Shown: positions 1 through 34,010, numbered from the stretch's first letter. The stretch: DNA of 34,010 nucleotides from Paracoccaceae bacterium (GCA_003565055.1 PXDM01000383.1:1-34010); one strand, 5' to 3'. Program-made: numbers and translations. The notes: generated by a model not told the origin, from the letters alone.

Positions 1-1159
1 CCGACAGCATGTTGATGCCGGCGGCCACGACCATGCCGAACATCACGATGACGCCGCCGCCCAGCACCTCGATCGGGATGGTGGAGATCAGCGCACCGAC
101 CTTGGGGAAGAGCCCCGCAAAGATCAGGAAAATCGCGCCGATGGTCACGACATGGCGGCTCATGACGCCGGTCATGGCGATCAGCCCGACATTCTGGCTG
201 AAGCTGGTATTGGGTAGCGCCCCAAAAAGCCCGGAGGCCGCCGTGCCGATCCCGTCGGCATAGGTCGCGCCTTGGATCTCACGCTCGGTCGCTTCGCGGC
301 CTGCGCCGCCCTTGGTGATGCCCGAGACATCGCCCACAGTCTCGACTGCCGAGACAAAGGCCATGGCGCAGAAGGCGATGATCGCGGCTGCGGTGAATTC
401 CAGTCCGAAATGGAGCGGATTGGGCAGCGCGAAGGCCGCAGCGCGCCCGATGCCCGAGAAATCGACCATCCCCATCGCGAAAGCCGCGCCGTAGCCTGCG
501 CAAAGACCCAGCAAAACCGCTGAAATGGCCAGCATGCCGCGTGCGTAGAATTTCAGCCCGAGCGTGACGAAGATCACAAGCAGCGCGACTGACCAGCTTT
601 GCAGATTGCCGAAACGCTCCGTGCCCATCAGCGGCACCCCGCCTGCGGCATATTGAATGCCCACCCGCACCAGCGCGAGGCCGATCATCAGCACCACAAG
701 CCCCGTCACCAGCGGCGGCAGCGCGAAGCGGATGCGCCCAATGATGGTGCCGAGCGCGGCATGGAAGAGCCCGCCCACGAGGATCCCGCCCATCACGGCG
801 GCCATGGCATCGACGCCCTTGCCCGCGACCAGCGGGATCATGATCGGGATGAAGGCGAAGGATGTGCCTTGCACGATGGGCAGTTTCGCGCCGACCGGGC
901 CGAACGTGATCGTCTGCAACAGCGTGGCGACCCCGGCGAAGAACATCGACATCTGGATCATGTAGATCAGATTGGGGAAATCCGGCGAGCCGGAGCCGAA
1001 GCCGAAGCCTGCCGCGCCAGCCACGATGATCGCAGGCGTGACATTGGCCACGAACATTGCCAGCACATGCTGCACGCCGAGCGGGATCGCCTTGTAAAGC
1101 GGCGGCATGAAATCGGGGTCGCGCAACTGTTCCGGGGTGCCAAGGGCGCTGTCTGCCAT
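1..1159 (-). CDS. NCS2-family nucleobase permease (urate/xanthine type), partial
   Basis: Inner-membrane purine permease of the nucleobase-cation symporter-2 family, probably importing urate or xanthine for the adjacent catabolic genes. It is absent from the ORF track because it runs off the left edge; I translated it from the minus strand. It starts MADSALGTPEQL with GGAGG seven bases upstream. About 386 codons are visible, and family members are usually about 430-480 residues, so the C-terminus is missing. The protein is strongly hydrophobic. It carries the NAT signature QNVGLIAMTG (about residue 322), which fits Q-N-x-G-x4-T-[RKG], and the preceding AVETVGD (E-x-x-G-D) of the substrate site. 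It lies 83 bases downstream of allA on the same strand, so it is probably the distal gene of the operon. Family membership is secure; urate rather than xanthine or uracil is inferred from neighbours. Confidence 0.9.
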   Translation of the reverse strand, partial: MADSALGTPEQLRDPDFMPPLYKAIPLGVQHVLAMFVANVTPAIIVAGAAGFGFGSGSPDFPNLIYMIQMSMFFAGVATLLQTITFGPVGAKLPIVQGTSFAFIPIMIPLVAGKGVDAMAAVMGGILVGGLFHAALGTIIGRIRFALPPLVTGLVVLMIGLALVRVGIQYAAGGVPLMGTERFGNLQSWSVALLVIFVTLGLKFYARGMLAISAVLLGLCAGYGAAFAMGMVDFSGIGRAAAFALPNPLHFGLEFTAAAIIAFCAMAFVSAVETVGDVSGITKGGAGREATEREIQGATYADGIGTAASGLFGALPNTSFSQNVGLIAMTGVMSRHVVTIGAIFLIFAGLFPKVGALISTIPIEVLGGGVIVMFGMVVAAGINMLS

Positions 1160-1242
1160 GATCTGTCCTCCATCAGGCGGGTCGTGTTCCGTGGGCAGGA
1201 TCGCCCGGCGGGGTGTGAGATGCCTTGCGCGCCGCGTCCTCC

Positions 1243-1737
1243 TCACGCTGGCGCGCGCACCTCCCAAGGGGTGTCGAACCAGTGTTCTTCGAGGTTGGGG
1301 CTGGTCCCGATCCGGTCAATGACCGCGAACCGCCCCGGATGGCTGAGCGGAGTAAGCACCCCGTGCCAGATGTTACGGTGAAAATTGATGCCCTGCGCGC
1401 CATTGCTGAGGAAGGCTTGCGGGCGACCGGGCCGACCGCCTTCATCTTGGGCGGTGATGACCAGAAATGCCTGTTCATGCATCGGAATGAAAGCCTGGCT
1501 GCCCTCGGGATGCCGCTCGACCATCTCCAGCAGATAGGGCAGGGCGCGGGGGACCGCGTCAAAGAGCGAGATCCCGGCGCGCCCGTCCGGGCCGAAATCG
1601 AGCCGGGCACGGTCATGGAAGCGCCCGCAGAGCCCCTGATTGATCAGCTTGTCGGGCCCGCCTGTGACGTCGAGCACATCGCCGAAAGGCGCGAAGGCGT
1701 CTTGCGTTAGGGCAGAAAGGGTGAGGATGCGCGTCAC
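1243..1737 (-). CDS. allA: Ureidoglycolate lyase (AllA)
   Basis: Splits ureidoglycolate to glyoxylate and urea, the last step in allantoin breakdown; a cytosolic cupin-fold enzyme. The protein reads VTRILTLSALTQDAFAPFGD at the N-terminus, typical of AllA, and later has a cupin-like stretch with NFHRNIWHGVLTPL and a C-terminal EEHWFDTPW. I chose the GTG at 1737 (164 residues), not the ATG at 1785 of the ORF track. GAGG lies seven bases upstream of the GTG, the family N-terminus begins there, and the extra residues (MPKILNTPPPPS) are read from intergenic sequence. It lies 58 bases downstream of the puuE-uraD fusion and upstream of the permease, all on one strand, which indicates one purine-degradation operon. 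Confidence 0.9.
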   Translation of the reverse strand: MTRILTLSALTQDAFAPFGDVLDVTGGPDKLINQGLCGRFHDRARLDFGPDGRAGISLFDAVPRALPYLLEMVERHPEGSQAFIPMHEQAFLVITAQDEGGRPGRPQAFLSNGAQGINFHRNIWHGVLTPLSHPGRFAVIDRIGTSPNLEEHWFDTPWEVRAPA

Positions 1738-1755
1738 ATCAGACCTCGGGCTTGG

Positions 1756-1795
1756 CGGAGGGGGTGTATTGAGTATTTTTGGCAAGAAAATGCCA
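1756..1795 (-). repeat. Post-stop AT-rich element, copy 1
   Basis: Directly after the stop of the puuE-uraD gene the minus strand reads CATTTTCTTGCCAAAAATAC, then a C-rich run. This resembles the sequence just after the puuD stop (see 5991-6060): a CAT-T-rich block, then CAAA-TA, then a C/G run. From memory, Rhodobacterales genomes often carry such a CATCTTTGnnCAAATACTC-like element just after stop codons. Whether these two belong to it has not been tested. Confidence 0.4.
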
Positions 1796-3211
1796 TCAGG
1801 GCAGGATATCCTTCAGGCGCAACTCCGCGATGCGTTCGACCTGGGCGCAGGCGGTGGCGAATTCGGTCTCGGTGTCGCTCTCGATGCGGGCCTGAAAGGC
1901 CGCGAGGATCGAGGTCTTGGTGTTGTCGCGCACGGCGATGATGAAGGGAAAGCCGTGTTTCGCGACATAGGCCGTGTTCAGTTGCTCGAAACTGGCGCGC
2001 TCGGCATCTGTGAGCGCATCGAGCCCGGCACTTGCCTGTTCGCCGGTCGATTCTGGCGTGAGCCGTTTGGCCGCGGCGAGTTTGCCCGCGAGGTCCGGGT
2101 GCGCGCGCAGCACCTTGAGCCGGTCGGCCTCGCTGGCGCTGCGAAAGGCGCGGGCGAGCGCATTGGCCAGCCCCGTCGCGCTGTCATGGGCGGGGCCGAG
2201 TTCCAGCGCATGGGCGCGTTCGGCGACCCAGGGCGAATGCTCGTAGATGCTGCCGAAGCTCTCGACGAATTGCGCCTGTGACATGGCGCTGGGGCGGGTG
2301 CGGCGTTGATGCGGATGCTGCGCGGCCCAATGCTGCGCGATGTCGATGCGGCGGGCGAACCAGACGCCGTCATGCGCCTGCGCGTGATCGAGGAAACGCA
2401 TCAGCGCTGCGATCTTGCCGGGACGCCCGATCAGGCGGCAATGCAGCCCGATGGAGAGCATCTTGGGCGCGCCGCTTTCGCCTTCCGCATAGAGCACGTC
2501 GAAAGCGTCCTTGAGATAGTCCTCGAAATCGCGCCCGGTGACCCAGCCCGGCGCGGTGGCGAAGCGCATGTCATTGGCTTCCAGCGTGTAGGGCAGGATC
2601 AACTGATCGCGGGGCCCGAATTCCATCCAATGCGGCAGGTCATCGTCGTATGTGTCCGAGATCCAGTCGAATTGCCCTGTCTCGGCCGCCAGTCGCACTG
2701 TGTTGACGGAACACCGCCCCGTATACCAGCCGCGCGGGGCTTCACCCACCACTTCTGCGTGCAGGCGGATCGCCTCGGCGATGGCGGCGCGTTCCTCGGC
2801 CTCCGGCATGTCGCGATGCTCGACCCATTTTAGCCCGTGGCTCGCGATTTCCCAATTGGCGGCTTTCATCGCGGCCACCTGTTCGGGATTGCGCGCAAGC
2901 GCCGAGGCCACGCCGTAGATCGTGACCGGCAGGCCGCGCCCGGTGAACAGCCGATGGAGACGCCAGAACCCGGCCCGCGCGCCGTAGTCATAGATCGATT
3001 CCATGTTCCAATGGCGCTGACCCGGCCAGGGCTGCGCACCGGGGATGTCGGAGAGGAACCCTTCCGAGGCAGCATCGCCATGCAGCAGGCAATTCTCGCC
3101 GCCCTCTTCATAATTCAGCACCAGCGAGATCGCGAGTTTCGCCCCGCCCGGCCAATCAGCATTGGGGGGCGTTGCGCCATATCCGGTCAGGTTGCGAGGG
3201 TAACGTTGCAC
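1796..3211 (-). CDS. puuE-uraD: Fused allantoinase (PuuE) / OHCU decarboxylase (UraD)
   Basis: A two-domain cytosolic enzyme of urate breakdown. Residues 1 to about 309 are a PuuE-type, polysaccharide-deacetylase-fold allantoinase (allantoin to allantoate), with N-terminal YPRNLTGYGATPP and NYEEGGE and an internal MLSIGLHCRLIGRPG. Residues about 310-471 are a UraD domain that decarboxylates OHCU to S-allantoin; it carries EHSPWVA, the HPDLAGKLA helix with the family's catalytic His, and ESTGEQASAGLDALT. The ORF track begins at 3679, but I chose the GTG at 3211: GGAGG lies six bases upstream, the PuuE N-terminus starts there, and the extension overlaps the divergent uraH gene. Total 471 residues. 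An in-frame ATG at 2284 begins the UraD part, so separate translation of that domain cannot be excluded. First gene of the operon with allA and the permease. Confidence 0.92.
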   Translation of the reverse strand: MQRYPRNLTGYGATPPNADWPGGAKLAISLVLNYEEGGENCLLHGDAASEGFLSDIPGAQPWPGQRHWNMESIYDYGARAGFWRLHRLFTGRGLPVTIYGVASALARNPEQVAAMKAANWEIASHGLKWVEHRDMPEAEERAAIAEAIRLHAEVVGEAPRGWYTGRCSVNTVRLAAETGQFDWISDTYDDDLPHWMEFGPRDQLILPYTLEANDMRFATAPGWVTGRDFEDYLKDAFDVLYAEGESGAPKMLSIGLHCRLIGRPGKIAALMRFLDHAQAHDGVWFARRIDIAQHWAAQHPHQRRTRPSAMSQAQFVESFGSIYEHSPWVAERAHALELGPAHDSATGLANALARAFRSASEADRLKVLRAHPDLAGKLAAAKRLTPESTGEQASAGLDALTDAERASFEQLNTAYVAKHGFPFIIAVRDNTKTSILAAFQARIESDTETEFATACAQVERIAELRLKDILP

Positions 3212-3373
3212 GGGCGGCCTCCGGGTTGGGATGATTATGTGATAATGCAGAATAATGATTTTCATTTTCTGGGAATTTTTGAAAGACCTCAAGCCCGTGG
3301 CGCGCGCGAAGGGCTGGATGTTTCGCGCAAGGCGCTGCAAGATCGGGCAAATCACAGCGAGCGCGGGGGCAAG
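3212..3373. promoter_or_regulatory. Divergent promoter region puuE-uraD / uraH
   Basis: A 162-base intergenic stretch between divergent genes, markedly AT-rich in its middle (about 3228-3285) against GC-rich surroundings. It contains the symmetric AATGATTTTCATT (3254-3266) and a TTTGAAAG (3278-3285). The block TGATTTTCA (3256-3264) followed by TTTGAAAG recurs in the LysR/puuD intergenic region, so this is a candidate operator for the neighbouring LysR protein. No confident -35/-10 pair was assigned. Confidence 0.5.
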
Positions 3374-3730
3374 ATGACCGGATTTCTGACGACGCATGTT
3401 CTGGATACGGCGCGGGGCGTCCCGGCGGAGGGGCTGGACGTCACGCTTTACCGGCTCGATGGCGCTGAGCGCGTGGAGCTTGCGCGGATGCGCACCAATG
3501 CTGACGGGCGCACGGACAGCCCGATCCTGCCTGCCGAGGCTTTCGCGACAGGCTGCTATGAGCTGATCTTCGCGGCGGGTGCCTATTTGCGCGCGAGCGG
3601 GCAGGCGAGGGCGGAGCCGCTGTTTCTGGACGAGGTGCCGATCCGTTTCGGCATCAGCGACCCCGAGAGCCACTATCATGTGCCGCTCCTGATCTCGCCC
3701 TTCAGCTTCTCGACCTATCGCGGCAGCTGA
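3374..3730 (+). CDS. uraH: 5-hydroxyisourate hydrolase (transthyretin-like)
   Basis: Hydrolyses 5-hydroxyisourate, the product of urate oxidation, to OHCU, which the UraD domain next door then decarboxylates. At 118 residues it has the usual length. The N-terminal family motif is LTTHVLDTARGVPAEG (His8) and the C-terminus is the diagnostic YRGS, preceded by YHVPLLISPFSFST. I start it at the ATG at 3374. The ORF track's longer version (2837) runs back through puuE on the other strand and is spurious. No signal peptide follows from this start, so it should be cytosolic. Its last 16 bases overlap the 3' end of the convergent LysR gene. Confidence 0.95.
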   Translation: MTGFLTTHVLDTARGVPAEGLDVTLYRLDGAERVELARMRTNADGRTDSPILPAEAFATGCYELIFAAGAYLRASGQARAEPLFLDEVPIRFGISDPESHYHVPLLISPFSFSTYRGS

Positions 3731-4650
3731 GCCAAGGCGGCTTCGGCCTCGGCCAGCGCGGTCTTGATCCGGGCGGCGATGAAATCGGCGAAAAGCGTCA
3801 CTTTCGGATCGCGCAAGCGGCGATGCGGGGTCAGGGCGGCGAGGGTGACAGGCTGCGGCGGTGTGGCCTCGGCGACCGGGACCAGCGTGCCGTTGAGCAG
3901 ATGGTCGGCGATCTCGAAAACCGGCTTCATCACGATCCCGCGCCCGTCGAGCGCCCAGGCGGTCAGCACATCGCCATCATCGGATTCAAACGGCCCCCTG
4001 ATCTTGAAGCGCTGCGGCCCGGTCGGGGTTTTCAGCGTCCACTGAAATTCCCGCGCGCCGGGGAAGCGCAGGTTCAGGCAGTCATGCCCGTCACGCACCA
4101 GCGCGGCCCCATCTGCAGGCCGACCACGCCGCGCAACATAGTCGGGGGCTGCGCAGAGAATGCGCGGACATTCCGCGATCACCCGCACCTTGAGCGTTGA
4201 ATCCTCCAGCGTGCCCAGATGAAAGGCCAGATCGAGCCCTTCGCCCGTGACATCAATGCTGCGATCCGACAGGCGCAGGCGCAATTCGATTTCGGGATTG
4301 GCATCCTTGAAGCCCGGCACATGCGGCGCGATCAGCCGCCGCCCGATGCCCAGCGGCGCCGCGACATAGATGATGCCGCGCGGGGTGGCCGTGGCATGGC
4401 TGAGCGCGCCTTCGGCCTCCGAGATCGCATCGAGGATTTTCAGCGCGCCCTCGTAGAACAGCTGCCCGTTCGAGGTTGGTTGCAGCGAGCGCGTCGTACG
4501 GTTGAAGAGCCGCACGCCCAGGTGCTTTTCAAGCTCCGCGACCCGCGCCGAGGCCACAGCCGGCGAGGTGCGCTGATCGCGTGCAGCCGCAGACATGCTG
4601 CCCAATTCATAGACACGCACAAACATTTGGACATTGTTCAGATAGGCCAT
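3715..4650 (-). CDS. LysR-family transcriptional regulator
   Basis: A 311-residue LysR-type regulator. Residues about 1-60 form the winged helix-turn-helix (SMSAAARDQRTSPAVASARV, then LEKHLGVRLFNRTTRSLQPT). From about residue 90 a periplasmic-binding-like effector domain follows (RGIIYVAAPLGIGRRLIAP). It is divergent from puuD with a 106-base gap and sits among urate genes, so it probably controls them and itself. Urate or a downstream intermediate is a plausible ligand, but nothing in the sequence shows this. The 3' end overlaps uraH by 16 bases. The fold is certain; the target set is inferred. Confidence 0.92.
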   Translation of the reverse strand: MAYLNNVQMFVRVYELGSMSAAARDQRTSPAVASARVAELEKHLGVRLFNRTTRSLQPTSNGQLFYEGALKILDAISEAEGALSHATATPRGIIYVAAPLGIGRRLIAPHVPGFKDANPEIELRLRLSDRSIDVTGEGLDLAFHLGTLEDSTLKVRVIAECPRILCAAPDYVARRGRPADGAALVRDGHDCLNLRFPGAREFQWTLKTPTGPQRFKIRGPFESDDGDVLTAWALDGRGIVMKPVFEIADHLLNGTLVPVAEATPPQPVTLAALTPHRRLRDPKVTLFADFIAARIKTALAEAEAALAQLPR

Positions 4651-4756
4651 AGTGATTTTCAGGCTGCATTTGAAAGTGATGGGTGTTTTCTTGAATTAAC
4701 AGAAAGCGGCGCGCTGGTATAGGCTGCCGTCATGCGCGACAAGAAAGGATAATGCG
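4651..4756. promoter_or_regulatory. Divergent LysR / puuD promoter region
   Basis: A 106-base gap between a LysR gene and its divergent neighbour, the classic place for LysR sites. An interrupted dyad TTTCA-N9-TGAAA lies at 4657-4675, immediately upstream of the LysR start. TGATTTTCA (4653-4661) and TTTGAAAG are shared with the puuE/uraH divergent region. A possible sigma-70-like promoter for puuD is TTAACA (4696-4701), 16 bases, TATAGG (4718-4723). AAAGGA eight bases before the ATG at 4757 is the ribosome site. Confidence 0.45.
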
Positions 4757-5986
4757 ATGCTGGAACTGGCCGTCTGGGGGGCGTGGGCGGAATTTGCCGT
4801 GCGCTGGTTGCATGTGATCACGGCCATCGCCTGGATCGGATCGAGCTTCTATTTCATTGCCCTCGATCTGGGCTTGCGGAAATCACCCTCACTCGCGCCC
4901 GGCGCGTCCGGGGAAGAATGGCAGGTCCATGGCGGGGGCTTCTATCACATCCAGAAATACCTGATCGCGCCGGACAAGATGCCGGATCATCTGATCTGGC
5001 ACAAATGGCAGAGCTATGTGACCTGGCTCTCGGGTTTCGCGCTGCTGGTGCTGGTCTATTATGTCGGTGCGGAATTCTATCTCATCGACCGCTCCCTTGC
5101 CGATCTGGCGGTCTGGCAAGCGGTCGCGCTCTCGGTGGCCTCGCTGTCGGTCGGCTGGCTGATCTACGATGCGCTGTGCAAATCCCGTTTCGGCGAGGAC
5201 AATACGCGCCTGATGGTGCTCCTCTTCGTGCTGCTCGTGGTCATGGCCTGGGGCTACACGCAGGTCTTCACGGGGCGGGCGGCACTCCTGCATCTGGGCG
5301 CCTTCACGGCGACGATCATGAGCGCGAATGTGTTTTTCATCATCATTCCCAATCAGAAGATCGTCGTGGCGGATCTGCGCGCAGGCCGCACCCCGGATGC
5401 GAAATACGGGAAAATCGCCAAGCAGCGCTCGACGCATAACAACTACCTGACCCTGCCGGTGCTGTTTCTGATGCTTTCCAACCATTACCCGTTGGCCTTT
5501 GCGTCGGAATTCAACTGGTTGATCGCCGGGCTGGTCTTTCTGATGGGGGTCACGATCCGGCATTTCTTCAACAGCATGCATATGGGCGAGGGGTATAAGT
5601 GGTGGACCTGGGGGGCAACGACGGCGCTTTTCGTGGCGATTGTTCTGCTCTCGACCCTCGGGCAGCCGCGCGTCACGCAGGATGATACCGCGCGCCTGCC
5701 GCTCTCGGTCGCGCGCTTTGTCGAGGATCCGCATTTCGAGGATGCCTATTGGTCCGTGGTGGGCCATTGCTCCATGTGTCACGCCGAAGAGCCGCTCTGG
5801 CCGGGGCTGCATTGGGCGCCCAAGGGCGTGGTGCTGGAAACCGAAGCGCAGGTCGCGCGAGCCGCCCAGACGATCTATCTGCAATCGGGGCTCAGCCACG
5901 CCATGCCCCCCGGCAGCACGGTCCTGATGGATGCGGAGGCGCGCCAGCAAATCGTCACATGGTATCGAAGCGCCACAGGCTCCTGA
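4757..5986 (+). CDS. puuD: Urate hydroxylase PuuD, membrane protein with C-terminal cytochrome c
   Basis: Oxidises urate to 5-hydroxyisourate at the inner membrane, passing electrons to the respiratory chain; this cofactor arrangement replaces soluble uricase. Its 409 residues consist of a multi-span N-terminal urate-oxidase membrane domain (about residues 1-305; WLHVITAIAWIGSSFYFI is the first span, and later GVTIRHFFNSMHMGEGYKWW) and a C-terminal cytochrome c domain. That domain has a single haem site, CSMCH, at about residues 338-342 and HAMPPGS as the probable distal Met region. The start is supported by AAAGGA. It is divergent from the LysR gene and is followed by a strong bidirectional terminator. 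With uraH and puuE-uraD it completes urate to allantoate. Confidence 0.93.
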   Translation: MLELAVWGAWAEFAVRWLHVITAIAWIGSSFYFIALDLGLRKSPSLAPGASGEEWQVHGGGFYHIQKYLIAPDKMPDHLIWHKWQSYVTWLSGFALLVLVYYVGAEFYLIDRSLADLAVWQAVALSVASLSVGWLIYDALCKSRFGEDNTRLMVLLFVLLVVMAWGYTQVFTGRAALLHLGAFTATIMSANVFFIIIPNQKIVVADLRAGRTPDAKYGKIAKQRSTHNNYLTLPVLFLMLSNHYPLAFASEFNWLIAGLVFLMGVTIRHFFNSMHMGEGYKWWTWGATTALFVAIVLLSTLGQPRVTQDDTARLPLSVARFVEDPHFEDAYWSVVGHCSMCHAEEPLWPGLHWAPKGVVLETEAQVARAAQTIYLQSGLSHAMPPGSTVLMDAEARQQIVTWYRSATGS

Positions 5987-5990
5987 TTTC

Positions 5991-6060
5991 ATCTTTGTTC
6001 AAATATCCTGGGGGGCGTCCCGCAGAGCGGGGCGCGGGGGGCAAAGCCCCCACACAGCAC
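5991..6060 (+). repeat. Post-stop element, copy 2, with GC hairpin
   Basis: Just after the puuD stop the plus strand reads TTCATCTTTGTTCAAATATC, then a G-rich run and the hairpin GGGGGCAAAGCCCCC (about 6038-6052). The arrangement matches the element after puuE-uraD in position and general pattern. It lies upstream of the true terminator, so it is not simply the transcription stop. Confidence 0.45.
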
Positions 6061-6066
6061 AAACGC

Positions 6067-6098
6067 AAAAAGCCCCACGTCAGCGCGTGGGGCTTTTT
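6067..6098. terminator. Bidirectional intrinsic terminator puuD / pckA
   Basis: A perfect 13-bp inverted repeat, AAAAAGCCCCACG / CGTGGGGCTTTTT, with a six-base loop (TCAGCG). The G/C stem is flanked by A and T tracts, so it can end transcription on both strands and serves the convergent puuD and pckA genes. Confidence 0.93.
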
Positions 6099-6119
6099 CG
6101 ATTGCGCGAACAGGAACGA

Positions 6120-7718
6120 TCAGCCGATCGCGGCCTGTTTCACCTCATCATCAATGAAGGGGGCGTATTGCGCGAAATTCTCTGCGAACATGCTCACAAG
6201 TTTTGCGGCCTGCGCGTCATAGGCGGCAGGGTCGCACCAGGTGCGGCGCGGATCAAGAAGCACCTCCGGCACGCCGGGTACGGACACAGGCACCTCGAAG
6301 CCGAAATTCGGATCACGGCGGAAGGTCGCGTTCTTCAGCGTGCCTTCGAGCGCCGCACTCAGGAGTGCGCGCGTGGCCTTGATCGGCATGCGCGACCCGG
6401 TGCCGTAAGCGCCGCCCGTCCAGCCCGTGTTCACCAGCCAGCATTCCGCGCCGAATTCCGCGATCTTCGCTTGCAGCAGCTTGCCATAGATCTCGGGGCG
6501 GCGCGGCATGAAGGGCGCGCCGAAGCAGGTCGAGAAGGTCGGCTGCGGCTCTGTCACGCCCTGTTCGGTCCCGGCCACTTTCGAGGTGAAGCCTGAGAGG
6601 AAGTGATACATCGCCTGTGCCGGGGTCAGGCGCGCGATGGGCGGCAGAACGCCGAACGCGTCGCAGGTCAACATGATGATGTTTTTCGGCACGCCGCCCA
6701 GCGAGGTCGCCGAGGCATTCGAGATCGCGTCAAGGGGATAGGCGACGCGGGTATTCGCGGTCAGGCTGGAATCGGTGAAATCCAGCTCCAGCGTGTCGGG
6801 GTCGAAGACCATGTTCTCCACGACACTGCCGAAACGATGCGTCGTCGCAAAGATCTCGGGCTCTGCCTCTGCATCGAGATTGATGGTCTTGGCGTAGCAG
6901 CCACCTTCGAAATTGAAGATCCCGCGGTCCGACCAGCCATGCTCATCATCCCCGATCAGCACGCGCGACGGGTCGGCCGAGAGCGTCGTCTTGCCGGTCC
7001 CCGAGAGCCCGAAGAACACGGCAGCATCCTCGGGATCGTTCAGCGCGTGATTGGCGGAGCAATGCATCGGCATGATGCCTTTTTCCGGCAAGAGATAGTT
7101 GAGCAGCGTGAAGACGGATTTCTTGTTCTCGCCGGCATAAGCGGTATTCGCGATCAGGATGATCTTTCGCGTCAGGTTCAGCGCGATCACGGTTTCCGAG
7201 CGGCAACCGTGACGGGCGGGGTCCGCCTTGAAGCTGGGGCAGTTGATGATGGTGAATTCCGGCTCGAATTGCGCAAGCTCTTCGGCCTCGGGGCGGCGCA
7301 GCATGTGGCGGATGAACAGCCCATGCCAGGCCAGTTCGGTGACGACGCGCACATCAAGACGGTGTTCCGGGTCCGCGCCACCAAAGAGGTCCTGCACGAA
7401 GACTTCGCCGCCCTGAAGATGGGCCAGCATGTCAGAATGCAGCTGGTCAAAGGCCGCCTCTGTCATCGGGGCATTGTTGTCCCACCAGATCTTGTCTTCG
7501 ACCTCGGGCGTGCGGACGACGAATTTGTCTTTCGGAGGCCGGCCTGTATGCGTGCCCGTCGCAACCAGAAACGCCCCGCCCAGTCCAAGCGTCCCTTCGC
7601 CGCGTTTGAGCGCGGCCTCGATCAAGGCGGGCTCAAGCAGGTTGTAGTGAACATTCGACACGCCGATAATGCCTTGATCTTCAAGGCGCTTATTGGGGTT
7701 CACACGGGGTGTTGTCAT
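6120..7718 (-). CDS. pckA: Phosphoenolpyruvate carboxykinase (ATP)
   Basis: Converts oxaloacetate and ATP to PEP, CO2 and ADP, the entry step of gluconeogenesis. At 532 residues it is normal for ATP-dependent PckA. Motifs include [11 protein letters not shown] near the N-terminus, [11 protein letters not shown], the kinase P-loop [11 protein letters not shown] (about residues 237-247), and [19 protein letters not shown] with metal and nucleotide ligands. I start at the ATG at 7718 ([12 protein letters not shown]) with GGAG about nine bases upstream; the ORF track's 45 or so extra residues come from the promoter region. It is divergent from chvI, an arrangement conserved in alphaproteobacteria where ChvG/ChvI influences pckA expression. 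A terminator lies 20 bases downstream. Confidence 0.97.
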
Positions 7719-7863
7719 CGTGACTGCTCCATCTGGCGCGTATTTGGGGTGCTGGGTTCGTTCGCCTGCGCGGGCGGTGCGGAATTTGACCGACATTCTG
7801 CCGTTAAGATATGTGGGCCGTATAGCACCGGGGCTGCAAGAAATCCTAGGCTGGTTTTGCCAA

Positions 7864-7894
7864 GTTAGCGCAACCAAGCGGACGTTAGCGCAAC
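7864..7894. repeat. Direct repeat GTTAGCGCAAC x2
   Basis: Two exact 11-base copies with a nine-base spacer, inside the pckA/chvI control region. The 20-base period places both on one face of the helix, as expected for a tandem-bound regulator. The core TTAGCGC resembles LacI-family half-sites, and a LacI-type regulator (PckR/CceR) controls central carbon genes in alphaproteobacteria, but the match is only suggestive. Confidence 0.6.
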
Positions 7895-7923
7895 ATAAAG
7901 GAATTGTTGTGCACAGTGACTGT

Positions 7924-7935
7924 TGCCAATTGGCA
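7924..7935. promoter_or_regulatory. 12-bp perfect palindrome TGCCAATTGGCA
   Basis: Exact self-complementary site between pckA and chvI, 30 bases from the direct repeats. It is a plausible dimeric regulator site; identity unknown. Confidence 0.45.
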
Positions 7936-8071
7936 CACCCTGCGGTGCAGAATCACTCTGCCCGGCATTGATTGGCCGTTATTTTGTTGCGGAAGGGCGA
8001 GGATTGGGTAATTCTATGTCAAAATTAAGGCAGAAAATGCCGTGTAGAGCAGTAATCGGAAAGGCAGGCCC

Positions 8072-8770
8072 ATGTCGCTAATTGCGTTGGTCGATGACGA
8101 CCGCAATATTCTTACATCTGTATCAATTTGTCTTGAGGCGGAAGGCTTCGACGTCGAGACCTATAATGACGGTCAGGCAGCACTTGACGCGTTCAATCGC
8201 AAGATGCCTGACATGGCCGTCCTCGACATGAAAATGCCCCGGATGGACGGGATGGAATTGTTGCAGCGCCTGCGCCAGAAAACGCAGATGCCGATCATTT
8301 TCCTGACCTCCAAGGATGACGAGATCGACGAAGTGCTCGGCCTGCGCATGGGGGCGGATGATTACGTCAAGAAGCCTTTCTCGCAGCGGTTGCTGGTCGA
8401 GCGCATTCGTGCGCTCTTGCGCCGCAAACAGGCCCTTGACGCGGGTCCGGACGCGTCAGAAGAGTCCAAGGTGCTTGTGCGGGGGCAGTTGGAAATGGAT
8501 CCGCTGCGCCATCAGGTGAAGTGGAAAGGGCATGATGTCACCCTGACCGTGACCGAGTTCTTGTTGCTTCAGGCGTTGGCGCAGCGTCCAGGTGTGGTCA
8601 AGTCCCGCGACCAGTTAATGGACGTGGCTTATGAGGATCAGGTTTATGTGGATGATCGGACCATCGATAGCCACATCAAGCGTTTGCGCAAGAAAATGCG
8701 CAGTGTGGACGAAGAGTTTTCGTCCATCGAAACGCTCTACGGAATTGGCTACAAATATAACGAAGTGTAA
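8072..8770 (+). CDS. chvI: Response regulator ChvI (OmpR/PhoB family)
   Basis: DNA-binding half of the ChvG/ChvI two-component system, which controls envelope, acid-stress and carbon-metabolism genes in alphaproteobacteria. Its 232 residues comprise an N-terminal receiver with the acidic pocket DDD (8-10), phosphoacceptor Asp52 in [12 protein letters not shown], Thr in FLTSKDD and Lys in VKKPFS, then a winged-helix domain (about residues 130-232; [45 protein letters not shown]). The sensor gene follows 42 bases downstream. Its position divergent from pckA and upstream of hprK supports ChvI over other OmpR-type regulators. Confidence 0.95.
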
Positions 8771-8812
8771 CATGCCAGAGGCGCGGCAAGGTCGCGCCGA
8801 GATCGAGCGGGT

Positions 8813-10480
8813 GTGAGGGTGAGCAGGGAGACAGCAGCGTCGAGGACAGATATCGTTCTGGGGGATGACTGGGTCGGCCCGGGTGATGCAGTTGAAAACG
8901 AAGTGCGCGCCTCGCGTGCGCGTCGTGGTTTTCGCAGTATTTCCAGCTCACCTCTTGCGCGCAAGATCGCCCTGTTCAATCTCGTGGCGCTGGTTCTGCT
9001 GATTGTCGGGATCCTCTTCACCAATCCGGTGCGCGATTCTCTTTTGCGCCAGCAGGAGGAAACGCTTGGCGCAAATGTGCAAATCCTTGCAGCGCTTGCC
9101 GCCAATGGGCAGGCGGAGGGTCTGCGTGAGGCGCTGACGCGCGATCTTGCGATTGATGAGCGATTCGAGATCACACTTCTCGACGCCGAAGGGCAGACAA
9201 TAGACCGGGTCCGGGGGGGCGTGCGGGACGGCGCGCAACTCGCCAAACAGCGTGGCACCCCGATCAGCAACGTGCTGACTTCGATCTGGAACGCCATGAC
9301 GTCGATGACACCGATCGAGCGCGGCGAGACCTCAGTGCGCAGTTTTGACGACGTCGCGCAAGAGATGTTTGCGCGCAATCGCGACGGTGTGACGGCCAGC
9401 TACACGCATGGCGCCGGGACCGATGACATGTGGCTTGCGGCCAGTGCGCCGATCATCGTGGATGGCGCGTTTTCCGGCGCAGTGTTCTTGCGGCGCGAGT
9501 CGGATGATACAGCGCTTCTCATGCGTCAGGAGCGAGAGCAGATTTATCAGTTCTTCCTGATCGCCGTTCTGGTCTCGCTTGGATTGAGTTATGTGCTCGC
9601 CTCGACCATAGCCAATCCGCTCGCCGATCTCGCCATGGCGGCAGAGCTTGGCAAGCGCCGTGATGCGCGCAAGAATCAGCCCGGAGCGCGGGTGCGCATT
9701 CCCGATCTTTCGGGGCGCCCGGATGAGATCGGGGACCTGTCGCGGGCCATGCGCGGAATTGTCAGCGCGCTCTATGACCGGGTCGAGGCGAATGAGCAAT
9801 TCGCAGCCGATGTTGCGCATGAAATCAAGAACCCGCTCGCGTCGCTCCGATCTGCGGTCGGCAGCATGCGCATGGCCAAGCGCGAAGACCAGATTCAACG
9901 CTTGCTGGAGGTGATCGAGCATGATGTGCGCAGGCTCGACCGGCTGGTTTCCGACACGTCAAATGCGTCGCGTCTCGATGCAGAACTGGTGAAAGAAGAA
10001 CAGGAAGAATTCGATCTGGTCCTCTTGCTGAACAATCTCTGTCAGCATCTGTCGCAAGAGGCCCGCGACAAAGGCGTGGAATTCATCAAGATCCTGCCGG
10101 AAAACAAGATCATGGTGACCGGGCTGGAGGGGCGGCTGGCGCAGGTTTTCGTGAACCTGATCACCAATGCGATTTCGTTTTGCGAGGACGGCGATGCAGT
10201 GCGGGTCTGGGCCCGGCAGCGCCATGACCGGGTGCTGGTCGTGGTCGAAGATACGGGGCCGGGCATCCCCGACAATGCGCTGAAGAAAGTCTTCAAACGG
10301 TTCTATTCCGAACGGCCGGTGCAGCAATTCGGCAATCATTCGGGGCTTGGGCTCGCGATTTCCAAGCAGATCATCGAAGCGCATCAAGGTGTGATCTGGG
10401 CCGAGAATATCCGCCCCACGGATGCGGAGCCTGACAGTGCACCTCTGGGGGCGCGTTTTGTCGTGGGCCTGCCGCTCTGA
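8813..10480 (+). CDS. chvG: Sensor histidine kinase ChvG
   Basis: Inner-membrane sensor kinase partner of ChvI. It has a roughly 50-residue cytoplasmic N-terminus, TM1 at about 52-72 (IALFNLVALVLLIVGILF), a periplasmic sensor domain, TM2 at about 245-265, and a HAMP linker. The HisKA domain has phosphoacceptor His336 (ADVAHEIKNPLASLRSA). The ATPase domain has an N-box (NLITNAISF), DTGPGIP and HSGLGLAIS. Length 555 residues. The GTG start at 8813 is uncertain, since a second in-frame GTG lies at 8819 and no strong Shine-Dalgarno sequence precedes either. The stop overlaps the hprK start by one base (TGATG), so the genes are translationally coupled. Confidence 0.94.
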   Translation: MRVSRETAASRTDIVLGDDWVGPGDAVENEVRASRARRGFRSISSSPLARKIALFNLVALVLLIVGILFTNPVRDSLLRQQEETLGANVQILAALAANGQAEGLREALTRDLAIDERFEITLLDAEGQTIDRVRGGVRDGAQLAKQRGTPISNVLTSIWNAMTSMTPIERGETSVRSFDDVAQEMFARNRDGVTASYTHGAGTDDMWLAASAPIIVDGAFSGAVFLRRESDDTALLMRQEREQIYQFFLIAVLVSLGLSYVLASTIANPLADLAMAAELGKRRDARKNQPGARVRIPDLSGRPDEIGDLSRAMRGIVSALYDRVEANEQFAADVAHEIKNPLASLRSAVGSMRMAKREDQIQRLLEVIEHDVRRLDRLVSDTSNASRLDAELVKEEQEEFDLVLLLNNLCQHLSQEARDKGVEFIKILPENKIMVTGLEGRLAQVFVNLITNAISFCEDGDAVRVWARQRHDRVLVVVEDTGPGIPDNALKKVFKRFYSERPVQQFGNHSGLGLAISKQIIEAHQGVIWAENIRPTDAEPDSAPLGARFVVGLPL

Positions 10481-10950
10481 TGGCCGATTTGGGCCGCGAG
10501 TTGATCCATGGCTCCTCTGTGGCGTTCAGCACCTGCCGGGGCTGGGAAGGTATGTTGATCATTGGCAGGTCAGGCTCCGGCAAGTCGGAGTTGGCGCTGG
10601 AGCTTCTTTCCCTCGGCGCGCGGCTCATTGCGGATGATCAGACGGAGCTTTTCCGCCGTGGCACTGGCATTGCAATGCGCGCGCCCGGGCGTTTGCGCGG
10701 GATGATCGAGTTGCGCGGGATGGGGGTATTGCGCGCGGCTCAGGTTGATGAAGTCGATCTTGTTCTCGTGGTGGATATGGATGAGGAGGAAACGGAGCGA
10801 CTGCCGCATCCCCATCACTTCGCGCGGCTTGGCATCACGGTCCCCCGGCTCAGGCGTTGCACGTCACGTGTGTTCGCCGCGGGGCTGAAACACTACATCA
10901 TGGAGCGGCACAGATCGCAGGAGCATGTCCTTGGAACCCGTCAGTCCTGA
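10480..10950 (+). CDS. hprK: HPr kinase/phosphorylase, short alphaproteobacterial form
   Basis: Phosphorylates and dephosphorylates HPr on a regulatory serine, linking energy status to gene regulation. Its 156 residues correspond only to the C-terminal kinase domain; Gram-positive HprK is about 310 residues, and the short form is normal in alphaproteobacteria. It has a P-loop GRSGSGKS at 29-36, then ADDQTEL, and the HprK signature-like stretch PGRLRGMIELRGMGVL. It overlaps chvG by one base and rapZ by 26 bases. The substrate HPr, with Ser46, is encoded three genes downstream. Confidence 0.93.
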   Translation: MADLGRELIHGSSVAFSTCRGWEGMLIIGRSGSGKSELALELLSLGARLIADDQTELFRRGTGIAMRAPGRLRGMIELRGMGVLRAAQVDEVDLVLVVDMDEEETERLPHPHHFARLGITVPRLRRCTSRVFAAGLKHYIMERHRSQEHVLGTRQS

Positions 10951-11839
10951 TCAGAATCCTGCCGCGCGGCTCGTCCTGTTGACCGGGCCATCCGGCGCGG
11001 GCCGTAGCACCGCGCTCAATGTCTTCGAGGATCTGGGTTTCGAAGCCATCGACAACATGCCGATTTCGCTTGTCTCGCGTCTGGTTGCAGAACCGCTGGA
11101 GCGGCCTCTGGCGCTTGTGCTCGACCCGCGCAACCGTGACTTTTCCGTGAATGCGCTGCTCGCGCTCGTGGAACAACTCTCCGCCTCAACGCGCTTCGAC
11201 TTCGATCTGGTGTATCTCGACTGCCCGATTCCGACGCTGATCCGGCGCTATTCGGAAACGCGGCGACGCCACCCGCTGAGCCAGAGCGGGGAAGCGCGCG
11301 ACGGGATCGAGTTCGAGGCGCGCCTGTTGCGTCCGGTTCGGCTACGGGCGGATATCCTGATCGAGACGGATGGCATGACGCCGCATGATTTGCGCGATCA
11401 GATCAGGGCACAGTTTTCTATCGAAAACAGCACTGTCATGCATGTGAACGTCGTATCCTTCTCCTATCGGCGCGGCATCCCCATCGGTGTCGATCTGGTC
11501 TTTGATTGCCGGTTTCTGAGCAACCCGCATTGGCAGCCGGACCTGCGCCGACTCGATGGTCGCGATATAGCCGTGTCCGATTTCGTCACTCAGGATCCAA
11601 GATTTGCTGATTTCTTTCGGCGCGTTCAGGGGTTGGTTGAGAGTCTTTTGCCGGAATACGCGCGCGAAGGGAAAGCACAGCTCACGATTGGTTTCGGATG
11701 TACAGGCGGGCAACACAGATCGGTGGCGACCACTGATAAATTGGCGAATGCCCTTGCGCAGGCCGGGTGGCAGGTGTCTAAACGTCACAGGGAATTGGAA
11801 CGGATGGCTGCGCATATCGCAGCCCAGAGGAACGAATAG
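10925..11839 (+). CDS. rapZ: RapZ-family nucleotide-binding protein (RNase adapter)
   Basis: Member of the RapZ/YvcJ family. In enterobacteria RapZ guides RNase E to the GlmZ small RNA and senses glucosamine-6-phosphate; the alphaproteobacterial role is not established. Its 304 residues have a Walker A-like GPSGAGRST at 21-29 with Arg in place of the usual Lys, EAIDNMP, and the C-terminal-domain motif GFGCTGGQHRSV. The start at 10925 lies inside hprK (26-base overlap) with AGGAG just upstream. It sits between hprK and the PTS genes, as in other alphaproteobacteria. Confidence 0.93.
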   Translation: MSLEPVSPDQNPAARLVLLTGPSGAGRSTALNVFEDLGFEAIDNMPISLVSRLVAEPLERPLALVLDPRNRDFSVNALLALVEQLSASTRFDFDLVYLDCPIPTLIRRYSETRRRHPLSQSGEARDGIEFEARLLRPVRLRADILIETDGMTPHDLRDQIRAQFSIENSTVMHVNVVSFSYRRGIPIGVDLVFDCRFLSNPHWQPDLRRLDGRDIAVSDFVTQDPRFADFFRRVQGLVESLLPEYAREGKAQLTIGFGCTGGQHRSVATTDKLANALAQAGWQVSKRHRELERMAAHIAAQRNE

Positions 11840-11847
11840 GTCAGTTT

Positions 11848-12237
11848 GTGATCGGCATCGTGATCGTAGCGCATGGGGGTCTCGCCCGCGAGTATCTCGC
11901 GGCGATTGAACATGTCATCGGCGCGCAGGTCGGAATTGTCGCGATCTCGATTGAATATGACCATGACCGCGATGCCAAGACCGCCGAGATTGCCGCAGCG
12001 GCTGATGAAGTGGATACGGGTGATGGCGTGGTGGTCGTCACGGATATGTTCGGCGGCTCCCCTTCCAATCTGTCCTTGCCCGCCTGTGCGGGGCCGGAGC
12101 GCTGTATTCTTTACGGTGCGAATTTGCCGATGCTGATCAAACTCGCGAAATCACGCAACCTTGGCTTGAATGACGCCACCACGGCGGCTCTGGAAGCCGG
12201 GCGCAAATATATCAATGCAATTGAGATCGGGCGCTGA
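11848..12237 (+). CDS. PTS EIIA component, mannose family
   Basis: A 129-residue cytosolic phosphocarrier of the PTS EIIA(Man) family. Predicted phosphorylation site His9 in IVIVAHGGLAREYL; VVVTDMFGGSPSN is the other family motif. It starts with GTG eight bases after rapZ. No EIIB or EIIC gene is nearby, so it likely acts in regulation, receiving phosphate from HPr, and does not transport sugar. HPr follows 26 bases downstream. Names such as manX or ptsM are used for orthologues, but I leave the symbol blank. Confidence 0.92.
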   Translation: MIGIVIVAHGGLAREYLAAIEHVIGAQVGIVAISIEYDHDRDAKTAEIAAAADEVDTGDGVVVVTDMFGGSPSNLSLPACAGPERCILYGANLPMLIKLAKSRNLGLNDATTAALEAGRKYINAIEIGR

Positions 12238-12263
12238 GCGCATCGTAAAGACTGGTTATTGGA

Positions 12264-12533
12264 ATGACGGAAATCGAGCTGGAAATCATCAATGAAAAAG
12301 GGCTGCACGCGCGGGCCTCGGCGAAATTCGTCGAGATCGTTGAAGCCCATGACGCGCAGGCCGAAGTGATGAAGGACGGGATGAGTGTTCCGGGCGATTC
12401 CATCATGGGGCTCTTGATGCTGGCCGCATCGCGCGGGACGTCGATTCAGGTCAGGATCAGCGGCACGCAACAGGCCGAACTGGCGCAGGCGCTTGAGGCC
12501 TTGGTTGCAGATCGCTTCGGCGAAGCGATGTAG
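12264..12533 (+). CDS. ptsH: Phosphocarrier protein HPr
   Basis: An 89-residue HPr protein. His15 in EKGLHARASAKF is the site phosphorylated by enzyme I. Ser46 in VPGDSIMGLLML matches the regulatory serine targeted by HprK, consistent with hprK in the same operon. Last gene of the chvI-chvG-hprK-rapZ-EIIA-ptsH run. Enzyme I (ptsP or ptsI) is not in the window. A 19-base inverted repeat (12511-12529, ATCGCTTCG-G-CGAAGCGAT) lies in its last codons but lacks a following T tract. Confidence 0.95.
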   Translation: MTEIELEIINEKGLHARASAKFVEIVEAHDAQAEVMKDGMSVPGDSIMGLLMLAASRGTSIQVRISGTQQAELAQALEALVADRFGEAM

Positions 12534-12734
12534 GCAACGCGCGCAGGAGTTGCATTTGCGGTCCATGGGTGGATTTTCGCGCCATCAAAGATTTGTGAAT
12601 GCGAAAGGGGGCGCGCAGCGCATGGTTTTCAGTTAACGTTAATCCAACGCATGTCTGGAACCTCTGTACAGATAGCGGGTTAAGAGTAACGTGACCCCAA
12701 ATCTAGTGGGTCGAGACATAGACAGGAGAATGGA
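12534..12734. promoter_or_regulatory. ptsH / outer-membrane protein intergenic region
   Basis: A 201-base stretch with no gene. It contains the perfect palindrome TTAACGTTAA (12633-12642) and a short GACCC...GGGTC inverted repeat (12693-12712) close to the downstream start. GGAG about seven bases before the ATG at 12735 is the ribosome site. No clear terminator follows ptsH, so some read-through into the outer-membrane gene is possible. Confidence 0.4.
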
Positions 12735-13355
12735 ATGACACGTTTTTTCGCTGCGACCTGTGTTGCTGCATGTGTCGCGACGACAGCTTCGGCTGGCGGA
12801 ATGTCCAAGACAGCGCCGATGAGCGAAACGCCGGTCGCAGTGCCGCCCGAAATGCCTGCTCCGGCACCACGGTTTGACTGGACCGGGGCCTATGCCGGTG
12901 CGGCGTTGGGCTACGGTCGCATGAGTATCCGCGGCACCGACAACGGGTCCGCAGGTGCAGGTGCGCTCTTCGCGGGTTACCGTATGGATATGGGCAATGT
13001 CGTTGCAGGCGGTGAGTTGATCTTGTCGCCAGCGGCCTTTGGATCGCCGCGTTTTGCCAATGGCGATCGTATTCGCGGCGGTGCCTCGGCCCTGCTCTCG
13101 GTCGGTATGCCGGTGACTGCTGATGCCCGCACGCTGGGCTATGTCGCTGCTGGTCCGAGCGTGCTGCGCACGCGCGGTGACGATGGTTCGGAGAATTCCT
13201 TCGGTGCATCGGTTGCCGTGGGGCTCGATCACATGCTGACGGATGACATCATGCTGCGCGGTTCGGTGAGCTACACTGCAATCAACAATGTTGGTGGCGC
13301 TGACTACCGGACTCGGACCACGGGCGCTTCTGTCGGTCTGGGCTTCAAGTTCTGA
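12735..13355 (+). CDS. Small outer-membrane beta-barrel protein
   Basis: A 206-residue secreted protein. It has an N-terminal signal peptide ending in a typical ASA site (after about residue 20), a short Pro-rich linker (PVAVPPEMPAPAPRF), then FDWTGAYAGAALGYGRM, which matches the opening of Omp25/31 and opacity-type porin-family barrels. Alternating strands follow, with a terminal aromatic residue (GLGFKF) typical of outer-membrane barrels recognised by the BAM complex. It lies just after the chvI/chvG operon, and ChvI-type systems often control outer-membrane proteins, but that link is inference. A strong hairpin terminator follows. Confidence 0.82.
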   Translation: MTRFFAATCVAACVATTASAGGMSKTAPMSETPVAVPPEMPAPAPRFDWTGAYAGAALGYGRMSIRGTDNGSAGAGALFAGYRMDMGNVVAGGELILSPAAFGSPRFANGDRIRGGASALLSVGMPVTADARTLGYVAAGPSVLRTRGDDGSENSFGASVAVGLDHMLTDDIMLRGSVSYTAINNVGGADYRTRTTGASVGLGFKF

Positions 13356-13376
13356 TCGGCAACCATCTGCGAAATT

Positions 13377-13412
13377 ATTCCCGCGCATGCCAGGCATGCG
13401 CGGGAATCTTTT
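13377..13412. terminator. Intrinsic terminator between convergent genes
   Basis: A long inverted repeat, ATTCCCGCGCATGCC-A-GGCATGCGCGGGAAT (13377-13407), with a CTTTT tail on the plus strand. It lies between the outer-membrane protein gene and the convergent CoA-transferase gene. The innermost pairs probably open to give a five-base loop. Confidence 0.85.
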
Positions 13413-13429
13413 GGCGCATGGCCATGAGC

Positions 13430-14545
13430 TTAATCGTGCTCGCCCAGTTGCGGGGCAGGGCGCGTCGGTAAGTCTGAGTGGCGCGAAAACCGGCAGGGGC
13501 CGCGCACGCCTTTGATCCCGTCCATGTCAAACTCAAGCCCGCGCGCCTGCACCTGCGGATCCGCGAAAACGGCCGCCATGTCATTGATCGGTCCGGCTGG
13601 CACGCCTTGCGCTTCGCAAGCTGCGAGCAGCGCCGCGCAGGTCCAGTCTGTCGTCCGGGCGCAGATCTGCGTAGAAAGATCGCTCTGTCGCGCCACGCGG
13701 TCGGCATTGGTGCGGAAATCCGGATGCGATGCGAGATCATCGAGGCCAAGAATCGCGCAGAGCCTCTGATATTGCGCATCATTGCCTGTTGCGATGATGA
13801 TATGACCGTCGCTGCAGGGGACAGTCTGATAGGGGGCGAGATTGGGATGGAAATTCCCCAGCCGCTGCGGCGCGAGTCCCGTCGCGAGATAGTTCATCGC
13901 CTGATTGGCCATCAGCGCCACGGCGGAATCCATCAGCGCCATGTCGATATGCTGGCCCAGCCCGGTGCGCCCGCGCTCATGAAGTGCCGCGAGGATCGCA
14001 GTGCTGGCATAGATGCCGGTCACGATATCCGTGACCGCAACCCCGACCTTGTGCGGCGCATCCTCGGCAGGGCCTGTGACGGACATGAGGCCGGACATGC
14101 CCTGAATGATGTAATCATAGCCCGCGCGATGTGCGTAAGGACCAGTCTGGCCGAAGCCGGTGATCGAGCAATAGATCAGGCGCGGGTTGATCTGTGCGAG
14201 GCTGGCATAATCCAGCCCGTATTTCGCAAGCCCGCCCAGCTTGAAATTCTCGATGAGTATATCGGCCTCGCTGACAAGCGCGCGAACCTTCTCGCGGCCC
14301 TCTGATGTGCGGAAATCTGCCGTGACGGAGGATTTGTTGCGATTGGTCGCGTGGAAATAGGCCGCGTCGCGGCTGCCATCGGCGCGCGTCAGGAAGGGCG
14401 GGCCCCAGCGGCGTGTGTCATCGCCCTCGGGCGACTCAATCTTGATCACCTCCGCGCCCATATCTCCGAGCGTCTGGCCTGCCCAGGGACCGGCAAGGAT
14501 GCGCGCCAATTCGATGACCCGGATGCCCTGCAACGGCCCTGACAT
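13430..14545 (-). CDS. Class III (CaiB/BaiF) CoA-transferase
   Basis: A 371-residue family III acyl-CoA transferase, moving CoA between carboxylic acids through an aspartyl-CoA thioester. It begins with GIRVIELARILAGPWAGQTLGDMGAEVIKIE, typical of the family. The predicted catalytic Asp is about residue 173 in KVGVAVTDIVTGIYAS; SITGFGQTGPY and GQHIDMALMD are further family signatures. The substrate cannot be told from sequence. It is the last gene of a minus-strand run after dciA and the DsbA-like gene, five bases after the latter. Confidence 0.92.
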   Translation of the reverse strand: MSGPLQGIRVIELARILAGPWAGQTLGDMGAEVIKIESPEGDDTRRWGPPFLTRADGSRDAAYFHATNRNKSSVTADFRTSEGREKVRALVSEADILIENFKLGGLAKYGLDYASLAQINPRLIYCSITGFGQTGPYAHRAGYDYIIQGMSGLMSVTGPAEDAPHKVGVAVTDIVTGIYASTAILAALHERGRTGLGQHIDMALMDSAVALMANQAMNYLATGLAPQRLGNFHPNLAPYQTVPCSDGHIIIATGNDAQYQRLCAILGLDDLASHPDFRTNADRVARQSDLSTQICARTTDWTCAALLAACEAQGVPAGPINDMAAVFADPQVQARGLEFDMDGIKGVRGPCRFSRHSDLPTRPAPQLGEHD

Positions 14546-14550
14546 GGCGC

Positions 14551-15198
14551 TCAGCGACCGAGTTTCTCGTTCAGGATCTGGATGAACTCGGCGGCGGGCA
14601 TGTTGGAATAGCGCTGCCCGTCGATCACGAAACTGGGGGTCGAGCGGATGCCATAGCGCTCGGCATTCTGCTGGTAGAATTCGGTCAGCGCGAGGGCCTT
14701 GTCTTCATCTTCGAGGCAGGACTGGATCTGAGCGTCGTCAAGTCCAGCCTGCCGACCCAGCCGGCGCAGGTTATTGGCGATCACGCCGGGATCGCTTGCC
14801 GCCGCCCATGTGCTCTGCGTCTGGTAGATCAGGTCAACGATGCCGTGATAGCGCTCTTCGCCGCCACACCGCGCCACCAGCGCGGCCCAGAGCCCGAAAC
14901 GGTCGAAATAGGCTTCGCGCTTAAGATAGAGCACGTCACCCGTATCGACGAAGTCCTGCTTGATCTGCGGCAGGACATTCTGGTGGAAAGTCGCGCAATG
15001 CGGGCAGGTATAGGACGAAAACTCGATCATCACCACGGGCGCATCGGGATCACCCAGCGGCATATCGAGCGCGTGCAGCTCCGTCTCCTGCAAGGTCTCG
15101 CTGATCGCCATGGTCTGATCGTCATTCTGGGTCAGATACCACGCGCCCCCGGCTATTGCGAGGATGGCGATGGCGATCACGGGGAGGAGTTTTTTCAT
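14551..15198 (-). CDS. DsbA-like thiol:disulfide oxidoreductase
   Basis: A 215-residue periplasmic thioredoxin-fold protein. It has an N-terminal signal or anchor (MKKLLPVIAIAILAIAGGAW), then FSSYTCPHCATFHQNVLP with the CPHC redox pair, and a cis-Pro region IRSTPSFVIDGQRY. This matches the DsbA/BdbD (thioredoxin_4) family, which oxidises or isomerises secreted proteins. I start at the ATG at 15198, preceded by AAGGA; the ORF track's 15 extra residues are the end of dciA in another frame. The ATG overlaps the dciA stop (ATGA), indicating translational coupling. Confidence 0.9.
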   Translation of the reverse strand: MKKLLPVIAIAILAIAGGAWYLTQNDDQTMAISETLQETELHALDMPLGDPDAPVVMIEFSSYTCPHCATFHQNVLPQIKQDFVDTGDVLYLKREAYFDRFGLWAALVARCGGEERYHGIVDLIYQTQSTWAAASDPGVIANNLRRLGRQAGLDDAQIQSCLEDEDKALALTEFYQQNAERYGIRSTPSFVIDGQRYSNMPAAEFIQILNEKLGR

Positions 15199-15743
15199 GG
15201 ATGCGGTCCTTCGGATTTCCGGGCTTTGCTTAGAACATTGCAAGCGAGTTGTTCAAGGGCGCTGCGCAGCGCGTTGTCCTGCACACCGGAGGCAGTGGCC
15301 CCGGCGGCCTGTCTGATCTCGGGCGGGGGGGCGGCGGGGGCTGTGCGCTTGGGGGCAGGGGTGAATTGTGCCTGTCCTTCGGCAAAGCCCATCGGCGCAG
15401 TCTGGGTCAGAACGATCCGGGCGATGGCGTTGTAGCCGTAGCAGGCATTCACTTTCTCGCGCAGAGCGGGCAGTTGCATCTGCAACATCGGCCCTGCGGC
15501 GCCGGTCGTCAGCAGCGTGAGCGTCCCGCCAAGCCCGCTTTTGCCATAGCCGATCTTGACCGGGCGACACTGCGCCGCAACATCCGGCCCCGCGATTTCC
15601 GCCCAATGGGTCAGCAAACGTGACACTGCGAAGCCGCGCGCTTCACCCGCATTGCGGATCTGGCGCTCCATCAGTTTGCTCGCGGCCTCGAACCCGCGCT
15701 TGCGTCGGGCGGGCAGGGCCATCATGTCGGGTTTTTTTGCCAT
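15195..15743 (-). CDS. DciA-like DUF721 protein
   Basis: A 182-residue protein of the DUF721 family, which includes DciA, the loader or operator of the replicative helicase DnaB in bacteria lacking DnaC. The N-terminal DUF721 core is visible: RNAGEARGFAVSRLLTHWAEIAGPDVAAQCRPVKI and later LPALREKVNACYGYNAIARI. The C-terminal third is Ala/Pro-rich, a likely disordered linker, and ends in a short helix. It is divergent from mutY and overlaps the DsbA-like gene by four bases. Family assignment is good; the helicase role is taken from the family. Confidence 0.83.
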   Translation of the reverse strand: MAKKPDMMALPARRKRGFEAASKLMERQIRNAGEARGFAVSRLLTHWAEIAGPDVAAQCRPVKIGYGKSGLGGTLTLLTTGAAGPMLQMQLPALREKVNACYGYNAIARIVLTQTAPMGFAEGQAQFTPAPKRTAPAAPPPEIRQAAGATASGVQDNALRSALEQLACNVLSKARKSEGPHP

Positions 15744-15845
15744 ATCGGGCGCGTTCGTCCTTGCAGCTCTCGTGCGGCAGTTTACCCTTCAGCGCCAGAT
15801 TGACCAGAGGGAGCCCGGAGTTTTTGCGCGAATGGTGTCTGACAG

Positions 15846-16901
15846 ATGCGTGACGCGGTCGCGCTCGAGATCGCGCCTGCCTTGCTCGCGTGGTATGATC
15901 GCCATGCGCGGGACCTGCCCTGGCGCGTGCCTCCGGGCAGCGCGGTGCGGCCCGATCCCTATCGGATCTGGCTGTCCGAAATCATGTTGCAGCAAACCAC
16001 AGTCGCAGCGGTCAAGAACTATTTCGAGCGCTTCACCACGCGCTGGCCGACGGTCGAGGCGCTGGCAGCGGCCCCTGATGCCGATGTCATGGCCGAATGG
16101 GCGGGGCTCGGATATTACGCACGGGCGCGCAATCTGTTGAAAACCGCCCGACTTGTCGCGGCGCAGGGCGGTTTTCCGCGCACGCGCGCGGCCCTGCAGG
16201 GCTTGCCGGGAATCGGTCCCTACACCTCGGCGGCGATTGCCGCGATTGCCTTTGACCAGCCCGAGACGGTGGTTGATGGCAATGTCGAGCGGGTGATGGC
16301 GCGGCTCTTTGACGAGCACATGCCACTGCCCGCCGCGAAATCGCGCCTGACGGACTATGCCTCCGGGCTGACGCCGCGCCAGCGCCCCGGCGATTATGCG
16401 CAGGCCGTGATGGATCTGGGCGCGACCATCTGCACGCCGCGCAACCCGGCCTGTGGCATCTGCCCGGTGATGGGGGACTGCGCCGCGCGGGTGGCGGGCA
16501 CAGCGCCGCTGCTGCCGCGCAAGACGCGCAAAGCCGCAAAGCCCGTCCGCTTTGGCATCGCCTATGTCGCGCGCCGTGCAGATGGGGCGTGGTTGCTGGA
16601 GCAGCGGCCCGATCACGGCCTTCTGGGCGGCATGCTGGGCTGGCCCGGAACGGAATGGCGCGAAGGCCCGGTGACGGAGGCCCCGCCCTGCGCTGCCGAC
16701 TGGCGCGCCGTGCCCGGCGAAGTACGTCACACCTTCACGCATTTTCACCTGCGCTTGGCGCTGCGCGCGGCCCATCTGCCGATGGATGCGCCGGGGGCCT
16801 TCGTGCCAGCGGCAGAATTCGACCCGAAAAAGCTCGCCACGGTGATGCGCAAGGCGCATGCGCTGGCGGCGGATTACCTCAGCCAGACGGAGCCCTCATG
16901 A
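15846..16901 (+). CDS. mutY: A/G-specific adenine DNA glycosylase
   Basis: Removes adenine mispaired with 8-oxoguanine or G in base-excision repair. Its 351 residues include a helix-hairpin-helix GPD glycosylase domain with SEIMLQQTTVAAV (catalytic Glu), LPGIGPYTSAAIAAIAF (the hairpin) and VDGNVERVMARLF (catalytic Asp). A [4Fe-4S] cluster follows with perfect C-x6-C-x2-C-x5-C spacing (CTPRNPACGICPVMGDC). The C-terminus is a NUDIX-like 8-oxoG recognition domain (LLEQRPDHGLLGGMLGWPG, HTFTHFHLRL). The stop overlaps the gloA start (ATGA). Confidence 0.97.
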   Translation: MRDAVALEIAPALLAWYDRHARDLPWRVPPGSAVRPDPYRIWLSEIMLQQTTVAAVKNYFERFTTRWPTVEALAAAPDADVMAEWAGLGYYARARNLLKTARLVAAQGGFPRTRAALQGLPGIGPYTSAAIAAIAFDQPETVVDGNVERVMARLFDEHMPLPAAKSRLTDYASGLTPRQRPGDYAQAVMDLGATICTPRNPACGICPVMGDCAARVAGTAPLLPRKTRKAAKPVRFGIAYVARRADGAWLLEQRPDHGLLGGMLGWPGTEWREGPVTEAPPCAADWRAVPGEVRHTFTHFHLRLALRAAHLPMDAPGAFVPAAEFDPKKLATVMRKAHALAADYLSQTEPS

Positions 16902-17398
16902 CAGATGATCTGACCGCGACAGAGCAATTCGTGCTGACCCATACCATGCTGCGCATCAAGGAGCCCAAGCGCGCCTTGCAGTTCTATTGCGAGGTGCTGG
17001 GCTTTCGGCTGGTCACGCAGCTCGACTTCGCGGAGGCGAAATTCTCGCTCTATTTCCTGCAACCGCGCGGCCATGATGGCCCGGAGACCCTGACGCTGGA
17101 GCAGGTCTTCGGACTGCCCGGCCTGCTGGAACTGACCCATAACTGGGGCAGTGAGGACAGCGCGGATCAGATGCATTCGGGCAATTCCGACCCCAAGGGC
17201 TTCGGACATCTCTGCGTGGCCGTGCCGGATATCGAGGCGGCCTGTGCGCGGTTTGAAGCGATGGGCGTGGCGTTTCAGAAACGCCTCGGGGAAGGGGGGA
17301 TGAAAGAGATCGCCTTCATCCGCGACCCCGATGGCTACTGGATCGAGATCGTGCAGCCCGGCCTGATGGACGCGCTTGTGGGTGGCAATCGGGTGTAA
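16898..17398 (+). CDS. gloA: Lactoylglutathione lyase (glyoxalase I)
   Basis: Converts the methylglyoxal-glutathione hemithioacetal to S-lactoylglutathione. Its 166 residues are of the longer GloA type. Metal-binding His/Glu sites fit the visible motifs THTMLRIKEPKRALQFY, LLELTHNWGSE, GFGHLCVAVPD and DPDGYWIEIVQP. I start at the ATG at 16898, which overlaps the mutY stop by four bases; the ORF track's version at 16589 extends into mutY in another frame. The insertion between the two halves (EDSADQMHSGNSDPKG) is typical of the Zn-type long enzyme, but the metal is not decided here. Confidence 0.94.
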   Translation: MTDDLTATEQFVLTHTMLRIKEPKRALQFYCEVLGFRLVTQLDFAEAKFSLYFLQPRGHDGPETLTLEQVFGLPGLLELTHNWGSEDSADQMHSGNSDPKGFGHLCVAVPDIEAACARFEAMGVAFQKRLGEGGMKEIAFIRDPDGYWIEIVQPGLMDALVGGNRV

Positions 17399-17478
17399 AC
17401 TGTCGCAGGCTGCGGGGGCTGTCAGCGTCCTGAAACTGCGCTATACCTGTGGCGTGACAACAGCATGAGTGGCATCCT

Positions 17479-18615
17479 GTGACCCCTGAGCAATTCCGCA
17501 AACTGAGTTCCGCGATCCCGTTCTGGGTGTCGCTGGGATTTGTGCCGTTGGTCTGGCTGTCGGCGCTCTGGGGCGGCTGGTGGTTCATGCTCGCCGTGGC
17601 CTATGGCTGGTGGGCCTTCACGCTGATTGATTTCATCACCGGGCTGAATGTCGAGAATCCCGATATCGAGACGCCCGTGACGGATCTCTTCTGGTATCGG
17701 CTGATCACGCTGATCTGGTTCCCGATTCAGTTCTTGACGATTTTCGGGGTGATCTGGCTGCTGGCCTCGGGGGATTTGCCGTGGTGGGAGCAGATTGGCG
17801 TGGTCTTCGGGCTTGGGGTGATGACGGGGGTCATTGGCATCGTCTACAGCCACGAATTGCTCCACCAGAAAACCGCGCTGGAGCGCTGGCTGGCGGATCT
17901 GCTTCTGGCCTCGGTGCTTTACTCGCATTTCCGCTCGGAACATTTGCTCGTCCATCACCGCTATGTCGGCACGCCCCGCGACCCGGTGACTGCGCGCTAT
18001 AATGAAGGCTTCATCGCCTATTTTGGCCGGGTCTTGCGCGACTGCCCGCCATCGGCCTTTCGCGCTGAAGCCGCGATGCTCGCGCGCAAGGGGCTGCCAT
18101 GGTGGCATCGCTCGAACCCGTTCTGGCGCTTTGCCGCGTTGCAGGGCGGCATGCTCGCGCTCGCTTTCGCCTTGGGCGGGGCTTGGGGCGTTTTCTTGTT
18201 CGTGGTGCAGGCCTTTGTCGCCTTCTGGCATCTGGAGCTGACGAATTACATCGAGCATTACGGGTTGACGCGGCGCTATCTGGGCGAGGGCAAATACGAG
18301 CCGGTGCGCCCGCATCACAGCTGGAATGCCTCGCATGCGGCGTCGAACTGGCTGATGATCAATCTGCAGCGCCATTCCGACCACCATTACAAGCCTGAAC
18401 GTCGTTTCCCGCTCTTGCAGACCTATGACGAGACTGCCGCCCCGCAACTGCCCTTCGGCTATCCCGCGCTGACCACGCTTGCGATGGTGCCGCCACTGTT
18501 CCGGCGCTACATGAACCCCAAGGTGCGCGCTTGGCGGCGGCAATTCTACCCGGATATCGAGGATTGGACCGAATACACCAATCACGCGACGCCCATGCCC
18601 AAGGGCGCATCTTGA
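17479..18615 (+). CDS. alkB: AlkB-type alkane 1-monooxygenase (membrane di-iron hydroxylase)
   Basis: Integral-membrane non-haem di-iron monooxygenase that hydroxylates the terminal carbon of medium-chain alkanes, using rubredoxin electrons. Its 378 residues have several transmembrane helices in the first half and all the histidine boxes: HELLHQ (about 125-129), HLLVHHRYVGTPRDP (about 155-160), the AlkB-specific NYIEHYGL, and LQRHSDHHYKPERRF (about 299-303). The GTG start at 17479 has only a weak ribosome site. A five-codon ORF (MSGIL) ends overlapping it. No rubredoxin or rubredoxin reductase gene is adjacent. Confidence 0.9.
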   Translation: MTPEQFRKLSSAIPFWVSLGFVPLVWLSALWGGWWFMLAVAYGWWAFTLIDFITGLNVENPDIETPVTDLFWYRLITLIWFPIQFLTIFGVIWLLASGDLPWWEQIGVVFGLGVMTGVIGIVYSHELLHQKTALERWLADLLLASVLYSHFRSEHLLVHHRYVGTPRDPVTARYNEGFIAYFGRVLRDCPPSAFRAEAAMLARKGLPWWHRSNPFWRFAALQGGMLALAFALGGAWGVFLFVVQAFVAFWHLELTNYIEHYGLTRRYLGEGKYEPVRPHHSWNASHAASNWLMINLQRHSDHHYKPERRFPLLQTYDETAAPQLPFGYPALTTLAMVPPLFRRYMNPKVRAWRRQFYPDIEDWTEYTNHATPMPKGAS

Positions 18616-18645
18616 GATCAGGGCGCGGCCCGCTATCTATGGGCC

Positions 18646-19017
18646 ATGGAACAGACCGAAATCCTCTATAACGGGCGCTGCCCGATCTGCTCGGCGGAGA
18701 TCGCGCAATATCGCAGGCTTGCAGACCGCACCGGCGCGCCGCTCCGGTTCACGGATTTGCATGACGCGGATCTGAGTGCCTGGGCGTTGAGCGCGGATCA
18801 GGCGACGCGGCGGCTCCATGCGCGTCAGGGCAAGCGGATCATCTCGGGCTTTCCCGCCTTTCTCACGCTCTGGCACGCGTTGCCGCGCTGGCGCTGGCTC
18901 GCACGGCTCCTGTCGCTGCCTGTGCTGCGCCAGATCGCGGATCTCGGCTATAATTACATCGCCGCCCCCGCGCTCTACCAGCTTCATCTGCGGCGCGAGG
19001 CCCGTCGCAACGCCTGA
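18646..19017 (+). CDS. DCC-family (DUF393) thiol-disulfide oxidoreductase-like protein
   Basis: A 123-residue small protein of the DCC1-like family. The N-terminal motif is LYNGRCPICSAEI, giving C-x2-C, but with Asn where the family's namesake DxxCxxC has Asp. A Trp-rich C-terminal half follows (FPAFLTLWHALPRWRWLARLL). The function is unproven; a redox role is inferred from the thioredoxin-like CxxC. It starts 30 bases after alkB, so it may be co-transcribed. Its TGA abuts the convergent nadK stop, forming TGATCA. Confidence 0.82.
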   Translation: MEQTEILYNGRCPICSAEIAQYRRLADRTGAPLRFTDLHDADLSAWALSADQATRRLHARQGKRIISGFPAFLTLWHALPRWRWLARLLSLPVLRQIADLGYNYIAAPALYQLHLRREARRNA

Positions 19018-19779
19018 TCAGACGAATTGCTCGCGGATCAGCCGCTCCTCCAGCCCATGACCGGGGTCAAACATCAGCCGATGCGCCACATCGCGCGCCG
19101 AGGTGATGTCGACGCGGATCACATTGCGCACGGAGGTGCTGTCAGCATCGGCCATGACCGGGCGGCGCTCGGGGTCGATGACCTCGAAGCGCACATGCGA
19201 ATCCTTGGTCAAGAGCGCGCCGCGCCAGCGCCGGGGGCGAAAGGCGGCCACGGGTGTGAGCGCGAGCACATCCGAGCCAATCGGCAGGATCGGGCCATGC
19301 GCGGAATAGTTATAGGCGGTCGACCCGGCGGGCGTGCTCAGCATCGCGCCATCTGCCACCAGCTCATCAAGGCGCTGCTTGCCATCGACGATGAGCCGCA
19401 GTTTCGCCGCCTGCCCACCCTGCCGCAGCAGCGAGACTTCATTGATTGCAAGCGCTTCGCTCACAGTGCCGTCGATCCGCGTGGCCTTCATGCGCAGCGG
19501 GTTGAGCACGGCAAGCTCTGCGGCCTGCAATCGGTCGGTCAGGCCGGTCGGCTCCCATGCGTTCATCAGAAAACCGACCGTGCCGCGATTCATCCCGTAG
19601 ACCGGCGCGCTCAGATGCTCGGTCGCATGCAGCGTCTGGAGCATGAACCCGTCGCCGCCAAGGGCAATGATGATATCAGCCTCCTCGACGGGCACATGGG
19701 CGTGGCGCGCCTTGAGGATTTCGAGCGCGGATTGGGCATCCGGCGCTCGGCTGGCCAGTAGCGCGAGTTTCAGCGGCAT
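19018..19779 (-). CDS. nadK: NAD kinase
   Basis: Phosphorylates NAD to NADP. Its 253 residues include the family GGDG motif in IIIALGGDGFMLQTLH, YGMNRGTVGFLMN, INEVSLLRQ (NE/D motif), and DGAMLSTPAGSTAYNYSAHGPI. I start at the ATG at 19779 (MPLKLALLAS), with AGGAG eight bases upstream; the ORF track's extra 28 residues are upstream leader. It is convergent with the DCC gene with no gap, and divergent from glyA. Confidence 0.95.
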   Translation of the reverse strand: MPLKLALLASRAPDAQSALEILKARHAHVPVEEADIIIALGGDGFMLQTLHATEHLSAPVYGMNRGTVGFLMNAWEPTGLTDRLQAAELAVLNPLRMKATRIDGTVSEALAINEVSLLRQGGQAAKLRLIVDGKQRLDELVADGAMLSTPAGSTAYNYSAHGPILPIGSDVLALTPVAAFRPRRWRGALLTKDSHVRFEVIDPERRPVMADADSTSVRNVIRVDITSARDVAHRLMFDPGHGLEERLIREQFV

Positions 19780-19980
19780 ACGGGGCTCCTGCTTGGGCAG
19801 GGATCTTTCTGGCCTGCTTGCCAGGGCTTGGCAAGCGCCATCGTATCGGCGCTGTGATCGCAAGATTCCGCGCGCTTTGTCGCAGTCGAGAACGGATGCG
19901 GCGCAATGAAGCCTTTGCCTGCGCCTGCCTATGCGCTAAAACCCTGCCATCCTAGACACGCGACACCCCCGGGAGGCCCC
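19780..19980. promoter_or_regulatory. nadK / glyA divergent intergenic region
   Basis: A 201-base gap between divergent genes. It ends with GGGAGG just before the glyA ATG at 19981. I saw no convincing riboswitch fold or operator in it; promoters for both genes are expected here from the layout alone. Confidence 0.35.
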
Positions 19981-21276
19981 ATGGACCAGACAGCACGCGA
20001 CACAGGTTTCTTCACTGACACGGTTGCCGAACGCGACCCGGAGCTTTTTGCGGCCATGCGCTCGGAACTCGGGCGGCAGCGCGACGAGATTGAGCTGATC
20101 GCATCCGAGAACATCGTCTCCAAGGCCGTGATGGACGCGCAGGGCTCAGTGCTGACCAACAAATACGCCGAGGGCTATCCGGGGCGGCGTTATTATGGTG
20201 GTTGTCAGTATGTCGATATCGCCGAAAATCTGGCGATCAGCCGGGCCTGTGAACTGTTCGGCTGCGGTTTCGCGAATGTGCAGCCCAATTCCGGCAGCCA
20301 GGCCAATCAGGGGGTGTTCACTGCGCTGCTCACGCCCGGTGACACGATCCTCGGCATGTCGCTTGATGCCGGCGGGCACCTGACCCATGGGGCCAAGCCC
20401 AACCAGTCGGGCAAGTGGTTCAAGGCCGTGCAATATGGGGTGCGCGAGGCCGATCTCGAAATCGACTATGACCAGATCGCGGCGCTCGCAGCCGAACATC
20501 AGCCGAAAATGCTGATCGCGGGCGGCTCTGCCATTCCGCGCATCATCGACTTCAAGCGTATGCGCGAGATCGCGGATTCGGTGGGGGCGTATCTGCTGGT
20601 CGATATGGCGCATTTCGCAGGGCTGGTCGCAGCGGGGCTCTACCCGTCGCCTTTCCCGCATGCACATGTCGCGACGACCACGACCCACAAGACGCTGCGC
20701 GGCCCGCGTGGCGGCATGATCCTGACCGATGACGAGGCGCTTGCGAAGAAATTCAACTCCGCGATTTTCCCCGGGATTCAGGGCGGCCCGCTGATGCATG
20801 TGATCGCCGCCAAGGCCGTCGCTTTCGGCGAAGCGCTGCGCCCGGGCTTCCGCGATTACCAGAAGCAGGTCATCGCCAATGCCAAGGCACTGGCGGATCA
20901 GCTGGAAAAGGGCGGTCTGGCGACAGTGACCGGCGGCACGGATACGCATCTGTTGCTGGTCGATCTGCGGCCCAAGGGCGTGAAGGGCAATGCGACCGAG
21001 AAAGCGCTTGGCCGCGCGCATATCACCTGCAACAAGAACGGCATTCCATTCGACACCGAAAGCCCGATGGTGACCAGCGGCATCCGTCTGGGGACGCCCG
21101 CGGGCACGACGCGGGGCTTCACCGAGACCGAATTTCGCCAGATCGCGGATTGGATCGTGCGCGTGGTCGATGGTCTGGCCGCGAATGGTGAAGAGGGCAA
21201 TGCCGAGGTCGAGGCGCAGGTCAAGGCCGAAGTGGCAGAGCTCTGCGCGCGTTTCCCGATCTATCCCGAACTGTGA
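19981..21276 (+). CDS. glyA: Serine hydroxymethyltransferase
   Basis: PLP enzyme interconverting serine and glycine with tetrahydrofolate, the main source of one-carbon units. Its 431 residues are a standard length. [14 protein letters not shown] and [15 protein letters not shown] lie near the N-terminus. The PLP-binding Lys is at about residue 237 in [31 protein letters not shown] lies in the C-terminal domain. I start at the ATG at 19981 with GGGAGG upstream; the ORF track start at 19906 adds 25 residues with no family match. A hydrolase gene follows 34 bases downstream. Confidence 0.97.
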
Positions 21277-21310
21277 GGCGGACGCGTCCCTCCAGCGCCA
21301 AGGCGTGAAC

Positions 21311-22075
21311 ATGCAACTGAATATGGTGCGCTATGGTAGCCCTTCGGGGCTGCCGAAGCTGTTGATTGTGCACGGGCTTTTCGGCTCCGCGCGCAATTGG
21401 GGCGCGATCGCGAAACGCATGTCGGACAGCCGCGAAGTCATTGCGGTGGATCTGCGCAATCATGGTGAAAGCCCTTGGGCGCCGACACATAGCTATGCTG
21501 ATCTCGCCGGAGACCTCGCCGAGATTGCGAATGCCGAGGGCGGCGGGCTTGATGTGCTTGGGCATTCGATGGGCGGCAAAGCGGCGATGATGCTGGCGCT
21601 GAGCGCGCCGGAGCTTGTGGGTCGGCTGCTCGTGGCGGATATTGCGCCTGTGGCCTACGCGCATAGCCAGACCCCGTTGATTGATGCGATGCGGAGCCTT
21701 GATATCACCGCCGTGAAGACGCGCGGCGAAGCGGATGCGGCCTTGTCTGCGAAGATTGAAACCCCAGGGGTGCGCGCGTTCTTGTTGCAATCTCTGGATC
21801 TGCGCGCCGATCCGCCGCGCTGGCGCTTGAACCTTGATGTTCTGGCGCAGGAGATGGGCGCGATCACAGGTTGGCCGGACCCAGTGGGCCGCTACGATGG
21901 TGCGACACTTTTCCTCAGCGGGGCACTGTCGGATTATGTGCTGCCTGAGCATCGCGTGCCGATAAAGGCCCTGTTTCCCAACGCTAAATTCTCGAAGATC
22001 CCGAATGTTGGTCACTGGTTGCACGCAGAAGCACCGCGCCCGTTCGAAGAAACGCTAAGAGTCTGGTTCAATTAA
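21311..22075 (+). CDS. Alpha/beta-hydrolase, YbfF-like esterase
   Basis: A 254-residue alpha/beta-hydrolase. It has the oxyanion-hole region VHGLFGSARNWGAIAKRM, VDLRNHGESPW, nucleophile Ser in LGHSMGGKAAMMLAL, and catalytic His in VGHWLHAEAPRPFEE; the Asp is probably in SGALSDYV. The pattern matches the YbfF (acyl-CoA thioesterase or esterase) group. The substrate is unknown. I start at the ATG at 21311 (MQLNMVRYGS); the ORF track start lies within glyA. It shares orientation with glyA and is probably on the same transcript. Confidence 0.88.
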   Translation: MQLNMVRYGSPSGLPKLLIVHGLFGSARNWGAIAKRMSDSREVIAVDLRNHGESPWAPTHSYADLAGDLAEIANAEGGGLDVLGHSMGGKAAMMLALSAPELVGRLLVADIAPVAYAHSQTPLIDAMRSLDITAVKTRGEADAALSAKIETPGVRAFLLQSLDLRADPPRWRLNLDVLAQEMGAITGWPDPVGRYDGATLFLSGALSDYVLPEHRVPIKALFPNAKFSKIPNVGHWLHAEAPRPFEETLRVWFN

Positions 22076-22173
22076 GTCTGGTCCATTTTGCCGTGCTTGC
22101 CTCTGATGCCCTCCATCCCGACACGGTTGGGCTGATCTACGCGCGCGCGCAGATGTGCTGTGGGCTGCTGGGG

Positions 22174-24381
22174 TCAGGGCATGTTGCCGACGCGCCTTAT
22201 CTTCTCTGCGGTGCGTGCCGGTGCATCACTTTGCGCGTCTAGGATGCGTGTCAGCTTTTCTTCTAAATCCTTGCGTCGCACTGGCTTGGGCAGAACGTCC
22301 ACAAATCCTTCGCTGATATAGCGGGCAACCTGATCCGCCATGACATTGGCCGTCGCTGCTACCGCCACGGGTTCGGGTCGACCGGATTGCTCAGCTTCGC
22401 GCCGGATGACGCCAAGCGCTTCGATCCCATCCATGATCGGCATGGAAATATCCAGGAGGATCAGATCGAAATCCCGTTCGCGCCAGCGATCGCAAGCCTG
22501 CCTGCCGTCTTCGGCGAATGTGAGATTCAGGCCAAGCTTCCCAAGCATGGCCGCAAGAACCTTGCGATTGGTGGCGTTGTCATCAGCAACAAGCACATCG
22601 CGGCCTTGGAGTGACAAAGAGGGCCTAGGCTCAGCGCCTGTCGTCGGCATCGCACCGGCCCCGAGAGCATCGTTCGCTGCAATCGGAGCGGTGACGACAA
22701 TTTCAATACGTGTGCCCGCGCCGGGAGCGCTGTGGATATCAATCTCACCCTCCATCAGATCGACCAGTTTCCGAACGATCGTCATCCCCAAGCCGCTGCC
22801 ACCGAAGCGCCGTGCCGTCCCCGCCTCAGCCTGCGCGAAAGCGTCATAGATGCGGTTGATCTGCTCACCTGACATGCCAATGCCCGTATCCTTCAGCGTA
22901 AACTGAAGAACTTGCGGGTCTTGCATATTCGCGCGCAGGGAGATGGCGCCCTTTTCCGTGAACTTGATGGAATTGCTCAAGAGGTTGTGCAGGATTTGCA
23001 TCAATCGGGTTTCATCTCCGACCCGATGGGACGCCGTCCCGTGCGCTTGCTCGACCGTCAAGGTGATGCCTTTGGCGCGTGCATTTGCGCCATGCAGTGA
23101 ATCGAGCCGCGCGAGCATGGTTTCAAGATCAAATGGGCGCAACTCGAGCTCCAGCTTGCCAGCTTCGACCCGCGCCAGATCGAGAATGTCGTTGAGCAGT
23201 CCAAGCAGGCTCCATCCGGATTCGCGGATCGTTACGAGCATGGATTTCTGCTCCTGATCCAGCTTGGTTTCGGCGAGGAGATCACACATCCCGAGCACCC
23301 CATTCAGGGGCGTCCGGATTTCGTGGCTCATATTGGCGAGGAATTCGGATTTCGTGCGGCTGGCGGCTTCGGCGACCTCTCTTGCGTGGGTGATCTCTGT
23401 GACATCGACCCGTAGGCCCACGCGTCCGCCATCCGCTGTCTCTCGTTCCATGATCTGCAGCACAGTGCCATCGTGCAGGGTCTGTCTGAGGGGGCGTTGC
23501 GCGAAATGTGCATCCAGCCGTTCCTTCAGCCAATCCTCTTCGCGGCCAATGGCATCTTCATATTGCTGCCGGGCCAGACCATACCGCAAAATATCTTCGA
23601 ACCGTGCGCCCTTCACAATGGCCGGCGCGCTCGCGGCGTAGAGTTCGCGGTAACGTCGGTTCGCGAGGACCAGGCGATCATCGGCGTCGAAATAGACGAA
23701 GCCATCATTGAGCGCTTCGACAGCGTTGAGCAGTTGTTGGCGTGTGCTTTCGAGGTCAGCCATGCGCTTTTGCGACTGCTCCAAGGCTGCGTCGAGTTTG
23801 GCATTGGTGCGCGTCTGGTTTGCGAGATTCTCAAGGATCAGATAAACATAGAGTAGAAAGGCAAAGCCGATGACGACCCAGCCCCAAGGTCCCGCAGGGC
23901 TGACCGGGTTGGCGGCAATCAGCTTGATCACAGCAAGGCTGCTCAGACCGACCGGGAGCACCAGGACGGATGTATATAGTGGTACTTTGCCGAAGGCATT
24001 CATGATGTGTAGAAATGCTCCGCATGTCCAGACCACGCTCAAGACAACGATTGCCATGTCTGGATGCGTTGCCATGACCAAAGCCGGGACCATGTAGATC
24101 GCCGCCATCACAGTGTTGATCAGCCAATTGGTGCCAAGAATCCAGAGTGGTGGCTCCCCGCGCCAGGCGCTTACCCTTCGATGGAGCAGGTAAGACACGA
24201 TTTCGATAAAAAATAACGCGATGAGGGTGGCGATTGCCACTGCAGCCGAGCCCATCGAGAAGAGAATGAGCAGAAAGCAGACCGCGATGCCAAGCCTTTT
24301 CGGCAATTCCCGCATATGCTCAAGACGCATCAAGCGCGTCTCGTCGCGGATCTGTTGCCCCAGGGCGCTGATAGCGGCCAT
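22174..24381 (-). CDS. Hybrid sensor histidine kinase / response regulator
   Basis: A 735-residue membrane protein. The N-terminal region (about 28-205) has several hydrophobic spans, then a coiled stretch, a PAS-like domain (about 225-330; ALNDGFVYFDADDRLVLANR), a HisKA with His353 in FLANMSHEIRTPLNGV, an ATPase domain (LLSNSIKFTEKG, DTGIGM, FGGSGLGMTIV), and a C-terminal receiver with Asp644 in LILLDISMPIMDG. I start at the ATG at 24381 with GGAGG eight bases upstream. It stands alone, with no response regulator or phosphotransfer gene beside it, so the output partner is unknown. The signal could be sensed in the membrane or through PAS. Confidence 0.93.
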   Translation of the reverse strand: MAAISALGQQIRDETRLMRLEHMRELPKRLGIAVCFLLILFSMGSAAVAIATLIALFFIEIVSYLLHRRVSAWRGEPPLWILGTNWLINTVMAAIYMVPALVMATHPDMAIVVLSVVWTCGAFLHIMNAFGKVPLYTSVLVLPVGLSSLAVIKLIAANPVSPAGPWGWVVIGFAFLLYVYLILENLANQTRTNAKLDAALEQSQKRMADLESTRQQLLNAVEALNDGFVYFDADDRLVLANRRYRELYAASAPAIVKGARFEDILRYGLARQQYEDAIGREEDWLKERLDAHFAQRPLRQTLHDGTVLQIMERETADGGRVGLRVDVTEITHAREVAEAASRTKSEFLANMSHEIRTPLNGVLGMCDLLAETKLDQEQKSMLVTIRESGWSLLGLLNDILDLARVEAGKLELELRPFDLETMLARLDSLHGANARAKGITLTVEQAHGTASHRVGDETRLMQILHNLLSNSIKFTEKGAISLRANMQDPQVLQFTLKDTGIGMSGEQINRIYDAFAQAEAGTARRFGGSGLGMTIVRKLVDLMEGEIDIHSAPGAGTRIEIVVTAPIAANDALGAGAMPTTGAEPRPSLSLQGRDVLVADDNATNRKVLAAMLGKLGLNLTFAEDGRQACDRWRERDFDLILLDISMPIMDGIEALGVIRREAEQSGRPEPVAVAATANVMADQVARYISEGFVDVLPKPVRRKDLEEKLTRILDAQSDAPARTAEKIRRVGNMP

Positions 24382-24585
24382 TAAAACTACCTCCGAAGAC
24401 TCTGGCGGTGACGGTAGCAACAGATCGTAAGCTTCAGGTTAATCGACGCCTTGGGTTGCACATCGGCTCAGTGGCAAGCGAAATCTCGGCGGATGGACAG
24501 GAACGGAGAGTCGGACATCGCACTTGCCCCGCAGATCAAGCTGGTCTACCCGAACCGGGTGCTTTTTTGAACGAGGAAACAGATC
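24382..24585. promoter_or_regulatory. Hybrid kinase / pyrF divergent gap
   Basis: A 204-base intergenic region between divergent genes. GAGGAAACAGATC before the pyrF ATG is its ribosome site and GGAGG serves the kinase. I saw no clear operator, terminator or RNA fold. Confidence 0.3.
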
Positions 24586-25287
24586 ATGCCGTTTGCTGAT
24601 GACCGTCTGATTGTCGCGTTGGATGTTCCCAACCTGCTGTCTGGGATGGAACTTGTTCAGACACTCGGCGACACGGTTTCCTTCTACAAGATCGGCCTCG
24701 GCATGCTCACCGGCGGCGGGCTGGCCTTGGCTAATGAGTTGAAGCAGGAACATGGCAAACGCGTTTTTCTGGACATGAAATTCTTTGATATCGGGGCCAC
24801 GGTTGCCGCAGCCGTGCGCGGTATCGCGCAGTTTGGCCTCGATTTTCTGACGGTCCACGGGGACCCGCATGTTGTGCGTGCCGCGCGGGACGGGGCAGGT
24901 GGGTCGCAGCTGAAAATTCTCGCGGTCACGGTCCTCACCTCGCTTGATCGCGCGGATCTCGATGCCGGTCTGCTCAAACCCGGCGATGTCGCCGATCTGA
25001 CGCTGGAACGTGCAGCGCGTGCTTTCGAGGCCGGGGCGCATGGCGTCATTGCAAGCCCGCAAGAGGCTGCCCGCATTCGGGCGCTGCCAGAAGCCGAGGG
25101 CAAACTTGTCGTCACGCCGGGCGTTCGTCCGCGCGGATCAAGCTCTGATGACCAGAAGCGTATCGCGACCCCCGCAGAGGCCTTGCGCGCCGGGGCGGAT
25201 CATATCGTGGTCGGTCGCCCGATCTGGCAGGCGTCTGATCCGAAAGACGCCGCGCGCGCGGTGCTACGTGACATGGCCATGGCCTGA
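24586..25287 (+). CDS. pyrF: Orotidine 5'-phosphate decarboxylase
   Basis: Final step of UMP synthesis (OMP to UMP and CO2). Its 233 residues form a TIM barrel. LIVALDVPN opens the barrel, FLDMKFFDIGATVAAAV holds the catalytic D-x-K-x2-D array, and the C-terminal phosphate-binding loop is TPGVRPRGSSSDDQKR and ADHIVVGRPIWQA. It is convergent with the KpsM-like gene, nine bases apart. Confidence 0.96.
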   Translation: MPFADDRLIVALDVPNLLSGMELVQTLGDTVSFYKIGLGMLTGGGLALANELKQEHGKRVFLDMKFFDIGATVAAAVRGIAQFGLDFLTVHGDPHVVRAARDGAGGSQLKILAVTVLTSLDRADLDAGLLKPGDVADLTLERAARAFEAGAHGVIASPQEAARIRALPEAEGKLVVTPGVRPRGSSSDDQKRIATPAEALRAGADHIVVGRPIWQASDPKDAARAVLRDMAMA

Positions 25288-25296
25288 TCCGATCCC

Positions 25297-26142
25297 TCAG
25301 TGTTTCGCTGCCCAACTCAGCGAGGCGCGCCTGCGGGTGACAAATTCCCCGAGCATCCCGAGCACCAGCAATCCCATTCCGAAATAGACCGGATACATGA
25401 GCGATGTATTGACGGGATTGTAGTTGATGAAGGCGAAACAGCGCGCCTGATCAATCGCGTGGAAGAGTGGGGTCCAGAGGAAATAGGTGAGATAGGTATC
25501 GGGCAGGCTGTTGGCGAGAAAGAACTTCCCCGATGCGACCATGTTGAGGCGTGAAATCAACTGGGTCAGGAGCTTGCTGGCTCCAGGCATCCACGGCTTG
25601 AGCGCGTAGAGCGCAACACCAATCGCCACCCCTGCGAACCAGACTGCGAGCAGCATCGCGAAAGCGCCGACAGGATTGTAGATTTCAACGGGCGTCCAGA
25701 TCGCATGATAAAGAAACAGGATCACCAGCACAGTCAGTACCTGAATATACAATTCCCCAAGCGCGGCGCCCCCGATGGCGACAAGCGCGTTCATCGGTCG
25801 GTGTTTCATCATGTTCGAGGTCGGACCTTCAGCGCCAGCCACCTGACCGATGACCTTGATATGGGCCATGAACAGGAACACACCGCTCATCAGGTAGATC
25901 AGCGTATCGCCGCGGATCGCCGAGCCGCGCATGCCTGCGAAAACAAAAATCAGCATGAACACGGCCACCAGCATCATGGTCTGTGCGATGTTCAGCATCA
26001 GACCGATGATCGCGTTGCCGTGATTCTTGCGGACATTGCGCACCGCGTGATGGAAAATCAGCTCCATCGTATGCAGGACCATCATAAAGGTCGATCCAAG
26101 TGTCGCAGAGCGTTGCATTCCAGGCCTTTCGCCTTGAGCCAT
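25297..26142 (-). CDS. ABC-2 type permease, KpsM-like polysaccharide exporter
   Basis: A 281-residue inner-membrane permease of the ABC-2 family with about six spans, resembling KpsM and other capsule or O-antigen export permeases (ELIFHHAVRNVRKNHGNAIIG at the N-terminus, SRLNMVASGKFFLANSLPDTYL, and LWTPLFHAIDQARCFAF near the end). It would need a partner ATPase (KpsT-like), which is not in the window. The start is uncertain: the ATG at 26142 is used, but the ATG at 26118 has a better ribosome site (GAAAGG). The longer ORF-track start at 26325 overlaps the divergent cysQ gene and is unlikely. Its position beside cysQ and glycosyltransferases supports glycan export. Confidence 0.82.
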   Translation of the reverse strand: MAQGERPGMQRSATLGSTFMMVLHTMELIFHHAVRNVRKNHGNAIIGLMLNIAQTMMLVAVFMLIFVFAGMRGSAIRGDTLIYLMSGVFLFMAHIKVIGQVAGAEGPTSNMMKHRPMNALVAIGGAALGELYIQVLTVLVILFLYHAIWTPVEIYNPVGAFAMLLAVWFAGVAIGVALYALKPWMPGASKLLTQLISRLNMVASGKFFLANSLPDTYLTYFLWTPLFHAIDQARCFAFINYNPVNTSLMYPVYFGMGLLVLGMLGEFVTRRRASLSWAAKH

Positions 26143-26251
26143 GATTGGTCGTTCGATAAGTGTCTCCGCAAAAATAAAGCGAAACGCGATAAGGATCAAT
26201 GAACCTCGTCCACGACGGATCGAGGATTTTAGCAACAAGGACAGAAACAAG
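26143..26251. promoter_or_regulatory. kpsM-like / cysQ divergent gap
   Basis: A 109-base region between divergent starts. It is AT-rich relative to its flanks and probably holds both promoters. AAGGA lies about 12 bases before the cysQ ATG. No operator was recognised. Confidence 0.3.
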
Positions 26252-27052
26252 ATGCAGGAAATTGATCGCAGCCTTCTGGAGCAGGTCTTCCGCAAGCTCG
26301 CGCTCGCGGCCGGGGCCGCGATCATGGAAGTCTATGAAAGTCCTGATTTCGAAGTGCGGTTCAAAGGTGATGACAGCCCATTGACCGAAGCTGACGAGCT
26401 TGCCGACCGGATCATAAGCGAGGGTTTGCGCGCGGCCTTTCCCGGTGTCGCCCTCGTGACGGAAGAGCAGAGCGCAAGCCATGATCTGCAGGCCGCGCAG
26501 TTCCTGATCGTTGACCCGCTCGACGGGACCAAGGAATTCGTCCAGCGCAGAGGCGATTTCACTGTGAATATCGCACTTGTCGAAAACGGTGTGCCAGTGG
26601 CAGGCGTGGTCTATGCCCCAGCCAAGGGGCGTATGTTCTATACCACGGCAAGCGGCGCTGCCGTCGAGGAACATGGCCCCTTCGCGCCCGATACACCTGG
26701 CGCGCAGCATATCCTGCAGATGCGTGCGCCTGATCCGGCAGCGCTGGTCGTTGTTGCGTCGAAGTCGCATCGCGATGCGGCCACGGATGCGTTCATCGCA
26801 CGCTTTCCGGTGGCAGAAGCGCGAAGCGCGGGCTCCTCGCTGAAATTCTGCCTCCTCGCGGCAGGGGAAGCGGATTTCTACCCGCGTCTGGGCCGGACGA
26901 TGGAATGGGACACGGCGGCGGGAGATGCGGTTTTGCGCGCCGCGGGCGGGGAAGTGCTCGACTTCGACACGCATGAAACGCTGCGGTATGGAAAGCCCGG
27001 ATATGGGAATCCGTTTTTCCTTGCACGCCATCCGGATATCTCGCTGTCCTGA
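26252..27052 (+). CDS. cysQ: 3'(2'),5'-bisphosphate nucleotidase CysQ
   Basis: Dephosphorylates 3'-phosphoadenosine 5'-phosphate (PAP) to AMP, clearing the inhibitory by-product of PAPS-using reductases and sulfotransferases. Its 266 residues belong to the inositol-phosphatase superfamily: DSPLTEADELADRII, VTEEQS, the metal-binding IVDPLDGTKEFVQRRGDFT, and EWDTAAGDAVLRAAGG. I start at the ATG at 26252 (MQEIDRSLLEQVF); the ORF-track start at 26141 reads intergenic DNA. A PAPS-type sulfotransferase lies about 4 kb downstream on the same strand, which fits a sulfation-linked role. Confidence 0.93.
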   Translation: MQEIDRSLLEQVFRKLALAAGAAIMEVYESPDFEVRFKGDDSPLTEADELADRIISEGLRAAFPGVALVTEEQSASHDLQAAQFLIVDPLDGTKEFVQRRGDFTVNIALVENGVPVAGVVYAPAKGRMFYTTASGAAVEEHGPFAPDTPGAQHILQMRAPDPAALVVVASKSHRDAATDAFIARFPVAEARSAGSSLKFCLLAAGEADFYPRLGRTMEWDTAAGDAVLRAAGGEVLDFDTHETLRYGKPGYGNPFFLARHPDISLS

Positions 27053-27197
27053 TGTTGTGCGTTAGGTTCTATGTGTAAGGAGTTGTAATTCATATACAGT
27101 ATCGCATCTTTGTCCTGACTTGATGCCGTGTTTTTCGCACTTGCGCCGCGTCCATGTTCGGGGTCTGTTACATATGGGCCACCCGACCGGAGCGTAG
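27053..27197. promoter_or_regulatory. cysQ / first glycosyltransferase intergenic region
   Basis: A 145-base gap, AT-richer than its surroundings, between two plus-strand genes. It probably contains the glycosyltransferase promoter. GGAG lies about seven bases before the ATG at 27198. No terminator after cysQ is evident. Confidence 0.3.
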
Positions 27198-28226
27198 ATG
27201 TTCACCCCGTTGCCTGAGCGACAAGAGCGCTGGTTTGACTTTCGCATGCGCTGGAAACGGCGCAGGTTGCGCGCGCGGGCGATCAGCAAGGCGGGAGAGT
27301 TGCGCCTCTTGAAGCGCGGGGCCTGGGGGCGGGGCGCGATCCTGTTGTTTTGCACCATCCGCAACGAAATCGAGCGCATCGACTGGTTCCTTGCGCATTA
27401 TCGCAAGCTGGGCGTGCAGCATTTCATCTTCGTGGACAATGACAGCACCGATGGCACACGCGCGCGGCTCTTGAGCGCGCCGGATTGCACTGTCTATGCC
27501 ACGCAGAAAAGCTACAAAGCGTCACGCTTTGGCATGGACTGGATCAACTGGCTGATGCTGCGGCATGCGCATGGGCATTGGTGCGTTGTGGCTGATGCTG
27601 ATGAATTGCTCATCTATCCGCATTGGGAAACGCGCGCGCTCCCGGCGCTGACACGCTGGCTGGAGCGCGAAGGGCGGATGGTTCTGCCCGCCATGATGCT
27701 TGAGCTTTACCCGAAAGGCCCGCTCGACCACGCGCCGTGTCACCCCGGCATGGACCCGCTGGAGGCGCTGCGCTGGTTCGATGCCGGGAATTACACGATC
27801 ACGCACAGGCCCTTGCTGGACTGCCTGCTCATTCAGGGCGGCCCGCGCGCGCGCCATTTCTTTCGCGACGCGCCCAACCGCGCACCGACCCTGACCAAAC
27901 TGCCGCTGATCAAATGGTCGTTTCACAATACTTGGGTCAATTCCACGCATGCGATCCTGCCGCGCCGCCTCAACCGGTTTTTTGCCGAGGATGGGGGGGA
28001 GGCGATTTCGGGCCTGATCCTGCACACGAAATTTCTGGCAACCGTGGTCGAAAAGGCCGCGATCGAGAAAGCGCGCGGCCAGCATTTCGGGAATGCCCCG
28101 GTCTTCGACAGCTATTATGACCAGCTTGCACGCGCGCCCGACCTCTGGTCGCCGCAATCGACCGAGTTTCTCGGATGGGAACAACTCGAGGAACTCGGCC
28201 TCATGTCGCGCGGGGGCTGGGCGTGA
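27198..28226 (+). CDS. Family 2-like glycosyltransferase, paralogue A
   Basis: A 342-residue cytosolic glycosyltransferase with a GT-A fold (glyco_tranf_2_4 type). A basic N-terminal arm (WKRRRLRARAISKAG) precedes the catalytic domain: LLFCTIRNEIERIDWFL, FVDNDSTDGTR, and the nucleotide-sugar/metal DxD at 133-135 in VVADADELLIYPHW. Acceptor-side motifs are MLELYPKGPLD and RWFDAGNYT. It ends LGLMSRGGWA. The next gene is a clear paralogue with the same order of motifs. Sugar and acceptor are unknown; the neighbourhood points to a surface polysaccharide. Confidence 0.9.
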   Translation: MFTPLPERQERWFDFRMRWKRRRLRARAISKAGELRLLKRGAWGRGAILLFCTIRNEIERIDWFLAHYRKLGVQHFIFVDNDSTDGTRARLLSAPDCTVYATQKSYKASRFGMDWINWLMLRHAHGHWCVVADADELLIYPHWETRALPALTRWLEREGRMVLPAMMLELYPKGPLDHAPCHPGMDPLEALRWFDAGNYTITHRPLLDCLLIQGGPRARHFFRDAPNRAPTLTKLPLIKWSFHNTWVNSTHAILPRRLNRFFAEDGGEAISGLILHTKFLATVVEKAAIEKARGQHFGNAPVFDSYYDQLARAPDLWSPQSTEFLGWEQLEELGLMSRGGWA

Positions 28227-28409
28227 TGCGGGGCGATCAGTTTCATTAGGCGCGATAACGCGACAATAACTCTTTCGCGCGAAGATTGTTGCAATTCTTG
28301 CATGGCTTAGGCAATGCTGGCGCGCAAAGGTTGAGCAGAGTGACTGGCGGCGGGACAAGTGGCATAACCGCCTACGAGGACCGCGCTTAGGCCAGATACA
28401 GGCAGTGTT
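28227..28409. other. Gap between the two paralogous glycosyltransferases
   Basis: A 183-base spacer between tandem paralogues on one strand. I found no ORF with family character, no terminator and no convincing promoter in it. The ribosome site before the downstream ATG at 28410 is weak. Confidence 0.3.
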
Positions 28410-29420
28410 ATGGGTGTGTTAAGACAGTTCAGACTGAGGGCGGAGCGTCATGCCAAGCTCTTGCGGTGCTTGCGCAAAAGCGCCTCTCTGCGGACTGTGC
28501 AGAACCGGACCGATGCAATCCACCCGCGCGATGTGCTGATTTTCTCGACGCTGCGCAATGAAATGCTGCGGCTGCCGTATTTTCTCGACTATTATCGCGC
28601 GCAAGGCGTGCGGCATTTCCTGATGGTCGATAATGGCTCCAGCGACGGGAGCGCAGAGTATCTGGCGCAGCAGCGCGATGTCTCGCTCTGGTCGACCCAG
28701 GCGAGCTACAAGCGCGCGAGTTTCGGGATCGACTGGATCAATCATCTGCTCTGGCTCTATGGGGCCGGGCGCTGGGTGCTGGTGGTCGATGTCGATGAGT
28801 TCTTCGTCTACCCGTTCTGCGACACACGCCCGATCACCGCGCTGACTGATTGGCTGGAAAGTCAGGGGCGGCGGTCCTTCGGGGCGATGCTGCTCGATAT
28901 GTATCCCAAAGGCCCGGTCACCGCGCATCCTTACCGCGAGGGGCAGAATCCGTTCGAGATCGCGCGCTGGTTCGATGCGGGCAATTACAGCATCAAACGC
29001 AACCCGGTCTATCATGATCTGTGGATTCAGGGTGGAGTGCGCCAGAGGGTGGTCATGGCAGAGGCGCCTTGGAATGCGCCCGCGCTCAACAAGATCCCGC
29101 TGGTGCAGTGGTCGCGCAAATACGCCTATCTCAGCTCGACCCATATGCTGCTGCCGCGCGGGCTCAACCGCGTCTATGACGAAAGCGGGGGGGAGGCCGC
29201 GTCGGGTGTGCTCCTGCATGCGAAATTCCTCGATACGGTCATCGGCAAGGCGCAGGAAGAGTTGGAGCGGCGCGAACATTACGCGGGCAGCCGTGAATAT
29301 CGCGCCTATGAGGACAGTCTGAGCCGTAATCAGGACCTCTGGTGCGAATGGTCCACGGAATATATCAACTGGCGGCAGTTGGAAATTCTGGGGCTGATGT
29401 CGAAAGGAGACTGGGCATGA
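28410..29420 (+). CDS. Family 2-like glycosyltransferase, paralogue B
   Basis: A 336-residue paralogue of the preceding gene. Motifs in matching order are LIFSTLRNEMLRLPYFLDYY, MVDNGSSDGSAEYL, SYKRASFGIDWINHLLWL, the DxD at 127-129 in VVDVDEFFVYPF, MLLDMYPKGP, RWFDAGNYSI, and the terminal LGLMSKGDWA. The N-terminal arm differs from paralogue A, so the two may act on different acceptors. The stop overlaps the start of the Branch-type glycosyltransferase (ATGA), so the two are translationally coupled. Confidence 0.9.
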   Translation: MGVLRQFRLRAERHAKLLRCLRKSASLRTVQNRTDAIHPRDVLIFSTLRNEMLRLPYFLDYYRAQGVRHFLMVDNGSSDGSAEYLAQQRDVSLWSTQASYKRASFGIDWINHLLWLYGAGRWVLVVDVDEFFVYPFCDTRPITALTDWLESQGRRSFGAMLLDMYPKGPVTAHPYREGQNPFEIARWFDAGNYSIKRNPVYHDLWIQGGVRQRVVMAEAPWNAPALNKIPLVQWSRKYAYLSSTHMLLPRGLNRVYDESGGEAASGVLLHAKFLDTVIGKAQEELERREHYAGSREYRAYEDSLSRNQDLWCEWSTEYINWRQLEILGLMSKGDWA

Positions 29421-31090
29421 GCGCGCCTGCGGCCCCTGTGGGAATAGTCATGCTGTGCCACACAGCTTTGCGCCGCGCGGCACAGGTCGCGCGCTTCTGG
29501 CTCGCGGCGGGCTGCCCGGTGGTCATGCATATCGACCGTGCTGTGGCCGAGGCTGAGGTGCAGGCGCTCAAGGCGGATCTGGGGCCGCAGCCGCTTCTGC
29601 GCTTCTCCGAGCGCCATCGCTGCGCCTGGGGCTCCTGGCATCTGATCACGGCCACGCAGGATGCGGCCACGCTTCTGCTGCACGAGTTCCCGCAGGTCGG
29701 TCATGTGCTCCTGACCTCGGGCTCCTGCCTGCCGATCCGCCCCGCGCAGGATCTGATCGCGCATCTGAGCAAGCATCCCGAGACTGATTTCATCGAATCC
29801 GTTGCGATTGATCACGCGACATGGATCATGGGCGGGCTGTCGGAGGAACGCTTCACGCTTTATTTCCCCTTCGATTGGCGTCGCCAGCGCTGGGTGTTTG
29901 ATCGTTTCGTGGACCTGCAGCGCAAACTCGGTGTGCGGCGCAAGATCCCTGCGCCCCTGCGCCCGCATATGGGCTCGCAATGGTGGTGCCTCACGCGCGC
30001 GACATTGCAGGCCATCCTTTCCGACCCGGCGCGCGCGACCTATGAGCGCTTTTTCCGGCAGAACTGGATCCCTGACGAATCCTATTTCCAGACGCTCGCG
30101 CGGTTGCATGGGCGCGAGATCGAAAGCCGGTCGCTGACGCTGGTGAAATTCGACCGCCACGGGCGGCCCAATCTCTTCTATGACGACCATCTGCAACTTC
30201 TGCGGCGCTCCGATTGTTTCCTCGCGCGGAAAATCTGGCCCGAGGCGGAACGGCTCTATGCGTTCTTCCTCTCGGCGCAACCCGCGAAGCTGGAGCCTGT
30301 CGCGGCCGATCCCGCCAAGATCGACCGCTATTTTGAACTCGCCGAGAAACAGCGCCTCGATGGGCGGGCGGGGCTCTATATGCAGAGCCGCTACCCGCGC
30401 GAGACAAGTGCCAGCAGTAAATCGGCAGGCCCATATTCGGTCTTTACCGGGTTCGAGAATGTCTTCGAGAATTTTGAGTTCTGGCTTGGGCAGGTGACAG
30501 GAACCCGCGCGCATGGCCATCTTTTCGCGCCTGAGAAAGTGCAGTTTCATCGCGGGGCCAAGGTCTGGCATGGCGCAATTAGCGACAGTGCTGCGATCCG
30601 CGACTATAACCCGCGGATGTTCCTGACCAATCTGCTTTGGGCCACGCGCCCGGAGCGGCAATGCTTTCTGCACGGTCCGGGCGATGTGATGGACGGCCCG
30701 CTGGGGTGGTTCATGGCGACGGATACGAATGCGCAGATCTCGGTGATCCGGGGCGCGTGGATGCTGGGCCTGTCGCAGAGATCGCAGCCTGAACAGGAGC
30801 TGATCTCGCTGGCGGGGCAGTTGCACCGACAGGAACAGGACTGGATCGCACAGCTCAGCTCGCGCTGGGTGCTGGCGCGTATCCGTATTTTCTCGCTCGC
30901 CGAGATGATCGAAGAGCCGCGCAAGCACCTGCTTGATGCTCTGGGCGACACGGCGAGCGAGGCCGCGCTCAAGGCGCACGGTCTGCCACCCGTGATGGAT
31001 GCGACGCAGCTCGAAGGCTTCATGACGAAACTGCGCAATCAGGGCCTGCCCGCTCAGGTGCTGAAGGATTGTCAGCTCCCGGCGCGGTGA
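29417..31090 (+). CDS. Branch-type (GT14-like) glycosyltransferase with long C-terminal domain
   Basis: A 557-residue protein. About the first 260 residues resemble the Core-2/I-branching beta-1,6-N-acetylglucosaminyltransferase family (VGIVMLCHTALRRAAQVARF, VVMHIDRAVA, HVLLTSGSCLPIRP, MGSQWWCLTR and NWIPDESYFQTLA). The C-terminal half (about 300-557) has no motif I can tie to function; from memory it may match a DUF5927-type domain found in Rhodobacterales next to Branch domains. I start at the ATG at 29417, overlapping the previous stop; the ORF-track start lies within paralogue B. The sulfotransferase gene follows 14 bases downstream. A bacterial sugar donor is not implied by the family name. 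Confidence 0.85.
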   Translation: MSAPAAPVGIVMLCHTALRRAAQVARFWLAAGCPVVMHIDRAVAEAEVQALKADLGPQPLLRFSERHRCAWGSWHLITATQDAATLLLHEFPQVGHVLLTSGSCLPIRPAQDLIAHLSKHPETDFIESVAIDHATWIMGGLSEERFTLYFPFDWRRQRWVFDRFVDLQRKLGVRRKIPAPLRPHMGSQWWCLTRATLQAILSDPARATYERFFRQNWIPDESYFQTLARLHGREIESRSLTLVKFDRHGRPNLFYDDHLQLLRRSDCFLARKIWPEAERLYAFFLSAQPAKLEPVAADPAKIDRYFELAEKQRLDGRAGLYMQSRYPRETSASSKSAGPYSVFTGFENVFENFEFWLGQVTGTRAHGHLFAPEKVQFHRGAKVWHGAISDSAAIRDYNPRMFLTNLLWATRPERQCFLHGPGDVMDGPLGWFMATDTNAQISVIRGAWMLGLSQRSQPEQELISLAGQLHRQEQDWIAQLSSRWVLARIRIFSLAEMIEEPRKHLLDALGDTASEAALKAHGLPPVMDATQLEGFMTKLRNQGLPAQVLKDCQLPAR

Positions 31091-31104
31091 CAAAGAGGAA
31101 CGCA

Positions 31105-32544
31105 ATGTCTGATCTCTCCCGGTTTCGCTATTTCGTTGTGTTGGCAGAAATGCGCACGGGCTCGAACCTGTTGGAGGCCTGCCTGAACGAAATCCCCGGC
31201 CTGCGTTGCGAGGGGGAGGCGTTCAATCCGGTCTTTGTGAGCCATCCCAAGACCGACAGCCTGTTCGGCTTCGACCGGGCCACGCGCGACCGGGACCCGC
31301 TGGCGCTGCTCTCGGCCTTTGAGCGGCAGGACAGCCTGTCGGGCTTTCGCTACTTCCACGATCACGACCCGCGTGTTGTCGATGCGTTTCTGGGCGACCG
31401 GGACTGCGCGAAGATCATCCTGACGCGCAACCCGCTCGAGTCCTATGTCTCGCTGAAAATCGCGCGGGCGACGCAGCAATGGCGTCTGGGCGATGTCAAG
31501 AATCGTCGGATGGAGAAAGTTGTTTTCGATCCGGTCGAGTTCGAGACGCATCTGCGCGATTTGCAAGCCTTCCAGATCAAGGTTCAGAACCGCCTGCAAG
31601 TGACAGGTCAGACGGCATTTTATGTTGATTACGAAGATATCCAGTCGCTTGATGTGATCAATGGGCTGGCCGAGTGGCTGGGTGTTGCGGCGCGGCTTGA
31701 GGCGATGCCGAAGAAGCTCAAGCGCCAGAATCCCGAAGCGCTGGAAGACAAGGTCGTGAACCCCGAAGCCATCGCTGCGGGCATCGCGCGGCTGGATCGC
31801 TTTCACCTCTCGCGCAGTCCGAATTTCGAGCCGCGTCAGCCCGGCCTGCTCTGGGCCTTCCGTGCCTGTCAGACCGCGCCGCTGGTCTATGCGCCGCTGC
31901 CCGGCTGTTCCGAGCGTCCGGTCCTGAGCTGGATGGGGGCCGTGGATGGCGGGGCTGAGCCCTCGGAGCTGCTCTCGGGTTTCACGGCGCAAAGCTGGCG
32001 CGACTGGCAGCGCAGCCATGCCCGGCGCGTGGCCTTCACGGTGCTGCGTCATCCGCTCGCGCGCGCGCATGAGATCTTCGTGGGACAGGTCGCGCTTGGG
32101 AGTCGCGAGAATGTGCGCCGCTTCATCGAGCGCGTGCATGGGCTGAGCGTGCCGACCGAGCGCGCCGCGCTGCGCGCGCTGGATGCGCAGACGCATCGGC
32201 AGTTGTTTTTGGGCTTTCTGCAATTCGTGAAGGCCAATCTGAATGGCCAGACCGCGTTGCCGACCCGGCCCGTCTGGGCGAGCCAGTCGCGGCTGATCGA
32301 GGCGATCACCACGCAATGCCCGCTGCATCATCTGCTGCGCGAGGGGACGCTGGCCGAGGATCTGCCGCGCCTTGGCCGAGACCTCGGTCGCGACCTGCCC
32401 GCATTCGTGCCGACGCCACGGAGCGGCCCGCTCGATCTGGCGCGGATTTATGACGCGGGCGTAGAGGCGGCCTGCCGTGCGGCCTATGGGATCGACTATG
32501 AGCGTCTGGGCTTTGGCGACTGGTCAGACGAGCAGGGCGCTTGA
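31105..32544 (+). CDS. Sulfotransferase (NodH-like), two sulfotransferase-like halves
   Basis: A 479-residue cytosolic protein. The N-terminal half (about 1-245) is a PAPS-dependent sulfotransferase: the 5'-phosphosulfate loop FVVLAEMRTGSNLLEACL (Arg17-Thr18-Gly19-Ser20), FRYFHDHDPRVVDA, and the 3'-phosphate motif IILTRNPLESYVSLKIA. The C-terminal half (about 250-479) has a second motif of that type, RVAFTVLRHPLARAHEIFV, but no obvious second RTGSN-like loop, so it may be non-catalytic or acceptor-binding. I start at the ATG at 31105 with AGAGGAA upstream. It lies 14 bases after the Branch glycosyltransferase and is the last gene of that run. The target is probably the glycan made by its neighbours. 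Confidence 0.87.
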   Translation: MSDLSRFRYFVVLAEMRTGSNLLEACLNEIPGLRCEGEAFNPVFVSHPKTDSLFGFDRATRDRDPLALLSAFERQDSLSGFRYFHDHDPRVVDAFLGDRDCAKIILTRNPLESYVSLKIARATQQWRLGDVKNRRMEKVVFDPVEFETHLRDLQAFQIKVQNRLQVTGQTAFYVDYEDIQSLDVINGLAEWLGVAARLEAMPKKLKRQNPEALEDKVVNPEAIAAGIARLDRFHLSRSPNFEPRQPGLLWAFRACQTAPLVYAPLPGCSERPVLSWMGAVDGGAEPSELLSGFTAQSWRDWQRSHARRVAFTVLRHPLARAHEIFVGQVALGSRENVRRFIERVHGLSVPTERAALRALDAQTHRQLFLGFLQFVKANLNGQTALPTRPVWASQSRLIEAITTQCPLHHLLREGTLAEDLPRLGRDLGRDLPAFVPTPRSGPLDLARIYDAGVEAACRAAYGIDYERLGFGDWSDEQGA

Positions 32545-32570
32545 AAAACGGGGCCGCGCCTCACGCGGCC
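32544..32570 (-). terminator. ptsN terminator overlapping its own stop codon
   Basis: On the minus strand the hairpin GGCCGCG-TGAGG-CGCGGCC is followed by CCGTTTTT. The ptsN stop TGA lies in the loop, so the last codons form one arm. The T tract reaches the stop of the convergent sulfotransferase gene, leaving almost no free sequence. Confidence 0.7.
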
Positions 32571-33025
32571 TTGCTGGCCTCACCGCTCGACAGAATCGCG
32601 AAGAGCTTGGCGGGGTCGTCATTCGCGCGCAGTTTCTCGCAGATATGCCGGTTGCGCAGGGTGCGGGAGATGAAGGCCAACGCCTTGAGATGTTCGACCC
32701 CGGCATCGCGGGGCGCAAAAAGTGCAAAGACCAGATCGACAGGCGCTTTGTCGACCGAGCCGTAATCGAGCGGTTTTTCGAGGCGAAAGAAAACCCCAAG
32801 CACGTCGCTGATACCATCGAGACGCGCATGGGGCACTGCGACGCCATGGCCCACACCTGTTGGGCCAAGGCTCTCACGCTCCTGCAGGGCACTGATCACG
32901 GTTTCCGCGTCCAGCCCGTAGACAGTTTTCGCGGCTTCACCGACAGTCTGGAACAAGCGCTTCTTGCTGGTCGCGGATGAAATAAAGCGAACCGCCTTCG
33001 CATTCAGAAGCGTACCCATTTCCAT
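32561..33025 (-). CDS. ptsN: PTS IIA-like nitrogen-regulatory protein (EIIA-Ntr)
   Basis: A 154-residue regulatory phosphocarrier of the nitrogen PTS, controlling potassium, nitrogen and envelope functions through its phosphorylation state. Active His66 in GHGVAVPHARLDG; ERESLGPTGVG and PVDLVFALFAP are family landmarks. The start is the ATG at 33025 with GGAG nine bases upstream; a second ATG two codons on is possible. It is downstream of hpf (74-base gap), the usual order in Rhodobacterales. With HPr, HprK and EIIA(Man) in this window it completes most of a regulatory PTS; enzyme I is missing. Confidence 0.95.
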   Translation of the reverse strand: MEMGTLLNAKAVRFISSATSKKRLFQTVGEAAKTVYGLDAETVISALQERESLGPTGVGHGVAVPHARLDGISDVLGVFFRLEKPLDYGSVDKAPVDLVFALFAPRDAGVEHLKALAFISRTLRNRHICEKLRANDDPAKLFAILSSGEASKAA

Positions 33026-33038
33026 TGCGTCGATCTCC

Positions 33039-33050
33039 TGTCACGTGACA
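33039..33050. promoter_or_regulatory. 12-bp perfect palindrome TGTCACGTGACA
   Basis: Exact self-complementary site between hpf and ptsN, 14 bases upstream of the ptsN start and abutting its ribosome site. It could be an operator, or a small RNA hairpin modulating ptsN translation. Confidence 0.45.
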
Positions 33051-33099
33051 CTGACCATGCGTCGATGAGAAGGTTAAGCCGCGTTGTTTAATGATAGAT

Positions 33100-33666
33100 T
33101 TACTGCGGGTCAATCCAGCCAATATTACCGTCATCACGTCGATAGACCACATTCAACCCGCCATGGCGCTCATTGCGGAAAACCAGCACCGGCGCATGGG
33201 CCAATTCCATCTGCATCACGGCCTCACCGGCTGAAAAGGACGGGATTCGGGTCTCCATCTCTGCGATGATCATCGGCTGCAGCGACTCTGGCTCGTCCGG
33301 CACTTCGTCCTGATCGGATGCCAGAATATTATACGAAGCCTCGGCATATTCCACCGGATTGGGGCGCTCGCGATGGTGGTCTTTCAGACGCCGCTTGTAG
33401 CGTCGCAACTGCTTGTCGAGCTTCTCGCGGCAGGATTCGAACGCGGCATAGATCTCCCCGGCCTGCGCGCGCGCCGCTGCGGTCATGCCCGTCGAGAGAT
33501 GCAGCGTCGCCTCGCAGACCAGCGTATGTGCATCGCGCGAGAAAATGACGACGGCTTCGGTCGGGCGCTGCTGGTATTTCTCCACCAGCTCGCCGAATTC
33601 GGCTTTCACATGAGTTTGCAACGCTTCTCCGATATCGATCTGTTTGCCGCTTATCTGGTAGCGCAT
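33100..33666 (-). CDS. hpf: Long-form ribosome hibernation promoting factor
   Basis: A 188-residue protein that dimerises 70S ribosomes into inactive 100S particles in stationary phase. The N-terminal S30AE/YfiA domain (about 1-100) begins MRYQISGKQIDIGEALQTHV. The C-terminal dimerisation domain (about 130-188) includes PMIIAEMETRIPSFSAGEAVMQME and ends DGNIGWIDPQ. Its length marks the long form, which carries its own dimerisation domain. GAGGAG seven bases before the ATG is a strong ribosome site. It lies between lptB and ptsN. Confidence 0.95.
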   Translation of the reverse strand: MRYQISGKQIDIGEALQTHVKAEFGELVEKYQQRPTEAVVIFSRDAHTLVCEATLHLSTGMTAAARAQAGEIYAAFESCREKLDKQLRRYKRRLKDHHRERPNPVEYAEASYNILASDQDEVPDEPESLQPMIIAEMETRIPSFSAGEAVMQMELAHAPVLVFRNERHGGLNVVYRRDDGNIGWIDPQ

Positions 33667-33875
33667 GAGTATCTCCTCGCTGTGGGTGACGCGCCATCAG
33701 CTCCGGCGCATCGAAATGCCGTCATTACAACTTTCCTCTATTTTTCTGTTAATTACCGCCCATCGCTCATGTGGTCTCGATAGGGGTGAGGATCGTTGTT
33801 TCACGTATTTGGCACCGGATTGCAGGGCGCTGTCAATCCTTTCCGTGCAAGCTGGCTTCCACTGAGCGGCGTGGC
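33667..33875 (-). promoter_or_regulatory. lptB / hpf intergenic region with candidate promoter
   Basis: A 209-base gap on one transcription direction. A TTGACA hexamer on the minus strand (33836-33831) is a good -35 candidate for hpf, but no clear -10 lies at 17-18 bases. The sequence nearer hpf is AT-rich (GTAATTAACAGAAAAATAG). A weak hairpin follows the lptB stop without a T tract, so co-transcription remains possible. Confidence 0.4.
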
Positions 33876-34010
33876 TCAGTCGAGGCGGAAATCAGCGCCG
33901 AGATAGACGCGCCGCACATCGGCATTGGCGACAACTTCTTCGGGCGTGCCCTGCATCAGCACTGTGCCATCATGCAGGATATAGGCGCGGTCGACGATGG
34001 CGAGCGTCTC
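33876..34010 (-). CDS. lptB: LPS export ABC transporter ATPase LptB, C-terminal end only
   Basis: The last 44 codons of an ABC ATPase, truncated by the right edge and absent from the ORF track. The translation includes ETLAIVDRAYILHDG, GTPEEVVANADVRRVYLG and ends FRLD. This matches the C-terminus of LptB, which powers lipopolysaccharide extraction from the inner membrane, better than branched-chain amino-acid LivF-type ATPases. The order lptB-hpf-ptsN supports it. Walker motifs lie outside the window. Confidence 0.85.
   Translation of the reverse strand, partial: ETLAIVDRAYILHDGTVLMQGTPEEVVANADVRRVYLGADFRLD

Follow-up and report, generated by a model that had tools for sequence, protein, structure and literature searches.

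Does a run of six genes between positions 25,297 and 32,544 of a 34,010-nucleotide stretch of DNA from a Paracoccaceae bacterium (the whole of which we call the window) encode a single pathway for a sulfated surface glycan, and is the CysQ phosphatase among them dedicated to clearing the PAP that the sulfotransferase would release? A preliminary description of this DNA, made from the sequence alone, had proposed both. The window lies on contig C137 of a genome assembly of 557 contigs that is 87% complete and 7% contaminated; among named genera, Natronohydrobacter, Roseinatronobacter and Roseibaca match it most closely. Open reading frames together with family and profile matches revealed all six genes where they had been described, with refined starts (Table 1).

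Table 1 Features of the locus and its boundary genes, in window coordinates
Feature	Position	Strand	Support or remark
KpsM/VexB-like ABC-2 polysaccharide export permease	25297..26142	-	281 aa, best start 26142, without an adjacent ATPase gene
CysQ, 3'(2'),5'-bisphosphate nucleotidase (PAP phosphatase)	26252..27052	+	ATG start 26252; TIGR01331
Gap, site of galU (~0.9 kb) in closest relatives	27053..27197	.	alignment with L091
GT2a, PF13704 glycosyltransferase	27198..28226	+	PF13704 1.2e-31
GT2b, PF13704 glycosyltransferase	28410..29420	+	PF13704 6.4e-31
Branch-type glycosyltransferase (GT14/xylosyltransferase fold), C-terminal DUF5927	29417..31090	+	PF02485 4e-17, PF19349 1e-92
Two-domain PAPS sulfotransferase (ST)	31105..32544	+	ATG start 31105; profile and predicted fold
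ptsN, conserved boundary gene	32561..33025	-	PF00359, TIGR01419
hpf, ribosome hibernation factor, boundary gene	33100..33666	-	TIGR00741, PF16321

Gene layout and protein families

The same-strand run that had been reported from the first glycosyltransferase onward holds, but CysQ upstream already lies on the plus strand too. The last three genes are almost gapless, as had been described: the Branch start and the GT2b stop share 4 bp (ATGA), and the ST start follows the Branch end by 14 bp, suggesting that GT2b–Branch–ST is probably one transcription unit. Because gaps of 145 bp (CysQ–GT2a) and 183 bp (GT2a–GT2b) lie further 5′, we limit this proposal to the last three genes. A promoter scan found 0 against 1.6 expected by chance and is uninformative, and a weak terminator-like site follows CysQ (27048–27066), of a kind that is common by chance in this DNA. 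The interval between CysQ and GT2a lacks galU in this assembly. In the relatives L091, L095, L097 and L100 galU is present at this position, and the L091 sequence aligns on both sides of its galU while the gap itself does not align.

The KpsM-like protein matched the NCBIfam models VexB (1.7e-11) and KpsM (2.9e-8) with scores that fall far short of either equivalog cut-off, and it had no Pfam match. CysQ scored 253.4 bits against the TIGR01331 equivalog, above its cut-off of 228.8. The two paralogous glycosyltransferases share 46% identity; GT2b was found in 60/60 genera of the first neighbourhood set, and the GT2a position is occupied, judging by synteny, by a GT4 in many genera. The Branch enzyme carries a PF02485 domain, and its predicted GT14-like fold matches human xylosyltransferase 1 and C2GnT-L; its acidic motif WIPDESY, with the residues PDE, is invariant.

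Searched as a single sequence, ST gave a sub-threshold Pfam match (PF13469, 18 bits). An alignment of ST from 42 genera across the family revealed that RTGSN (residues 17–21), E38, R108 and S116 are invariant; from the general features of the sulfotransferase fold, we take RTGSN to be the 5′-phosphosulfate-binding loop and R108…S116 to be the 3′-phosphate-binding motif, so that both PAPS-binding elements would be conserved throughout. The ST profile matched the 'LPS sulfotransferase NodH' (PDB 9vki, 3.8e-12, residues 7–153), and the predicted structure (pLDDT 90) adopts a sulfotransferase fold whose best PDB matches are 3rnl and 1tex (Stf0), at E-values that are modest because the model holds two domains. 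These are an N-terminal Stf0/NodH-like domain (about residues 1–245) and a C-terminal Sulfotransfer_2-like domain (about 248–479). PF03567 matches 26/42 whole ST proteins, and matches the C-terminal half of some relatives above cut-off; this half keeps an R-H-P motif and lacks the conserved loop residues, which suggests a second sulfotransferase-fold domain that is probably inactive. Profile comparison did not support the C-terminal half as a clear homolog of the N-terminal one, despite the Pfam Sulfotransfer_2 match in relatives, and did not support DUF5927 as a clear homolog of the ST N-terminal domain. We infer that ST is a PAPS-dependent sulfotransferase that acts on a glycan.

Conservation and loss across the Rhodobacteraceae

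Of the 298 Rhodobacteraceae genera, 247 (83%) encode ST, and so do 221 of the 262 good genomes, typically with one copy per genome. Within a class-wide sample of 289 genomes, full-length ST matches were confined to its 4 Rhodobacteraceae; in 2 further genomes the match covered just the N-terminal part. Single-domain proteins related to the ST N-terminal domain are encoded in other families of the class (L239, L240).

The check that had been suggested for a joint locus, co-occurrence of all six genes across Rhodobacterales, was run on neighbourhoods from 60 genera, which were drawn from the best matches and are hence biased to close relatives, a bias that a divergent set partly offsets. Most of these neighbourhoods read kpsM(-) cysQ(+) ... 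GT2b Branch ST ptsN(-) hpf(-), and the kpsM ortholog adjoins cysQ in nearly all ST-bearing genera. The conserved block as a whole is kpsM < > cysQ, (kdsB/GT2), galU, (galE), GT, GT2, Branch, ST, ptsN, hpf: between cysQ and GT2b, other genera have a KdsB-like CMP-Kdo synthetase and/or a GT2, GalU, often GalE, and a GT4 or GT2a, names that were assigned by sequence reading rather than by family search. Gene order is also kept around divergent ST of 33–41% identity (L191–L207). The arrangement therefore exceeds chance, recurring as it does in most Rhodobacteraceae genera; ptsN is treated here as a boundary gene and probably does not belong to the pathway. Two records titled Cytophagaceae (L153) and Nocardioides marinus (L168) bear this Rhodobacteraceae locus, and their titles are probably wrong.

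Synteny alone is weak evidence, because the unrelated ptsN and hpf are also held in conserved order, and gene losses carry more weight. Counted raw, ignoring the relatedness of genera, a Branch ortholog is present in 242/247 genera with ST versus 4/51 without (phi 0.89 on E-value counts), and a KpsM ortholog is found in only 8/51 of the ST-lacking genera. By the same raw counting, the unlinked KpsE-long is present in 38/38 ST-bearing versus 6/42 ST-lacking genera, and the KpsC/S family (PF05159) in 38/38 versus 13/42 at E<1e-25, with any match at all in 19/42 of the latter. Five ST-lacking genera (L173, L176–L179) have kept cysQ, galU, ptsN and hpf but have no KpsM, transferases, Branch or ST; four of the five retain kdsB and two retain galE. 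Two others, L174 (G057) and L175 (G172), have the whole locus except ST, with just 58–150 bp between Branch and ptsN, too little to accommodate it, and since these genera keep the locus without ST, sulfation appears to be optional. The joint pathway, which had been put forward as inference, is thus borne out to this extent: the six genes co-occur in order, and the permease, Branch and ST genes share their pattern of retention and loss with one another and with Kdo-capsule genes at other genomic sites.

Partner genes, proposed pathway and the place of CysQ

The β-Kdo transferases KpsS and KpsC are both encoded in the same genome, on contig C138 together with an outer-membrane exporter (names taken from the same-genus copy L228). 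Contig C408 carries KpsE-long, which KpsT precedes in same-genus genomes, and contig C351 a fused bifunctional CysN/C with APS kinase, so that the genome would have PAPS, the Kdo linker and an exporter at its disposal. All 12 further genomes of the genus that were sampled gave KpsC/KpsS family matches. A single kps cluster is usual, although not strictly required; here the genes lie on at least three separate contigs. In 12 other genera KpsT–KpsE do not lie within ~18 kb of KpsM, and KpsT/KpsE as near neighbours of KpsM holds only in Roseibaca (~14 kb). Because KpsT/E are remote from KpsM and the genome contains a second KpsT–KpsE–permease set, we infer the KpsM–KpsT/E pairing by elimination. 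Glycan export, previously qualified by a 'perhaps', is better supported than that, but it would run through partners outside the window. The same assembly (G000, 7% contaminated) has six KpsE-type genes, on contigs C320, C365, C405, C443, C166 and C408, which probably represent mixed strains plus the second export set.

We consider it likely that the locus encodes the steps that assemble a Kdo-anchored, ABC-exported, capsule-type glycan, sulfate it and carry it across the inner membrane, and that this sulfated glycan is near-universal in Rhodobacteraceae. KpsS and KpsC would build a β-Kdo linker on lipid, which GT2a and GT2b (GT4 and GT2b in other genera) and the Branch enzyme would extend in the cytoplasm; ST would transfer sulfate from PAPS, the CysN/C product, to a sugar; and KpsM from the locus, with KpsT–KpsE and a VexA/KpsD-like outer-membrane protein from other contigs, would export the glycan. 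PAP would be removed by the general cellular CysQ, and in other genera kdsB, galU and galE of the locus would provide CMP-Kdo and UDP-hexoses. The substrate and sugar composition, chain length, sulfated position and surface location of this putatively sulfated product are presumptive. A broader proposal, which we hold to be possible but short of probable, is that the Rhodobacteraceae, a dominant marine family, have in common a sulfated, Kdo-anchored surface glycan, near-universal and so far undescribed, whose pathway is dispersed and includes a family-specific two-domain ST, and that losses of the whole set or of ST only mark lineages in which the surface charge has changed.

The same genes might instead make a short conserved oligosaccharide, that is, a Kdo-anchored glycolipid or an LPS-core decoration and not a capsule polymer. 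Across genera the set of transferases (GT2b, Branch, and GT4 or GT2a) varies unusually little for a capsule locus, and one set shared by hundreds of genera favours a single fixed short structure over a variable capsule; in addition, ST resembles the LPS sulfotransferase noted above, and no polymerase-like gene was recognised in the locus. However, co-variation with KpsC/S, KpsE and the KpsM-like permease indicates an ABC capsule export route, and we regard the oligosaccharide as unlikely.

Dedication of CysQ to ST fares worse. Co-occurrence of cysQ and ST across genomes, the check set beforehand, was indeed observed: cysQ lies within reach of ST in 56/60 genera, with contig ends accounting for two of the misses, and in nearly all ST-bearing neighbourhoods it has kpsM on one side and the transferases on the other. 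A published sulfated-capsule cluster of Cobetia also has cysQ, with cysN/C and cysD (PMC11766843). However, CysQ does not occur only with ST. Its orthologs (E<1e-40) are kept in 24/30 ST-lacking genomes tested, and several ST-lacking genera retain cysQ at its old site beside kdsB/galU/ptsN. Among the 10 closest full-flank relatives, four (L094, L096, L101 and L103) have the GT2–Branch–ST cassette without CysQ or KpsM within 10 kb, and the flanks examined (L094, L103) contain unrelated genes (a mechanosensitive channel, a branched-chain amino acid transporter). CysQ moreover gave the weakest distance correlations with the other locus genes, and no PAPS-synthesis gene was found in the locus. PAP is also produced by other reactions, for example phosphopantetheine transfer, which would explain the retention of CysQ without ST. 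These patterns suggest that CysQ is probably a shared housekeeping enzyme on which ST may depend; a role as the dedicated partner of ST, as originally assigned, is not supported and seems to us improbable.

Coincidental synteny, in which unrelated neighbours were retained through slow chromosome rearrangement as the equally conserved but unrelated ptsN and hpf might suggest, is highly improbable, given that KpsM, the glycosyltransferases, Branch and ST vanish jointly while cysQ, galU, ptsN and hpf stay, that the unlinked KpsE and KpsC/S vanish too, and that the cassette moves as a unit, with the gene to the left of KpsM in the window unconserved (pyrF, 0/60 genera).

Related systems and significance

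KpsC/S and their Kdo linker are standard in ABC-dependent capsules (PMC12220298, PMC11041684). The capsule-type pathway proposed here resembles the Kps system in its KpsM-like permease, KpsE, KpsC/KpsS, outer-membrane exporter and, in many genera, KdsB-like CMP-Kdo synthetase (PMC12220298, PMC11041684), but its kps genes do not form a contiguous cluster, kpsM lies apart from kpsT/E, and a sulfotransferase is added. The sulfated capsular polysaccharide of Cobetia marina KMM 1449 has been isolated and solved by NMR, and its cluster of ~70 genes likewise contains a Kps ABC exporter, KpsS/C, glycosyltransferases, a sulfotransferase and cysQ (PMC11766843), whereas the product of the present system is predicted from its genes; in Cobetia, cysN/C and cysD lie inside the cluster and the system is that of one genus, whereas here the genes occupy several sites, PAPS synthesis is encoded elsewhere and the core is family-wide. 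In Vibrio sp. KMM 8419 a single capsule region holds kpsDME, kpsT and kpsS along with genes for sulfotransferases and glycosyltransferases, but that region is strain-restricted according to its authors' search, includes PAPS genes and lacks kpsC, in contrast to the family-wide occurrence and the presence of KpsC here (PMC11641403). Within the same bacterial family, Rhodobacter capsulatus has a surface polysaccharide, the CPS of rcc01081-01086, which its authors tied to the wza/wzb/wzc export genes and which is absent from strain 37b4 (PMC10218006). The ST N-terminal domain shares its fold and PAPS-binding motifs with the Stf0/NodH sulfotransferases (1tex, 3rnl, 9vki), from which ST differs by the extra Sulfotransfer_2-like domain without the conserved loop residues and by a full-length form found, in our sample, in Rhodobacteraceae only. 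The open-access literature that we searched contained neither a sulfated glycan locus of Rhodobacteraceae nor a family-wide version of one; sulfated Kps-type clusters are already known from Cobetia and Vibrio.

Marine waters contain Rhodobacteraceae in abundance, and these bacteria colonise algae and particles. Should nearly all genera carry the same sulfated coat, this would bear on adhesion, on recognition by phages and gene-transfer agents, on salt tolerance and on how much sulfated sugar bacteria supply to seawater. The two genera with the locus but no ST, and the several in which the whole set has been lost, offer a ready comparison.

Elsewhere in the window, positions 1796–5986 contain purine-catabolism genes, encoding a polysaccharide-deacetylase-like/OHCU decarboxylase fusion and a urate oxidase N-terminal-domain protein, and positions 8813–11839 contain a sensor histidine kinase gene followed by a RapZ gene; this regulatory group shares the window with ptsN.
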